From Blastococcus sp. LR1 (GTDB taxonomy: Bacteria; Actinomycetota; Actinomycetes; Mycobacteriales; Geodermatophilaceae), in contig NZ_JAIUJY010000001.1 of NCBI RefSeq assembly GCF_020166105.1, positions 1 through 64,000 on the forward strand: a stretch of 64,000 bases of DNA, read 5' to 3'. The notes beneath the pieces are model-generated. The model was not told the origin of the DNA, made no database searches, and saw only the letters and a list, made by a program, of their open reading frames with translations. A program made the translations under genes and the position numbers. This document shows positions 1 to 64,000 of the stretch, in pieces (within the stretch, counting starts at the first letter, position 1; each line of letters opens with the position of its first letter).

Positions 1-166
1 TTGGCACTGACTTTCGGCACGCTGTTGAGTTCTCAAGGAGCGGACGCGCAGAAACTCGACCCTCACGGGCTCCGTCACTGGCTGGATGTCCAACTCTACG
101 CCGGTTTCCGGTCGACCCGCTAGACGCGGGGCCCGGTCCGGCGGCCCTTCCGGGCCGCGCGGCGCA
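1..166 (-). promoter_or_regulatory. 16S rRNA operon leader (5' part)
   Basis: Read on the minus strand this is the untranslated leader between the rRNA promoter at 173-201 and a 16S gene that must lie just left of the window. The complement of 22-36 reads TTGAGAACTCAACAG, a segment I know from actinobacterial 16S leaders. A GC hairpin lies at 141-158. No mature rRNA sequence is inside the window, so the 16S gene itself is inferred. Confidence 0.6.
141..158. repeat. GC-rich hairpin in the rRNA leader
   Basis: GCGGCCC TTCC GGGCCGC is a perfect 7-bp stem with a 4-base loop, between the rRNA promoter and the leader box. It may fold in the leader transcript, or stop leftward readthrough from tyrS. 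No T-run follows. Confidence 0.5.
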
Positions 167-172
167 GAGAGA

Positions 173-201
173 AAGTTACACGGCCATGTCGGCGGGGTCA
201 A
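173..201 (-). promoter_or_regulatory. Probable rRNA operon promoter
   Basis: The minus strand shows TTGACC (complement of 196-201), exactly 17 bases, then TAACTT (complement of 173-178). This is a near-consensus housekeeping -35/-10 pair pointing left into the rRNA leader. Transcription should begin near position 166. It lies immediately beyond the tyrS stop codon. Confidence 0.6.
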
Positions 202-253
202 ACCCGGGGGTCGGTGACGCCCGCCACCCCATGATCACGAGGCCGTCGGAGCG

Positions 254-1531
254 TCAGGCACCCCTGCGGACGCCGGCGATCGAGCGCCGTCCGCGCCGCA
301 GGACGAGCCAGCCGCCGGGCAGCCAGGCGTCTTCCCCCGGGACCAGATCGCCGTCCGTGACCCGCTCGTTGTTCACGTAGGCGCCGCCCTCCTTCACGGT
401 GCGCCTCGCCTCGGACAGCGAGCTCACGAGACCGGTCTGCTGTAGCAGCTGGGCGACGGTCGGCAGCTCTCCGTCCACGGTGATGCTCCCGGCCTCCTGC
501 AGCGCGGCGGTCAAGGTGCCCGCGTCGAGCGACGCCAGGTCCTCGCGCCCGAACAGGGCACGGCCGGCGGCCTCCGCCTGACGGAGCTGCTCCGGGCCGT
601 GCACCAAGAGGGTCAGCTCCTCTGCCAGCGCCCGCTGGGCAGCTCGAGCAGCCGGCCGCTCCACGCTCTCCGCGATCAGCGCCGCGACCTCCTCGGCGGG
701 CCGCTCCGAGTACAGGGGCAGCCAGGCCCGGGCGTCGGCGTCGTCGGCGTTGAGCCAGAACTGGAAGAAGGCGTAGGGCGATGTCAGCGACGGGTCGAGC
801 CAGACGGCGCCGCCCTCGGTCTTGCCGAACTTGGTGCCGTCGGACTTGGTCACCAGCGGGGTGGACAGGGCATGCACCTTCGCTCCCCCGGTGCGGCGGA
901 CCAGGTCGATGCCCGCGGTGAGGTTGCCCCACTGGTCCGAGCCGCCGGTCTGGAGCGTGACCCCGTGCCGCTGGTGCAGCTCGCGGAAGTCGTTGGCCTG
1001 CAGGATCTGGTAGCTGAACTCGGTGTAGCTGATGCCGGCCTCGGAGTTCAGCCGGGCCGACACGGCCTCCTTCGCCAGCATCTGACTCACCCGGAAGTGC
1101 TTGCCGACGTCACGCAGGAAGTCGATCGCCGACAGCTGCCCGGTCCAGTCGAGGTTGTCGACGTAGATCGGTCCCTTCAGCCCGTCGGTCTCCGCGGGGA
1201 GCTCCAGGAGCGGCGCCACCTGCGACCGGATGCTCGCCACCCAGCCGGCGACGACCTCCGGGTCGTTGAGCTGACGCTCGGCGGTCGGCCGCGGATCGCC
1301 GATCAGACCGGTGGCACCACCGACCAGCACCACCGGCTGATGGCCGGCCCGCTGCAGTGCCCGCATCACCATGTACTGGACGAGGTGGCCGACGTGCAGG
1401 CTCGGCGCCGTCGGGTCGACCCCGCAGTAGAAGGCGACCGATCCCTCGGCGAGGTGCTCCCGGAGGGCGGCCTCGTCGGTGCTCTGGGCGATCAGCCCAC
1501 GGCGGTGCAGTTCGTCGATCACGTCGGTCAC
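254..1531 (-). CDS. tyrS: Tyrosyl-tRNA synthetase
   Basis: Charges tRNA-Tyr with tyrosine in the cytoplasm. The 425-residue length is normal for the bacterial TyrRS. The class I signature appears as HVGH at residues 46-49, after the tyrosine-pocket stretch CGVDPTAPSL. The second ATP-binding loop is KFGKT at 234-238. The last 70 residues form the S4-like RNA-binding domain. The stop is close to the rRNA promoter, so a tRNA synthetase gene directly precedes an rRNA operon. Confidence 0.97.
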   Translation of the reverse strand: MTDVIDELHRRGLIAQSTDEAALREHLAEGSVAFYCGVDPTAPSLHVGHLVQYMVMRALQRAGHQPVVLVGGATGLIGDPRPTAERQLNDPEVVAGWVASIRSQVAPLLELPAETDGLKGPIYVDNLDWTGQLSAIDFLRDVGKHFRVSQMLAKEAVSARLNSEAGISYTEFSYQILQANDFRELHQRHGVTLQTGGSDQWGNLTAGIDLVRRTGGAKVHALSTPLVTKSDGTKFGKTEGGAVWLDPSLTSPYAFFQFWLNADDADARAWLPLYSERPAEEVAALIAESVERPAARAAQRALAEELTLLVHGPEQLRQAEAAGRALFGREDLASLDAGTLTAALQEAGSITVDGELPTVAQLLQQTGLVSSLSEARRTVKEGGAYVNNERVTDGDLVPGEDAWLPGGWLVLRRGRRSIAGVRRGA

Positions 1532-1549
1532 GGCTGCGATCCTGCCTGA

Positions 1550-2203
1550 TCAGTCTGCGGCGGTGGTGCGGCGCCGCGGCTTGCCACCCGCGCGGAACGC
1601 GCTCACCGAGGGCGCGCCGGTCTCCCAGAAGCGCCACGGGAGATCGGTCGCGACGCTGATCCCGACGCGCGGTCCGGCCGAGACCGCCACCGGCGGCGGC
1701 CCCCTGTGCAGCCGTACCGGGGAGGCCGGAGCCAGCAGGTCCGTGTCCAGGTCGTCGCGTCCGATGGCGAGAGCCTGGGTCAGCCGGGCCGGACCTCCGG
1801 CGAGGTCCCGCGGCGAACGGGCGGCCGGACGGCGGGAGCGGGCGAGCTCCTCCCCCACCACGACCTCACCGGCGCGCAGCAGCACCGCCTCGCCGTCGCC
1901 CTCCGGGCCGACGACGACGTTGGCGCACCAGTGCACGCCGTAGGAGAAGTACACGTAGAGCCGCCCGGGCGGGCCGAACATGATCGCCGCGCGCGGCGTG
2001 GGCCCCCGGTGCGAGTGCGCGGCCGGGTCGACCCCCGAGCCGGAGTACGCCTCGACCTCGGTCAGCCGCAGCGCCACGGCACCCTCCGGCCGCTCGGTCA
2101 CCACCCAGCAGCCGAGCAGTGACCGTGCCACGACGTCGATCGGCCCGAGCAGGTCCTGCTCGCGGACGAGGGGACCCGGCTCGGGCCGGGACTGGTCGGA
2201 CAC
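1550..2203 (-). CDS. 3-methyladenine DNA glycosylase (AAG/MPG family)
   Basis: Removes alkylated purines such as 3-methyladenine in base-excision repair. About 217 residues from the chosen GTG start, which lies 2 bases beyond the argH stop. The AAG fold is recognised by TEVEAY, which carries the catalytic glutamate, and by AAIMFGPPGRLYVYFSYGVH in the middle third. An upstream in-frame extension overlaps argH and lacks family similarity, so the GTG at 2203 is preferred. Co-directional with argH and tyrS. Confidence 0.93.
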   Translation of the reverse strand: MSDQSRPEPGPLVREQDLLGPIDVVARSLLGCWVVTERPEGAVALRLTEVEAYSGSGVDPAAHSHRGPTPRAAIMFGPPGRLYVYFSYGVHWCANVVVGPEGDGEAVLLRAGEVVVGEELARSRRPAARSPRDLAGGPARLTQALAIGRDDLDTDLLAPASPVRLHRGPPPVAVSAGPRVGISVATDLPWRFWETGAPSVSAFRAGGKPRRRTTAAD

Positions 2204-2205
2204 GC

Positions 2206-4184
<1,979 letters not shown>

Positions 4185-4203
4185 GCGTGCTCCCGGTGTC
4201 TCG

Positions 4204-7341
<3,138 letters not shown>

Positions 7342-7345
<4 letters not shown>

Positions 7346-8493
7346 GTCGAGTACGCCGAGTTCTCGTGCACGTAGGCGATGGACAGGTCGTTGGTCCAGA
7401 CCGTGGCCTGCTCGCTGCCGGCCTTGAGGTCGACGTCGATGGTGATCGCCCGGTCGGAGAGGTCGACGCCCTCGCGCGGGTCGCCGATGGAGCCGCCCCG
7501 GCAGACGGTGACGCCGTTGATGGTGACGTCGACCTGGTCGGCCTCGAAGGCGGCGTCGGTGGTGCCGATGGCGGCGAGCACCCGGCCCCAGTTGGGGTCG
7601 TTGCCGAAGAGCGCCGTCTTGAGCAGGTTGTTCCGGGCGCAGGCCCGGCCGGCGGTGAGCGCGTCGTCGACGGTGGCCGCGTTCCGGACGGTGATCGCGA
7701 TGTCCTTGGTGGAGCCCTCGGCGTCGGCGAGCAGCTGCATGGCGAGGTCTGTGCACGCGGCGGTGAGCGCCTCGGTCAGCTCCTCCTCGGACGGCGTGAC
7801 CCCGGCTGCGCCGTTGGCCATCACGAGCACCGTGTCGTTGGTCGAGAGGCAGCCGTCGGAGTCGACCCGCTCGAAGCTGACGGCGGTGGCCGCCTTGAGC
7901 GCCCGCTGCAGCACGTCCGGGTCGGCGGTCGCGTCGGTGGTGACGACGACGAGCATCGTGGCCAGGCTCGGGGCGAGCATGCCCGCGCCCTTGGCCATGC
8001 CGCCGACGGTCCAGCCGTCCCGCTGCTGGGTCGTCGTCTTCGGCACGCTGTCGGTGGTCATGATCGCGCGGGCGGCGTCGGCGCCGCCGTCCTCGCTGAG
8101 CTTGGCGACGGCGTCGGAGACCCCGGCGGTGAGCTTGTCCATCGGCAGCCGCATGCCGATGAGCCCCGTGCTGGCGACGGCGACGTCGATCGCGCCGATG
8201 TCGAGGGCGTCCGCGGCGTGCTCGGCGGTGGCGTGGGTGTCCTGGAAGCCCTCGGGCCCGGTGCAGGCGTTGGCGCCACCGGAGTTGAGGACGACGGCGC
8301 GCGCCCGCTGGCCGGCGAGCACCTGGCGGCTCCACTGCACGGGCGCGGCCGGGAACCGGTTGGTGGTGAAGACGGCGGCTGCGGCGTCGTCCGGGCCGGT
8401 GTTGAGGACGACGGCGACGTCGAGGTCACCGCTCGACTTCAGGCCCGCGGCGACGCCGGCGGCTGAGAAGCCCTTCGGGGCTGTGGTGCTCAC
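7342..8493 (-). CDS. argJ: Glutamate N-acetyltransferase / ornithine acetyltransferase
   Basis: Recycles the acetyl group from acetylornithine to glutamate. 383 residues from a GTG overlapping the argC stop. The self-cleavage site is visible: Ala178-Thr179 within LATML, where Thr becomes the nucleophile of the beta chain. The GMLAP stretch just before is typical. No argA is visible in the window, which fits use of the cyclic acetyl pathway. Confidence 0.97.
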
Positions 8494-9527
8494 GGTGCGA
8501 CTCCTACGAGCGGGAGGCCGGTGGTCTCGGGCAGGCCCAGGGCGAGGTTGGCGCACTGGATCGCCGCTCCCCCGGTGCCCTTGGTGAGGTTGTCGACGGC
8601 GGCGACGACGACCAGGCGGTTCGCGTCGGCGTCGACGGCGATCTGCACGGCGACGGTGTTGGCGCCAAGGACCTGCGCCGTGGTGGGCCACTGGCCCTCG
8701 GGCAGCAGGTGGACGAACGGCTCGTCCGCGTAGGCCTGTGCGTAGGCGGCGCGGGCGACCTCGGCGTCGACACCGGGCTTCAGCTTCGCCGAGCAGGTGG
8801 CGAGGATGCCCCGGCTCATCGGCACCAGCGTCGGCGTGAAGCTGACGCTGACGTCGGAGCCGGCGACCTGCGACAGTCCCTGGATCATCTCGGGGGTGTG
8901 CCGGTGCACTCCCCCGACGCCGTAGGCGCTGGCCGCGCCCATGACCTCGCTGCCGAGCAGGTGCGCCTTGGGCGACTTGCCGGCGCCCGAGGTGCCGCTG
9001 GCCGCGACGACGACGACGTCGGGCTCGACGATCCCGGCGGCCAGCGCCGGGGCCATCGCGAGGGTGACCGAGGTCGGGTAGCAGCCGGGGACGGCGACCC
9101 GGGTGGCGCCGGCCAGCTTCTCCCGCTGGCCGGGGAGCTCCGGGAGGCCGTAGGGCCAGGTGCCGGCGTGCACGCCGCCGTACCAGCGGGCCCAGGCGGC
9201 GGGGTCGTTCAGCCGGTGGTCGGCGCCGCAGTCGATGACCAGCGTCTCGGCGGGCAGCTGGTCGGCGATCACCGCGGACTCGCCGTGCGGCAGCGCCAGG
9301 ACGACGACGTCGTAGCCGGTGAGGCTCGCCGCGTCGCTGGGCTGCACCTCCATGTCCGCGAAGGGCAGCAGGTGCGGCTGCAGCTCACCGAGGCGTCGGC
9401 CGGCGCTCGAGTTGGCATGCACCCCGGCCAGCGTGAGGTTCGGATGCCCGGCCAGCAGCCGGCACACCTCTCCCCCCGCGTACCCGGTGGCGCCGGTGAC
9501 CCCGACCGTCCACGTCTGCGCGTCCAC
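8490..9527 (-). CDS. argC: N-acetyl-gamma-glutamyl-phosphate reductase
   Basis: NADPH-dependent reduction of the acyl phosphate made by ArgB. Rossmann start [13 protein letters not shown], catalytic cysteine in VPGCYPT (Cys149 from this start). I prefer the GTG at 9527 because an in-frame ATG at 9554 lies inside the ArgR palindromes. The -10-like TATGGT (complement of 9536-9541) lies a few bases upstream, so the message may be nearly leaderless. First gene of the arg operon. Confidence 0.95.
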
Positions 9528-9532
9528 GATGA

Positions 9533-9550
9533 ATGACCATACACGGTCAT
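9533..9550. promoter_or_regulatory. ArgR box 1 (candidate)
   Basis: ATGACC-6-GGTCAT is an 18-bp perfect inverted repeat, the size of a standard ARG box. It covers the -10-like TATGGT of the argC promoter, so ArgR bound here would block RNA polymerase. Confidence 0.6.
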
Positions 9551-9566
9551 GCATGAACGTTCATGC
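9551..9566. promoter_or_regulatory. ArgR box 2 (candidate)
   Basis: GCATGAACGTTCATGC is a perfect 16-bp palindrome directly beside box 1. The centres are 17 bases apart, consistent with paired sites for an ArgR hexamer, although the classic spacing is slightly larger. Confidence 0.6.
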
Positions 9567-9670
9567 CGGGTTTCCCAGCCGGTTCCCAGTTACCGAACGC
9601 CAAACTGTCAGTACCCACAGGCACTGTCAGCTCCTGTCCGGCGAAGCACGCCGGACGAGAGGAGCCCGCT

Positions 9671-9985
9671 GTGCAGATCATCGAGCCGTTCGGCGCCATC
9701 GACCTCGTCGACGAGGAGGCGGGTCCCGTGCTGCGCCTGCGCGGCGAGGTCGACTCCACGGTGGTCGCCCTCTGGGACGCCTCCGAGCACCGCCACGGTG
9801 ACGCGGTCGCCGTCGACGCGTCCGCGGCCACCTTCCTCGACTGCCGCGGTCTGCGACTCGTGGTCCGGGAGACCGAGGCGGCCCGCCGGGCCGGCCGGAT
9901 CCCCGAACTGCGCCGGCCGTCGAACCCTGTGCGCCGGCTGGTCGACATCGCCGGCGCGACCCCGCTGTTCGCGACCGTCGCCTGA
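9671..9985 (+). CDS. STAS-domain protein (anti-anti-sigma-like)
   Basis: A 104-residue single-domain protein. It resembles the STAS fold of anti-sigma-factor antagonists: LRLRGEVDSTVVALW, then VAVDASAATFLDCRGLRLVV, where the serine or threonine normally phosphorylated would lie near FLDCRG. The exact phospho-site is not obvious. GTG start with a good GAGAGGAG ribosome site. Transcribed divergently from argC. No partner anti-sigma factor is adjacent. Confidence 0.7.
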   Translation: MQIIEPFGAIDLVDEEAGPVLRLRGEVDSTVVALWDASEHRHGDAVAVDASAATFLDCRGLRLVVRETEAARRAGRIPELRRPSNPVRRLVDIAGATPLFATVA

Positions 9986-9986
9986 C

Positions 9987-10544
9987 TCAGCCCGTCGGTG
10001 GCCGCCACGGGCCCAGCGGGGCGTCCGCGCGCACGTACAGCGGATGCCGCGGCTCCCCGCTGGCGGTCGTGCCCAGACACAGCGGGTCGTCGAGCAGGGA
10101 CCCCACTTCGGCCGATCGACCTCGCCACGAACCGTGACTCCCCCACGCCGCGACGGTCGCCTGGCCCGCGGCGGTGAAGACCCGGAGGGCGTCGTCCCCG
10201 GCCGGGCCGACCGGATCGTCGACGGACCGGATCATCTTCGGATCGGTGTGGCGGACCGCGAACAGGTTCACGATCAGCAGCCCGCTCGCGCCCATCTCCC
10301 GGGACCGGCCGATGCACCGGTCCAGCGTCGGACGGCGGCGCTTCTCGGTGTCGCCGGTCGCGGGATTGAGCAGGACCCAGACCACGGTGGACGCGAGGTC
10401 CGCCTCGCCCCACCAGCGCCCGAACGCGTAGCGGAACACCATGTCCGGCGAGTACAGGTACCGCTCGGGCAGGCCGTCGGGCGACGTGCCCGGGCGGTCC
10501 TCCAGCCCGTGCTCGCCCGCGAGCGATGCGAACGGATCGGTCAT
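9987..10544 (-). CDS. DUF1643 family protein
   Basis: 185 residues of unknown function. The DUF1643 hallmarks are YRYAFGRWW, VVWVLLNPATGDTEKRRRPTLDRC and LLIVNLFAVRHTDP. The ATG at 10544 is chosen because conserved sequence begins shortly after it. The stop faces the stop of the STAS gene with 1 base between, a tight convergent pair. Related genes often sit in mobile or phage-derived regions. Confidence 0.75.
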   Translation of the reverse strand: MTDPFASLAGEHGLEDRPGTSPDGLPERYLYSPDMVFRYAFGRWWGEADLASTVVWVLLNPATGDTEKRRRPTLDRCIGRSREMGASGLLIVNLFAVRHTDPKMIRSVDDPVGPAGDDALRVFTAAGQATVAAWGSHGSWRGRSAEVGSLLDDPLCLGTTASGEPRHPLYVRADAPLGPWRPPTG

Positions 10545-10554
10545 CGGCCCATCC

Positions 10555-10977
10555 TCACCGACGCGCTCTCGATGCCTCGTGGACGTGTCGGGCAAGGACG
10601 ACGGCCAGCAACCGGTGGTCGACTGCGCCCTGCCGGCGTCCGTAGAGGACGAGATCCGCCTCCGTCCCCTCGAACGAGCTCTGGTCCTCGAGGAGCTCCC
10701 GCTCCGCCGTGACGATGCGGTGGAACCGCTCCTCGGTGAGCTCGCAGCACACGTCGAAGCTGAGCAGGAACCGGCGCATGCCACGTGCCGAGAAACCCAG
10801 AGCCTGGTCGACCGTCACCCCGCGGCTCGGGTACCGCGGTACCCCGTCGACCTCCAGCGGCCGCACCGGCAGGCCGATGCCCACCTGGGCGCGGAGGCCC
10901 GGGGCGTCGACGAGCGCGTCGAACAGCCCCTCACGCTCGGCCCGCCCCGTGGCCGGCGGCACGGACTCCTCGGTCAT
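10555..10977 (-). CDS. Hypothetical protein
   Basis: About 140 residues from the ATG at 10977, ending 10 bases before the DUF1643 start, so probably co-transcribed with it. I do not recognise the family. Visible features are a hydrophobic core around GMRRFLLSFDVCCELTEERFHRIV and a mixed-charge C terminus. No signal peptide or membrane segment. An in-frame start further up would add 14 residues. Confidence 0.55.
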   Translation of the reverse strand: MTEESVPPATGRAEREGLFDALVDAPGLRAQVGIGLPVRPLEVDGVPRYPSRGVTVDQALGFSARGMRRFLLSFDVCCELTEERFHRIVTAERELLEDQSSFEGTEADLVLYGRRQGAVDHRLLAVVLARHVHEASRARR

Positions 10978-11494
10978 GGGCCGTGATCCTGCACGATCGG
11001 CGCCGGCCCTCGCGCGCATCCGACGATGACTTCCGGGGCAGCCAGAGGTCGAAACGATCTATGACCGCTTCTCCGGCCACGGCCACCACCCTGACCCAGC
11101 TCGCCACCGCCATGTTTTACCGTGCAGGACCAGGACGCTGCGCGCGCCGCCGCGGGTCTCAGCGTCTTCCTCACGGTCCCCGCGCGGTCGGGATCTGAAC
11201 GCTGGCGGACTCCGTCGCCTCCACCTGAACCCCGCGATCCGGTTCAGACATCTGCCGCACGAGCAGGTCTGCATCGTCGACCCGAACGGTCAGCGCATCT
11301 GATGAGGTCTGCCGGTGGCCGTGGGTCCGACCCGGTCCACGACTACCGGGACCATCAGCCTCCGAGGGCCGCCGCCGCGCCTGTCGGTGGACCCTCCGCC
11401 GGCCACGCAGCGGTCTCGCTTCTGTCGGACCCGCGTGTCACCATCCGTGCCGCGTCGCCGTCCATGAGGGTCCGGCGCTCCCGGGGGTCCTCTC
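10978..11494. other. Gene-poor left edge of the accessory island
   Basis: About 500 bases without a convincing gene. A short open frame ending at 11302 (complete codons from about 11210) translates as a plausible protein tail, including HLNPAIRFRHLPHEQVC, but has no start or ribosome site. It may be the end of a degraded gene. A 45-codon ATG frame at 11061-11198 has no support. Confidence 0.4.
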
Positions 11495-11992
11495 ATGCGC
11501 TCGCACATGCCCGCTCTTGCGGTGCTCGCCGTCGGCCTGCTCGCAGGCTGTAGCTCCGCGGCCGATCCTGCCCCGTCGACTGCGGCCCCTTCATCGACCG
11601 TCGCGTGGTCCGGCCCCTCTGGCCTTGAGATTGAGTCTGAGCAGGCCGCTCGGGCAGCACTCGAGGCACAGCGGGTTGAAGCGGAGCGGGTCGAGGCTGA
11701 GCGGCTCGCCGTCGAAGCCGCTGCACGAGCCGCGGTCGAGGCAGCCACGGCGCAACGCGCTGCCGAGGAAGCTGCTCGGGCTGTCATCGACGCCGAGGGC
11801 GGTTGCCCGCCCGGGTGGTACTTCGACGACTCACTGGGATGCACCAAGGAGGACGCGGCCAGCGGCTCGGGCGACGGCTACGTCTCCTCCGACCTCGAGG
11901 TCCCCTGCTCGGACGGCACGGCGACGGTCGAGGAGTGCTTCGGGCCAGGTTCGGATCTCAACGGCAACGGCGTCGCCGACGTCAACGAGTGA
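11495..11992 (+). CDS. Putative lipoprotein with a calcium-loop-like tail
   Basis: 165 residues. N-terminal signal with lipobox LLAGC, so the mature protein should be lipid-anchored on the outer membrane face. Residues about 45-100 are a highly charged Ala/Glu/Arg coiled-coil segment. The C-terminal part has four cysteines in GCPPGWYFDDSLGC and later VPCSDG and EECFGPG. It ends in DLNGNGVADVNE, which fits an EF-hand/dockerin type DxNxNGxxD calcium loop. Precise function unknown. Confidence 0.7.
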   Translation: MRSHMPALAVLAVGLLAGCSSAADPAPSTAAPSSTVAWSGPSGLEIESEQAARAALEAQRVEAERVEAERLAVEAAARAAVEAATAQRAAEEAARAVIDAEGGCPPGWYFDDSLGCTKEDAASGSGDGYVSSDLEVPCSDGTATVEECFGPGSDLNGNGVADVNE

Positions 11993-12204
11993 CCGGAATC
12001 GTCGCGGTATGGCCGATCTTCGCGACCTCGGGCGACGGGTGGCGGGACGCGGCCCGACACGGGCACTACGTGAACCCAGCTAACGCCCCCGGACTGTCTC
12101 GGTCGTCGCCTACGCTCCCGGGCAACTAGGGATCGGCTCCGGAGTCGGCGCTTGACGCCGGCCAGGACGCGGAGCCGCAGCCGGGGACTTGTCGGAGGTA
12201 CTCC

Positions 12205-13452
12205 ATGGCACGCAGGCGCGGCTTCTTCGCCGAGCTGGCACATCAGGCAGCGGTTGCTGAGAAGAACCGGCAGCGCGCCCTCGCCGCCGCCAGCAAGGAG
12301 CAGGTGCGCCGTCAACGCGAGGCCGAGCGCCTCCAGCAGCAGCTCGAGCGAGTGCAGAAGCGCGAGTTGATCATGCTGGAGAAGGAGCAGAAGCAGCTCC
12401 ACATCGCCGCCCGCGAGGCTGAGGTCGAGCGCCTCAACGGTGAGCTGGCGCTGCAGCTGGCCGACATCGACAACGTGTTGTCCGCGACCCTCGACGTGGA
12501 CGACTACGTCGACCTCGAGCGGCTTCGGACGAAGGTTCAACACCCACGGTTCGAGTCGCGGTACAGCGACCCGGTCCCTGCTCCGGCACCGATCGAGACG
12601 CCGCCGGAGCCGGTGTACGTCGAGCCCGAACCGCCGCGGGGCATGGGCGCGGTGTTCGGCGGCAAGAAGAAGCAGGCCGAGGCCGTGGCCGCTGCCCAGG
12701 CTGCCTTCGCGCAGGCGCACCAGCAGTGGCAGCAGGCCGCGGCCGCGATCCCGATGCAGCAGCTCACCCAGCTCTCCGAGCACAAGAACGCCGAGGACGC
12801 CCGGCAGTCGAAGTTGGCCTTCGACCGGTCACGCTACGACTCGGAGTGCGCGCAGCGCCAGCGCGAGGCCGACGAGGCCAACGCCTCCCTCGATGAGCTG
12901 ATCCGCGACCTCGAACGCGGCACTCCGGACGCGGTCGAGGAGTACCTCGGCATCGTCTTCGGCAACTCCGTGTATCCCGCCGAATGGCCGTGGCCGCCGT
13001 CGTACAGCTACGACCCGGACACCAAGGAGCTCTCGATCCAGCTGAAGTTCCCTGCTCCGGGCGACCTGCCGACCGTGCGCCAGTACAAGTACGTGCGAAC
13101 GAGCGACGAGATCACCACCGCTGCCCAGACGCAGAAGGAGCAGAAGGAGCGGTACGCGGCGCTGATCAACAACATGACGCTGCGGACCCTGCACGAGGTG
13201 TGGGAGTCCGACCGCGGCGGGAAGGTCGACAGCATCTCGCTGGTGGGCTCGGTCTCCCATGTCGATCCGGCCACGGGCAAGGACACGGCGACGCCGCTGG
13301 TCGCCGCCGCCGTCGACCGGCGCACGTTCGAGGACGTCGACCTGAGCCGCGTGGCGCCGGCCGAGACCATGCGCCACCTGGGCGCGGTGGTGTCGAAGAA
13401 CCCACACGCCCTCACACCCATCACGTTGGCGCCCGGCGTCCGCGCCCACTGA
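12205..13452 (+). CDS. Coiled-coil protein of unknown function, paired with a GIY-YIG nuclease
   Basis: 415 residues with a strong GGAGG ribosome site. The N terminus is basic and then a long coiled coil (about 15-75, AEKNRQRALAAASKEQ onward). A Pro-rich linker is followed by a second helical part. A globular C-terminal domain (about 255-405) contains VYPAEWPWPPSYSYDP, TLHEVWESDR and VGSVSHVDPATGK. Similar tails occur, as far as I recall, in actinobacterial proteins next to restriction-type nucleases. No catalytic motif is visible. The next gene starts 26 bases on, implying one operon. Confidence 0.75.
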   Translation: MARRRGFFAELAHQAAVAEKNRQRALAAASKEQVRRQREAERLQQQLERVQKRELIMLEKEQKQLHIAAREAEVERLNGELALQLADIDNVLSATLDVDDYVDLERLRTKVQHPRFESRYSDPVPAPAPIETPPEPVYVEPEPPRGMGAVFGGKKKQAEAVAAAQAAFAQAHQQWQQAAAAIPMQQLTQLSEHKNAEDARQSKLAFDRSRYDSECAQRQREADEANASLDELIRDLERGTPDAVEEYLGIVFGNSVYPAEWPWPPSYSYDPDTKELSIQLKFPAPGDLPTVRQYKYVRTSDEITTAAQTQKEQKERYAALINNMTLRTLHEVWESDRGGKVDSISLVGSVSHVDPATGKDTATPLVAAAVDRRTFEDVDLSRVAPAETMRHLGAVVSKNPHALTPITLAPGVRAH

Positions 13453-13478
13453 CCGACCCGCAGAGCAAGGCGACTCAG

Positions 13479-15002
13479 ATGCACGGCTTTCGCTTCAACA
13501 GCCCTCCCGGCTGGCCCACCCCACCTCCTGGGTGGGTACCCCCGGACGGCTGGGTACCCGAGCCGGGCTGGCCGCCAGCGCCGCCGGGATGGGCGTTCTG
13601 GGTGCCGGACGCGGCCCCTGCCCCGGGGCCAGCGAACGAGGTTGGCTCGCTGGCTCCGGCGCCTGCGGCGTTGACGCCGCCGGCCGCGGAGCGCACCGAC
13701 AACGCTCGTCCGCGGCTCGCCGGCCACCCGGCTCCCGAGCGATCGACCCGCACCGTCTCCACGGCTGCACCAGCCCCACCGGCGTTGGTCAGAGACGCGC
13801 GCGTCACGGAGCTTGAGGCCGAGGTGGAACGGCTGAACAGACTCCTGTTCCAGGCCACCCTGCGGGCGCGCGAGCAGCGCGCCACCGAAGATCAACGGGT
13901 CGCCGAAGCGCAGCGGGCGGCCAAAGCGCAACGCCCGGCCGGTGACGACGACTTCGTCGAGCTCGACGACGCGCGCCTGCTCCAGCAGGTGGGCATCTAC
14001 AATTACCACCACCCGCTGGAGAACGCCGAGTCCTACCGGGAGCGCCTGGCCGAGTTGCGCGAGCAGGTCAAGGAGACGGTCAGGGACGGCAAGGCGATCG
14101 AGGCATCCGACCGGTTCTCCTTCAACAACTCCCTGGCGGCCGGCCGACGGATGACGGCGGACTTCAGCAAGCTGATGCTGCGGGCGTACAACGCCGAGGC
14201 CGACAACTGCGTCCGCGCGCTGCGCGCCGGCGCACTGGTCGCCGCGACCAAGCGCCTGGAGACGGCCGCGAGCACCATCGCCCGGCTGGGCAAGATGATG
14301 GAGATGCGCGTCTCCCCCGAGTACCACGCGCTGCGCATCACCGAGCTGGAGCTCACCGCCGACTACCTGTTCAAGCAGCAGGAGGAGCGCGAGGCGGCCC
14401 GCGAGGAGCGAGAGCGGCTGCGGGAGGAGCGCAAGGCCGAGCAGGAGCTCGCAGCGCAGCGGGAGAGGCTGGACAAGGAGCGGGCGCACTACGCCAACAC
14501 CCTCGCCGCACTGCGCGCCCAGGGCGCCGACGCCGAGGTCGCTGACGTCGAGGCGCGGCTGGCTGAGATCGACGCCGCGATCGAGGTGAACGACTTCCGC
14601 GCGGCCAACATCCGCGCCGGGTACGTGTACATCATCAGCAACGTCGGTGCCTTCGGCGACCGCGTCGTGAAGATCGGCATGACCCGCCGGCTGGAGCCGA
14701 CGGACCGCATCCGCGAGCTGGGGGACGCCTCGGTGCCGTTCCCCTTCGATGTGCACGCCCTGTACTTCTCCGACGACGCCGTCACGTTGGAGAACGAGCT
14801 GCACAAGGCTTTTGCTGCCCGCCGCCTGAACCGCGTCAACGAGCGTCGCGAGTTCTTCTTCGCCACTCCCGAGGAGGTACGTGAGGTCCTCGCTCAGAAG
14901 GTTGGAAAACTTCTTGAATACGCGGCGAAGCCCGAGGCGGATCAGTACTACCAAAGCCTGTCCAGTTGGCCGGCCAACGCCCGGGCAGGCACTGAGGCGT
15001 AG
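13479..15002 (+). CDS. DUF4041 / T5orf172 (GIY-YIG) nuclease, SNIPE-like
   Basis: 507 residues. Residues 9-40 are tryptophan-proline repeats of the PPGW type, followed by an Ala/Pro linker. Coiled coil at about 105-150. DUF4041-like helical domain at about 158-300 (DARLLQQVGIYNYHHPLENA). Second coiled coil at 300-370. C-terminal T5orf172/MUG113 GIY-YIG domain at 380-475: GYVYIISN at 381-388, KIGMTRR at 398-404, ENELH at 438-442 with a likely metal-binding Glu. This order matches the anti-phage nuclease SNIPE, whose N terminus is a membrane anchor; here there is none. Defence role is inferred. Confidence 0.8.
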   Translation: MHGFRFNSPPGWPTPPPGWVPPDGWVPEPGWPPAPPGWAFWVPDAAPAPGPANEVGSLAPAPAALTPPAAERTDNARPRLAGHPAPERSTRTVSTAAPAPPALVRDARVTELEAEVERLNRLLFQATLRAREQRATEDQRVAEAQRAAKAQRPAGDDDFVELDDARLLQQVGIYNYHHPLENAESYRERLAELREQVKETVRDGKAIEASDRFSFNNSLAAGRRMTADFSKLMLRAYNAEADNCVRALRAGALVAATKRLETAASTIARLGKMMEMRVSPEYHALRITELELTADYLFKQQEEREAAREERERLREERKAEQELAAQRERLDKERAHYANTLAALRAQGADAEVADVEARLAEIDAAIEVNDFRAANIRAGYVYIISNVGAFGDRVVKIGMTRRLEPTDRIRELGDASVPFPFDVHALYFSDDAVTLENELHKAFAARRLNRVNERREFFFATPEEVREVLAQKVGKLLEYAAKPEADQYYQSLSSWPANARAGTEA

Positions 15003-15078
15003 GGACTCGCCACCGCTGAGCGGCGCCAGGGACGGCTGAGCCGGTCGGGCAACGGGCTGTTGCCCGACCGGCGGTTGG

Positions 15079-15651
15079 CTATGACCCTGTTTCGTCGGTG
15101 CGCCGGATGACACCCTTGGCCACAGGCTGGAGTGGACGCCAGTCCACGCCGCTACCTCGCCAGAAGCGGCCGCAATCGGCTTCGATCTCGGCCTTGAGCT
15201 CGTCAAGATGGGCGTAGAACGCCTGCTCAGCCTGGCTGAGGCCTTCGCCCTTCATCTGCTCCCTCAACTCATTGAGCCTCTTCTGGATTTGCCGCAGCGC
15301 GATGCCAGCGGCCGCACTGAACCCGCGCGCGAAACGTGCGTCACCATGGTCGGTCATCGCCCCTTGAACTGAGTCGCGGGCGGCGTCCATGACGGACTGG
15401 CCTAATCCGCGGAACCGCTCTGCACGCGCGTCCAGGCAGTCGAACCCGATCCGGCTCAGTACGCGTTGCGCCTCCATGGTTGTGAACGTTGTGCGGTCCC
15501 AGCCAGTGACGTGCCCGAGGACCTGCTTAGGCGGGAACATCCGCCCATTGACCACGACCGTGTGCTTCTGAATCGGTTCAGGGTCCGCATCGATCATGCG
15601 GGCCTCGACCTCCTGCATCGTGAGGTCGAAGTTCCGGCCACCTACCTTCAT
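15079..15651 (-). CDS. Small restriction-like or DNA-binding protein (hypothetical)
   Basis: 190 residues, good GAGGG ribosome site before the ATG. The first 75 residues contain VVNGRMFPPKQVLGHVTG followed by FTTMEAQRVLSRIGF, a small domain I associate with proteins near HNH or McrA-like restriction enzymes. The rest is helical and charged with no nuclease motif. It faces the nuclease gene tail to tail, 76 bases apart. Function unknown. Confidence 0.6.
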   Translation of the reverse strand: MKVGGRNFDLTMQEVEARMIDADPEPIQKHTVVVNGRMFPPKQVLGHVTGWDRTTFTTMEAQRVLSRIGFDCLDARAERFRGLGQSVMDAARDSVQGAMTDHGDARFARGFSAAAGIALRQIQKRLNELREQMKGEGLSQAEQAFYAHLDELKAEIEADCGRFWRGSGVDWRPLQPVAKGVIRRTDETGS

Positions 15652-15748
15652 CTCTACCCTCTCGAGTGCTCACTATGACTTACTGTAAGGGGCAATAAGT
15701 TTTACCACACGGCTTGACAAGCATGAGGGCGTTGGGGGCCGGCTCCAG

Positions 15749-16553
15749 ATGGTGGCCGCCGATCGGCCGCGTGAGGCAGTCGTCAAGCAGTCGGGGCGCC
15801 AAGCGCTCGGCATGAGCGGACTTCGCGGCCCCAGCGATGGGGACGCACTCAGTGACAGCGCCCCACGCCGGAGCCTCGTGGACACGGGGCGGTCGCAGCC
15901 CAACCGCGAGGTGGTGCTGCACCTCGCCGAGCAGCTCGAGGTGCCGCTGCGAGCACGCGACGAGCTGCTCGTCGCGGCCGGCTACGCCCCGGTCCACGGG
16001 CGACGGGGACTCACCGCCTCGGACATGGACGCCGTCCGGCGCGCCATCGACACCGTGCTGGCCGCCTACGAGCCGTTCCCCGCCGTGGTGGTCGGCCGCG
16101 GCTGGAACCTGGTCGCCGGCAACCGGGGCCTCCCGCTCCTCACCGACGGCGTGCACCCGCGACTGCTGGAGCCGCCGGTCAACATCCTGCGGTTGCCCCT
16201 GCACCCCGATGGCATGGCGCCCCGGATCCGCAACCTCGCCCAGTGGCGCACGCACGTGCTCCAGCGGCTCGGGCGCGAGGTCCGGCCCTCCGGCGATCCC
16301 GGACTGGCCGCCCTGCATCGCGAGCTGTCCCTGCTGCCCGGCGGCGCGGATCCGTGTCCGCGGGACGGCATCGCCGTCCCGTTGCGGATCCGGGCCGGGG
16401 ACGCCGAGCTGTCGTTCCTCTCGACCGTGACGACCTTCGGCACGGCGGTGGACCTGACCGCGGCCGAGGTCAGCGTCGAGGCGTTCCTCCCCCGCCGACG
16501 AGCAGACCGCCGAGGCGGTCCGGGCTCAGGCCAGCGGGTCGGCGTCGCCGTAG
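15749..16553 (+). pseudogene. Broken XRE/MmyB-type transcriptional regulator
   Basis: The C-terminal ligand domain is intact and recognisable (YEPFPAVVVGRGWNLVAGNR, VNILRLPLHPDG, LRIRAGDAELSFLSTVTTFG). The helix-turn-helix part is degenerate: only SLVDTGRSQPNREVV aligns. Near the end, the reading frame is lost at a run of five Cs (16489-16493). Removing one C restores the family ending PADEQTAEAVRAQA and a stop at 16551. Two lesions mark it as a decayed gene at the right edge of the island. Confidence 0.7.
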
Positions 16554-17321
16554 GGGCGCAGGCGGAGCTGCCGGGCGGCGTCCTCGGGCGTGGTGGAGCG
16601 CAGCACGTCGAGGTCGTCCTTGCCGGCCCGCACGAAGCGGCCCGACCAGTGGTCGAGCTCGCCGGCGGCGATCGCCGCGACGATCTCGACCACCGCCTCC
16701 GGCGGCGTCCAGTCGGTGAAGCCCTGCCACATGTGCATCGACCGCGTCATGGGGGTGTTGACGACGCCGGGCGCCACGTCGAAGGCCCGGACGTCCGACC
16801 CCTCCAGCGCGGTGGCCAGCGACTCGGTCAGCCGCATGAGGCCCGTCTTCGCCACCGAGTACGCCGAGTACTCAGGGACGGCCCGCGTGCTCATGCCGCT
16901 GGCGATGTTGACGACCCGGCCGCGGTTGCGCAGCACCATCCACGGCACGACGTTCCGGATGGTCAGCTGCGCGCCCCGGATGTGGCTGGAGACGACGTCC
17001 CACCACTGGTCGGCGTCGGCCTCCCAGACGGGCACCTCGAACTCGTCGATCAGCCCGGCGTTGTTGACCAGCAGATCCACCTGACCGAGCTTCTCGACGA
17101 CCTCGGCGACGGCGACCTCCACCGACGCGCGGTCGGTGACGTCGGCGGCGACGGCCAGGGTGCGGGCCCCGGTGGCCGCGGCGACCTCGTCCATCGCCGT
17201 CTGCAGCCGGTCGGCGGTCCGGGCGAGGCCGGCCACCGCCATCCCGCGCGCCGCCAGCCCCTCGACCAGGTGCCGGCCGATCCCCGTGGACGCGCCGGTG
17301 ACCAGCGCGACCCCATTGAGG

Positions 17322-17329
<8 letters not shown>
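16526..17329 (-). CDS. Short-chain dehydrogenase/reductase
   Basis: 267-residue classical SDR. Nucleotide site TGASTGIG at the N terminus, NNAG mid-protein, catalytic Ser in NIASG and YSAYSVAK carrying the Tyr-x-x-x-Lys pair. Substrate unknown. Its GTG start overlaps the last 8 bases of pheT. The 3' end overlaps the restored reading frame of the neighbouring pseudogene, which converges on it. Confidence 0.88.
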
Positions 17330-20947
<3,618 letters not shown>

Positions 20948-20959
20948 TCACCGCTCGGG

Positions 20960-21016
20960 GTCCTGGCTCACGGTCGACGGTGAGGTGGGACCCGTGATGA
21001 TCAGGTGAGCTGATCA
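20960..21016. repeat. Dispersed palindromic element, copy A
   Basis: Begins GTCCTGGCTCACG and has GATCAGGT 39 bases later, exactly as in the copy at 52222-52278. It contains TGATCAG-5-CTGATCA at 20998-21016. A flanking inverted repeat pairs 20940-20953 with 20978-20991 (13 of 14 bases). It lies between divergent genes, so it cannot be a simple terminator for both. Confidence 0.65.
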
Positions 21017-21043
21017 TTCGCAACGTCATCAGTGGAGGTGCGC

Positions 21044-21886
21044 GTGGCGGTCGTGCTGGCGCTGTCGTCGGCGGTCGTCTACGGGGCGTCGGACTTCCTG
21101 GGCGGCCTGGCCAGCCGGAAGGCCTCGGTCTTCGCCGTCGTCGCCCTCTCCCAGCTGGCCGGGCTGATCGCCCTGGTGGCGCTGCTCCCCTGGCTCGGCG
21201 GCCCGGTGACGACCGCCGACGTCGCCTGGGGCGCGGCCGCCGGCCTCGCGGGCTCCACCGGCCTGCTGGTCTTCTTCCGCGCCCTGGCAACCGGCGTCAT
21301 GAGCGTCATCGCCCCCGTCACCGCTGTCACCGCCGCCGCGGTGCCGGTGTTCGTGGGTCTGCTGGGCGGTGACCGGATCGGGCCGTGGGCGGCCGTCGGC
21401 ATCGTCCTGGCCCTGGTCGCCGTCGTCCTCGTGTCCGCCGAGGGCGGGGTCCGGGCGCTCCGGGCCGCCCGGCCCGGCAGCCTGCTGCCCGCGTTGGGTG
21501 CCGGCCTCGCGTTCGGACTCTTCTTCGTGCTCCTGGACCGGACGGCGGAGGACGCCGGCCTCACGCCCCTGGTCGCCGCCCGGACCGCCTCGATCACGCT
21601 CGTGCTGCTCGTCGCGCTCTCCGGACGCCGGTCGGTGCGCCCGACCCGCGCGGCGCTGCCGCTCATCGTCGTCTCCGGCGTCGGCGACATGGCGGCGAAC
21701 GCACTGTTCCTGCTGGCGACCCAGACCGGCGGGCCGCTCGCCATCACCGGCGTCCTGTCCTCGCTCTATCCCGTCAGCACCGTGCTGCTCGCCCAGCTGG
21801 TCCTGCGCGAGCGCCTCGTCCCCGCCCAGCTGGCCGGGTTGATGACGGCGGCCGCCGCGGTCGTGCTCATCACGCTGCCCGGCTGA
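21044..21886 (+). CDS. EamA/DMT-family transporter
   Basis: About 280 residues with 10 hydrophobic helices in two homologous halves, the drug/metabolite transporter pattern. Examples are VVYGASDFLGG at the start and ALGAGLAFGLFFVLLDR at the start of the second half. A GGAGG lies 5 bases before the GTG at 21044. A GTG 12 bases upstream overlaps that ribosome site and is less likely. Substrate unknown. Confidence 0.88.
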   Translation: MAVVLALSSAVVYGASDFLGGLASRKASVFAVVALSQLAGLIALVALLPWLGGPVTTADVAWGAAAGLAGSTGLLVFFRALATGVMSVIAPVTAVTAAAVPVFVGLLGGDRIGPWAAVGIVLALVAVVLVSAEGGVRALRAARPGSLLPALGAGLAFGLFFVLLDRTAEDAGLTPLVAARTASITLVLLVALSGRRSVRPTRAALPLIVVSGVGDMAANALFLLATQTGGPLAITGVLSSLYPVSTVLLAQLVLRERLVPAQLAGLMTAAAAVVLITLPG

Positions 21887-21955
21887 CCTCCCCCTTCGGG
21901 GGGTGCCGGCCCGGGTCGGCTTCGGTCCGCCCGCCCGGCGGCCGATGGGCGATTC

Positions 21956-24208
21956 GTGGACCCTGTGCGCCCGAACCCTGACGCTGCCCTCGCCGCGGCC
22001 CTCGACGAGGCCCTGCGCCCCGGCGGTGTGCGCAGCGTGTTCCAGCCCATCGTCGAGCTCGACACCGGCTTCGTGGTCGCGCACGAGGCGCTCGCCCGCG
22101 GACCGGAGGGGCCGCTGCAGCGCCCCGACCACCTCTTCGCTGCCGCCCGCGCCGCCGGCCGGCTGGCCGAGCTGGACAGCGCCTGCCGCGTCGCCGCCTT
22201 CGAGGGCGCCACCCGGCACGGCATCGCCGCACCGCTGGCGCTGTTCGTCAACGTCGAGCCCGAGGTGCTCGACACCGCGCCGCTCGAGGAGCTGCTGGCC
22301 ATCGCCGAGGCAGCCCCGGGCAGGCTGCGCGTGGTCATGGAGATCACCGAGCGGGCCATCGCGGCCCGTCCGGCCGAGCTGCTGCGCACGGTCGCCCGCG
22401 TCCGCGAGCTCGGCTGGGGCATCGCGCTGGACGACGTCGGCGCAGATCCGATGTCGCTGGCGTTCATGCCGCTGCTGCGCCCCGACGTGGTGAAGCTCGA
22501 CCTGCGGCTGGTGCAGGAGCGCCCCGGCCCCGCCATCGCCCAGATCATGAACGCGGTCAACGCCTACGCGCAGGCCACCGGCGCCGCCGTGCTCGCCGAG
22601 GGCATCGAGGACGACCGGCACCTGGCGATGGCGCACGCCCTCGGCGCCACGCTCGGCCAGGGCTGGCTGTTCGGCCGCCCGTCGGACGTGCCGTCCACCG
22701 ACCGCCCGGCGGGGGCCCTGCCCCTGCCGGTGCATCGTGACGCCGGCGGCCCCGCGGGCTCGCCGTTCTCCTGCCTGCCCGAGGGGACGACGCTGCGCCG
22801 GGCGCCCAAGAGCCTGCTGATCGAGCTGAGCAAGCAGCTGGAACGGGAGGCCATGCGGCTCGGCGAGACATGCGTCGTGGCGGCCACCTTCCAGGAGGCC
22901 CGGCACTTCACCCCCTCGACCACCCAGCGCTACCGCGACCTCGTCGAGCGCACCGGCTTCGTGTGCGCGCTGGGCGAAGGGCTGCCGGTCGAGCCGCTGC
23001 CGGGGCTGCGCGGAGCCGACCTCGCCCCCGGCGATCCGGTGCGCGGTGAGTGGGACGTCGTGGTCCTCGCCCCGCACTTCAGCGTGGCGCTGCTGGCCCG
23101 CGACCTCGGCACGACCGGTCCGGACCTCGAGCGCCAGTTCGAGTACGCCCTCACCTACGACCGCGACGTCTCCGTCCGGGCCGCGCGCAGCCTGCTGGAC
23201 CGGGTCGCCCCCGGGGCACCGAGCACGCCGCACGTCCCGGTCGCCCGCCCGGCGACCGCGACTGCGCCCGTGGACCCCTACGTGGCCGAGCTGCTCGGGG
23301 ACAACGTGCTCGTCCGCCGCGCGCTGGACGCCACGCCGTCGGGCGTGTGCCTCGTCGACGTCCGCCTCCCCGACCAGCCGCTGGTCTACGTCAACGCCGC
23401 CTTCGAGCGGCTCGCGGGACTGCCCCGCGAGGAGCTGCTCGGCCGCAACTGCCGGTTCATGCAGGGCGCCGACACCGATCCGGCTGCGCTCGGCCGGATC
23501 CGCGATGCCGTCGCCGCCGGCGAGGAGTGCCGGGAGGTCCTGCTCAACGTGCGCGGTCCCGAGAAGACGCCGTGGTTCAACGAGCTGCACCTGGCGCCGG
23601 TCACCGACGAGTCCGGCGCCGTCATCCAGTACATCGGCGTCCAGGTCGACGTCACGGCCCGGGTCGAGGCCGAGCGTGCCCTGCAGCGGGAGCGGGACCG
23701 CGGGCTCAGCTACCTGGCCCAGATCGAGGAGCTCGCGGTCACCGACCCGCTCACCGGCCTCCCCACGCGGGCCCACCTGCAGCAGCAGGTGGAGACCGCG
23801 CTGTGGAACGCCCGGGCGACCGGCGACTCGGTGGGCGTGATCGCCCTCGCCGTCCAGGGGCACGCCCAGCTCGAGTGCGAGTTCGGGCCGGCCGCCGCCG
23901 AGACGCTCATGCGCTCCACCGCCGAGCGGCTGCGCGGGCGCCTGCGCCGCGGCGACCTGGTCGCCCGGTGGACCCGCGATTCGTTCGTCGTGCTGCTGCC
24001 CGGACTCGCGCGCACGGACGCCGGCGAGGAGACCGAGCGGGTGGTCGACCAGCTCACCGCGGCGGCGCACGCGCCGGTCGTGGTCGACGGCACGCCGGCG
24101 GTGCTCGCGGTGACGGTGGGCACCGCATGCTTCCCGCACAATGCGGACGACGTCGCCGGGTTGCTCGCCGTCGCCGACGGCACCACCGGACGCACGTCGG
24201 CGCGCTGA
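21956..24208 (+). CDS. EAL-DICT-LOV-GGDEF blue-light/c-di-GMP signalling protein
   Basis: 750 residues, cytoplasmic. EAL domain (about 15-250): EALAR at 44-48, FVNVEPE at 97-103, AEGIED at 214-219, but the usual DDFGxG is DDVGAD (159-164). DICT-like sensory segment (about 270-415). LOV/PAS domain (about 450-565) with GRNCRF at 496-501, so Cys499 should form the flavin adduct, plus N542 and Q563. C-terminal GGDEF fold (about 590-745) lacks the active signature: WTRDSFVVL at 672-680. The unusual order, EAL first, and both degenerate motifs suggest a regulator more than an enzyme. GTG start, weak ribosome site. Confidence 0.85.
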   Translation: MDPVRPNPDAALAAALDEALRPGGVRSVFQPIVELDTGFVVAHEALARGPEGPLQRPDHLFAAARAAGRLAELDSACRVAAFEGATRHGIAAPLALFVNVEPEVLDTAPLEELLAIAEAAPGRLRVVMEITERAIAARPAELLRTVARVRELGWGIALDDVGADPMSLAFMPLLRPDVVKLDLRLVQERPGPAIAQIMNAVNAYAQATGAAVLAEGIEDDRHLAMAHALGATLGQGWLFGRPSDVPSTDRPAGALPLPVHRDAGGPAGSPFSCLPEGTTLRRAPKSLLIELSKQLEREAMRLGETCVVAATFQEARHFTPSTTQRYRDLVERTGFVCALGEGLPVEPLPGLRGADLAPGDPVRGEWDVVVLAPHFSVALLARDLGTTGPDLERQFEYALTYDRDVSVRAARSLLDRVAPGAPSTPHVPVARPATATAPVDPYVAELLGDNVLVRRALDATPSGVCLVDVRLPDQPLVYVNAAFERLAGLPREELLGRNCRFMQGADTDPAALGRIRDAVAAGEECREVLLNVRGPEKTPWFNELHLAPVTDESGAVIQYIGVQVDVTARVEAERALQRERDRGLSYLAQIEELAVTDPLTGLPTRAHLQQQVETALWNARATGDSVGVIALAVQGHAQLECEFGPAAAETLMRSTAERLRGRLRRGDLVARWTRDSFVVLLPGLARTDAGEETERVVDQLTAAAHAPVVVDGTPAVLAVTVGTACFPHNADDVAGLLAVADGTTGRTSAR

Positions 24209-24226
24209 GTCAGCGGCCGACGTCCG

Positions 24227-24898
24227 TCAGCTCCGCGGCGGGAGCAGCGTGCCCAGACCACCGTCGGCCAGGGCGGTCAGCTGATCGACCAGTTCGGCGG
24301 CCGACACCGTCCGGGCCGCCGACCACCAGTGCGCGGCCAGCTGCACCATGCCGACGACGCCGTAGGCCCACGTCATCGCGCCGTCAGCGGAGCGCCCGGC
24401 TGCGATGAGCCGTTCGCTGATGAGTCCCCCGAGCGCCCCGGCCACGGCGTGCTCGGTGGCGGCGACCAGGTCGGCTCGGCCGGTCCGGCCGGTCTGGGCG
24501 TAGGCGAACCGGTACAGGGCCGGCTCGTCCTCGATCAGGGCGACGAAGGCGGCGATCACAGCACTGAGCGAGGCCCGGTCGTCGGCCCGCTCCACCGCGA
24601 GCTCGCCGAGCAGCCGCGGCAGCAGGATGGCCTGCGAGATGCGCTCGAGGACGGCGTCGATGAGCTCGTCCTTGTCGCTGAAGTAGCGGTAGATGACGGT
24701 CTTGGAGACACCGGCGCTGCGCGCCACGTCGTCCACGGAGAAGTCCGGGCCCACCAGCCGCACCGCCTCCACGGCGGCCCCGACCAGGTCCTCGCGGCGG
24801 GCGCGCCGGTGCTCGGTCCAGCGCGAACGCCGCCCGTCCGGAGCCGGCGACGGCGGCGCCACCCCTGACGTGTCGACGACCCGTTGCATGTGTTCCAC
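24227..24898 (-). CDS. TetR-family transcriptional regulator
   Basis: 223 residues. Helix-turn-helix at about 50-85: FSVDDVARSAGVSKTVIYRYFSDKDELI. The C-terminal ligand domain is unassigned; VGMVQLAAHWW is notable. The N terminus is a Pro/Arg-rich tail. No obvious target neighbour; the light-signalling gene ends convergently 18 bases away and an rRNA methyltransferase lies upstream in the same direction. Confidence 0.88.
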   Translation of the reverse strand: MEHMQRVVDTSGVAPPSPAPDGRRSRWTEHRRARREDLVGAAVEAVRLVGPDFSVDDVARSAGVSKTVIYRYFSDKDELIDAVLERISQAILLPRLLGELAVERADDRASLSAVIAAFVALIEDEPALYRFAYAQTGRTGRADLVAATEHAVAGALGGLISERLIAAGRSADGAMTWAYGVVGMVQLAAHWWSAARTVSAAELVDQLTALADGGLGTLLPPRS

Positions 24899-25113
24899 GG
24901 TAATGACTGCCTTCCGCTACAGCACGTGATCGGCGACTGGAAAGCCCGCCGATGACTCCCATCCTTCCGTCCGGGCCGGGTCGCCCGACGACCCAGTGGG
25001 CGACACCGACCGGCCGGCGCCCGTTCCGGAGGACCTCTACGGTCCGTCACCCGGGTGGTCGACGGCGTACGGCACGCCGTGATTCCACCCGGGGACCGGG
25101 CGGACCGTCGTCG
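24899..25113. other. Intergenic region
   Basis: 215 bases upstream of the TetR gene and downstream of the SpoU methyltransferase. It should hold the TetR promoter. I see no clear palindrome or promoter match. Confidence 0.4.
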
Positions 25114-25902
25114 TCAGCCCTGGGCGAGCTGGGTGGCGTAGAGGCAGATCGCCGCAGCGGCGGCCAGGTTGAGGCTCTCCGCCCGCCCGCGCATCGGGAT
25201 GCGGACCCGGGCGTCGGCGAGGGCGGCCAGCTCGGCGGGCACTCCGCGGGCCTCGTTGCCGAACAGCCACAGCACCGGGCCCGCGAGCTGCGCGCCCAGC
25301 TGGTCGAGGGAGGCCTCTCCCCCGCCGTCGGCGGCGAGCACGGTGACCCCCGACGTCCGGAGCGCGGGCAGGAGTTCCTCCAGCGGAGCCCCTCGGACGA
25401 CGTCGACGTGGAACAGGCTCCCGGCGCTGGAGCGCACCGCCTTGCCGCCGTAGGGATCGGCCGAGCCGGCTCCGAAGACGACGGCCCCGGCGCCGCAGGC
25501 GTCCGCCGTCCGCAGGACGGTGCCGGCGTTGCCCGGGTCGGCGAGCTCGGCGAGGGCGACGGAGAGCCGTGGCGGCGCGGCGACGAGATCCGCGGCCGGG
25601 ACGTCCCGCAGCTCGCAGACGGCGACGAGCCCCTGCGGGGTGACGGTCTCCGACAGCCCGGCGGCCGCCTTCTCGGTGACCAGCCGGACCGGGACGGTCG
25701 TGGCCGCGAGCAGGTCGCGGTGAGCGGTGGCGGCGGCCTCGGTGGCGAAGACCTCGCGGACGCCGCCGGGCTGCGCCAGCGCCTCGACCACCGCCTGGCG
25801 CCCCTCGGCGAGGAAGAGCCCGGCGGCGTCCCGGCCCGCGCGGCGGGTCAGCTTGCGCGCGGCGGCGATCCGGCCGGACCGCTCGGTCAGCAGCTCGCTC
25901 AC
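25114..25902 (-). CDS. SpoU/TrmH-type RNA 2'-O-methyltransferase
   Basis: 262 residues. N-terminal substrate-binding domain, then the SPOUT knot: LAELADPGNAGTVLRTADACG (motif 1), LFGNEARGVP (motif 2) and IPMRGRAESLNLAAAAAI (motif 3). Likely methylates a ribosomal RNA ribose, but the target base cannot be read. Located just after the rplT operon in the same direction, a common actinobacterial arrangement. GTG start. Confidence 0.92.
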   Translation of the reverse strand: MSELLTERSGRIAAARKLTRRAGRDAAGLFLAEGRQAVVEALAQPGGVREVFATEAAATAHRDLLAATTVPVRLVTEKAAAGLSETVTPQGLVAVCELRDVPAADLVAAPPRLSVALAELADPGNAGTVLRTADACGAGAVVFGAGSADPYGGKAVRSSAGSLFHVDVVRGAPLEELLPALRTSGVTVLAADGGGEASLDQLGAQLAGPVLWLFGNEARGVPAELAALADARVRIPMRGRAESLNLAAAAAICLYATQLAQG

Positions 25903-25934
25903 GGCACTTCTCTCCTCGACGGGGGTGAACAGAC

Positions 25935-25985
25935 GACGACGCCGCCGGCGCCGACCCCGTAGGGCCGGTCACCGACGGCGTCGTC
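25935..25985 (-). terminator. Candidate terminator after rplT
   Basis: GACGACGCCG (25935-25944) pairs perfectly with CGGCGTCGTC (25976-25985), with a GC-rich middle that can fold further. It lies 12 bases after the rplT stop. No clear U tract, as is common in high-GC actinobacteria. Confidence 0.4.
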
Positions 25986-25997
25986 AGTGCTTCAGGG

Positions 25998-26384
25998 TCA
26001 GGCGGCCTGACCGGTCGCCTGCGGGTTCGCGGCGAGCGCGGCCCGGGCGGACTCGACGAGCACGGCGAAGGCAGCCGGCTCGTTGACGGCCAGCTCGGCC
26101 AGGACACGACGGTCCAGCTCGATGTCGGCCAGCTTGAGGCCCTGCATGAACCGGTTGTAGGTCATGTCGTTCAGGCGAGCCGCAGCGTTGATGCGGGTGA
26201 TCCACAGCTTGCGGAAGTCACCCTTGCGCGCCTTGCGGTCGCGGTAGTTGTAGGTCGCGGAGTGGAGGATCTGCTCCTTGGCCTTGCGGTAGAGCCGCGA
26301 GCGCTGGCCGCGGTAACCGCTGGCCTGCTCGAGAACGCTACGACGCTTCTTCTGGGCGTTGACCGCCCGCTTCACGCGTGCCAC
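25998..26384 (-). CDS. rplT: 50S ribosomal protein L20
   Basis: 128 residues, early-binding large-subunit protein. Starts [15 protein letters not shown] and contains [22 protein letters not shown], the L20 signature. The C-terminal tail beyond the usual end is Ala-rich. Third gene of infC-rpmI-rplT, 35 bases after rpmI. Confidence 0.98.
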
Positions 26385-26419
26385 GTGAGAGCTCCTGTCT
26401 TCTCGTCAGTAAAGGGCGG

Positions 26420-26614
26420 TCAGAGACCGAGCAGCTTCTTCATCCGCGGCGCGTCGGCCTTGGACAGAACGCCGATCCCGCTCACGCGGCGCTTGCGGCC
26501 CGAGGACTTCACCTCGAACTTGTGCTGGTTGTTGGTGTGCTCGCGAACGAGCTTCCCGGAACCCGTCACGCGCACGCGCTTGGCGGTGCCCTTGTGGGTC
26601 TTCTGCTTCGGCAT
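26420..26614 (-). CDS. rpmI: 50S ribosomal protein L35
   Basis: 64 residues, MPKQKTHKGTAKRVRVTGSG then NNQHKFEVKSS, typical L35. Lies 53 bases after infC and 35 before rplT. Confidence 0.98.
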   Translation of the reverse strand: MPKQKTHKGTAKRVRVTGSGKLVREHTNNQHKFEVKSSGRKRRVSGIGVLSKADAPRMKKLLGL

Positions 26615-26667
26615 GTCCCTCGTCCTGTTCGTCTGTCGTAAGTCGTGGGCCCTGCAGGAGGTGGTGC

Positions 26668-27300
26668 TCAGGCGGTGGGCGCCTGCTCCTCGGGCTTCTC
26701 GTCGTTCTCCGCACGGGCCTTGGCGGACTGCGCAGCGGCCTGCGCCTGGGCGGACTGCGCAGCGGCCTGCGCCTGCTGCTGCAGCGCCTGCGCGTTCTTG
26801 TGCGGAGCGATCACCATGACCATGTTGCGACCGTCCTGCTTCGGGTTGGACTCGACGACGCCCAGTTCGGTCACGTCGGCGGCCAGCCGCTGCAGCAGGC
26901 GGTAGCCCATCTCCGGGCGCGACTGCTCGCGGCCACGGAACATCACGGTGATCTTGACCTTGTCGCCGCCCTTGAGGAAGCGCTCGACGTGGCCCTTCTT
27001 GGTCTCGTAGTCGTGCGGGTCGATCTTGAGACGGAGCCGCATCTCCTTGATGACCGTGAGCGCCTGGTTGCGCCGCGACTCACGCGCCTTCTGGGCGGCC
27101 TCGTACTTGAACTTCCCGTAGTCCATGAGCTTGGCGACGGGCGGCCGGGCCATGGGAGCGACCTCGACGAGGTCGAGCTCGGAGTCCTGGGCCAGGCGCA
27201 GCGCTTCGCCGATCGACACGATGCCGACCTGCTCGCCCTCGGGACCCACGAGGCGGACCTCGGGGACCCGGATACGGTCGTTGATGCGGGGCTCGGTGAT
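26668..27300 (-). CDS. infC: Translation initiation factor IF-3 (ATC start)
   Basis: Binds the 30S subunit and checks start codon-anticodon pairing. About 210 residues. N-domain starts [19 protein letters not shown]-domain contains [21 protein letters not shown]. The codon before TEPRIN is ATC at 27300, behind an AGAGGAGAGG ribosome site, and no ATG/GTG lies near it in frame. A rare start is the family's known device for autoregulation. An unusual Ala/Gln-rich repeat tail of about 40 residues ([21 protein letters not shown]) follows the IF3 core. Confidence 0.93.
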
Positions 27301-27362
27301 GGCCTCTCCTCTGCTGCTGCGTGGGAGGAGTCGCTGGCCCACCCGGGCGCCGACAGACGTAA

Positions 27363-27390
27363 GGCCCCGCGAGCATCTGCTCACGGGGCC
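27363..27390 (-). promoter_or_regulatory. Leader hairpin upstream of infC
   Basis: GGCCCCGCGAGC-4-GCTCACGGGGCC: 12-base arms with one wobble or mismatch and an ATCT loop. It lies about 63 bases before the infC start, in the presumed 5' leader. No U tract follows, so it is better seen as a structured leader element than an intrinsic terminator. Confidence 0.5.
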
Positions 27391-27619
27391 CACTCGCCGG
27401 TGGCACACGTCCCTTTCGGGGTCCGTGCGTACGCGATCACCGGCACGTGGCCGGTTCTCGCGATCCGGGACCTGGGCGCCCAGGGGGCGTCAGGTGGGAG
27501 CGGGCTCCTCTTCGGTTCGGCGGCCCGAGGGCCGCCGGATGGTTCGCGTGTCTCCCTGGAAGAGCGGAGACCCGTTCACTCTACAGCGTCTGCCCCCGCG
27601 CCGGTCATTCCCCCCTCGC

Positions 27620-28108
27620 TCAGTCGTCGTAGAGCAGCGGGGGGCGGACCGGGTCCTTCGCGCGGGCCGCGGCGTGCAGGACGCGCAGCGCCTCCACCCC
27701 GCGCACGGAGGTCTCGCCGTCGAACGACTGCAGAGCCAGCAGCGAGACCTCGTCCCCGTTCTCCAGCAGGAGCGAGCCCCAGTAGGACTTCCGGTCGAAG
27801 CGCACGGCACGAACCGCCGTCCATCGCAGCTCGTGGTGGACGAGGATGTTGCGGATCCGCACCCCGTCGGCGTCGGCGTCCACCCGGGAACGGCCGAAGA
27901 ACAGCACGCCCCCGGCGAGCACCAGGCCGAGCCCGGCGATGGCGATCTGATCGAGCAGGCCGTACTCCACGACCGTGTTCGTCGTCGAGGGCAGCGAGAG
28001 CGCGACCAGCCCCATCACGACGACGACGATCACGGCCAGCAGGGCCAGCGCCTGACGCAGCCGACGCGGGACGATCGACACCGACACGGGAGCCTGGAGA
28101 GAGGACAC
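27620..28108 (-). CDS. Membrane PH-domain protein
   Basis: About 162 residues from the GTG at 28108. Two hydrophobic segments near the N terminus (ALALLAVIVVVVMGLVAL and IAIAGLGLVLAGGVLFF), then a small C-terminal domain (VDADADGVRIRNILVHHELRWTAVRAVRF) that fits the bacterial PH domain of the mycobacterial low-molecular-weight antigen 6 type. Role unknown. Divergent from the hydrolase gene, 52 bases apart. Confidence 0.75.
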   Translation of the reverse strand: MSSLQAPVSVSIVPRRLRQALALLAVIVVVVMGLVALSLPSTTNTVVEYGLLDQIAIAGLGLVLAGGVLFFGRSRVDADADGVRIRNILVHHELRWTAVRAVRFDRKSYWGSLLLENGDEVSLLALQSFDGETSVRGVEALRVLHAAARAKDPVRPPLLYDD

Positions 28109-28160
28109 GAGGCCATTCTCCCAGCCGGGCGCGGAACACCGACTGGCAGAGTGCCGTGTC

Positions 28161-29216
28161 GTGGAGATCACCGGCACGGCGCAGCACGAGGCCTGGGAGG
28201 CCCGCACCCTCCCTCCGGTGGAGCAGGTGCGGCCCGGCCTCTGGTCGATCCCGGTGCCGATCCCGCACAACCCGCTGCGCTACGTCAGCACCTACGCCTT
28301 CGCCCTCGACGGCGGTGGCCTCGGGCTGATCGACACCGGCTGGGAGAGCGAGGCGGGCTGGCAGGCGCTCACCGAGGGCCTGGCCTCCATCGGCGGCGGG
28401 ATCACCGACCTCCGCGGCGTCCTGGTCACCCATCTGCACTTCGACCACCTCGGGCTGGCCGCCCGCGTGCGCGAGGCCAGCGGGGCGTGGATCGCGATGC
28501 ACCCGGCGGACGTCGCCGCCGTCCGCCGGCTGACCACGACCGAGACCCAGGCGGCCGTCGACCTCGAGGTCGAATTCCTCGTGAGCCTCGGCGCCCCGCG
28601 CGAGGAGGCGCAGAGCGACGTCGGAGGCGCGGAGAACCTGGCGGGCTTCCACCGCATGGCCGTCGCCGACCGCCTGCTCGAGGACGGCGACCGCGCGGAC
28701 TTCCCCGGCTGGGACCTGCGCGCCGTCCACACGCCCGGGCACACCCCGGGCCACCTCTGCTTCGCCGAGGAGCGGACCGACCTCTTCTTCGCGGGCGACC
28801 ACGTGCTGCCGCGGATCAGCCCGAACATCTCCAGCGGCCCCAGCTCCGGGCCCGACGGCAACCCGCTGGGTGACTTCCTGAGCTCGCTGCAGGCCGTTCG
28901 CGACCTGCCGGCGAGCGAGGTCCTGCCGGCGCACGAGTGGCGGTTCCGCGGCCTGGCCGAGCGCGTCGACTCCCTCACCGAGCACCACGAACGCCGGCTC
29001 ACCGAGCTGCTCGACGCCATCCGGGCCAATCCGCACGCGACTCCGTGGGACCTCGCCTCCCACCTCACCTGGTCGCGCCCCTGGGAGCAGTACGCGCGGC
29101 GGATGCGGATCTTCGCCGTGACCGAGACCAACGCCCACGTGCGCCTCCTGGCCCGCCGAGGCCTGGTGGTGGACAGCGGCGGACCGGTGCCGACGTGGAC
29201 CGTCGCGGTCCGCTGA
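28161..29216 (+). CDS. Metallo-beta-lactamase-fold hydrolase
   Basis: 351 residues. Zinc motif HLHFDH at 91-96, then HTPGHTPGH with the third histidine, GDHVLP with the bridging aspartate, and LPAHEW. A C-terminal helical/winged segment (HHERRLTELLDAIRANPHATPWDLASHL) resembles that of the SoxH/LACTB2-like family. Substrate not predictable; a thioester or lactone hydrolase is plausible. GTG start. Confidence 0.88.
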   Translation: MEITGTAQHEAWEARTLPPVEQVRPGLWSIPVPIPHNPLRYVSTYAFALDGGGLGLIDTGWESEAGWQALTEGLASIGGGITDLRGVLVTHLHFDHLGLAARVREASGAWIAMHPADVAAVRRLTTTETQAAVDLEVEFLVSLGAPREEAQSDVGGAENLAGFHRMAVADRLLEDGDRADFPGWDLRAVHTPGHTPGHLCFAEERTDLFFAGDHVLPRISPNISSGPSSGPDGNPLGDFLSSLQAVRDLPASEVLPAHEWRFRGLAERVDSLTEHHERRLTELLDAIRANPHATPWDLASHLTWSRPWEQYARRMRIFAVTETNAHVRLLARRGLVVDSGGPVPTWTVAVR

Positions 29217-29803
29217 CCCCCGCCGGCCTTGCCGCTCAGGTCCTGGCCGATCGCGTCCTGGCCGATCGCGTCCTGGCCGATCGCGTCCTGGCCGCTGCGC
29301 CGCGGCTGGGCGGCACGCGGCTGGTCTGCGTCGACGGTCCGGCCGGTTCGGGGAAGACGACGCTCGCCGCCCGGCTGGCCGGCGCGCTGGGTGGCGACAC
29401 CGCCGTCGTCCACATGGACGACCTCTACGCCGGGTGGACGCTCACCGGCGCCGTCGCGCGCCTCTCCGCCGGCGTCCTCCGCCCCGTGGCCGCCGGCCGG
29501 GACGGGGCCTACTCCCGCTACGACTGGACGGCGGGTCGCTTCTCCCCCGCCCCCGTGCCCGTGCCCGTGCCCGGGGTCCTCGTGGTCGAGGGGTGCGGCA
29601 GCGGCTCCCGCGCCGTCGACCCGTGGGCGAGCCTGCGCATCTGGGTGGAGGCAGATCCGGCGTTGCGACTGGCCCGCGGACTGGCACGCGACGGCGACCA
29701 CCTGGCGCCGGAGTGGCACCGGTGGCAGGAGACCGAGGCGGCGCACTTCGCCGCGGACGGCACCCGCGAGCGCGCAGACGTCGTCGTCGACGGCGGGGCG
29801 TGA
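29195..29803 (+). CDS. Uridine-kinase-like P-loop protein
   Basis: About 202 residues. Walker A GPAGSGKT at 48-55, HMDDLYAGW, and VVEGCGSGS as in the uridine kinase/AAA ATPase group found in actinobacteria. The chosen GTG lies 22 bases inside the end of the hydrolase gene. The N terminus carries three exact copies of VLADR encoded by a 15-base tandem repeat. Substrate unproven. Confidence 0.75.
   Translation: MDRRGPLTPAGLAAQVLADRVLADRVLADRVLAAAPRLGGTRLVCVDGPAGSGKTTLAARLAGALGGDTAVVHMDDLYAGWTLTGAVARLSAGVLRPVAAGRDGAYSRYDWTAGRFSPAPVPVPVPGVLVVEGCGSGSRAVDPWASLRIWVEADPALRLARGLARDGDHLAPEWHRWQETEAAHFAADGTRERADVVVDGGA
29240..29297 (+). repeat. 15-bp tandem repeat (3 copies plus partial)
   Basis: GTCCTGGCCGATCGC repeats at 29240, 29255 and 29270, with a partial fourth copy at 29285. 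The length is a multiple of three, so copy-number change would not shift the frame. Confidence 0.9.
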
Positions 29804-29897
29804 CTCCGCTCACTCGGAGACGATCGGAGGGCGGCCGGACACACGCCGGTAACCCCGATCGCCCACCATGGGCGGCGACCGCTGGCGAGGGGGACAC

Positions 29898-31019
29898 GTG
29901 ACCGACACCGTCCGGGAACAGACGACCGAGGTGCTGCCGCTCGCCGGGTACACCGTCGCGGTGACCGCCGCACGACGCGCGGAGGAGCTCGGCGCACTCC
30001 TGGACCGGCGCGGAGCGCGGGTCGTCCACGCCCCCGCCATCCGCATCGTGCCGCTCTCCGACGACAGCGAGCTGGTCGCCGCCACCCGCCGGGTCCTCGA
30101 GGCACCCGTCGACCTGGTGGTCGCGACCACCGGCGTCGGCTTCCGCGGCTGGCTCGAGGCCTGCGACGCCTGGGACCTCCCGCTGGTCGAGCACCTGTCC
30201 GGAGCGCGCGTGCTGGCCCGCGGCCCCAAGGCCCGCGGTGCCATCCGGGGCGGTGGGCTCGTCGACGCCTGGTCCCCGGAGTCCGAGTCCTCCGCCGAGG
30301 TCCTCGAGCACCTGCTCTCCGGTGCCGAGGGTCCGCTGGCCGGGCGACGGATCGCCGTCCAGCTGCACGGCGACCCGCTCCCCGACCTCGTATCCGGCCT
30401 GCGGGAGGCCGGCGCCGACGTGCTGACGGTTCCGGTCTACCGCTGGGTGCTGCCCGAGGACGTCGCCCCCGTACGCCGGCTGGTCGCCGCCCTGATCGCG
30501 GGCGGGATCGACGCGGTGACCTTCACCAGCGCACCGGCGGCCGCCAGCCTGCTGCAGGTGGCGGACGATCTCGGACATCGGGAGGCGATGGTCGCCGCCT
30601 TGCAGCAGCGGGTGCTCGCCGTCGCCGTCGGGCAGGTGACCGCCGGCCCGCTGGACGCGGCCGGCATCCCCAGCGTCCAGCCCGAGCGGTCCCGCCTCGG
30701 GGCCCTCGCCCGGGAAGTCGTCGCGCGGCTGCCCGAGCGCGACCCCGTCCTGCAGGTCGGTCCGCACACGCTCCAGGTGCGCGGACACGCCGTCGTCGTC
30801 GACGACCGGCTCGTGGAGCTGGCACCGGGACCGCTGGCGGTGCTCCGCGAGCTGGCCCGCACGCCCGGGCACGTCGTGGCCCGGCCGGAGCTGATCGCCG
30901 CACTGCCCGGCGGCGGCGACGGACACGCGGTGGAGATGGCGGTGACCCGGCTGCGCGCGGCGCTCGGGGCACCGCTGGTCGAGACCGTCGTGAAGCGCGG
31001 CTACCGGCTCAAGGTCTGA
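29898..31019 (+). CDS. nnaR: HemD-domain/winged-helix nitrate regulator (NnaR-like)
   Basis: About 373 residues from a GTG with a GAGGGGG ribosome site. The N-terminal 270 residues have the uroporphyrinogen-III synthase fold (GYTVAVTAARRAEEL, VTFTSAPAAASLL). The C-terminal 95 are an OmpR-type winged helix (ELAPGPLAVLRELARTPG, VEMAVTRLRAAL, VKRGYRLKV). This domain pair is that of Streptomyces NnaR, a GlnR partner in nitrate and nitrite assimilation. The nearby narK and nirB-nas genes fit that role. Confidence 0.82.
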   Translation: MTDTVREQTTEVLPLAGYTVAVTAARRAEELGALLDRRGARVVHAPAIRIVPLSDDSELVAATRRVLEAPVDLVVATTGVGFRGWLEACDAWDLPLVEHLSGARVLARGPKARGAIRGGGLVDAWSPESESSAEVLEHLLSGAEGPLAGRRIAVQLHGDPLPDLVSGLREAGADVLTVPVYRWVLPEDVAPVRRLVAALIAGGIDAVTFTSAPAAASLLQVADDLGHREAMVAALQQRVLAVAVGQVTAGPLDAAGIPSVQPERSRLGALAREVVARLPERDPVLQVGPHTLQVRGHAVVVDDRLVELAPGPLAVLRELARTPGHVVARPELIAALPGGGDGHAVEMAVTRLRAALGAPLVETVVKRGYRLKV

Positions 31020-31593
31020 GGTCCAGGCGCATCAGGATGCGCGGGAAGCCGTTGAGCACCGAGTCGGTGTCGGCCACCTTCTCGAAGCCGGCCCGCTCGA
31101 AGAGCTTCCGCGTGCCGACGTAGGCCATCGTCAGGTCGACCTTCCGTCCCTCGTTGTCGACGGGATAGGCCTCGACCACCGGCGCGCCCTGCGTCCGCGC
31201 GAACTCGACCGCCCCCGTCACCAGCTGATGTGCGATGCCCTGGCCGCGGTGCCCGGGACGCACCCGGACGCACCACAGCGACCACACGTCGAGGTCGTCG
31301 AGCCGCGGGATCTTCCGGTTGCGCGCGAAGGTCGTGTCGGCCCGCGGGTGGACCGCCGCCCAGCCGACGACGTCGCCGTCGTCGTCGTCGTCGTAGGCGA
31401 GCACGCCGGGGGGCAGCTCCTCGCGCACGAGCTGGCGCACGCGCTCCCCTCGCGCGGGCCCCTGCAGCGCCTGGTTCTCCTTGGAGGGGATCCGGTAGCT
31501 GAGGCACCAGCAGACATTGGCGTCCGGCCGCTTGGGGCCGAGCAGCGTCGCGACGTCCTGGAAGTTCCGGGCCGGTCGCACCTCGATCGCCAT
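31009..31593 (-). CDS. GNAT-family acetyltransferase
   Basis: 194 residues. Acetyl-CoA motif WCVRVRPGHRGQGIAHQLV is clear. An N-terminal segment with DANVCWCLSYRIP has paired cysteines typical of one actinobacterial GNAT subgroup. Substrate unknown. Overlaps the 3' end of nnaR by 11 bases tail to tail. Confidence 0.85.
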   Translation of the reverse strand: MAIEVRPARNFQDVATLLGPKRPDANVCWCLSYRIPSKENQALQGPARGERVRQLVREELPPGVLAYDDDDDGDVVGWAAVHPRADTTFARNRKIPRLDDLDVWSLWCVRVRPGHRGQGIAHQLVTGAVEFARTQGAPVVEAYPVDNEGRKVDLTMAYVGTRKLFERAGFEKVADTDSVLNGFPRILMRLDLRP

Positions 31594-31624
31594 GGCCGCA
31601 TCGTGGCAGCAGGTGCCGACGGAA

Positions 31625-31643
31625 TGACGATCAGGAGACCTGA
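31625..31643. repeat. Partial dispersed element (copy C)
   Basis: TGACGATCAGGAGACCTGA resembles the 3' block of the element at 52222-52278. It lies between the acetyltransferase and narK. Confidence 0.4.
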
Positions 31644-31712
31644 CCACCAGTCGTGCAGGGGGACCGGGGGCCGGGGGCCAGGGCCACCCGGGGTGTGCCA
31701 GGACGGTGGGGC

Positions 31713-33101
31713 TCAGACGCGGCCGAGGGGGCGACCCGGGCGCAGGTACACGAACCAGGTGACCGCGACGCAGACGACGTAGAAGGCGATGAACACCAGG
31801 TAGGCCGAGTCGCCGGTGCCGGTGGTCATGAACGACTGCCGGAACGCCAGGTTCACCAGCACTCCTCCGAAGGCGCCGACCGCCCCGGCGATGCCGATGA
31901 GCGCCCCGGACATCCGCAGCGCGCGCCGGTCCGCGGCCCCCGCGTCGCCGCCCTCGGCCACGGACGTCAGCGCCTGGGACCGGAAGATCGCCGGGATCAT
32001 CTTGTAGGTCGACCCGTTGCCCAGGCCGCTGAGCACGAACAGCGCCACGAAGCCGACGACGAACAGCGGCAGCGACTCCAGCTGGCTCGCCGCCCACACG
32101 ATCCCGGCCCCCACCGCCATGGCCACAAAGTTCCAGCAGGTGATCAGCGCACCGCCGAAGCGGTCGGCCAGCGACCCGCCGAACGGGCGGATGAGCGAGC
32201 CCAGCAGCGGCCCGAGCCAGGTGAGCGAGGCGGCGGCCAGCGGTGTCGCGAAGGAGTCGGTGAACTGGTTCTGCAGCACCTGGCCGAAGGCGAAGCCGAA
32301 CCCGATGAACGAGCCGAAGGTCCCGATGTAGAGGAACGACATGATCCAGGTGTGCGGCTCGCGGGTCGCCTCGCGCATGGCCCGCGGCTGGTTGCGCGCC
32401 ATCGTCAGGTTGTCCATGACGAGGGCCGCGCCGACGGCGGCGGCGACGATGAGCGGGATGTAGATCCAGAGGATCAGCCGCGGGTTCGTCGCGCCGGCGG
32501 TGGCCAGCACGAGCAGCCCGACGAGCTGGACGACCGGGACGCCGAGGTTGCCGCCGCCGGCGTTGAGGCCGAGCGCCCAGCCCTTGAGCCGGTCGGGGTA
32601 GAAGGCGTTGATGTTCGCCATCGAGCTGGCGAAGTTGCCGCCGCCCACGCCGGCCAGGCACGCGACGAACAGCAGGGTGCCGTAGTCGACGCCGGGCTCG
32701 AGCACGATCGCCGTCGCGATGGTGGGCACCAGCAGCAGGGCGGCGCTGACGATCGTCCAGTTCCGGCCGCCGAAGCGGGCGACGGCGAAGGTGTAGGGCA
32801 GCCGCACGAAGGCGCCCAGCGCGGTGGGCAGCGCGGTGAGCAGGAACTTGCCGGCCGGGTCGATGCCGAACACCGGCTCCGGCAGGAAGAGCACGAGCAC
32901 CGACCACAGGCTCCAGATGGAGAAGCCGACGTGCTCGGAGAAGACGGAGAAGAAGAGGTTCCGGCGGGCGACCTGCTTGCCGGTGGTCTTCCAGAACTGC
33001 GGGTCCTCCGGGCGCCAGTCGTCGATCCACCGCCCGGAGCGCCCCGGTGGCCCGGGCGGGGCCGAAGTGCTGGCGGACGTCGGACGGGTGGGTGCGGCCA
33101 T
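31713..33101 (-). CDS. narK: Nitrate/nitrite transporter, MFS NNP family
   Basis: About 462 residues with 12 hydrophobic segments. NNP-type signatures: GVGGGNFASSMANINAFYP in the fifth helix and ALGLNAGGGNLGVPVVQ, then GLGNGSTYKMIPAIF in the second half. Imports nitrate and may export nitrite. The cytoplasmic N terminus is Pro/Ser-rich. Start uncertain: the ATG at 33101 is chosen; a GTG at 33173 is possible. Sits between nnaR and the nirBD-nas genes. Confidence 0.93.
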   Translation of the reverse strand: MAAPTRPTSASTSAPPGPPGRSGRWIDDWRPEDPQFWKTTGKQVARRNLFFSVFSEHVGFSIWSLWSVLVLFLPEPVFGIDPAGKFLLTALPTALGAFVRLPYTFAVARFGGRNWTIVSAALLLVPTIATAIVLEPGVDYGTLLFVACLAGVGGGNFASSMANINAFYPDRLKGWALGLNAGGGNLGVPVVQLVGLLVLATAGATNPRLILWIYIPLIVAAAVGAALVMDNLTMARNQPRAMREATREPHTWIMSFLYIGTFGSFIGFGFAFGQVLQNQFTDSFATPLAAASLTWLGPLLGSLIRPFGGSLADRFGGALITCWNFVAMAVGAGIVWAASQLESLPLFVVGFVALFVLSGLGNGSTYKMIPAIFRSQALTSVAEGGDAGAADRRALRMSGALIGIAGAVGAFGGVLVNLAFRQSFMTTGTGDSAYLVFIAFYVVCVAVTWFVYLRPGRPLGRV

Positions 33102-33248
33102 GGCGACGACGGTGACCGGCGACCGTTTCCCCGGCGTCGCCCCGCGGGAGAACTCGTGTTCCGTTTCGCTCACCACGGCTGCCCCCCTGTGGTGAGGCCC
33201 CCGCCCATCGGCGTGCACGCGACCGGCCGGACCGGCGAAGATTCCCCG

Positions 33249-34064
33249 GTGAGCGCCGCCGAGGAAGCCGTCGACCAGTCCACCGTCGATCCGACGCCGG
33301 GCGGGCGTGCCCTCATCGAGGCCGGGAGCCCGGTCGCCGGATCGATGTCCCAGGCGGCAGCTGCCGTGGTCTTCGAGCCGACGACGGCGCGGGTGCAGGT
33401 GAACGGACGCTTCGCCGCGGTGCTGCGCACGGTGGCCGACGACGTCTGCGACCTCTCCGGCCGGGAGCGGGTCCGGGCCGGCGCCGCGCTGGCCTTCGCC
33501 GTCGAGTACGCCGCGACCGCGCACCGCAACGGGCGGCCGGTCCGCACCGACCGGTTCTTCACCCCCCGTCCCGGGAGCCGGCCGGTGGCCGAGGAGCTGG
33601 CGGACGCCGTCGTCTCCGCCGCCCGCCGCTGCACCGACGAGCGCCGGGTCCGGCACCTGGGCTACCTGCTGGCCGAGGTGGCCGTCTCCCCCGATCTCGA
33701 CGCCGAGCTGGTCGGCCGGGCGCTGCGGCTGGCCGAGGGGCTGGGCTGGCGGCAGCTCGCGCTGCTGGCCGCCGTGGGCCGGCGCGACCGCGTGCCGCTG
33801 CCGATGACCCCGCTCGAGGACGACCCGCAGGGCTGGACCGCCTGGGGCGCCCGGGAGGACGTCGCCGACCTCCAGCGCGTGGGCCTGCTCGATCCGGCGC
33901 CGGCCCAGCCCCGGCCGGGTGGCGCCGCGCTCCCCCGGCTGCGCCCCGCCGACCTCCGCCTGACCCGCACCGGCGTGCTGGTGCACCGGCTGCTCGTGCT
34001 CGAGGTGCTGCGCGACGAGGCGGTCGCCGCCGCGCTGGCCGACCTGGGCCTGCCGCGCAGCTGA
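33249..34064 (+). CDS. Hypothetical protein divergent from narK
   Basis: About 271 residues from the GTG at 33249; not recognised. Composition is Ala/Arg/Leu-rich and mostly helical, with no membrane segment or signal. Conserved-looking stretches are VNGRFAAVLRTVADDVCDLSG and WTAWGAREDVADLQRVGLLDP. The C terminus reads like a small winged helix, but this is weak. Shared promoter region with narK (147 bases between starts). Confidence 0.6.
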   Translation: MSAAEEAVDQSTVDPTPGGRALIEAGSPVAGSMSQAAAAVVFEPTTARVQVNGRFAAVLRTVADDVCDLSGRERVRAGAALAFAVEYAATAHRNGRPVRTDRFFTPRPGSRPVAEELADAVVSAARRCTDERRVRHLGYLLAEVAVSPDLDAELVGRALRLAEGLGWRQLALLAAVGRRDRVPLPMTPLEDDPQGWTAWGAREDVADLQRVGLLDPAPAQPRPGGAALPRLRPADLRLTRTGVLVHRLLVLEVLRDEAVAAALADLGLPRS

Positions 34065-34112
34065 TCGCCGCGGCACTGGCCTCCGGCCAGCCTCCCGTGC
34101 CACGGTGCCGGG

Positions 34113-34598
34113 ATGCAGCCCACGGACCGGCGACGCCGATGGCGCCGTGCCCTGATCGGGCTGCCCCTCGTGGTGGTCGGCGCCGGCCTGACCTGGGTGG
34201 TGCTGGTCGTGGTCGAGCTGTCGAGCTACGAGGACCCCGCGGAGGCCGACCGGAGGGCTGCGGTGCTCGAAGCGGAGCTGCTGCGACTCCCCGGCGTCGT
34301 GACCGCCTCCGTCGTCCACCAGGACAATTGGGTGGTCCGGGGAGACCTCGACGCGAGCCTGGACGTCGAACCGGGCAGCGACCTCGCCGAGATCGCCGAC
34401 GAGGCCGAGCGGCTCGCCTGGCTCAGCGACTTCGACGTGGTCGAGTCGGTCGACGTCCACGTCCGCGTGCCCGATCCCACCGGCGTTCCGGGACCGACCG
34501 AGAGCCGCTCCTACGCCGAGGAGTGCGCCGAGTCGTCCGGTTCCTGGTGCACGTCGGTGGCGGTGCTGGAGGACCGCTACGGCCCACGCCCCGGCTGA
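34113..34598 (+). CDS. Single-pass membrane protein (hypothetical)
   Basis: 161 residues. Arg-rich start, one membrane helix at about 14-36 (LIGLPLVVVGAGLTWVVLVVV), then an acidic domain outside the membrane. Two cysteines near the C terminus (EECAES and SWCTS) could form a disulfide. Function unknown. Confidence 0.65.
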   Translation: MQPTDRRRRWRRALIGLPLVVVGAGLTWVVLVVVELSSYEDPAEADRRAAVLEAELLRLPGVVTASVVHQDNWVVRGDLDASLDVEPGSDLAEIADEAERLAWLSDFDVVESVDVHVRVPDPTGVPGPTESRSYAEECAESSGSWCTSVAVLEDRYGPRPG

Positions 34599-34609
34599 GC
34601 CGCGCCGTC

Positions 34610-35269
34610 CTACTCGCGTCGTCGCGCGACGAGCACTGTGTCGGGCACGTGGTTGCCGGTGTGCTCCCCGGCCCCGCGGTCCCGCTCCCGGGTCTCGGTG
34701 ACGACGTCCCAGTCACCGGACGCGAGCTCGGCCGCGATCTCCTCGGCGGTGTAGACGGCCCCGGGCTCGTGCGCGTGGTGCTGACCGTGGCCCCAGTCGT
34801 CGCCCATCAGGTGGCCGACCACCAGCAGGGTGCCTCCCGGTGCGACGGCGGCCGCGAGCCCCTGGAACATCCGCGAGCGGTCCGACCAGGTCGCGTGCAG
34901 GTAGTGCGCGGTGACCAGGTCGAAAGAGCCCGCGGGTGGCGTCCAGGCGTCGAGGTCTTCGTGCCGCCACGCGAGCCGGGCGGTCAGCTCCAGCTCGGCC
35001 GCCTTCGCCGCACCCCGCTCCAGGGCGACCGGCGAGAAGTCGACCGCGGTGACCTGCCAACCCCGGGACGCCAGCCAGAGCGCGTCGCCGCCCTCGCCGG
35101 CTCCGGCGTCCAGGGCCCGGCCGGGTGGCAGGTCGCTCGCCTCGGCGACGAGCTGGGAATTGGGCCGTCCGGTCCACAGTGCCGGCGCGGAGCGGTAGAG
35201 CTCGTCGTAGGTCTCGCGCGTGACGGCGGGCTGCCGGGCCGCGCCGTGCTCGTGCTGGTGGTCGCTCAT
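34610..35269 (-). CDS. SAM-dependent methyltransferase (class I)
   Basis: About 219 residues. Motif I ALDAGAGEGGDALWLASRGWQVTAVDFS, then FDLVTAHYLHATW and APGGTLLVVGHLMGDDWGH. Resembles tellurite/thiopurine-type methyltransferases. His-rich N terminus (DHQHEHG). Its ATG overlaps the stop of the thioredoxin-reductase-like gene by 4 bases, so the two are co-expressed. Confidence 0.85.
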   Translation of the reverse strand: MSDHQHEHGAARQPAVTRETYDELYRSAPALWTGRPNSQLVAEASDLPPGRALDAGAGEGGDALWLASRGWQVTAVDFSPVALERGAAKAAELELTARLAWRHEDLDAWTPPAGSFDLVTAHYLHATWSDRSRMFQGLAAAVAPGGTLLVVGHLMGDDWGHGQHHAHEPGAVYTAEEIAAELASGDWDVVTETRERDRGAGEHTGNHVPDTVLVARRRE

Positions 35270-36210
35270 GCCGCCACGCTCCGCTTTCCGGACACCGCGC
35301 GCACGGTGTCCTCCTCGATCAGGTCCGCGTTGATCATCGCCCCCGCCCGCAGCCCCTGGGCCGCCGCCATGATCACCTGGGCGCTCAGGTCGCCGGCGTT
35401 GCCGGCCACCCAGACGCCGGGGACGTCGGTGCGCCCCATGGGGTCGGCCGGCAGGTGGCTGCCCATGACGGCGCCGTGCATCTCCATCGGCACCGGGGTC
35501 AGGCCGAGGCCCGCGAACAGGCCGGCATTCGCGGTGAACAGCGGGCTGACGACGACGGCGTCCCGGGCCACGAGCTCGCCGTCGGCCAGGCGCACGTCGG
35601 CGTCGCCCTCCAGGCCGCTGACCTCGCCCCGCACGATCCGGACGCCGCGGGCCTCCAGCCGCTCGAGGTCCTCGGCGCTCGGCTCGGCCCCGGTGTGCAC
35701 GAAGAGGACGACGTCGTCGGTCCACTGCCGCCACAGCAGCGAGGCGTAGGCGCCCATCGCGCCGGTGCTCACGATGCCGACGGCGCGGTCGCGGACCTCC
35801 CAGCCGTGGCAGTACGGGCAGTGCAGCACGGTGTTCCCCCACCGCTCGACGACGCCGGGGAGGTCGGGCAGCTCGTCGGTCAGGCCGGTCGCCACCAGGA
35901 TCCGGCGGGCGCGCACTTCCGCGTCGTCCACGTCGAGGACGAAGCCGCCATCGTCCCGACGCACGCCGGTGACCCGCCCGGACCGGACCACTCCTCCATA
36001 ACCCTCGACCTCGCCCCGGCCGATCGCGTACAGCTCGCCCGGCGGCGTGCCCTCGCGACCCAGGTAGTTGTGCACGTGCCCGGCCGGTGCGTTGCGCGGT
36101 TCGCCCGCGTCCACCACCAGCACGCTGCGCCGTGCGCGAGACAGAGTGAGCGCTCCGCTCAGCCCCGCCGCGCCGCCTCCGATGACCACCACGTCGTATG
36201 CCTCGTCCAT
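35266..36210 (-). CDS. Thioredoxin-reductase-like FAD/NAD(P) oxidoreductase
   Basis: 314 residues. FAD site VVIGGGAAGLSGALTLSRA at the N terminus, redox pair CPYC at 131-134, then an NAD(P)-binding half and VWVAGNAGDLSAQVIMAAAQG at the end. Typical of the standalone low-molecular-weight TrxR-like enzymes rather than TrxB proper; partner unknown. Divergent from the XRE-cupin regulator, which probably controls it. Confidence 0.88.
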   Translation of the reverse strand: MDEAYDVVVIGGGAAGLSGALTLSRARRSVLVVDAGEPRNAPAGHVHNYLGREGTPPGELYAIGRGEVEGYGGVVRSGRVTGVRRDDGGFVLDVDDAEVRARRILVATGLTDELPDLPGVVERWGNTVLHCPYCHGWEVRDRAVGIVSTGAMGAYASLLWRQWTDDVVLFVHTGAEPSAEDLERLEARGVRIVRGEVSGLEGDADVRLADGELVARDAVVVSPLFTANAGLFAGLGLTPVPMEMHGAVMGSHLPADPMGRTDVPGVWVAGNAGDLSAQVIMAAAQGLRAGAMINADLIEEDTVRAVSGKRSVAA

Positions 36211-36242
36211 GCCGACCACTGTGCGCGCGAGTGAGACACTCT

Positions 36243-36268
36243 GGCAATCAGCCTTGCCGAAGTGGCAA
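36243..36268. promoter_or_regulatory. Candidate operator between divergent genes
   Basis: GGCAA-6-TTGCC-5-GGCAA: alternating half-sites that form two overlapping inverted repeats directly between the XRE-cupin gene and the oxidoreductase gene. Likely binding site of the XRE regulator. Confidence 0.5.
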
Positions 36269-36277
36269 ACTGCTCGC

Positions 36278-36856
36278 GTGACCGACGACGACGTCCTGCA
36301 GAACGTGGGCCCGCGGCTGCGCGCGCTGCGCCAGGAGAGCGGCGCGACGCTGGCCGACCTCTCGACGACGACCGGGATCTCGGTGAGCACCCTCTCCCGG
36401 CTGGAATCCGGGCAGCGCCGGCCCACGCTGGAGCTCCTGCTGCCCCTGGCACGGGCGCACGGCGTCGCCCTGGACGACCTCGTCGACGCGGCGGCTCCCG
36501 AGGATCCGCGGGTGCACGGGCGTCCGATCGAGCGCGACGGCGCCACGATGGTGCCGCTGACGAAGCAGTCCGGCGGCCTGCAGGCCTACAAGTACGTCTG
36601 GCCGCCGCGCTGGCGGACCGACTCCACCGAGCAGCAGGTCCACGACGGCTACGAGTGGCTGTACGTGCTCTCCGGGCGGGTCCGGCTGCTGCTCGGCCCG
36701 CGCGACTTCGTGCTCGGCGCCGGCGAGGTGGTCGAGTTCGACACCCGGGTGCCGCACGCCTTCTCCAACCCGTTCCCCGAGCCGGCCGAGGGGCTCACCC
36801 TCTTCGGCCCGCAGGGCGAGCGCATGCACGTGCGCGCCCGGCCGCAAGGGCGTTGA
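36278..36856 (+). CDS. XRE-family regulator with cupin domain
   Basis: 192 residues from a GTG. Helix-turn-helix at about 12-65 (LRALRQESGATLADLSTTTGIS, STLSRLESGQRRPTLELL) and a C-terminal cupin (GYEWLYVLSGRVRLLLG, VVEFDTRVPHAFSN) that likely binds a small effector. Likely autoregulates through the operator at 36243-36268 and controls the divergent oxidoreductase-methyltransferase pair. Confidence 0.87.
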   Translation: MTDDDVLQNVGPRLRALRQESGATLADLSTTTGISVSTLSRLESGQRRPTLELLLPLARAHGVALDDLVDAAAPEDPRVHGRPIERDGATMVPLTKQSGGLQAYKYVWPPRWRTDSTEQQVHDGYEWLYVLSGRVRLLLGPRDFVLGAGEVVEFDTRVPHAFSNPFPEPAEGLTLFGPQGERMHVRARPQGR

Positions 36857-36973
36857 CGGGGCAGCGGCAGATGTTCAGCAGCTACGGCACCGATTGTTAC
36901 CGGTTCGTTGCCGAGACCTGTCATCCTTCGCGGCCCCACCACCTGATGCGTGGGCGATGCGAAGGAGACGCCG

Positions 36974-37138
36974 ATGCCCGAGCGCCACGACCGCACGCCC
37001 GAGAGCGCGTCGGTCATCGCCGCGCGTCAGCTGGCCGAGGACGCCCAGCGCCGTCGCAGAGCGCTCGAGGAGCTGCGCCGTCGCTACCGGGGCCGGACGC
37101 CGCCCGCCGCGCCCCCGCCACGCGCCGCCGAGGAGTGA
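36974..37138 (+). CDS. Small basic protein (54 aa)
   Basis: MPERHDRTPE onward, with a GAAGGAGA ribosome site 5 bases before the ATG. The middle is a charged helix (RRRRALEELRRRYRGR) and the end is Pro-rich. Overlaps the next start by one base, so the two genes form a unit. Function unknown. Confidence 0.6.
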   Translation: MPERHDRTPESASVIAARQLAEDAQRRRRALEELRRRYRGRTPPAAPPPRAAEE

Positions 37139-37533
37139 TGCGGGCCGGTGCCGTGCTGGCCGGCCTGGCGCTCGTCTCCGGCTGCGTGGACGGCGGCACC
37201 GCCTGCACCGACATCGGCTGGCACAACGAACTGGTCGTCGAGTTCGCCGAGGGCTGGCCGCCGGTCGAGGGCGGTGTGACGATCGAGTGCCAGCCGGCCT
37301 GCTACACCGGGGTGCTGGTGGACCGCGAGGCAGCCACGGTCGACCCCGCGGACGGCGGGCCGGCGACCGCCCTGCTCGACATGACCACCCCGGACTCCGT
37401 CGTCGTCCGCGTGCTCGGGCCGGACGGGACGGCGCTGACCGAGGTCGAGGCGGACCTCGACTGGCGCCAGGTCGCCGGCACCGAGGAGTGCGGCGGACCG
37501 CACGAGGCGACCGTCGTCGTCCCGGCGCCCTGA
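37138..37533 (+). CDS. Putative lipoprotein
   Basis: 131 residues. Very short signal with lipobox LVSGC, so lipid-anchored. The mature part has four more cysteines (ACTDIG, ECQPACY, EECGG) and beta-rich sequence. Unknown function. Coupled to the preceding small gene. Confidence 0.68.
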   Translation: MRAGAVLAGLALVSGCVDGGTACTDIGWHNELVVEFAEGWPPVEGGVTIECQPACYTGVLVDREAATVDPADGGPATALLDMTTPDSVVVRVLGPDGTALTEVEADLDWRQVAGTEECGGPHEATVVVPAP

Positions 37534-37536
37534 TCC

Positions 37537-38343
37537 TCAGCCCGAACGGACGTACGCGGCGGGCGTGGTCCCGAGGAGCCGCCGGAAGTGCCGGGTGAGG
37601 TGCGCCTGGTCGTAGAAGCCGGTGGCGAGGGCCACCTCCGCCGGCGGCAGGCCGTCGAGCAGGAGTGACCGGGCGCGGTCGATCCGCCGGCCCACCAGGT
37701 AGCGGTGCGGCGGCAGGCCGTGCCTGCGGCCGAACGCGCGCACCAGATGGGTGGGGTGGACGCCGAACTCCGCCGCGGCGTGCTCCAGGGAAACACCCTC
37801 GACGAGCCGGGCGTCCAGCAGGTCGCGCAGCCGGTCGGCCAGTGCGTCGTCCCGGATCCCCGGGGCGTCGACGACGTCGCGGTCCAGGTGCTGCCGGAGC
37901 CGGTCCAGGACGAACGCGAGCCGGCTCTCCGCCTCCAGCGTCTCGGTGTGCGGCGCGAGCGCGGCGTGCAGCCGGTCGATGCGCGTGCGCAGCAGGCGGT
38001 CGGCGAACGCGGGCCGGTCGACGGCGGCGCCCACCCGTTCCGCGCCCAGCGTGTCCGGGTCCAGGTAGAGGACGCGCTTGCGGAAGCCTCCCGGGTACCG
38101 CGACCGCCCGTCGTGCGGCACGCCCGGCGGGAGCAGCGTGACCGCGGCCGGGTCGGCGCGGTGGGCGTGCCGGTCCAGGTCGTAGCGGACGGCGCCGTCG
38201 TCGACCAGCAGCAGCGTCCAGGTGTCGTGCGTGTGCGGCGGATAGACGTGGTCGGTGAAGCGGGCGTGGAACACCTCGGCCAGCCCGGGCACCGGGGGCC
38301 GCCACGCGCGGACCTCCTCCGAGCGCCCCGCCGGACCGGTCAC
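37537..38343 (-). CDS. AraC-family transcriptional regulator
   Basis: About 268 residues from the GTG at 38343. N-terminal cupin-like AraC-binding domain (FTDHVYPPHTHDTWTLLLV) and C-terminal double helix-turn-helix (VSLEHAAAEFGVHPTHLVRAFGRRHGLPPHRYL, then VALATGFYDQAHLTRHFRRLLG). Related proteins often control a neighbouring exporter or small enzyme; here the divergent DUF2000 gene starts 50 bases away. Confidence 0.88.
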   Translation of the reverse strand: MTGPAGRSEEVRAWRPPVPGLAEVFHARFTDHVYPPHTHDTWTLLLVDDGAVRYDLDRHAHRADPAAVTLLPPGVPHDGRSRYPGGFRKRVLYLDPDTLGAERVGAAVDRPAFADRLLRTRIDRLHAALAPHTETLEAESRLAFVLDRLRQHLDRDVVDAPGIRDDALADRLRDLLDARLVEGVSLEHAAAEFGVHPTHLVRAFGRRHGLPPHRYLVGRRIDRARSLLLDGLPPAEVALATGFYDQAHLTRHFRRLLGTTPAAYVRSG

Positions 38344-38393
38344 GTCAGGAACGTACAAGAGGTGGGCGGCCGTCCGGGGCCAGGCTGGGCACC

Positions 38394-38849
38394 ATGGAGA
38401 CGATGCAGGTGCCGCCGCAGGAGTCCGACGAGCCGGGCCCGCCGTGGCCGACCAAGATCGCCGTCGTGCTGCGGGAGGGGCTGCTCCCCTGGCAGGAGCT
38501 GAACGTCACCGCGTTCCTGTCGAGCGCGGTCGCCGCCGCCGTGCCGGAGCTGATCGGCCGTCCCTACGAGGACGCCGACGGCACCGCGTACCTGGCGATG
38601 ATCCGGCAGCCGGTGCTGGTGATGACGGGCTCGGCCGACGTGCTGGCCGCGGTCCGGCTGCGGTCGCTCCAGCGCGGGTTTCCGACGTCGGTCTTCACCG
38701 CGGACCTGTTCGCGACCGGCGGTGACGCGGAGAACCGCGCCGCCGTCCGCGCCGTCCCCGGGGCGGACCTGGATCTGGTGGGGATCGCCCTGCACGGCCC
38801 GAAGAACGCCGTCGACAAGGTGGTGAAGGGAGCGCGCATGCACCCGTGA
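38394..38849 (+). CDS. DUF2000 family protein
   Basis: 151 residues. KIAVVLREGLLPWQELNVTAFLSS at the start and GIALHGPKNAVDKVVKG at the end match DUF2000, a family of unknown function often encoded next to an AraC regulator, as here. No membrane segment. ATG start. Ends 1 base before the nirD stop, convergent. Confidence 0.8.
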   Translation: METMQVPPQESDEPGPPWPTKIAVVLREGLLPWQELNVTAFLSSAVAAAVPELIGRPYEDADGTAYLAMIRQPVLVMTGSADVLAAVRLRSLQRGFPTSVFTADLFATGGDAENRAAVRAVPGADLDLVGIALHGPKNAVDKVVKGARMHP

Positions 38850-38850
38850 C

Positions 38851-39177
38851 TCAGACGTCGACCACCAGCTCGCCCTCGACCTCGCGCACCGGGTAGACGC
38901 GGATCGGCGCCGCACCGCTGGTGGAGGTGCCGTCGGACCACCGGTAGGCGTACTGGTGCAGCGGACAGACGAGGACGTCGACGTCCGACTGTCCATCGGC
39001 GAGCGGCCCACCGGCGTGCGGGCAGGCGGCCTGGGTGGCGTGCAGCGAGCCGTTCCGCAGCCGGAAGACCGCGACCTGCTCGCTGCCGACGACGAAGGTG
39101 CGCCCCTCCCCCATCGGCACGTCGTCGATCCGCCCCACGACCACGCCTGTCGTCGTCGCGACGTCGGTGACGCTCAT
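38851..39177 (-). CDS. nirD: Nitrite reductase small subunit
   Basis: 108 residues. Rieske-like fold that helps NirB reduce nitrite to ammonium. Iron-sulfur ligands CPHAGG (Cys52, His54) and CPLHQY (Cys71, His74) are present, so this copy keeps the ligands that some NirD proteins lack. ATG overlaps the nirB stop by 4 bases. Confidence 0.94.
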   Translation of the reverse strand: MSVTDVATTTGVVVGRIDDVPMGEGRTFVVGSEQVAVFRLRNGSLHATQAACPHAGGPLADGQSDVDVLVCPLHQYAYRWSDGTSTSGAAPIRVYPVREVEGELVVDV

Positions 39178-41729
39178 CGGACCGGCACCTTCGGCAGCGC
39201 GATCAGCGGCAGGGCGGGCCGGAACTGGCCGGGTGTGGCCGGTTCCTCGGCGTCCTGGCCCCAGGGATCGGTATAGGCGTCGATCGAGCGCTGGATCCCG
39301 GCGTCGAGGTCGGCGCAGATGCCCTCGCTGTCCTCGAGCAGCACCGCCTTGATCTTCTCCAGCCCGACGCGGGGCACGAAGTCGTAGGTGCGCTCCAGCC
39401 AGTTGGCGTTCTCGCGGTAGTACTGCATGAACCGTCCGGCCAGCGTCATCACCGCGTCCCGGCCCTCGACGGTCGCGAGCAGGTCGCCCTTGCGCACCGA
39501 GGCTCCGGCGGCGCCGCCGATGTAGACCTCCCACTTGCCGCCGCCGACCGCCACGACGCCGACGTCCTTCACGTAGGCCTCGGCGCAGTTGCGCGGGCAG
39601 CCCACGACCGCGAGCTTCATCTTCGCCGGGCTCTCGATGCCCTGGAACCGGGTCTCGAGGTCGATGCCGAGCTGGGTGGAGTCGTCCAGGCCGAAGCGGC
39701 AGAAGTCCGAGCCGACGCAGGTCTTCACCGTGCGGAAGCTCTTGCCGTAGGCGTAGCCCGAGGGCATGCCCAGGTCGTTCCACATCGCCGGCAGGTCCTC
39801 CTTGCGGACGCCGAGCAGGTCGATCCGCTGGCCGCCGGTCACCTTGACCATCGGGACCTCGTACTTCTCGGCCACCTCGGCGATCCTGCGCAGCTGTGCC
39901 GGCGTGGTGACGCCGCCCTTCATCTGCGGGACGACGGAGAACGTGCCGTCGCGCTGGATGTTGCCGTGCACGCGGTCGTTGATGAACTCCGCGTCCTTCT
40001 CCGGGAGATAGTCGTGCCCCCAGATCATCTTCAGCAGCGAGGTGAGGCCCATCTTCGACTTGGCGTCGTCCTTGCCGTCCGGCGCGAGCACGGCGAAGAC
40101 GGCGGAGACGCTGCGCAGGTCGTGCTCGCGGATGGCGCGCATCAGCTCGGGCTTCGGCATCGGGATGCCCGGCACGTAGTAGGAGGCGGCCGGGTCCTCG
40201 GCGAGGTCGCCGTCGGCAGCCCACTCCACGATCTGCTTGACCAGCGACTTGCAGGAGCCGCAGCCCTTGCCGGCGCGGGTGCGGTCCATGACCTCGCCGA
40301 CGCTGCCGCAGCCGCCGGAGACCGCGCCGCAGATGTCGCCCTTGGAGACGCCGTTGCAGTTGCAGACCTGGGAATCGTGCGGCATGTCGGCGACCCCGAC
40401 CTCCTCCGCGCCGTCGGAGAGGTCGACCAGCAGCCGGATCCGCTCCTCGGGCAGCGGGGCGCCGCGGTCGAAGGCCTGGGTCAGGAAGGCGACCTTGCGG
40501 GTGTCGCCGAGCAGCGTGGCGCCGACCAGCTTGTCGTCGCGGATGACGACGGAGAGGTGCACGCCGCGCTTGGGCTCGGTGATGACCAGGAACTCGTCCT
40601 CGTCGCGCTGCGGGGTGTTGATGCCCATGGTGGCGACGTCGACGCCGGCGACCTTGAGCTTCGTCGCCGTCCGGCTGCCGTGGTACTCGGCGTGGGGGTT
40701 CGTGCCGGTGAGGACGTCGGCCAGCACCTTGGCGTGCTCCCAGGCCGGGGCGACCAGGCCGTAGACCGAGCCGCGGTGCTGGGCGCACTCGCCGATGGCG
40801 TAGACGTCGGGGTCGTCGGTGCGCAGCTGGTCGTCGACGATGATCGCGCGCTCGACCTCCAGGCCCGAGCGGACGGCGACGTCGGTGTGCGGGCGGACCC
40901 CGGCGGCGACGACGAGCAGGTCGCAGTCCAGCCGGCGGCCGTCCTTGAGGATCACCCCTGTCACGTGGCCCTCGGCCGTCTCCCCGCCCAGCACCTCGCT
41001 GGCCAGGATGTCGAGGTGGACGGTGATCCCGAGCTCCTCGACGCTCTTCTTGAGGATCGCGCCGGCCTCTGCGTCGAGCTGGGCGTTCATCAGCCACGGC
41101 ATCGCGTGCACGAGCTCGACCTGCATCCCGTGGCCCTGCAGCGCGCGGGCCGCCTCCAGGCCGAGCAGCCCGCCGCCCATCACGACCGCGCGGGTGCAAC
41201 GGCTGGTGGCCTCGAGCAGAGCGCGGGTCTCGTCGATGGTGCGGAAGCCGTAGACGCCGTCGAGCAGCTCGCCGTCGTCCTTGCGGACGCCGTTCATCGG
41301 CGGGATCCACGAGTAGCTGCCGGTGGCGAGCACCAGGTGGTCGTAGCCGGTGACGCTGCCGTCGGCGGCGTGCACCTGCTTGGCGGCGGTGTCGATCCGC
41401 TCGACGCGGACGCCGGCGCGCAGGTCGATGCCGTTGTCGGAGTACCAGTCGTGGGAGTTGAGCACGATGTCGTCCTCGTGCGACTCCCCGGCCAGGACCG
41501 GGCTGAGCATGATCCGGTTGTAGTTGCCGTGCGGCTCGTCGCCGAAGATGGTGATGCGGAACTGCTCGCCGCCACCGCGCTCGAGGATCTCCTCCACCAA
41601 GCGGGCGCCGGCCATGCCGTTGCCGACGACGACGAGACGGCCGCGGGGATCGAGGTCGTCGTCCAGGTGCAGGGTGCTGGTACCGGCCAGCCGGGCGCCC
41701 AGGACTGCGCGGCTCGGGGTCATCGTCAT
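39174..41729 (-). CDS. nirB: NAD(P)H nitrite reductase large subunit
   Basis: 851 residues, cytoplasmic. FAD/NAD half starts LVVVGNGMAGARLVEEIL. A BFD-like [2Fe-2S] domain (VCNCNGVSKGDIC, GKGCGSCKSLVKQ) lies in the middle. The C-terminal sulfite/nitrite reductase repeats hold the siroheme and [4Fe-4S] cysteines in TCVGSDFCRFG and GCPRNCAEA. Reduces nitrite to ammonium. The start overlaps the nasA stop (TGATG), and nirD overlaps its end. Confidence 0.96.
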   Translation of the reverse strand: MTMTPSRAVLGARLAGTSTLHLDDDLDPRGRLVVVGNGMAGARLVEEILERGGGEQFRITIFGDEPHGNYNRIMLSPVLAGESHEDDIVLNSHDWYSDNGIDLRAGVRVERIDTAAKQVHAADGSVTGYDHLVLATGSYSWIPPMNGVRKDDGELLDGVYGFRTIDETRALLEATSRCTRAVVMGGGLLGLEAARALQGHGMQVELVHAMPWLMNAQLDAEAGAILKKSVEELGITVHLDILASEVLGGETAEGHVTGVILKDGRRLDCDLLVVAAGVRPHTDVAVRSGLEVERAIIVDDQLRTDDPDVYAIGECAQHRGSVYGLVAPAWEHAKVLADVLTGTNPHAEYHGSRTATKLKVAGVDVATMGINTPQRDEDEFLVITEPKRGVHLSVVIRDDKLVGATLLGDTRKVAFLTQAFDRGAPLPEERIRLLVDLSDGAEEVGVADMPHDSQVCNCNGVSKGDICGAVSGGCGSVGEVMDRTRAGKGCGSCKSLVKQIVEWAADGDLAEDPAASYYVPGIPMPKPELMRAIREHDLRSVSAVFAVLAPDGKDDAKSKMGLTSLLKMIWGHDYLPEKDAEFINDRVHGNIQRDGTFSVVPQMKGGVTTPAQLRRIAEVAEKYEVPMVKVTGGQRIDLLGVRKEDLPAMWNDLGMPSGYAYGKSFRTVKTCVGSDFCRFGLDDSTQLGIDLETRFQGIESPAKMKLAVVGCPRNCAEAYVKDVGVVAVGGGKWEVYIGGAAGASVRKGDLLATVEGRDAVMTLAGRFMQYYRENANWLERTYDFVPRVGLEKIKAVLLEDSEGICADLDAGIQRSIDAYTDPWGQDAEEPATPGQFRPALPLIALPKVPVR

Positions 41730-42076
41730 CAGACCTCCACCAGACCCAGGTCGATCACGATCTCGCCCGTGAGGCCCTCGGGGCCCGCGGCGTGCAGCTC
41801 GACCACGGAGCCGCCGGGCAGATCCTCGACCACCCGGAGCGGCACGTGGGTGTCGCCCTTGGCGCCGATCGGGAACCAGCGCACCGGCTCGCCGTCGCGC
41901 AGGAGCAGCACGTAGACCAGCTCGCCGGTGGCGTTGCCGCCGCGGAAGTACAGCGCCTGGGCGCTGCACCCCGCCGGCACCGTGTACTTCAGCGCCGGGT
42001 CGAGCGGCCCGGGCTTGGACAGCCCCTCGCCGGTGATCGGGAAGACGCCTTGCAGGAAGCGGGGTGTGCTCTTCAC
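41729..42076 (-). CDS. Possible internal start of the nas-associated small domain
   Basis: Within nasA, in the same frame, the GTG at codon 755 is preceded by AGGAGA (complement of 42083-42088) with 6-base spacing. This could yield a free 115-residue protein starting MKSTPRFLQ, besides the fused form. The site may be a relic of a formerly separate gene. Translation from it is not proven. Confidence 0.4.
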   Translation of the reverse strand: MKSTPRFLQGVFPITGEGLSKPGPLDPALKYTVPAGCSAQALYFRGGNATGELVYVLLLRDGEPVRWFPIGAKGDTHVPLRVVEDLPGGSVVELHAAGPEGLTGEIVIDLGLVEV

Positions 42077-44338
42077 AGGGGTTCTCCTGGCGGTCGGCGG
42101 GTGGGGCACGGTGCGGGACGGCGGGTGCGGCAGGGGCGCGGTCGGGATGCGGTGGTCGGCGGGCCGTGGCTGGGTCGCGGCGGGCGGCGGTGGGACGCGT
42201 TCCTCCGGGCCGCCGACCCGGGTGATGGCGACGGCGCAGACCTTGAAGGCGGGCATCTTCGACGTCGGGTCGAGCGCGTCGGCGTCGGTGAGCGCGTTGG
42301 CGTTGGCCCCGCCGCCCCAGTGGAAGGGGACGAAGACGACGTCGGGCCGGATCGTGTCGGTGACCTGGGCGTGGAAGCGGGCGCGGCCGCGGCGGGTGAC
42401 CAGCTCCACGGCGTCGTCCTGCTCGATGCCCAGCCGTCGCGCGAGATCCGGGTGCAGCTCGGCGCGCGGGGTGGGGGCGACCATCTGCAGACTGCGCGAC
42501 CGGCGGGTCTGGGTGCCCGACTGGTACTGCGCCAGCACGCGGCCGGTGGTGAGGACGAAGGGGTACTCGGCGTCGGGCCGCTCGTGCGCGTCGACGTGCT
42601 CGACGCGGAGGAAGCGGGCCCGGCCGTCGGGGGTGGCGAACCGCTCGGCGAACAGCCGTGGCGTGCCGGGGTGGGCCTCGTCGGGGCAGGGCCAGAAGAC
42701 GCCCTGCTCCTCGTCGATGCGGGCGTAGCTGATGCCGGAGTAGTCGGCCGTTCCGCCGGCGCTGGCCCGGCGGAGCTCCTCGAAGACGCTCTCCGGGTCG
42801 CCGCTGAACTTGTCGCCCGAGCCGAGGCGCGCGGCGAGATCGGCGAGCAGCTGCAGGTCGTCGTGGATGCCGTGCGGTGGGTCCAGGGCCCGGCGACGGC
42901 GGATGACCCGGCCCTCGACGTTGGTCATCGTCCCCGCCTCCTCCGCCCACATCGCGCTGGGCAGGACGACGTCGGCGAGCTCGGCGGTCTCGGAGAGGAA
43001 GAAGTCGCTGACGACGAGGAAGTCCAGGTCCTTCAGCCGGCTGATGACCCGTCGCGCGTCGGGGGCGGAGACGGCGACGTTGCTCGCGAGGACCAGCAGC
43101 GCGCGGACGCCGCCGTCGGTGCCGAGCGCATCGAGCAGCTCGAAGGCGCTCTTCCCCGGCATCGGCAGGTCGTCGGGGTCGATGCCCCAGACGGCGGCGA
43201 CGTGCGCGCGGGCGGCAGGGTCCTTCAGCGAGCGGTAGCCGGGCAGCTGGTCAGCCTTCTGGCCGTGCTCGCGGCCGCCCTGCCCGTTGCCCTGGCCGGT
43301 GACGGTGCCCCAGCCGCTCCCCCGCCGTCCGGGAAGGCCGAGCGCGAGGGCCAGGTTGATCCACGCCTGCGCGGTGTCGGTGCCGCTGCGGTGCTGCTCG
43401 GCGCCGCGGGCGGTCAGGATCATCGCCTTCTCGGCGCGGGCCAGGGCGAAGACGGTGCGGCGCTGCTGCTCGACCGGAACGCCGGTGAGCCGCTCGACGC
43501 GGTCGGGCCAGTAGGCGGCGACGCCGGCCTTGACGGCCTCGAAGCCGGAGGTGCGCGTGGCGATGTAGTCGTCGTCGACCAGGCCCTCGGCGATCGCGAT
43601 GTGCAGCAGCCCGTTCGCCAGCGCCAGGTCGGTGCCCGGCAGCCCCTGCAGGTGGAGAGCCGCGTTGCGGGCGGTCGCGGTGCGCCGGGGGTCGACGACG
43701 ATGTGCTGCGCTCCGCGCTCGCGGCCGGCGTCGAACCACTGCATCGCCGGGGGCATGGTGTCGGCCGGGTTGCTGCCCACCAGGACGACGACGTCGGCCT
43801 CGGCGATGTCGGCGAGCGGGAACGGCAGGCCGCGGTCGAGGCCGAAGGCGCGGTTGGCCGCGCCGGCGGCCGAGGACATGCAGAAGCGGCCGTTGTAGTC
43901 GATGGCGGAGGTGCGCAGCGAGACGCGGGCGAACTTGCCGAACTGGTAGGCCTGCTCGTTGGTCAGTGACCCGCCGCCGAAGCAGCCGACGGCGTCGAGT
44001 CCGTGCGTGGTCTGGGTGCGGCGGATGGCCGCGACGACGACGTCCAGCGCGGCGTCCCACGTGCTCTCCACCAGCGGGCTGGTGCGGTCGCCGGGAACGG
44101 CGCGGACCAGCGGGCGGGTGAGCCGCTCCGGGTGGTCGAGCAGCTCGGTCGAGGACCAGCCCTTGGAGCAGAGGCCGCCGCGGTTGGTCGGGAAGTCCAG
44201 CGGAACCAGGGTCGCCGGCCGGTCCCCGGCGGTCACCGCCATTCCGCACTGCAGCGAGCAGTAGGGGCAGTGCGTATTGGTCGTCCGCGTGCCCCGCACG
44301 CCGGGGGCGGCGGTGGAGGGCGAGGCGGTGGCGGGCAT
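41729..44338 (-). CDS. nasA: Assimilatory nitrate reductase with fused C-terminal domain
   Basis: 869 residues. N-terminal [4Fe-4S] cysteines at 24, 27, 31 and 57 (CPYCSLQC, GGLCSKG). Bis-MGD molybdopterin core follows, ending near residue 705 (VPFHWGGGANANALTD). A Pro-rich linker then joins a C-terminal domain (755-869, RFLQGVFPITGEGLSKPG, ending VIDLGLVEV) that I recall as a separate small gene beside nas genes in other actinobacteria. Reduces nitrate to nitrite. First gene of the nasA-nirB-nirD unit. Confidence 0.93.
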   Translation of the reverse strand: MPATASPSTAAPGVRGTRTTNTHCPYCSLQCGMAVTAGDRPATLVPLDFPTNRGGLCSKGWSSTELLDHPERLTRPLVRAVPGDRTSPLVESTWDAALDVVVAAIRRTQTTHGLDAVGCFGGGSLTNEQAYQFGKFARVSLRTSAIDYNGRFCMSSAAGAANRAFGLDRGLPFPLADIAEADVVVLVGSNPADTMPPAMQWFDAGRERGAQHIVVDPRRTATARNAALHLQGLPGTDLALANGLLHIAIAEGLVDDDYIATRTSGFEAVKAGVAAYWPDRVERLTGVPVEQQRRTVFALARAEKAMILTARGAEQHRSGTDTAQAWINLALALGLPGRRGSGWGTVTGQGNGQGGREHGQKADQLPGYRSLKDPAARAHVAAVWGIDPDDLPMPGKSAFELLDALGTDGGVRALLVLASNVAVSAPDARRVISRLKDLDFLVVSDFFLSETAELADVVLPSAMWAEEAGTMTNVEGRVIRRRRALDPPHGIHDDLQLLADLAARLGSGDKFSGDPESVFEELRRASAGGTADYSGISYARIDEEQGVFWPCPDEAHPGTPRLFAERFATPDGRARFLRVEHVDAHERPDAEYPFVLTTGRVLAQYQSGTQTRRSRSLQMVAPTPRAELHPDLARRLGIEQDDAVELVTRRGRARFHAQVTDTIRPDVVFVPFHWGGGANANALTDADALDPTSKMPAFKVCAVAITRVGGPEERVPPPPAATQPRPADHRIPTAPLPHPPSRTVPHPPTARRTPVKSTPRFLQGVFPITGEGLSKPGPLDPALKYTVPAGCSAQALYFRGGNATGELVYVLLLRDGEPVRWFPIGAKGDTHVPLRVVEDLPGGSVVELHAAGPEGLTGEIVIDLGLVEV

Positions 44339-44372
44339 GACGACGAGAGTGCGTCGTCGGCATTTCCCGACG

Positions 44373-44410
44373 TCGACCTCGGCGTCAACGCTGGGTTCCG
44401 TTCACCTCAC
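44373..44410 (-). promoter_or_regulatory. Candidate GlnR site upstream of nasA
   Basis: On the minus strand: GTGAG-6-GGAAC-6-TTGAC-6-GTCGA, each pair exactly 6 bases apart. The first three half-sites fit the alternating GTnAC/GAAAC pattern of actinobacterial GlnR. The third also gives a -35-like TTGACG, with AAATGC 17 bases later. A plausible shared GlnR/NnaR control point. Confidence 0.4.
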
Positions 44411-44483
44411 ACGGGGGCGGGTGCGCCTGTGCGGAGCCCGGCCCAGCAGGATGGGCCGACGACGAGTCGATGCGGGAGCAGTG

Positions 44484-45278
44484 ATGACCGAGCCGGACGA
44501 GACCGCAGACCCCGACAGCCCCGAGGGACGCGGGGGCGCCGCGAGCGTGATGCCGGCGGCTGCGCCCGGATCGGGCCGCGGTGCGCTGGACCGGCGCAGA
44601 ATCCTCGGCGCCGCCATCGAGTACATCGACGCCAACGGCCTGAACGCCCTGACGATGCGCCGTCTCGGCGCCCACCTCGGGGTGGAGGCCATGGCCCTCT
44701 ACCGCTACGTGCCCGGGCGGGAGCAGCTGCTCGACGGGGTGGTCGAGTCGGTCATCGACGAGCTCTACGGCGACCCCGACGTGCACCTGGGCGCCGCCCA
44801 CGGGTGGCAGGACTACCTGCAACGGCTCGCGCACGGGGTCCGGCGGATCGCGCTGGCCCACCCCGAGGTGTTCCCGCTGGTGGCCACCCGACCCCCGGCC
44901 GCGCCGTGGGTCCGGCCGCCGCTGCGGAGCCTCCGCTGGGTGGAGTCCTTCCTCGTGGCGCTGATCGACAGCGGGTTCACCGAGGAGTCCGCGGTCGCCG
45001 CGTACCGGGCCTACTCGAGCTTCCTGCTCGGGCACCTGCTGCTGGAGGTGTCGCAGAAGGGCGTGAAGATCAGCCCGCAGGACGAGCCGGAAGGTGTGCC
45101 GGAGGCGATGACGGGAACAGACCTCGGCAACTATCCGACGGTCGTCCGCCTGGAGGAGCTGCTCTCCCTGGACGAGTCGGCGGCGGAGTTCGAGGAAGCG
45201 CTGGAGAACCTCCTCGGGCGGCTCGAGGTGGTCCTCCGCGAGGGCCGGTCGCCGCGTCGCGGGGATCCGCGGACCTAA
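44484..45278 (+). CDS. TetR-family regulator
   Basis: 264 residues, ATG with a GGGAG ribosome site. Helix-turn-helix near residues 35-80: RRRILGAAIEYIDANGLNALTMRRLGAHLGVEAMALYRYV, followed by a TetR-class C-terminal domain typical of TetR_C_1. Divergent from nasA. Effector and target unknown; nothing ties it to nitrogen beyond its position. Confidence 0.87.
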   Translation: MTEPDETADPDSPEGRGGAASVMPAAAPGSGRGALDRRRILGAAIEYIDANGLNALTMRRLGAHLGVEAMALYRYVPGREQLLDGVVESVIDELYGDPDVHLGAAHGWQDYLQRLAHGVRRIALAHPEVFPLVATRPPAAPWVRPPLRSLRWVESFLVALIDSGFTEESAVAAYRAYSSFLLGHLLLEVSQKGVKISPQDEPEGVPEAMTGTDLGNYPTVVRLEELLSLDESAAEFEEALENLLGRLEVVLREGRSPRRGDPRT

Positions 45279-45293
45279 ACGCGACATAGCGCT

Positions 45294-45318
45294 GTTTACA
45301 GCGTAAATCGTCGGGCAT
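45294..45318 (+). promoter_or_regulatory. Candidate SigB-type promoter
   Basis: GTTT-15-GGGCAT matches the general stress sigma consensus GTTT-N14-16-GGGTAT at 9 of 10 positions. It lies 80 bases before the PRC/DUF2382 gene, a class often stress-induced in actinobacteria. A small palindrome TTTAC-3-GTAAA overlaps it. Confidence 0.45.
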
Positions 45319-45397
45319 GGCCTGGAACGGCGCGCGACCGGGAGGACGTCCCGGCGACGCGAGAACCGTCCAGACCCCACCCCCGCGAGGAGCGCAC

Positions 45398-46171
45398 ATG
45401 ATCACCGAACAGCAGATCAGCACCGTCATCGGCAGCACCGCCGTCGGCCGCGACGGCAAGCTCGGCACCGTCGGCGAGGTCTACCTCGACGACGAGACCG
45501 GTCGTCCCGAGTGGGCCACCGTGCGCACCGGCCTCTTCGGCACCAAGGAGGCCTTCGTCCCGCTCGCCCAGGCCGACATCACCGGTGACGAGCTGCGGCT
45601 GCCCTACGACAAGGACAAGGTCAAGCAGGCGCCGCACGCCGACACCGACGGCCACCTCTCGCCGACCGAGGAGGCCGAGCTCTACCGCTACTACGGCCTC
45701 GAGGGTGGCACCGGCACGACGACCGACACCGCTCGCACCGACACCACGAACGAGCACGGCACCGTCGGCCACGACACCTCCGGCCCGACCACCGACAACG
45801 CGATGACGCGGTCGGAGGAGCGCCTGAGCGTGGGCACCCGGTCCGAGGAGGTCGGCCGCGCCCGTCTCCGCAAGTACGTGGTGAGCGAGAACGTCACCGA
45901 GACCGTGGCCGTGGCCCGCGAAGAGGTCCGCGTCGAGCGCGAGCCGATCACCGACGCCAACGTGGGCAATGCCCTCGACGGCCCGGCCATCTCCGAGGAG
46001 GAGCACGAGGTCACGCTGCACGCCGAGCGTCCCGTGGTCGCCAAGGAGGCCGTCCCGGTCGAGCGGGTCCGCCTGGACACCCAGACCGTCACCGAGCAGG
46101 CGACGGTCAACGAGGAGGTCCGCAAGGAGCAGATCGAGCTCGACGCCGACGACGTGACGCGCGGCCGCTGA
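45398..46171 (+). CDS. PRC-barrel and DUF2382 stress-type protein
   Basis: 257 residues. PRC barrel at about 1-80 (VGRDGKLGTVGEVYLDDETGRPEWATVRTG), a Thr/Asp-rich linker, then DUF2382 at about 135-250 (RSEERLSVGTRSEEVGRARLRKYVV, VTVNEEVRKEQIEL-type ending). Very acidic. Comparable proteins are abundant and stress-linked, but no activity is known. Good GAGGAG ribosome site. Confidence 0.87.
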   Translation: MITEQQISTVIGSTAVGRDGKLGTVGEVYLDDETGRPEWATVRTGLFGTKEAFVPLAQADITGDELRLPYDKDKVKQAPHADTDGHLSPTEEAELYRYYGLEGGTGTTTDTARTDTTNEHGTVGHDTSGPTTDNAMTRSEERLSVGTRSEEVGRARLRKYVVSENVTETVAVAREEVRVEREPITDANVGNALDGPAISEEEHEVTLHAERPVVAKEAVPVERVRLDTQTVTEQATVNEEVRKEQIELDADDVTRGR

Positions 46172-46227
46172 CCTCCGCCCCCTGCTCCATCCCGCACCAC
46201 AGCTCATCGACGAGGAGAACCACCCAC

Positions 46228-46821
46228 ATGTCCGCAGCAGGATCCGACGGAGCGCACGCCACCCGTGGCGCCGCCCGTGACGCGCTCGACGCGCAGCACT
46301 CCCGCTACGGCGGCATCAAGTGGGGTGCCGCGTTCTTCGGCTGGCTCTCCGCGAACGGTCTGGCCGTGCTGCTGGTCGCGCTGCTCAGCGCAGCCGGCGT
46401 GGCGATCGGTCTCACCCAGGGGATCCCGTCCACCGACGAGGCCACCCAGGAGGCCAGCACGATCGGCGTCGTCGGCGGCATCGTCCTGCTGGTGATCCTC
46501 TTCCTGGCGTACCTGGCCGGTGGCTACGTCGCCGGCCGGATGTCCCGCTTCGACGGTGCCCGTCAGGGCATCGCCGTGTGGGTCATCGGGCTGCTCGTGG
46601 TGATCGCCCTCGCCGTCGCCGGGCTGGTGTTCGGCTCGCAGTACAACGTGCTGCAGCAGCTCAACCTGCCCCGCATCCCGATCGACGAGGGCACCGCGAC
46701 GACCGGCGGGATCATCGCCCTGGTGGCGGTCCTGCTGGTCACGCTGCTCGGCGCGATCCTCGGCGGCAAGCTCGGCGAGCGTTTCCACCGGAAGGTGGAC
46801 CGCGCCGGGCTGGACGTCTGA
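46228..46821 (+). CDS. Four-helix integral membrane protein (hypothetical)
   Basis: 197 residues with four hydrophobic segments (about 33-60, 80-105, 115-138, 160-182), e.g. WLSANGLAVLLVALLSAAGVAIG and GGYVAGRMSRFDGARQG after helix 2. Not assigned to a function. Lies 56 bases after the DUF2382 gene with a GACGAGGAG ribosome site, so they are likely co-transcribed. A terminator follows. Confidence 0.75.
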   Translation: MSAAGSDGAHATRGAARDALDAQHSRYGGIKWGAAFFGWLSANGLAVLLVALLSAAGVAIGLTQGIPSTDEATQEASTIGVVGGIVLLVILFLAYLAGGYVAGRMSRFDGARQGIAVWVIGLLVVIALAVAGLVFGSQYNVLQQLNLPRIPIDEGTATTGGIIALVAVLLVTLLGAILGGKLGERFHRKVDRAGLDV

Positions 46822-46837
46822 CAGACCCGCACCCCGA

Positions 46838-46868
46838 CGGGGGCCGTCCCTTTCCGGGGCGGCCCCCG
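46838..46868 (+). terminator. Intrinsic terminator
   Basis: CGGGGGCCGTCCC-5-GGGGCGGCCCCCG: nearly perfect GC stem of about 12 pairs with a TTTCC loop, 16 bases after the membrane protein stop. Followed by TTCG only, as is usual at this GC content. Confidence 0.7.
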
Positions 46869-46900
46869 TTCGCGTGCGGGGGGCGTGGTCGAATTCTCCG

Positions 46901-47563
46901 GTGACTCCTCCCGGCCCGACCGTCCGCCGGATCGACAACCCGGACGAACCCGGCCCCGATGTGCGGGTGGCCGAGCAGCGCGACGTCCCGGCGATCGCCG
47001 CCACGCTCACCGTCGCGCTGGCCGACTCCCGCTGGACCCGCTGGGCGCTGCCCGACGACGGGCGGATGCAGCGGCTGACCCGGCTGCACGAGCTGGACGC
47101 CGCTCACCGCGGGGTCGCCACCGGTACCGCGTGGGTGACCGAGGACCTCGACGCCGTCGCCGTGTGGGAACCGCCGGCCGGTGCTGTCGACACCCGGCCG
47201 CTGCCTGCTGACGTGCGGGGCGCGCTGGCGAGCGAATTCCCCCACCTCGGCTCCGGCCGGGCCCGGATCGTCGCCGAGACCGAGGCGCTGGTGACGGCGG
47301 CGCTGCCCGACGAGCCGCACTGGCGACTGCGGCACCTGGGCGTGCGCCCCTCCTCTCGCCGTCGGGGCCTGGCTGCCGCCGTGCTCGCGCCGGTGCTGGT
47401 GCGCTGCGACGCGGAGAAGACGCAGTCCGCCGTCGCCGTGTTCAGCTGGGCCAACGTGCGGTTCCTGCGCGGCTTCGGCTTCCAGCCGACCAGCGAGCTC
47501 CGGACGGCGGACGACGAGCTGCCGCTGTGGGTGCTGGTCCGCGAACCGCTCTCGCTGAGCTGA
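46901..47563 (+). CDS. GNAT-family acetyltransferase
   Basis: About 220 residues from the GTG at 46901. N-acetyltransferase core: WRLRHLGVRPSSRRRGLAAAVLAPVLVRCDAEK is the acetyl-CoA loop, and FSWANVRFLRGFGFQPTSE follows. Substrate unknown. An upstream GTG in the terminator is less likely. Confidence 0.83.
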   Translation: MTPPGPTVRRIDNPDEPGPDVRVAEQRDVPAIAATLTVALADSRWTRWALPDDGRMQRLTRLHELDAAHRGVATGTAWVTEDLDAVAVWEPPAGAVDTRPLPADVRGALASEFPHLGSGRARIVAETEALVTAALPDEPHWRLRHLGVRPSSRRRGLAAAVLAPVLVRCDAEKTQSAVAVFSWANVRFLRGFGFQPTSELRTADDELPLWVLVREPLSLS

Positions 47564-47583
47564 TCGTCTCCGAAAGGGATCCC

Positions 47584-48480
47584 GTGCCGAGCCCCGTCAG
47601 CCGTCTGCTGCCCCCGCTGTTCCGTGCGCTCGGCTTCCGGAAGGAGTTCGACTCCCCCGAGGCGATGCTGAAGGGCGTGCAGGACCGGCTGGTGCGGCCG
47701 GTCTCCTATGCGCCGCCGCGCCGCCTGCGCTCGGTCGAGATCCGGCGGGACGTCGACTCCGGGACGGGCTGGCCGGTCTACCGGGTGCTGCCGCTGGGAC
47801 CCATGGCGACCCGCGCCGCGGTGTACCTGCACGGCGGCGCCTGGGTGAACCAGATCCACCCGCTGCACTGGCGCCTGGTCGCCGGACTGGCCGCCCGCAG
47901 CCGGACCGTGATCACTGTTCCGATCTACCCGCTCGCGCCGCTGGGGACGGCGGCGACGGTCGTGCCGACTGCCGCCGATCTCATCTCCGGGCTCGTGGAC
48001 CGGTACGGCGCCGGGAACGTGACCGCCCTCGGCGACTCGGCCGGTGGGCAGATCGCGCTGTCGGCGGCTCTGCTGCTGCGCGACCGGGGCGTGCCGCCGC
48101 ACCGGACGGTGCTCATCTCCCCCGCGCTGGACCTGACCCTCGACAACCCGGAGATCGACGTCGTCGAGCGGACCGATCCCTGGCTGGCACGCGCCGGGAC
48201 GCGGGCGGCGATCGAGCTCTGGCGCGGCGACCTGTCGCTGAAGGACCCGCTCGTCAGCCCGCTGTTCGGCGACCTGGCCGGCCTCGGCCCGCTCACCGTG
48301 TTCAGCGGCACCCGCGACATCACCAGCCCCGACACCCGACTGCTGGTCGCCCGGGCCCGGGCCGCCGGCGTGACCGTGGACCACCACGAGGAGGCAGGGC
48401 TCGTGCACGTGCACGCGCTGCTGCCCGTGCCGGAGGGCCGGCGTGCGCGGCGGGTCATCGCCGACCTGCTCGCCGGCTGA
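47584..48480 (+). CDS. Alpha/beta hydrolase, HSL-type esterase
   Basis: 298 residues. Oxyanion HGGAW at 83-87 and nucleophile GDSAG at 150-154 (Ser152) mark the hormone-sensitive-lipase group. The acid/His part is TRDITSPD and LVHVHALLPVPEG. GTG start with GAAAGGG. Natural ester unknown; 20 bases after the acetyltransferase. Confidence 0.9.
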   Translation: MPSPVSRLLPPLFRALGFRKEFDSPEAMLKGVQDRLVRPVSYAPPRRLRSVEIRRDVDSGTGWPVYRVLPLGPMATRAAVYLHGGAWVNQIHPLHWRLVAGLAARSRTVITVPIYPLAPLGTAATVVPTAADLISGLVDRYGAGNVTALGDSAGGQIALSAALLLRDRGVPPHRTVLISPALDLTLDNPEIDVVERTDPWLARAGTRAAIELWRGDLSLKDPLVSPLFGDLAGLGPLTVFSGTRDITSPDTRLLVARARAAGVTVDHHEEAGLVHVHALLPVPEGRRARRVIADLLAG

Positions 48481-48492
48481 CGCGGCGCCGGG

Positions 48493-49143
48493 ATGCAGCC
48501 GGAACAGGACGCGGTCCGCGCGGCCTACGATGCCGTCGCCGAGGACTACGCCGAACTCCTCCGGGACGAGCTCGCAAGCAAGCCGCTCGACCGGGCGCTG
48601 CTGGCCGCCTTCGCCCAGGAGGTCGCCGGCGGTCCGGTGCTCGACGCGGGGTGCGGACCTGGTCGGATCGCCGGCCACCTCGCCTCCCTGGGCCTGGACG
48701 TCGCCGGGATCGACCTCTCCCCCGGCATGGTCGAGGTCGCGCGGCGCCACCACCCTGCGCTGCGGTTCGACGTCGGCACGCTGACGGGGCTGGATCTTCC
48801 GGACGCCTCGTTCGGTGGCGTGCTCGCCTGGTACTCGCTGATTCACTTGCGACCGGACGAGCTCCGCCTCGCCGTCTCCGAGCTGGCGCGGGTGCTGCGA
48901 CCCGGCGGCCATCTGCTGACCGCCTTCCAGGTCGGTTCCGGGACCGTGCGCCTGGACCGGCCGTATGGTCACGACGTCGAGCTGCACGCCACCCGGCTGG
49001 ACCCCGACGAGGTCGTGACGCTGCTCTCCGACGCCGGGCTCGCCGTCATCGCCAGGACCGTCCGGGAGCCCGAGTCGTGGGAGCAGTCACCGCAGGCGTA
49101 CCTGCTGGCGCGTTGCCCGAGCTCGATGCTCAGCGGTCGGTGA
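48493..49143 (+). CDS. Class I SAM-dependent methyltransferase
   Basis: 216 residues. Motif I VLDAGCGPGRIAGHLASLGLDVAGIDLSPGM, then FDVGTLTGLDLPDASFGGVLAWYSLIH. UbiE-like class; substrate not predictable. 12 bases after the esterase. Converges on LysE with a 14-base overlap. Confidence 0.88.
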   Translation: MQPEQDAVRAAYDAVAEDYAELLRDELASKPLDRALLAAFAQEVAGGPVLDAGCGPGRIAGHLASLGLDVAGIDLSPGMVEVARRHHPALRFDVGTLTGLDLPDASFGGVLAWYSLIHLRPDELRLAVSELARVLRPGGHLLTAFQVGSGTVRLDRPYGHDVELHATRLDPDEVVTLLSDAGLAVIARTVREPESWEQSPQAYLLARCPSSMLSGR

Positions 49144-49759
49144 GCGCCACCCGGACGCCGAGACCGATGAGCACCGTGCCGGTGACCCGCTCGATGGTGG
49201 TCCGCACCCGCTCCCGGGAGAGCAGCCGCCCGAGCGCCCCCACCGCCAGGGAGAACATCCGCCACCAGAGCACGGCCACCCCGAGGAAGACCGCCGCGAG
49301 CACGCCGGTCGTCGAGGCTGGCTCCCCCGGCGAGACGAACTGCGGGATGAGCGTCAGGAAGATCAGCGCGATCTTCGGGTTCAGCAGGTTGCTCATCAGG
49401 CCCTGGCGGAAAGCCGTGCCGCGCGGCGCCGGGACGGCGACTTCCTCCCGCAGCACCGCGGGCTCTCCGGTGCGGCGCCGGGAGTGCCAGAGCGCCATCA
49501 CGCCCAGGTACACCAGGTAGACCGCGCCGACGAGCTTCAGGACCAGGAAGGCCGTCGACGACGCCGCGAGCAGGGCGGCCAGGCCGACCGCCGACGCCGT
49601 GGCGTAGACCGCGATGCCGGCGCAGCAGCCCAGCCCGGTCCACCACGCCGCGCGGGCACCGCCCGCCACCCCGTTCCGCAGGACCAGGGCCATGTCCGGC
49701 CCGGGGGTCAACGTCAGCACCGCGACGACGGCGAGGAACGGCAGCAGCTGTGCGGGCAC
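49130..49759 (-). CDS. LysE/RhtB-family exporter (copy 1)
   Basis: About 209 residues, six hydrophobic segments. LTPGPDMALVLRNG is the family N-terminal signature and SNLLNPKIALIFLTLIPQF that of the fourth helix. Exports an amino acid or similar small metabolite. GTG at 49759 chosen on length. A diverged paralogue lies at 62676-63302. Confidence 0.87.
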   Translation of the reverse strand: MPAQLLPFLAVVAVLTLTPGPDMALVLRNGVAGGARAAWWTGLGCCAGIAVYATASAVGLAALLAASSTAFLVLKLVGAVYLVYLGVMALWHSRRRTGEPAVLREEVAVPAPRGTAFRQGLMSNLLNPKIALIFLTLIPQFVSPGEPASTTGVLAAVFLGVAVLWWRMFSLAVGALGRLLSRERVRTTIERVTGTVLIGLGVRVALTDR

Positions 49760-49837
49760 GGCGCCACTGTAGAGAGCGGGCACCCTGGATCAGGCGTCCG
49801 GCGATGAGTTCCCAGCGGAGCGCCGGTCGGACCGGGT

Positions 49838-50119
49838 ATGACCGACGCAGCTCCGCTGGACCTGACCTTCACCGCGCCCATCGAGAAGGACGGCGCCTTC
49901 CCCACCTACCTGGTGGTGCCCGGCTCCGCCGAGGCGCTCGGGACGCGGCGGGCGGTGAAGGTCACCGGCACCGCGGACGGGCACGAGTTCGCGGCCACCC
50001 TGATGCCCTCGGGCACCGGGCCGCACTGGCTGCCCCTGCGTGCGGCGATCTGCACAGCGATCGGCAAGGCCCGGGCCGGTGAGCTGGTGACGGTGCACCT
50101 GCAGCACCGGCTGACCTAG
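49838..50119 (+). CDS. DUF1905 family protein
   Basis: 93 residues. FTAPIEKDGAFPTYLVVPGSAEALG and LRAAICTAIGKARAGELVTVHLQ match DUF1905, a small beta-barrel family of unknown role. ATG start. Ends 4 bases into the arfB stop, convergent. Confidence 0.82.
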   Translation: MTDAAPLDLTFTAPIEKDGAFPTYLVVPGSAEALGTRRAVKVTGTADGHEFAATLMPSGTGPHWLPLRAAICTAIGKARAGELVTVHLQHRLT

Positions 50120-50556
50120 TCCCAGGTCCCGCGCTGTTTCTTGAGCTGACCCCGCTGCTTCTTGGCCGTGATGCGGCGCTCCTGCGAGCCCCGCGTCGGC
50201 TTGGTGCGGCGGCGGGCGGGCGCCGGCGGCGCCAGCGCGGCGCGCAGCACGGCGGCCATCCGTTCGCGCGCGGCCTGCCGGTTGCGCAGCTGCTGGCGGT
50301 GCTCGCTGGCCGCGATGGTCAGGACGCCGTCGACCAGCCGCGAGCCGATCCGGGACGCCAGCCGCGCCCGCTGCGGGTCGGTCAGGCCGGGGATCTCCAG
50401 CGGCGTCACCGAGAGCTCCACTCGGGAGTCGGCCGTGTTCACGCCCTGCCCGCCCGGCCCCGACGAGCGGGAGAAGCGCCACGACAACGCGCCCGCCGGC
50501 ACGACGAGGGAACCGGTGACGGGCAGGTCACCGGAGGCGTCGTCGGTCGCGGACAT
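50116..50556 (-). CDS. arfB: Alternative ribosome-rescue factor ArfB
   Basis: 146 residues. Release-factor-like peptidyl-tRNA hydrolase that rescues stalled ribosomes. GGQ at 35-37 in SRSSGPGGQGVNTADSR, then the basic tail RRTKPTRGSQERRITAKKQRG that enters the mRNA channel. Lacks the codon-recognition domain of RF1/RF2. Confidence 0.93.
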   Translation of the reverse strand: MSATDDASGDLPVTGSLVVPAGALSWRFSRSSGPGGQGVNTADSRVELSVTPLEIPGLTDPQRARLASRIGSRLVDGVLTIAASEHRQQLRNRQAARERMAAVLRAALAPPAPARRRTKPTRGSQERRITAKKQRGQLKKQRGTWD

Positions 50557-50579
50557 GCCCCCAGTCTGGCCGACGGCGC

Positions 50580-51593
50580 TCACGCACCGCGCTCGAGCGT
50601 GCCGGGAGCCAGGTGCATCGCCGTCCACCGCGCCACCTGGTCGGCCCACTCCACCCGCTCCTCCGGATGGACGCCGCGCAGGATCCGCCGCCAGGACAGC
50701 CCCCGCTGCAGCGGACCGATCCGCAGGGCCAGGCCGCACAGCTCCCGGAGCTCGGCCGCCGTTCCGAAGTCCAGCCACTGGTCGAGGTAGGCGTCGCGCA
50801 GGCGGACCAGGGAGGAGTCGCCGTCGGGCAGCTCCAGCACGCGGGCGGCGAAGCGCAGGCTGACCAGGAGCACGACGAACGGGTGGGCGACGGAGGCGTC
50901 GCCCCAGTCGAAGAAGCGGTGCCGGCCGTCGTCGACGAACACGTTTCCGTCGTGCAGGTCGTCGTGCTGCACGGACGCCGGGACGCGAGCGCCCGCGAGC
51001 TCCTGGCAGGCGCGGGCGTACGCGGCGAGGTCGGCCAGCACGCGGTCCCGATCCACCCGCGCGAGTCCACCCGGTCGGCCGATCTGCTGGGCCTCGTCGT
51101 CGGCCAGCAGTTCGGCCACCAGCCCGGGCAGCCGCTCCGGCCGATGGTCGGGGACGCCGAGCTGCACCAGCTCCTCGGCGTGCGGCGCGACCGCGACCTG
51201 CAGACGGGCGTGGTCGACCAGCATCGCCTCCCAGGAGGCGACGTCCCCGCCGCCGGCCGCGCGCAGCGTCCCGCCGCCGTCGGGTAAGAGCAGCAGCCGC
51301 CGCTCCGGCTCGACCGCCAGGGGCACGAGGACCTGGTCGGGCACCCACCGGGCGAGCGCCTCGGTGAGCACCGGCTCGTGCGCCGAGCCGGGCCCGACCG
51401 ACTTGAGCCAGACGACGCCGCCGTCCTGCAGCCGCAGCCGGAAGGCGGTCGACCAGGCGCGGACGTGCGGCTGCTCCGGCTCACCTCCGAGGGCCAGGCC
51501 GGCGCGGTCCAGTCGGTCGACCGCCCAGTCGAGGGCCGCCCGCCGCCAGGCCGGGTCCGCCCAGGTGCGCACCCCGGTGGTCTCGCTGGTCAC
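50580..51593 (-). CDS. Aminoglycoside-phosphotransferase-fold kinase
   Basis: 337 residues. Catalytic loop HDDLHDGNVFVD and the Mg-binding FFDWGDA match the APH/choline kinase fold. The N-terminal lobe has VWLKSVGPG in place of a canonical lysine motif. Likely phosphorylates a small metabolite; nothing shows drug resistance. 23 bases upstream of arfB in the same direction. Confidence 0.85.
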   Translation of the reverse strand: MTSETTGVRTWADPAWRRAALDWAVDRLDRAGLALGGEPEQPHVRAWSTAFRLRLQDGGVVWLKSVGPGSAHEPVLTEALARWVPDQVLVPLAVEPERRLLLLPDGGGTLRAAGGGDVASWEAMLVDHARLQVAVAPHAEELVQLGVPDHRPERLPGLVAELLADDEAQQIGRPGGLARVDRDRVLADLAAYARACQELAGARVPASVQHDDLHDGNVFVDDGRHRFFDWGDASVAHPFVVLLVSLRFAARVLELPDGDSSLVRLRDAYLDQWLDFGTAAELRELCGLALRIGPLQRGLSWRRILRGVHPEERVEWADQVARWTAMHLAPGTLERGA

Positions 51594-51634
51594 CGGGCGA
51601 CCCTAGGAGACGGCGTCCCCGACCTCGATGCCTT

Positions 51635-52132
51635 TCAGGCCGGGACCGGGTCCACCCCTCCGGCAGCGCCCGGGCGGCAGCGCACGAGGCGACGCAGCGT
51701 CAGCCACGAGCCCCGCAGCGCGCCGTGGGTCTGCAGCACCTCGATCGCGTAGGCCGAGCAGGTCGGGGTGTAGCGGCAGCACGGACGCCGCTTCGGGCTG
51801 ATCTCGCGCTGGTAACAGCGGACCGCGGAGATGAGCCGGGCCGCGGCGCCGTTGCCCTCCTGCCCGGCGCGGATCGCCGGCAGCGAGCGCGGGGCGACCA
51901 GCATCAGCTCCAGGCCGCAGCCCACCGCGTTCGCCAGGCAGCAGCCGGTGTTCAGGAACAGCAGGTCGCGCAGGCACGAGTCGTTGTTGCGCCGTCCGTA
52001 GCCCATCGGCGGCCCGTAGCCGCGGCCGTAGCCCGGCCCGTATCCCCCGCCGAAGCCGGGGCCGTACCCGCCGTAGCCACGGCGCGGACGCCGACGTCGG
52101 GGACCAAAGCCACCGCTCCAGATGAAGACCAT
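51635..52132 (-). CDS. yidD: Membrane-protein insertion factor YidD with Gly/Tyr-rich extension
   Basis: About 165 residues. The last 80 are the YidD domain: RCYQREISPKRRPCCRYTPT, CSAYAIEVLQTHG and LRRLVRCRPG. The first 85 are unusual: a Gly/Tyr-rich stretch of about 30 residues (GYGGYGPGFGGGYGPGYGRG) and a Cys-containing segment (DSCLRDLLFLNTGCCLANAVGCGLELM). It is away from rpmH-rnpA, its usual site, so it may be a second copy. Confidence 0.82.
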   Translation of the reverse strand: MVFIWSGGFGPRRRRPRRGYGGYGPGFGGGYGPGYGRGYGPPMGYGRRNNDSCLRDLLFLNTGCCLANAVGCGLELMLVAPRSLPAIRAGQEGNGAAARLISAVRCYQREISPKRRPCCRYTPTCSAYAIEVLQTHGALRGSWLTLRRLVRCRPGAAGGVDPVPA

Positions 52133-52219
52133 GGCTGGCCAGGTACCGCGCAAGGTTCGCGACCATGCGTGATCTGGACCGCCGCCTTCGCACCGATGAC
52201 CAGGAGAGCTGATCGTTCT

Positions 52220-52278
52220 GCGTCCTGGCTCACGACCGGTGGTGAGCCAGGACGCCTGACGATCAGGTCACCTGATCA
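52220..52278. repeat. Dispersed palindromic element, copy B (also terminator-like)
   Basis: A perfect 14-bp inverted repeat GCGTCCTGGCTCAC-8-GTGAGCCAGGACGC (52220-52255) is followed by GATCAGGT-1-ACCTGATC (52261-52277). It can act as a terminator for the SDR gene ending at 52291. The 13-mer GTCCTGGCTCACG and its 39-base spacing to GATCAGGT are shared with 20960-21016. Confidence 0.7.
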
Positions 52279-52290
52279 ACAGGGTGCGCC

Positions 52291-53148
52291 TCAGAGGATG
52301 GGCTTGCCGCCGGTGACGGCGACACGGGCCCCCGAGACGTAGGACGCCTCATCGCTCGCCAGCATCACGTAGACCGGCGCCAGCTCAGCCGGCTGCCCGG
52401 GGCGCCCCATGGGCACCTGCTGGCCGAAGCTCTCCACCTTGTCCTCGGGCATGGTCGCCGGGATGAGCGGCGTCCAGACCGGCCCCGGGGCCACGCTGTT
52501 CGCGCGGATGCCCTTCTCGGCCAGCATCTGGGCGAGCGACGCGGTGAAGTTGGCGATCCCCGCCTTGGTCATCGCGTAGGCGCTGAGGTTCGGGCTCGGG
52601 TTGTCCGAGTTCACCGAGGAGGAGTTCACGATCGACCCGCCGGGCGGCATGTGCGGGATGGCGTCCTTGCAGAGGGTGAACATCGCGGACAGGTTCGTGG
52701 CCAGCGTGTAGTCCCACTCCTCGTCGGAGATCTCGTCGAGGGAGTCGTGGCTCATCTGGAACGCGGCGTTGTTGACCAGGATGTCGACCTTGCCGAACTC
52801 CTCGACGGCCTTCGGGATGATCGTCTTGCAGTGCGCGCGGTCGGAGATGTCGCCGGGCACCAGCACGCACTTGCGGCCGGCCTGCTCGACGTACTTCGCG
52901 GTGTCCTGCGCGTCCTCGTGCTCGTTCAGGTACGAGATGAGGACGTCGGCGCCCTCGCGGGCGAAGGCGATCGCGACGGCGCGGCCGATGCCGCTGTCGC
53001 CGCCGGTGATGACGGCGGCCTTGCCGGTGAGGCGACCGGAGCCGGAGTAGGTCTCCTCACCGTGGTCCGGCTTGGGATCCATCTCCCCCAGCGTTCCCGG
53101 CACGCTCTGCTGCTGGGCCGGCTGGCTCTCGGGGCGGGGTGACGACAT
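52291..53148 (-). CDS. SDR oxidoreductase, general-stress YhdF/YdaD type
   Basis: 285 residues. The long N-terminal lead (KPDHGEETYSGSGRLTGK) before TGGDSGIG is characteristic of the stress-induced glucose-dehydrogenase-like SDR group. Catalytic Ser region NSSSVNSDNP and YAMTK are intact; PGPVWTPLIPATMP follows. Substrate unproven. A SigB-type promoter lies 65 bases upstream. Confidence 0.9.
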   Translation of the reverse strand: MSSPRPESQPAQQQSVPGTLGEMDPKPDHGEETYSGSGRLTGKAAVITGGDSGIGRAVAIAFAREGADVLISYLNEHEDAQDTAKYVEQAGRKCVLVPGDISDRAHCKTIIPKAVEEFGKVDILVNNAAFQMSHDSLDEISDEEWDYTLATNLSAMFTLCKDAIPHMPPGGSIVNSSSVNSDNPSPNLSAYAMTKAGIANFTASLAQMLAEKGIRANSVAPGPVWTPLIPATMPEDKVESFGQQVPMGRPGQPAELAPVYVMLASDEASYVSGARVAVTGGKPIL

Positions 53149-53212
53149 GGTGCTCCTCCGTGCGGTGTCCGACCTGCGGCGCGGTCGTCTCCCGCGCCCC
53201 GTCGTCCGCCCG

Positions 53213-53237
53213 CTACCCGGTCACGGGTGGAGGCAAC
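53213..53237 (-). promoter_or_regulatory. Candidate SigB-type promoter for the SDR gene
   Basis: Minus strand GTTG-15-GGGTAG, two mismatches from GTTT-N14-16-GGGTAT. Its spacing equals that of the other candidate at 45294-45318. Confidence 0.4.
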
Positions 53238-53249
53238 CTGCGCTAGGTG

Positions 53250-53375
53250 TCAGGCGGCGCGGGCAGCCGGGGCGGCGACGGCCGACACCCAGCGCATCTC
53301 GAGCCGACGGCGACCAGCGGCGTCCACGACGGGCACCCAGCGGCACTCCGGACAGTCCTTGATCTCACGCATCAT
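53250..53375 (-). CDS. Small hypothetical protein (41 aa)
   Basis: MMREIKDCPECRWVPVVD onward, ending AAPAARAA. A GAAAGGTAG ribosome site lies a few bases before the ATG. One CPEC pair near the start could bind metal in a dimer. Too short for a family call. Upstream of the stress SDR in the same direction. Confidence 0.5.
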   Translation of the reverse strand: MMREIKDCPECRWVPVVDAAGRRRLEMRWVSAVAAPAARAA

Positions 53376-53527
53376 CTCGCTACCTTTCGTTCACCTGCTG
53401 TTCACCTTCACACTCCATCGGCGCGAGTGATCCACACCATGAGTGACCGTTATCGTTTCGTTATCCGAGCGGAGTAGGGACGCCCTGCGCGGGAAGCACA
53501 CCGGCGTCGGGCACGCTGTGCCTCACG

Positions 53528-56068
53528 ATGACCGCCACTCCCCTGCTCGCCGACCCGGCCGACCTCACCGCCCTGCGCAAGCTGGGCGACGACGCCGACG
53601 AGCTGTTCGCCTCCTTCGCCGCCTGGGCCGAGTCGAACGGCACCGTGCTGTACCCGGCGCAGGAGGAGGCGCTGATCGAGCTGGTCAGCGGCGCCAACGT
53701 CGTCCTCGCCACCCCGACGGGCTCCGGCAAGTCGCTGGTCGCCACCGGCGCCCAGTACGCGGCGCTGGCCGCCGGGCGGCGCAGCTACTACACCGCGCCG
53801 ATCAAGGCGCTGGTCAGCGAGAAGTTCTTCGCGCTCTGCGGGGTCTTCGGCGCGGCCAACGTCGGCATGCTGACCGGCGACGCGAGCGTGAACCCCGGCG
53901 CCCCGATCATCGCCTGCACCGCCGAGGTGCTGGCCAACATCGCGCTGCGCGAGGGCCCGGAGACGGACGCCGGACTCGTGGTCATGGACGAGTTCCACTT
54001 CTACGGCGACCCGGACCGCGGCTGGGCCTGGCAGGTGCCGCTGCTCGAGCTGCCCAAGGCGCAGTTCCTCCTGATGAGCGCCACCCTCGGTGACGTCACC
54101 TTCCTGCGCGAGGACCTCACCCGCCGCACCGGCCGGCCGACGGCGCTGGTCGCCAACGCCGAGCGCCCGGTGCCGCTGCACCACTACTACGCGACGACGC
54201 CGATGCACGAGACGATCCAGGAGTTGCTGGACACCCAGCAGGCGCCGATCTACGTCGTCCACTTCACCCAGGCCTCCGCGCTCGAGCGGGCGCAGGCGCT
54301 GATGAGTGTGAACGTGGCGACCAAGGAGCAGAAGGCCGCGATCGGCGACATGATCGGCGGCTTCCGCTTCTCCTCCGCGTTCGGCACGACTCTGAGCAGG
54401 CTGGTCCGGCACGGCATCGGCGTCCACCACGCCGGGATGCTGCCGAAGTACCGGCGACTGGTGGAGCAGCTGGCTCAGGCCGGGCTGCTCAAGGTCATCT
54501 GCGGCACCGACACCCTCGGCGTCGGCATCAACGTGCCGATCCGCACCGTCGTCTTCTCCGCGCTGAGCAAGTACGACGGCACCCGCACCCGGCTGCTCCA
54601 GGTGCGCGAGTTCCACCAGATCGCCGGCCGGGCCGGGCGGGCGGGCTACGACACCGCGGGCACCGTCGTGGTCCAGGCGCCGGAGCACGAGGTCGAGAAC
54701 CTTAAGATGTTCGCGAAGGTCTCCGACGACCCCAAGAAGCGCCGCAAGCTGGTGCGCAAGAAGGCGCCCGAGGGCATGGTGCCGTGGAGCGAGGCGACCA
54801 TGACCCGCCTGGTCGAGGGCGAGCCGGAGAAGCTGACCAGCCACATGCGGGTGTCGACGGCGATGCTGCTCGACGTCGTCGACCGCCCCGGTGACCCCTT
54901 CGTCGCGATGCGCCGGCTGCTGACCGAGAACCACGAGCCGCGCAAGAAGCAGCTGAAGCTGATCCGCGAGGCGATCGGCATCGCCCGCTCGCTGCTGCAG
55001 GCCGGCGTGCTCGAGCGCCTGCCCGTGCCCGAGCCGGACGGCCGCCGCTACGACCTCACCCTCGACCTGCCCGAGGACTTCGCGCTCAACCAGCCGCTGT
55101 CGACCTTCGCGCTGGCCGCGATCGACCTGCTGGACGCCGACTCCGACACCTACCCCCTCGACGTCGTCAGCGTCATCGAGGCGACGCTGGACGACCCGCG
55201 GCAGATCCTGGCCGCCCAGCTGAACAAGGCCAAGGGCGAGGCCGTCGCGCAGATGAAGGCCGAGGGCATCGAGTACGACGAGCGCATGGAGCTGCTCGAG
55301 GAGATCAGCTATCCCAAGCCGCTCGAGGAGCTGCTCGGGCAAGCCTTCGAGATCTACCGGCAGACCAATCCGTGGGCGGCCGACGGGATGCTGTCGCCGA
55401 AGTCGGTGGTCCGGGAGATGTGGGAGCGGGCGTTCACCTTCCGGGAGTTCGTGAACACCTACGGGCTCACCCGGTCCGAGGGCGCGGTGCTGCGCTACCT
55501 CTCCGACGCGTTCAAGGCGTTGCGCTCCGGAGTGCCTGCGTCCGCGCGGACCGAGGAGGTCACCGACCTCGTCGAGTGGCTTGGCGAGCTGGTGCGCCAG
55601 GTCGACTCGTCACTGCTCGACGAGTGGGAGGCCCTGACCAACCCCGACGACGGCGCGGTGGCCGAGGTCGCCGTCCCCGCACGTCCGCGGCCGCTCACCG
55701 GCAACGAGCGGGCGTTCACCGCGATGGTGCGCAACGCGCTGTTCCGCCGGGTGGAGCTCTTCGCGCGGCGCCGCTGGTACGACCTGGGCGAGCTGGACTC
55801 CGGCTCCGGGTGGAACGCCGACCGGTGGGAGCCGGTCGTGCGCGGCTACTTCGAGGAACACACCGAGGTGCAGACCGGCGCCGACGCCCGCGGCCCCGCG
55901 CTGCTGATCGTCGACAAGTCCGAGCCCGGCCTCTGGAAGGTGCGGCAGATCCTGGACGACCCCGAGGGCAACCACGACTGGGGCTTCGACGTGGAGGTGG
56001 ACCTGGAGGCCTCCGACGAGGAGGGCGCGGCGGTGATCCGGCTCGTCGACGCGGGCCGTCGTGACTGA
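53528..56068 (+). CDS. DEAD/DEAH-box helicase with DUF3516
   Basis: 846 residues. RecA-like core: ATPTGSGKS (61-69), DEFH (154-157), SAT (184-186) and HQIAGRAGRAG in motif VI. The C-terminal half is DUF3516, found almost only in actinobacteria. Close to Ski2/Mtr4-type helicases in the core, so RNA is a likely substrate, but nothing here proves it. ATG start. Confidence 0.93.
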   Translation: MTATPLLADPADLTALRKLGDDADELFASFAAWAESNGTVLYPAQEEALIELVSGANVVLATPTGSGKSLVATGAQYAALAAGRRSYYTAPIKALVSEKFFALCGVFGAANVGMLTGDASVNPGAPIIACTAEVLANIALREGPETDAGLVVMDEFHFYGDPDRGWAWQVPLLELPKAQFLLMSATLGDVTFLREDLTRRTGRPTALVANAERPVPLHHYYATTPMHETIQELLDTQQAPIYVVHFTQASALERAQALMSVNVATKEQKAAIGDMIGGFRFSSAFGTTLSRLVRHGIGVHHAGMLPKYRRLVEQLAQAGLLKVICGTDTLGVGINVPIRTVVFSALSKYDGTRTRLLQVREFHQIAGRAGRAGYDTAGTVVVQAPEHEVENLKMFAKVSDDPKKRRKLVRKKAPEGMVPWSEATMTRLVEGEPEKLTSHMRVSTAMLLDVVDRPGDPFVAMRRLLTENHEPRKKQLKLIREAIGIARSLLQAGVLERLPVPEPDGRRYDLTLDLPEDFALNQPLSTFALAAIDLLDADSDTYPLDVVSVIEATLDDPRQILAAQLNKAKGEAVAQMKAEGIEYDERMELLEEISYPKPLEELLGQAFEIYRQTNPWAADGMLSPKSVVREMWERAFTFREFVNTYGLTRSEGAVLRYLSDAFKALRSGVPASARTEEVTDLVEWLGELVRQVDSSLLDEWEALTNPDDGAVAEVAVPARPRPLTGNERAFTAMVRNALFRRVELFARRRWYDLGELDSGSGWNADRWEPVVRGYFEEHTEVQTGADARGPALLIVDKSEPGLWKVRQILDDPEGNHDWGFDVEVDLEASDEEGAAVIRLVDAGRRD

Positions 56069-56202
56069 CCGGACGGCTCTGTTCCGGTCGGACCACTGTC
56101 TCGGGTGCTGGAACAAGTCAAGTCGGCGCCGGTGATCAGTCCCGGCTGATCAGCCGTGTCCGCAGGCCGCTCCCTGTCTCATAGCGGCCCACTGAGGGAC
56201 AG
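56069..56202. other. Intergenic region with paired TGATCA sites
   Basis: Between the helicase stop and a small gene. Two TGATCA palindromes at 56133-56138 and 56147-56152 are separated by 8 bases. Resembles part of the dispersed element but shares no long match with it. Confidence 0.4.
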
Positions 56203-56421
56203 CTATGCCTCGCCCGTATCGCGCGGCGGGTGGGGCACCGTGGCCCTTAGCCGGCGGGGTACCGGAACATGGCCTTCAGGCCGGTCGCAACAGACGTCGA
56301 ACCCGCTGTGCCTAGGGCACTCAATGTCCCCACCGGTCGGGCAGTAGTACACGTCCGGGCAGCCGCAGTCGTAGACAACCTCGTCCCAAGCGGAGGCGAT
56401 GGTCTCGGGTGTCGTGCTCAC
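56203..56421 (-). CDS. Small cysteine-rich protein (72 aa)
   Basis: Starts at the GTG at 56421 (MSTTPETIASAWDEVV). Contains DCGCPDVYYCP, IECPRHSG and FDVCCDRPEG, seven cysteines in 30 residues, suggesting a zinc site. Not recognised. Confidence 0.5.
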   Translation of the reverse strand: MSTTPETIASAWDEVVYDCGCPDVYYCPTGGDIECPRHSGFDVCCDRPEGHVPVPRRLRATVPHPPRDTGEA

Positions 56422-56510
56422 CGGATGACGGTATAGGGCATCGACTCTCCCTCCATGCACGTCTCAGCCCTACCGATGCCATGCCGCGCCTGTCAGGGAC
56501 ACGATCCGGG

Positions 56511-56777
56511 CTATCGGTTCCACTGCCAGTCTGTGAGCCGTTCGTGCACCGTGACGATGTTGGTATCGAGGCCAGTCCACCCCTCGGACTCCAGCTTCCT
56601 GATGCAGGCCTGCGCCTCCCGCTCCGTTGTGAAGCCGCCCAACTGGTACGAGCGCCCCTCTTCCTCGTCGTGCGTTTCGACCAGGTAGACGATGGAGGGC
56701 TCCTTGTACCCGGACGGCAACCACATGACGTATGACCGATAGGTGCGCAGCACCAGGCGGCCGAGACGAATGTGCAC
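56511..56777 (-). CDS. Small hypothetical protein (88 aa)
   Basis: GTG start. A compact sequence with GRSYQLGGFTTEREAQACIRKLESEGW, compatible with a small alpha-beta fold. No membrane segment. Function unknown; 90 bases upstream of the Cys-rich gene in the same direction. Confidence 0.5.
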   Translation of the reverse strand: MHIRLGRLVLRTYRSYVMWLPSGYKEPSIVYLVETHDEEEGRSYQLGGFTTEREAQACIRKLESEGWTGLDTNIVTVHERLTDWQWNR

Positions 56778-56988
56778 GCGAGCACCCTAGAAGGCTGAAG
56801 TCACCTGGCCAGGCCGATGGCGGGGCGGCGGCCCCGACGGCTCAGCTGCGGCCACTCCGTGGGTGTCCCTGAAGCCGCTCCCTGCGCCGCACGCGCCTCC
56901 CGGAGCGTGTGCGCGCGGGAGGTGCGCGGCGGCGAGGACGGTCTGACCAGGCGCCCCGGATCCGACAAGGTCCGTTCGGTGCATGCCA

Positions 56989-57050
56989 ACCGCTCGCCGC
57001 CCACCCCCTCGACGGGGCGACGGTCCAGGCCTGACCGGGAACGCCTCCCC
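56989..57050 (+). repeat. 62-bp imperfect direct repeat, copy 1
   Basis: Matches 57263-57324. Shared blocks are ACCCCCTCGACGGGG and CCTGACCGGGAACGCCT. Each copy contains a CCCC-TCGAC-GGGG hairpin. Confidence 0.7.
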
Positions 57051-57262
57051 TTCCGGCGGACCCGACCACCTGGACGCGACCGGAGGATCGAGGAAGCGAG
57101 CTGCGGTCGCGACTCCAGCAGGCTCGGGAGGGGGAGGCGCGCGCAGACGCCCCCGGCATGGGGCGCTCCACCAAGGGGCGGAAGCTATGGCGGCACAACC
57201 GCGAGTTGGTGCAGGAGGAGATGCGGCGGCGCACGTCGGAGTGACGCGGGACGTCCGCGCCG

Positions 57263-57324
57263 ACCGCACGCCGCTGACCCCCTCGACGGGGTGACAGCCT
57301 CGACCTGACCGGGAACGCCTGCCC
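57263..57324 (+). repeat. 62-bp imperfect direct repeat, copy 2
   Basis: Second copy, starting 274 bases after the first. It lies about 95 bases upstream of the small membrane protein gene, so it may influence its leader. Confidence 0.7.
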
Positions 57325-57417
57325 CCGGGGATGAGTTGGGAAGACCGTCGGCTCCAGGCAAAGGCTTCTGCTGCCGATGCATCCGATGAACGACCGATCG
57401 AGACCCGAGGAGGGGCA

Positions 57418-57615
57418 ATGAACTACCTGCGCCAACTGCAGGCCGAGCGACCCGGGCTCTTCCTGGTCGTCATGCTGGTCGGCTTCTTCGTCGCCTTCCA
57501 GCTCATCCTGTTCGTCGCCCAGCTGATCCTGGGCCCCCTCGGACTCCCGGGCTGGGCACCGCTGCTCCTCGTGCTGGTCGTGCTCGTCGTCGTCGCCCGA
57601 CGGCAGCAGCGCTAG
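57418..57615 (+). CDS. Small membrane protein (65 aa)
   Basis: Two hydrophobic helices (about 13-38 and 44-60), with a strong GAGGAGGGG ribosome site. MNYLRQLQAERPGLFLVVML at the start. Basic C terminus RRQQR. Function unknown. Confidence 0.65.
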   Translation: MNYLRQLQAERPGLFLVVMLVGFFVAFQLILFVAQLILGPLGLPGWAPLLLVLVVLVVVARRQQR

Positions 57616-57675
57616 CTCCTCCCCCGGCCGGCGCCGTCCCGCCCGGCCCGTGACAGGCTCGACGGCGATGAGCGC

Positions 57676-58455
57676 ATGACCGGCTGGGAGATGGTGGCGG
57701 TCCTGGCCGCCGGTCTCGCGGCGGGCGGGATCAACGCCGTCGTCGGCTCGGGGACCCTGGTGTCCTTCCCCGTCCTGCTGTCCGTGGGGCTGCCGCCGGT
57801 GCCGGCCACGATCAGCAACTCGCTCGGACTGGTCGCGGGCAACCTGACGAGCTCGATCGGCTACCGCGAGGAACTGCGCGGACAGCGCCGGCTGCTGCTC
57901 AGCCTGATCCCGGCCTCCGTACTCGGCGGGCTGACCGGCGCGTTCCTGCTCCTGCACCTCCCGGCGTCGACCTTCGAGGCCGTCGTGCCGGCGCTCATCG
58001 CCCTCGCCGTCGTCCTGGTCGCCGTCCAGCCGCTGCTCCAGCGGTTCCTCGCCCGCCGCCGGTCGGGCGCGGAAGCCGACGTCCGCATCGGCCGGGGCCG
58101 CATGGCCGGCCTGTTCGGCAGCGCCTATCTGACCGGCACCTACGGCGGCTACTTCGCCGCCAGCCAGGGCGTCCTGCAGATCGGGCTGTTCGGACTGCTG
58201 CTGCCCGAGTCCCTGCAGCGGCTCAACGCGATCAAGAACGTGCTGACGCTGACCGTGAACGCCGTCGCCGCCGGCGCCTACGTCGTCGTCGCCACCGACC
58301 GGGTGGACTGGACGGCGGCGGGACTGCTGGCCGCCGGTTCGCTCGTCGGCGGCTACGTCAGTTCGCGCTACGGCCGCCGCCTGCCGGAGACGGTGCTGCG
58401 GACGGCGATCGTCATCCTGGGCATCCTCGCGATCGGGGTGCTGCTGAGCCGATGA
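57676..58455 (+). CDS. TauE/SafE-family permease (copy 1)
   Basis: 259 residues with eight hydrophobic segments. AGGINAVVGSGTLVSFPVLLSVGLPPVPA is the family N-terminal signature. Related proteins move sulfite, sulfoacetate or other organosulfonates. ATG start. Its stop overlaps the next start by 4 bases. Confidence 0.88.
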   Translation: MTGWEMVAVLAAGLAAGGINAVVGSGTLVSFPVLLSVGLPPVPATISNSLGLVAGNLTSSIGYREELRGQRRLLLSLIPASVLGGLTGAFLLLHLPASTFEAVVPALIALAVVLVAVQPLLQRFLARRRSGAEADVRIGRGRMAGLFGSAYLTGTYGGYFAASQGVLQIGLFGLLLPESLQRLNAIKNVLTLTVNAVAAGAYVVVATDRVDWTAAGLLAAGSLVGGYVSSRYGRRLPETVLRTAIVILGILAIGVLLSR

Positions 58456-59219
58456 CCGTCCTCGAGTTCGTCTTCCTCCTGGTCGCCGGAGTCGGCGCCG
58501 GCCTCACCGGCAGCATCGCCGGGCTCGCCTCGCTGGTGAGCTATCCGGCGCTGCTGGCCACCGGCATCCCGCCGGTCACCGCGAACGTCTCCAACTCGGT
58601 GGCGCTGGTGCTCAACAGCGTCGGCTCGGTGAGCGCCTCGCGGCCCGAGCTGAAGGGCCAGGGACGGCGGCTGCTGCCCCTCGCGGTGGCCGCCGTGCTC
58701 GGCGGCGTGGCCGGCGCGGTGCTGCTGCTCCTCACCCCGTCGGAGGCGTTCGAGAAGATCGTCCCCGTCCTCATCGCCGGGGCCTCGGCGGCGATCCTCG
58801 TGCAGCGGCCCCCGCGCGAGCTCGCGGGCGACGGCACCCGGCACCGACCGGGCGCCGGAGACCCCTGGTGGCTGCCGCTCGGCACCTTCGTCGTCGCCAT
58901 CTACGGCGGCTACTTCGGCGCCGCCGCCGGCGTCCTGATGCTGGCGATGTACCTGTTGAGCACCGGCGAGGGCCTCCCCCGCGGCAACGCCATGAAGAAC
59001 GTGATCCTCGGGGTGGCCAACGCCGTCGCCGCTCTGGGCTACGTCCTCTTCGCGTCGGTGGCCTGGTCGGCGGTGCTGCCCCTGGCCATCGGCTGCCTGG
59101 TCGGCGGGCGGATGGGCCCGGCCGTCGTGCGCCGGGCGCCGCAGGCGGGGCTCCGGACGGTCATCGCCGTCGCCGGTCTGGGCCTGGCCGTCCACCTGGG
59201 GATCCAGGCCTGGTTCTGA
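58452..59219 (+). CDS. TauE/SafE-family permease (copy 2)
   Basis: 255 residues, same fold as copy 1 (TGSIAGLASLVSYPALLATGIPPVTA), about a third identical by eye. Both halves YGGYFGAAAGVLML-type motif are present. Tandem, translationally coupled paralogues; a heteromeric transporter is possible. Confidence 0.88.
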   Translation: MTVLEFVFLLVAGVGAGLTGSIAGLASLVSYPALLATGIPPVTANVSNSVALVLNSVGSVSASRPELKGQGRRLLPLAVAAVLGGVAGAVLLLLTPSEAFEKIVPVLIAGASAAILVQRPPRELAGDGTRHRPGAGDPWWLPLGTFVVAIYGGYFGAAAGVLMLAMYLLSTGEGLPRGNAMKNVILGVANAVAALGYVLFASVAWSAVLPLAIGCLVGGRMGPAVVRRAPQAGLRTVIAVAGLGLAVHLGIQAWF

Positions 59220-59252
59220 GCCCGTTCCGGCGCGGAACGCCGGAACGGGCTC
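59218..59252. terminator. Bidirectional intrinsic terminator
   Basis: GAGCCCGTTCCGGCG-5-CGCCGGAACGGGCTC, a perfect 15-bp stem. It begins inside the stop codon of the second TauE gene and precedes the stop of the opposite gene at 59264, so it can serve both strands. Confidence 0.85.
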
Positions 59253-59263
59253 AGGGCGTGCAG

Positions 59264-59824
59264 CTACCGGCCGACGTAGGCGGCGAGCACCAGGACGACG
59301 ACGCCGATCAGCATCAGCAGCCGCGCGGGGGTCAGCCCGTTCACCAGGTCCGCGGTCGCCTCCACCCACTGCGGGCGGACGCCGGCGTCGCGGGACCGCT
59401 GCCGCACGATGCGCACCTCGTCGGCCAGCAGCGTGCCGGCCGTGCCCATGACGCCGAGCCCGAGGACGACGAAGACCAGCGCCAGCCGCTGCTCGAAGCT
59501 CTCGGCCACACCGCCCAGGATCGCGGCCACGATGGCGCCCACCACCAGGCCGAGAAGGCCACCGGCCACGGGCGCCCAGGGACCCATGACGGTCAGCGGT
59601 CCGCGGCGCGGCATCCGGGGTGCCGGGCGCACGGTGACCGGGGAGGTCCCGTGCACCTCGGGCGGCAGGTCACCGTCTGCAGCAGGAGCTGCCGCGGGCG
59701 GGGCGGCCGGGGCCGGGGTCACCGCCGTCTCCGCGGGAGGCGGCGGGGGTGTCCCCACCGGGCGGACCACCGGGATCTCGGCGGTCCCGGGACCGGTGGA
59801 CGTGCTTCCGTTGCGTTCACTCAT
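59264..59824 (-). CDS. Proline-rich membrane protein (hypothetical)
   Basis: 186 residues. First 75 residues are Pro/Ala-rich and likely cytoplasmic and unstructured. Three hydrophobic segments follow (about 85-105, 115-135, 165-183). Not assigned to a family. Confidence 0.65.
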   Translation of the reverse strand: MSERNGSTSTGPGTAEIPVVRPVGTPPPPPAETAVTPAPAAPPAAAPAADGDLPPEVHGTSPVTVRPAPRMPRRGPLTVMGPWAPVAGGLLGLVVGAIVAAILGGVAESFEQRLALVFVVLGLGVMGTAGTLLADEVRIVRQRSRDAGVRPQWVEATADLVNGLTPARLLMLIGVVVLVLAAYVGR

Positions 59825-59933
59825 GACTTGATCACCTCGCCCGCCACGCTAGGCGCACCTCTCCCGGCGGTCCGGGACGCCGCCCCGGCGGGGTGCGCAC
59901 GCTGCGTGATGCCGCGCCGGGCAACGCTCCAGG

Positions 59934-61604
59934 TCACACCAGCCGCCGGCTGTCGGCGGCGACGACCCGCAACCAGCGGTAGCCGTAGCCCTCGAGCGCG
60001 ATCTCCGCCGTCCCCTTGTCGCTCACCGGCGTGCTGCCCTGCTGCAGCAGGTCGACCAGCCGGTGGTCGGCGGTGCAGTCCTCCAGCGTCAGCGGCACGA
60101 CGAGCGGCTCCGGCCCGAGGTTGTGCAGCGCCACCAGCGCGCCGTCGTCCCAGCTGCACACGTGCGCCAGCACCGAGGCGTGCGGCTGGTCGAGCACCGT
60201 GAACGACCCCCAGCCCAGCTCCGGCGACTCCCGGTACCGGCGGATCAGCCGCTTCAGGAAGGTGAGCAGCGAGTCGGGGTCGTGCCGCTGGTCCTCGACG
60301 TTGACGAACTCCGGCGCGAAGCCACCCGACACGACCGGCCCGGGCAGCTTCCGCGGCTGCGCCGTCGAGAAGCCGCCGTTGCGCCCGGACGTCCACTGCA
60401 TCGGCGTCCGGACGGCGAGCCGCCCCTCGGCGTCGAGGTCCTCCCCCATCCCGATCTCCTCGCCGTAGAAGAGCACCGGCGTGCCGGGCAGCGAGAACAA
60501 CAGGCTGTAGACCATCCGCACCCGCCGCGGATCGCCGTCCAGCATCGGTGGGAGCCGGCGCCGCAGCCCACGGCCGTAGACCTGCATGCGCTCCTCGGGG
60601 CCGAACGCGGCGAAGACCTCGGCCCGCTCGTCGTCGGAGAGCTTGTCCAGGGTCAGCTCGTCGTGGTTGCGCACGAACGTCGCCCACTGCGAATCGGGGT
60701 TCAGCGTCGGCCGCGAGGTGAGCGCGGACGCCAGCGGCCCGGCGTCGCCGCGGGCGAGGGAGAGGTAGAGCTGCTGCATGCCGATGAAGTCGAACTGCAT
60801 GGTCAGCTCGTCGCCGTCGGCACCGCCGAAGAACTCCAGCTGCTGCTCGTACGGCAGGTTCACCTCGCCCAGCAGGATGCCGCTGCCCGACCGCCGGCCC
60901 ACCAGCGACCGCAGCGCGGCCAGGTACCGGTGCGGCTCGGGAAAGGCGCCGTCGTCGGTCCCGTCGGTCTCCAGCAGGAAGGGGACGGCGTCGACGCGGA
61001 AGCCCGACAGCCCGACCTGCAGCCAGAACCCCATGATCTTGGCGATCTCGTCGCGCACCCGGGGATTGGTGACGTCGAGGTCGGGCTGCTCCTTGTAGAA
61101 GCGGTGGAGGTACCACTCCCCCGTCGGCTCCGACAGCGTCCAGATGCTGTCCTCCTGGTCGGGGAAGACGACCTCCGCCGACGTGTCCGGCGGCGGATCG
61201 GAGCGCCAGACGTAGAAGTCCCGGTACGGCGAGTCCTTCGACGCCTCGGCCGAGCGGAACCACGGGTGCTTGCGCGAGGTGTGGTTGACGACGAGGTCGG
61301 CGATCACCCGCATGCCCCGGTCGTTGGCCGTGCGGATCACCTCGACCAGGTCGCCGTGCGTGCCCAGCCGCGGGTCCACGCCGTAGAAGTCGGTGATGTC
61401 GTAGCCGTCGTCGCGCTCGGCGGTCGGATAGAAGGGCATCAGCCACAGGCAGGTGACGCCGAGGTCGGCGAGGTGGTCGATGCGCTGCGCCAGGCCCGGG
61501 AGGTCGCCGATGCCGTCGCCGTTCCAGTCCATGTAGGTCTCGACGTCGAGGCAGTAGACGACGGCGTTCTTCCACCACAGGTCCGCGGTGTCGGTGATCC
61601 TCAC
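59934..61604 (-). CDS. Alpha-amylase-family glycosidase, trehalose-synthase-like
   Basis: 556 residues from a GTG overlapping the upstream stop. GH13 barrel: nucleophile Asp205 in GFRVDAVPF, acid/base Glu247 in LLGEVNLP, NHD at 313-315. Close to TreS, which interconverts maltose and trehalose, but shorter and without the maltokinase domain, so the product specificity is inferred. Works with its partner at 61601. Confidence 0.88.
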   Translation of the reverse strand: MRITDTADLWWKNAVVYCLDVETYMDWNGDGIGDLPGLAQRIDHLADLGVTCLWLMPFYPTAERDDGYDITDFYGVDPRLGTHGDLVEVIRTANDRGMRVIADLVVNHTSRKHPWFRSAEASKDSPYRDFYVWRSDPPPDTSAEVVFPDQEDSIWTLSEPTGEWYLHRFYKEQPDLDVTNPRVRDEIAKIMGFWLQVGLSGFRVDAVPFLLETDGTDDGAFPEPHRYLAALRSLVGRRSGSGILLGEVNLPYEQQLEFFGGADGDELTMQFDFIGMQQLYLSLARGDAGPLASALTSRPTLNPDSQWATFVRNHDELTLDKLSDDERAEVFAAFGPEERMQVYGRGLRRRLPPMLDGDPRRVRMVYSLLFSLPGTPVLFYGEEIGMGEDLDAEGRLAVRTPMQWTSGRNGGFSTAQPRKLPGPVVSGGFAPEFVNVEDQRHDPDSLLTFLKRLIRRYRESPELGWGSFTVLDQPHASVLAHVCSWDDGALVALHNLGPEPLVVPLTLEDCTADHRLVDLLQQGSTPVSDKGTAEIALEGYGYRWLRVVAADSRRLV

Positions 61605-62632
61605 GGCAGGATCGCCGGCTGGGGCGTCTGCTCCGGGCGGCGCGGGTGGACCGCGACCGCCGGCGCCGGGGCGCTGACGTCGAGCTGCGGGAGCACGTGC
61701 TCCCCGAACGCGTCGAGGAACGGCCGCTGCTCCTTGCCGACGTGGTGCAGGTAGATCTGGTCGAATCCGAGGTCCGCGTACTCGGCCAGCCAGGCGGCGT
61801 GCTGACCGAGGTCGCTGGAGACGCGTACCGCCTCGCCCACCGCCTCGGGGGTCACGTGCGTGCTGGCCTGGTCGAAGGACTTCGTCGTGTCGAGGTCCCA
61901 GCACAGCGGCGGCGGGAAGACGTTGCTGCGCCACTGGTCGTGGGCGATCGCCATGGCCTTCTCCGGGTCGGGGTCCCAGCTCACGTGCACCTGGATGGTC
62001 AGCGTCCCCTGGCCCCCGGCGTCGCGGTAGGCCGCGACCACCTCGCGCAGCGTCTCGTGCGGCTGGTTGATCGTCACCAGCCCGTCGGCCCACTCGGCGT
62101 GCCGGCGGGCGGTGGCCGCGGTGACCGCGGGGCCGATCAGGGCCGGCTGCTGCTCGGGCAGCGTCCAGATGCGGGCGCGGTCGACGGTGACCAGCCCCTC
62201 GTGGCTGACCTCCTCGCCCGCCAGCAGCGCGCGGATGACGTCGACGCACTCCCGCAGCCGGGCGTCGCGCAGCTCCTTGCGCGGCCACACGTGCCCGGTG
62301 ACGTGCTCGTTCATCGCCTCGCCCGAGCCCAGCGCGACCCAGAAGCGGCCGGGGAACATCGAGCCGAGGGTCGCGATCGCCTGCGCGACGATCACCGGGT
62401 GGTAGCGCTGTCCAGGCGCGTTGACCGCGCCGAACGGCAGGTTCGTCGTCGCCAGGGCCGCGCCCAGCCACGACCAGGCGAACCCGGACTCCCCCTGCCG
62501 CTCGCTCCACGGCTCCAGGTGGTCGGAGCACATCGCCGCGGTGAAGCCCACCTCCTCGGCGTGCTGCACGGCTCTCAGCAGCTCGGCGGGGTGGATCTGC
62601 TCGTGCGAGTTGTGAAATCCGAGAACCGGCAT
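61601..62632 (-). CDS. Luciferase-like flavin oxidoreductase
   Basis: 343 residues. LLM-class TIM barrel with GFHNSHEQIHPAELLRAVQHAEEVGF at the start. Fits the group of probable non-F420 flavin oxidoreductases reported next to trehalose-synthase-type genes, as here. Coupled to the glycosidase by a GTGA overlap. Substrate unknown. Confidence 0.85.
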   Translation of the reverse strand: MPVLGFHNSHEQIHPAELLRAVQHAEEVGFTAAMCSDHLEPWSERQGESGFAWSWLGAALATTNLPFGAVNAPGQRYHPVIVAQAIATLGSMFPGRFWVALGSGEAMNEHVTGHVWPRKELRDARLRECVDVIRALLAGEEVSHEGLVTVDRARIWTLPEQQPALIGPAVTAATARRHAEWADGLVTINQPHETLREVVAAYRDAGGQGTLTIQVHVSWDPDPEKAMAIAHDQWRSNVFPPPLCWDLDTTKSFDQASTHVTPEAVGEAVRVSSDLGQHAAWLAEYADLGFDQIYLHHVGKEQRPFLDAFGEHVLPQLDVSAPAPAVAVHPRRPEQTPQPAILP

Positions 62633-62675
62633 CCGCCATGCCTACCGAGGTCGGGCGGGCCTGGCTACCCGGACC

Positions 62676-63302
62676 TCAGCGGGCAGCAACCGCCAGGCGG
62701 ACGCCGAAGCCGACGAGGGTCAGGCCGGTGAGGCCGTCGATCGCCCGCGTGACCGCCGGTCGCCGCAGCTCTCGGCTCAGCGCCGAGGCGAGCAGGACGA
62801 GCCCGGCGAACCAGATCGTGGAGAGCGCGGCGTGCACGCCGGCCAGCAGCAGCCCGGTCAGCAGCGGGTCGCTGCCGGCGGGCAGGAACTGCGGGAGCAG
62901 CGCCACGTAGAAGACGCCGACCTTCGGGTTGAGCAGGTTCGTGGCCAGGCCCGCGCGCGCCGCCCGCCAGGCCGACGACGACCCTGCTCCGCCCGCATCG
63001 AGCGGGTCGGCGTGCCCCCGCACCGCGCGCGCGATCAGCCGGACGCCGAACCAGACCAGGTACGCGGCCCCTGCCCAGCGCAGCACCTCGTAGGCCAGCT
63101 CCGACGCCGTCAGCAGCGCCGAGATCCCGGCCGCCGCCGCGGCGCCCCACACGAACAGCCCGGCGACGATGCCCGCCGCCGTGGCGGCGGCCTCCCGGCG
63201 GCTCCGGGTGAGGGCTGCGCGCAGCACGAGCGCGGTGTCCAGGCCGGGGGTGACGGTGAGCGCCGCGGCGACGACGGCGAAGCCCAGGACGGCGGAGGTC
63301 AC
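62676..63302 (-). CDS. LysE/RhtB-family exporter (copy 2)
   Basis: 208 residues from a GTG with a GGAGGA ribosome site. LTVTPGLDTALVLRAALT and ATNLLNPKVGVFYVALLPQFLP are the LysE-family hallmarks. A paralogue of 49130-49759. Confidence 0.87.
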   Translation of the reverse strand: MTSAVLGFAVVAAALTVTPGLDTALVLRAALTRSRREAAATAAGIVAGLFVWGAAAAAGISALLTASELAYEVLRWAGAAYLVWFGVRLIARAVRGHADPLDAGGAGSSSAWRAARAGLATNLLNPKVGVFYVALLPQFLPAGSDPLLTGLLLAGVHAALSTIWFAGLVLLASALSRELRRPAVTRAIDGLTGLTLVGFGVRLAVAAR

Positions 63303-63380
63303 TCCGCCATCCTCCTCCCGGGCCATCGCACACCGGGCTGTACCTGCGGAAATGTCGTACCCCCGTCCTAGCGTGCAGGC

Positions 63381-64000
63381 ATGCCCCGCATCTCCGGCGC
63401 CTCGACTGTCGAGGGCGTGCTGGTCGACTGGTCGCTGGACCAGCCGGTCAGCCCATCGGCGCTGCCGGTGGGGCTGCTTTCGCAGGAGCAGGCCGCCGCG
63501 GAGCTGGTACGCCACCAGCGGCGGCAGGCGATGGCCGCTGCCTACGAGGCGGAGCTGGTTCTGCGGATGGCCGAGCTGACCGGCGACGAGTTCGATCCGA
63601 GGCCGGGCTGCCCGGGAGCCCGCTCCCCCCGGTGGGCGGACGGAGAGGATCCGGAGGGGGTGAGCGAGTTCTTCACCGGGGAGCTGGCGCTGGTGCTCAA
63701 CCGCGGCCGCGGCACCGCCGACCACCTGCACTCCCGCGCACGGGTGTGGCGGGAGAAGCTGCCCGCCACCTTCGCCGCCCTGTCCTCGGGCGAGCTCGAC
63801 GTGGCGCGGGCCGCGGCGCTGGCCGACGTGCTCGCCCACACGTCGGTCGAGCTGGCGCGGGTGATCGAGTCGCAACTGCTGCCCGAGGCGGTCGATCTGT
63901 CCGTGGCGCGGCTGCGGGCCCGGGCGCTGGAACTCCTGCTCTCCCTGGATGCCGCGGCCGCAGAGGAACGCCGGCAGCGGGCGAAGAAGTCGGCCGACGT
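63381..64000 (+). CDS. DUF222 / HNH endonuclease (5' part, truncated by window end)
   Basis: 206 codons are present; no stop. The visible part is DUF222: ADHLHSRARVWREKLPATFAALSSGELDVARAAALADVL, as in the mycobacterial 13E12-type repeat family. The HNH domain would lie past the window. Such genes are multicopy in many Geodermatophilaceae and actinobacteria. Confidence 0.75.
   Translation, partial: MPRISGASTVEGVLVDWSLDQPVSPSALPVGLLSQEQAAAELVRHQRRQAMAAAYEAELVLRMAELTGDEFDPRPGCPGARSPRWADGEDPEGVSEFFTGELALVLNRGRGTADHLHSRARVWREKLPATFAALSSGELDVARAAALADVLAHTSVELARVIESQLLPEAVDLSVARLRARALELLLSLDAAAAEERRQRAKKSAD

Follow-up and report, generated by a model that had tools for sequence, protein, structure and literature searches.

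A SNIPE-like nuclease with an N-terminal Trp/Pro module, encoded directly behind an mREase_IV-like partner gene

The described system closest to the locus analyzed here is SNIPE, formerly named PD-Lambda-1 (PMC13190303; PMC9519451). According to the main text of PMC13190303, defense by SNIPE is abolished by the E414A substitution or by deletion of DUF4041, self is told from non-self by membrane binding, and SNIPE lacking its transmembrane (TM) segment cuts host DNA and is highly toxic in E. coli. The same text reports one or two TM helices in 66% of SNIPE homologs, so that they do not define the family, and the homolog N termini that it names are TM, DivIVA, T3SS ATPase, PH, and DUF4428, with TM-less forms included. 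It describes neither a partner gene nor the N-terminal module that we call PPGW (a label coined in the present analysis), and a search of open-license PMC text found no report of a two-gene SNIPE or of this module. In the text of PMC12322248, an S. thermophilus PD-Lambda-1 homolog gave more than 3 log of protection against some phages and a 98.5% identical one gave none, so homology alone is no guarantee of activity. The other relevant system is mREase_IV (PDLC03663), whose methyl-directed action is a PADLOC label.

In the window (the whole stretch of 64,000 nucleotides that was analyzed), a nuclease-partner gene pair sits between pheT and argC. The nuclease resembles SNIPE in its DUF4041, long helices, GIY-YIG domain, and catalytic glutamate; it differs from the prototype in having no TM helix, in carrying the N-terminal PPGW module, and in being encoded behind a platform protein in a shared operon. 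That platform protein, the partner, corresponds to the non-nuclease platform region of mREase_IV and differs from this enzyme in having no Mrr_cat, the nuclease being a separate DUF4041-GIY-YIG protein. We class this two-gene, PPGW-bearing architecture as a variant within SNIPE and not as a separate kind of system. Its features are as follows.

12205 to 13452, plus strand: partner gene (gene 1), 415 aa, mREase_IV-like, no Mrr domain (PADLOC, AlphaFold2)
13453 to 13478, plus strand: intergenic gap of 26 nt (from the sequence)
13479 to 15002, plus strand: SNIPE-like DUF4041-GIY-YIG nuclease gene (gene 2), ATG start, 507 aa (Pfam, PADLOC, homologs)
13479 to 13613, plus strand: PPGW module, aa 1-45 (AlphaFold2 pLDDT, alignment A3)
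13623 to 13766, plus strand: predicted disordered Pro/Ala-rich linker, aa 49-96 (pLDDT < 50)
13782 to 13931, plus strand: first long helix, coiled-coil-like, aa 102-151 (AlphaFold2/DSSP)
14169 to 14336, plus strand: DUF4041, aa 231-286 (Pfam PF13250)
14316 to 14615, plus strand: long helices of the DUF4041-to-nuclease stretch, aa 280-379 (AlphaFold2/DSSP)
14619 to 14894, plus strand: GIY-YIG (T5orf172/MUG113) nuclease domain, aa 381-472
14790 to 14792, plus strand: codon of E438, equivalent of E. coli SNIPE E414 (BLASTP alignment)

The 507-aa protein matched DUF4041 (PF13250, E 5.4e-19, aa 231-286), MUG113 (PF13455, E 4.5e-18, aa 397-472), and T5orf172 (PF10544, E 7.5e-16, aa 381-472), each above the curated Pfam cut-off, and the PADLOC profile PD-Lambda-1 matched aa 130-495 over profile positions 96-471 of 491 (E 5.9e-107). 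These strong matches bear out an earlier note on this DNA, which had read the frame at 13479-15002 as a SNIPE-like DUF4041-GIY-YIG nuclease. The domain order given there (coiled coil, DUF4041, coiled coil, T5orf172 GIY-YIG) agrees with the AlphaFold2 model, which runs from an N-terminal module through a disordered linker, a helix at 102-151, the DUF4041 region, and helices at 280-379 to the GIY-YIG domain at 381-472. The note had also called the active site intact, and the motif residues G381, Y384, K398, G400, R403, R404, and E438 are invariant both in alignment A2 (69 of 83 proteins) and in a smaller alignment of 5 rows, E. coli SNIPE among them. When compared by BLASTP with XSB42081.1, an E. 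coli phage protein annotated as PD-lambda-1 (locus L130), the window nuclease was 32% identical over 341 aa (E 3e-56); the nuclease region is the best-conserved part, and E438 aligns with residue 414. That gene 2 encodes a SNIPE-family nuclease with its catalytic residues intact is thus well supported at the level of sequence. DUF4041 has a single occurrence in the window's genome and is absent from all 14 control genomes, and the closest relatives of the nuclease gene in the core tree come from Blastococcus and other Geodermatophilaceae.

By a 19-residue Kyte-Doolittle scan, no TM segment was found in the window nuclease (maximum mean 0.95, compared with 3.37 for the positive control, E. coli SNIPE), and none of the 82 SNIPE-like homolog loci reaches 1.8. 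The N terminus instead carries the PPGW module, in which AlphaFold2 gave mean pLDDT values of 87-95 at aa 1-40 and 72 at aa 41-50 and predicted short strands at 4-6 and 41-43. Across the 37 modules of alignment A3, residues F6, P10, W12, P21, W25, P27, W31, P35, and W38 are invariant, and no Pfam family matched any of the 37 members at E ≤ 10. The earlier note had described a Trp/Pro repeat in place of the membrane anchor; the missing anchor is confirmed, but because of the invariant register and the folded prediction, the segment is a conserved module of ∼45 aa, predicted to be folded, rather than a loose repeat.

The DUF2510 modules of actinobacteria are, as PPGW is, short and rich in Trp and Pro, and 8 of 18 DUF2510 ORFs (those located in 24 loci) have a TM-like segment. 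As a parent of PPGW, DUF2510 (PF10708) was set aside, the match being marginal (hhalign probability 48%, 18 columns). One SNIPE-like protein, L007, begins with a stretch that by eye resembles DUF2510. Elsewhere in the family a TerD domain is N-terminal, replacing TM or PPGW (L081, Pfam E 2e-31; L093, E 7e-29); L080, L085, L088, and L090 resemble these by eye, and the six come from the Arthrobacter group plus one Nocardioides.

The partner matches mREase_IV (PDLC03663) with E 1.6e-39 over profile positions 18-381 of 544 and has neither a Pfam family over its cut-off nor an Mrr_cat match. Its AlphaFold2 model (mean pLDDT 90.7) has long helices at aa 4-89 and 153-238 and an alpha/beta domain from aa 241. 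To follow the pair, SNIPE-like loci were collected by a search seeded with six peptide patterns, with 80 of 85 relatives kept; after removal of duplicates (L003 = L015, L004 = L017, L005 = L046), 82 non-duplicate loci were counted. Their hosts are Actinomycetota, except for L051 (a Chloroflexota MAG contig), L032 (an unclassified MAG), and L006 and L007, the last two being genomes of the window's order.

A partner homolog lies directly upstream of the nuclease gene, on the same strand, in 40 of these 82 loci. In 39 of the 40, the two genes are separated by -4 to +66 nt (the value for L040 is larger, its nuclease frame being broken); the separation is at most 5 nt in 24, and the frames overlap in 11. 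In the 83-row core tree, the 41 partner rows (window included) and L064, whose contig stops before the position of the upstream gene, form one clade (SH-aLRT 100, branch 0.77). The partner is therefore directly upstream in 41 of 41 clade members whose upstream region can be read, and a profile search found it in none of the 42 no-partner rows, which are L064 and the 41 rows that fall outside the clade. Distances among partners and among nucleases are correlated over 38 pairs (Mantel r 0.93, with 0 of 2000 permutations as high), a correlation that shared descent also explains. The tight pairing suggests joint action of partner and nuclease. Where the earlier note had treated the gene as a stand-alone SNIPE, its homology to SNIPE stands, and the gene proves to be the second of a conserved two-gene operon. 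For alignment A1, 40 rows were used, namely the window and 39 of the 40 partner loci; the frame-broken L063 was excluded, and L061, whose partner frame is also broken, was retained with its first half out of frame. Broken SNIPE-like or partner genes at L100/L145/L270, L040, and L063 hint at turnover, or may be assembly errors.

A wider search for the platform gave matches to profile A1 in 55 of 394 genomes of the class, at 61 places once gene pieces had been merged. Nine of these places (the window; L094, L099, and L101, which are the genes of L031, L038, and L037; and five new ones) immediately precede a SNIPE-like gene, and an Mrr tail is absent from all nine. Seven of them carry an intact PPGW and core; the partner-SNIPE pair at L102/L271 (genome G225) has the core and no PPGW, with an inner stop in the L102 partner, and at L100 the PPGW start is present and the core is broken after ∼110 aa. 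The remaining 52 places were examined with flanks of up to ∼4 kb on either side. A profile made from 21 of the tails at these places recognized an Mrr-type tail in 49, and no SNIPE core or PPGW was found in the stretch around any of the 52. All three tails of Mrr-bearing relatives that were tested with Pfam matched Mrr_cat at E ≤ 5e-30. Three diverged platforms (L225, L226, and L246) lack an Mrr tail and have no SNIPE within about 4 kb; they may have decayed or may act together with some other component. No surveyed place, of 61, has both Mrr and SNIPE. In a tree built from the region that both kinds of copy have in common (A1 and the first 30 loci, without L225, L226, and L246), one branch with SH-aLRT 100 parts the Mrr-less from the Mrr-bearing copies (47 and 21 rows).

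Analysis of PPGW outside the pair showed that the module is neither confined to the partner clade nor to SNIPE. Of the 41 partner rows, which include the window, 40 carry it in frame (L024 by eye) and L040 carries it out of frame; it also occurs on 27 of the 42 no-partner SNIPE-like rows. These frequencies are somewhat biased because one of the six seed patterns lay in PPGW. Profile A3 matched in at least 44 of 296 genomes of the class, giving at least 52 distinct PPGW ORFs; among the matches listed, the SNIPE core is present in 13, and a fourteenth ORF is the beginning of a broken SNIPE gene. A TM-like segment is present in 29 of the 38 other PPGW ORFs among the matches listed (28 by the Kyte-Doolittle rule, one by eye), and the module is N-terminal to this segment in 22 of the 29. 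The raw rule-based tally was 28 with TM and 11 with neither; L157 was moved from the latter to the former by eye, and L145, a broken SNIPE, was taken out of the denominator. Of background ORFs, taken without length matching, 75 of 468 (16%) have a TM-like segment.

The PPGW proteins with a TM-like segment include a GmrSD_C/Excalibur protein (L148) and an Excalibur protein (L158). At L125:6346-7185, PPGW is followed by a hydrophobic segment (TM by eye) and then by Ltp repeats (PF07553, E 4.7e-29), a repeat type from superinfection exclusion. The Ltp repeats of S. thermophilus phage TP-J34 are reported in the text of PMC3952083 to act on the tape measure protein, and SNIPE has also been proposed to act on that protein. 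The other nine of the 38 ORFs have no TM-like segment, and several are fragments. Two of these nine are of other kinds: PPGW is in frame with HATPase_c_3 (GHKL) at L161:1679-4870 (genome G178), and two PPGW modules are joined to Mrr_cat (E 4.7e-12) at L173:1940-3415 (genome G256). This last ORF is divergent from, and about 1 kb away from, the partner-SNIPE pair of its genome. The TM-bearing company of PPGW fits a docking role at the cytoplasmic side of the membrane and is no proof of it.

Across 23 genomes of this genus, the argC-pheT interval (window 9554-17325) has a hand-computed length of between about 0.8 and 8.7 kb and is apparently a spot for accessory genes. A full-length SNIPE-like gene is present in 3 of these 23 genomes; in the two besides the window's, G015 and G022, it is on another contig, with pheT-argC intervals of about 1.0 and 1.7 kb; the system is therefore accessory and found at different places. 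When nine window genes from argR to pheT were compared with loci L003-L093, only four weak matches were obtained, all to the SDR gene. On these grounds the neighbors were rejected as further parts of the system, and our claim is limited to two genes. As to defense islands, which the earlier note had wished surveyed, 7 of 20 flanking ORFs, from 14 loci, match PADLOC at E ≤ 1e-5 (L018 HTH_VI, L022 mad3, L025 RecD-like, L030 Old/GajA-like, L031 AriAB-like, L033 QatA-like, and L036 TPR), a raw count without a baseline. Downstream in the window, a minus-strand gene of 190 aa (15079-15651) scores below threshold for the SCO5918 family (51.2 bits against an NCBIfam cut-off of 60) and has no match in the SNIPE-like loci L003-L093. 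Phage records H41-H46 (Mycobacterium phage Mask; Corynebacterium phages Poushou, Colleen, TouchMeNot, and Arianna) also contain SNIPE-like genes, with 50-51% identity across 67-76% of the query.

Because a SNIPE without its TM segment is toxic (PMC13190303, main text), a naturally TM-less SNIPE needs another restraint or tether. The anatomy of the locus offers two candidates, PPGW for docking and the partner for restraint, sensing, or positioning. Based on the above, we tentatively favor, at a little under an even chance, a two-gene antiphage system in which PPGW docks a soluble SNIPE nuclease and the partner controls it. By homology, DUF4041 of gene 2 would bind phage DNA or injection components and its GIY-YIG domain would cut the incoming DNA. 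Since gene 2 has no TM helix, PPGW and the flexible linker may dock it to the cytoplasmic membrane face or to a membrane-protein complex. Gene 1 would be a scaffold or sensor of a kind that has Mrr in cis in mREase_IV and the SNIPE nuclease in trans here; it may restrain the nuclease on host DNA and license or position it on phage DNA. Defense, docking, and complex formation are the steps of this proposal that we infer.

The same anatomy can be read in other ways. One, which we consider unlikely, is a two-subunit, type IV-like restriction system in which the partner reads modified DNA, as is presumed for mREase_IV, and the SNIPE-like nuclease subunit acts anywhere in the cytoplasm, PPGW being a subunit contact or having some other role. 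The extent of the partner speaks for it, since the protein spans the non-nuclease part of mREase_IV and stops where Mrr would begin, as does the existence of a pair without PPGW (L102/L271). Against it count the presence of PPGW on 27 partner-less SNIPE-like rows and on many proteins with TM-like segments; the methyl-directed action of mREase_IV comes from a PADLOC label. The toxicity of TM-less SNIPE in E. coli (PMC13190303, main text) would also suit a partner that acts as an antitoxin-like inhibitor of a host-toxic nuclease, with infection releasing the nuclease, host DNA being cut, and the infection aborting; the gene order, partner before nuclease, is in line with this, as are the gaps of no more than 5 nt at 24 of 40 loci. 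We regard such an inhibitor as improbable, given 42 SNIPE-like rows (the cut contig L064 included) with neither a TM segment nor a partner, which cannot depend on such restraint, and a partner that is long and conserved and whose kinship is with a restriction enzyme, not an antitoxin.

It is very improbable, in our estimate, that gene 2 acts as a full SNIPE on its own, with gene 1 as a separate defense gene that is only linked to it. Outside the clade, SNIPE-like genes do occur without the partner (0 of 41 loci have it), and three platform copies have neither SNIPE nor Mrr. Within the clade, an accidental linkage is difficult to square with a partner directly upstream in 41 of 41 upstream-readable members and with frames that overlap in 11 of 40 loci.

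A natural TM-less clade with a restriction-enzyme-like partner makes the safety of a soluble SNIPE directly testable, and a two-gene model is suggested where the PADLOC profiles show, in these loci, PD-Lambda-1 and a truncated mREase_IV. A broader reading, possible though on the unlikely side, is a plug-in architecture in which one sensor or scaffold family works with Mrr in cis or SNIPE in trans and PPGW is a general actinobacterial membrane-docking tag for DNA-acting effectors. If this is true, the PPGW effectors would include SNIPE, an Mrr enzyme, a GHKL-ATPase protein, and membrane-anchored GmrSD_C and Ltp-repeat proteins, all brought to membrane sites of phage DNA entry. PPGW may be a recruitment module with which more membrane-linked defenses could be found in actinobacteria.
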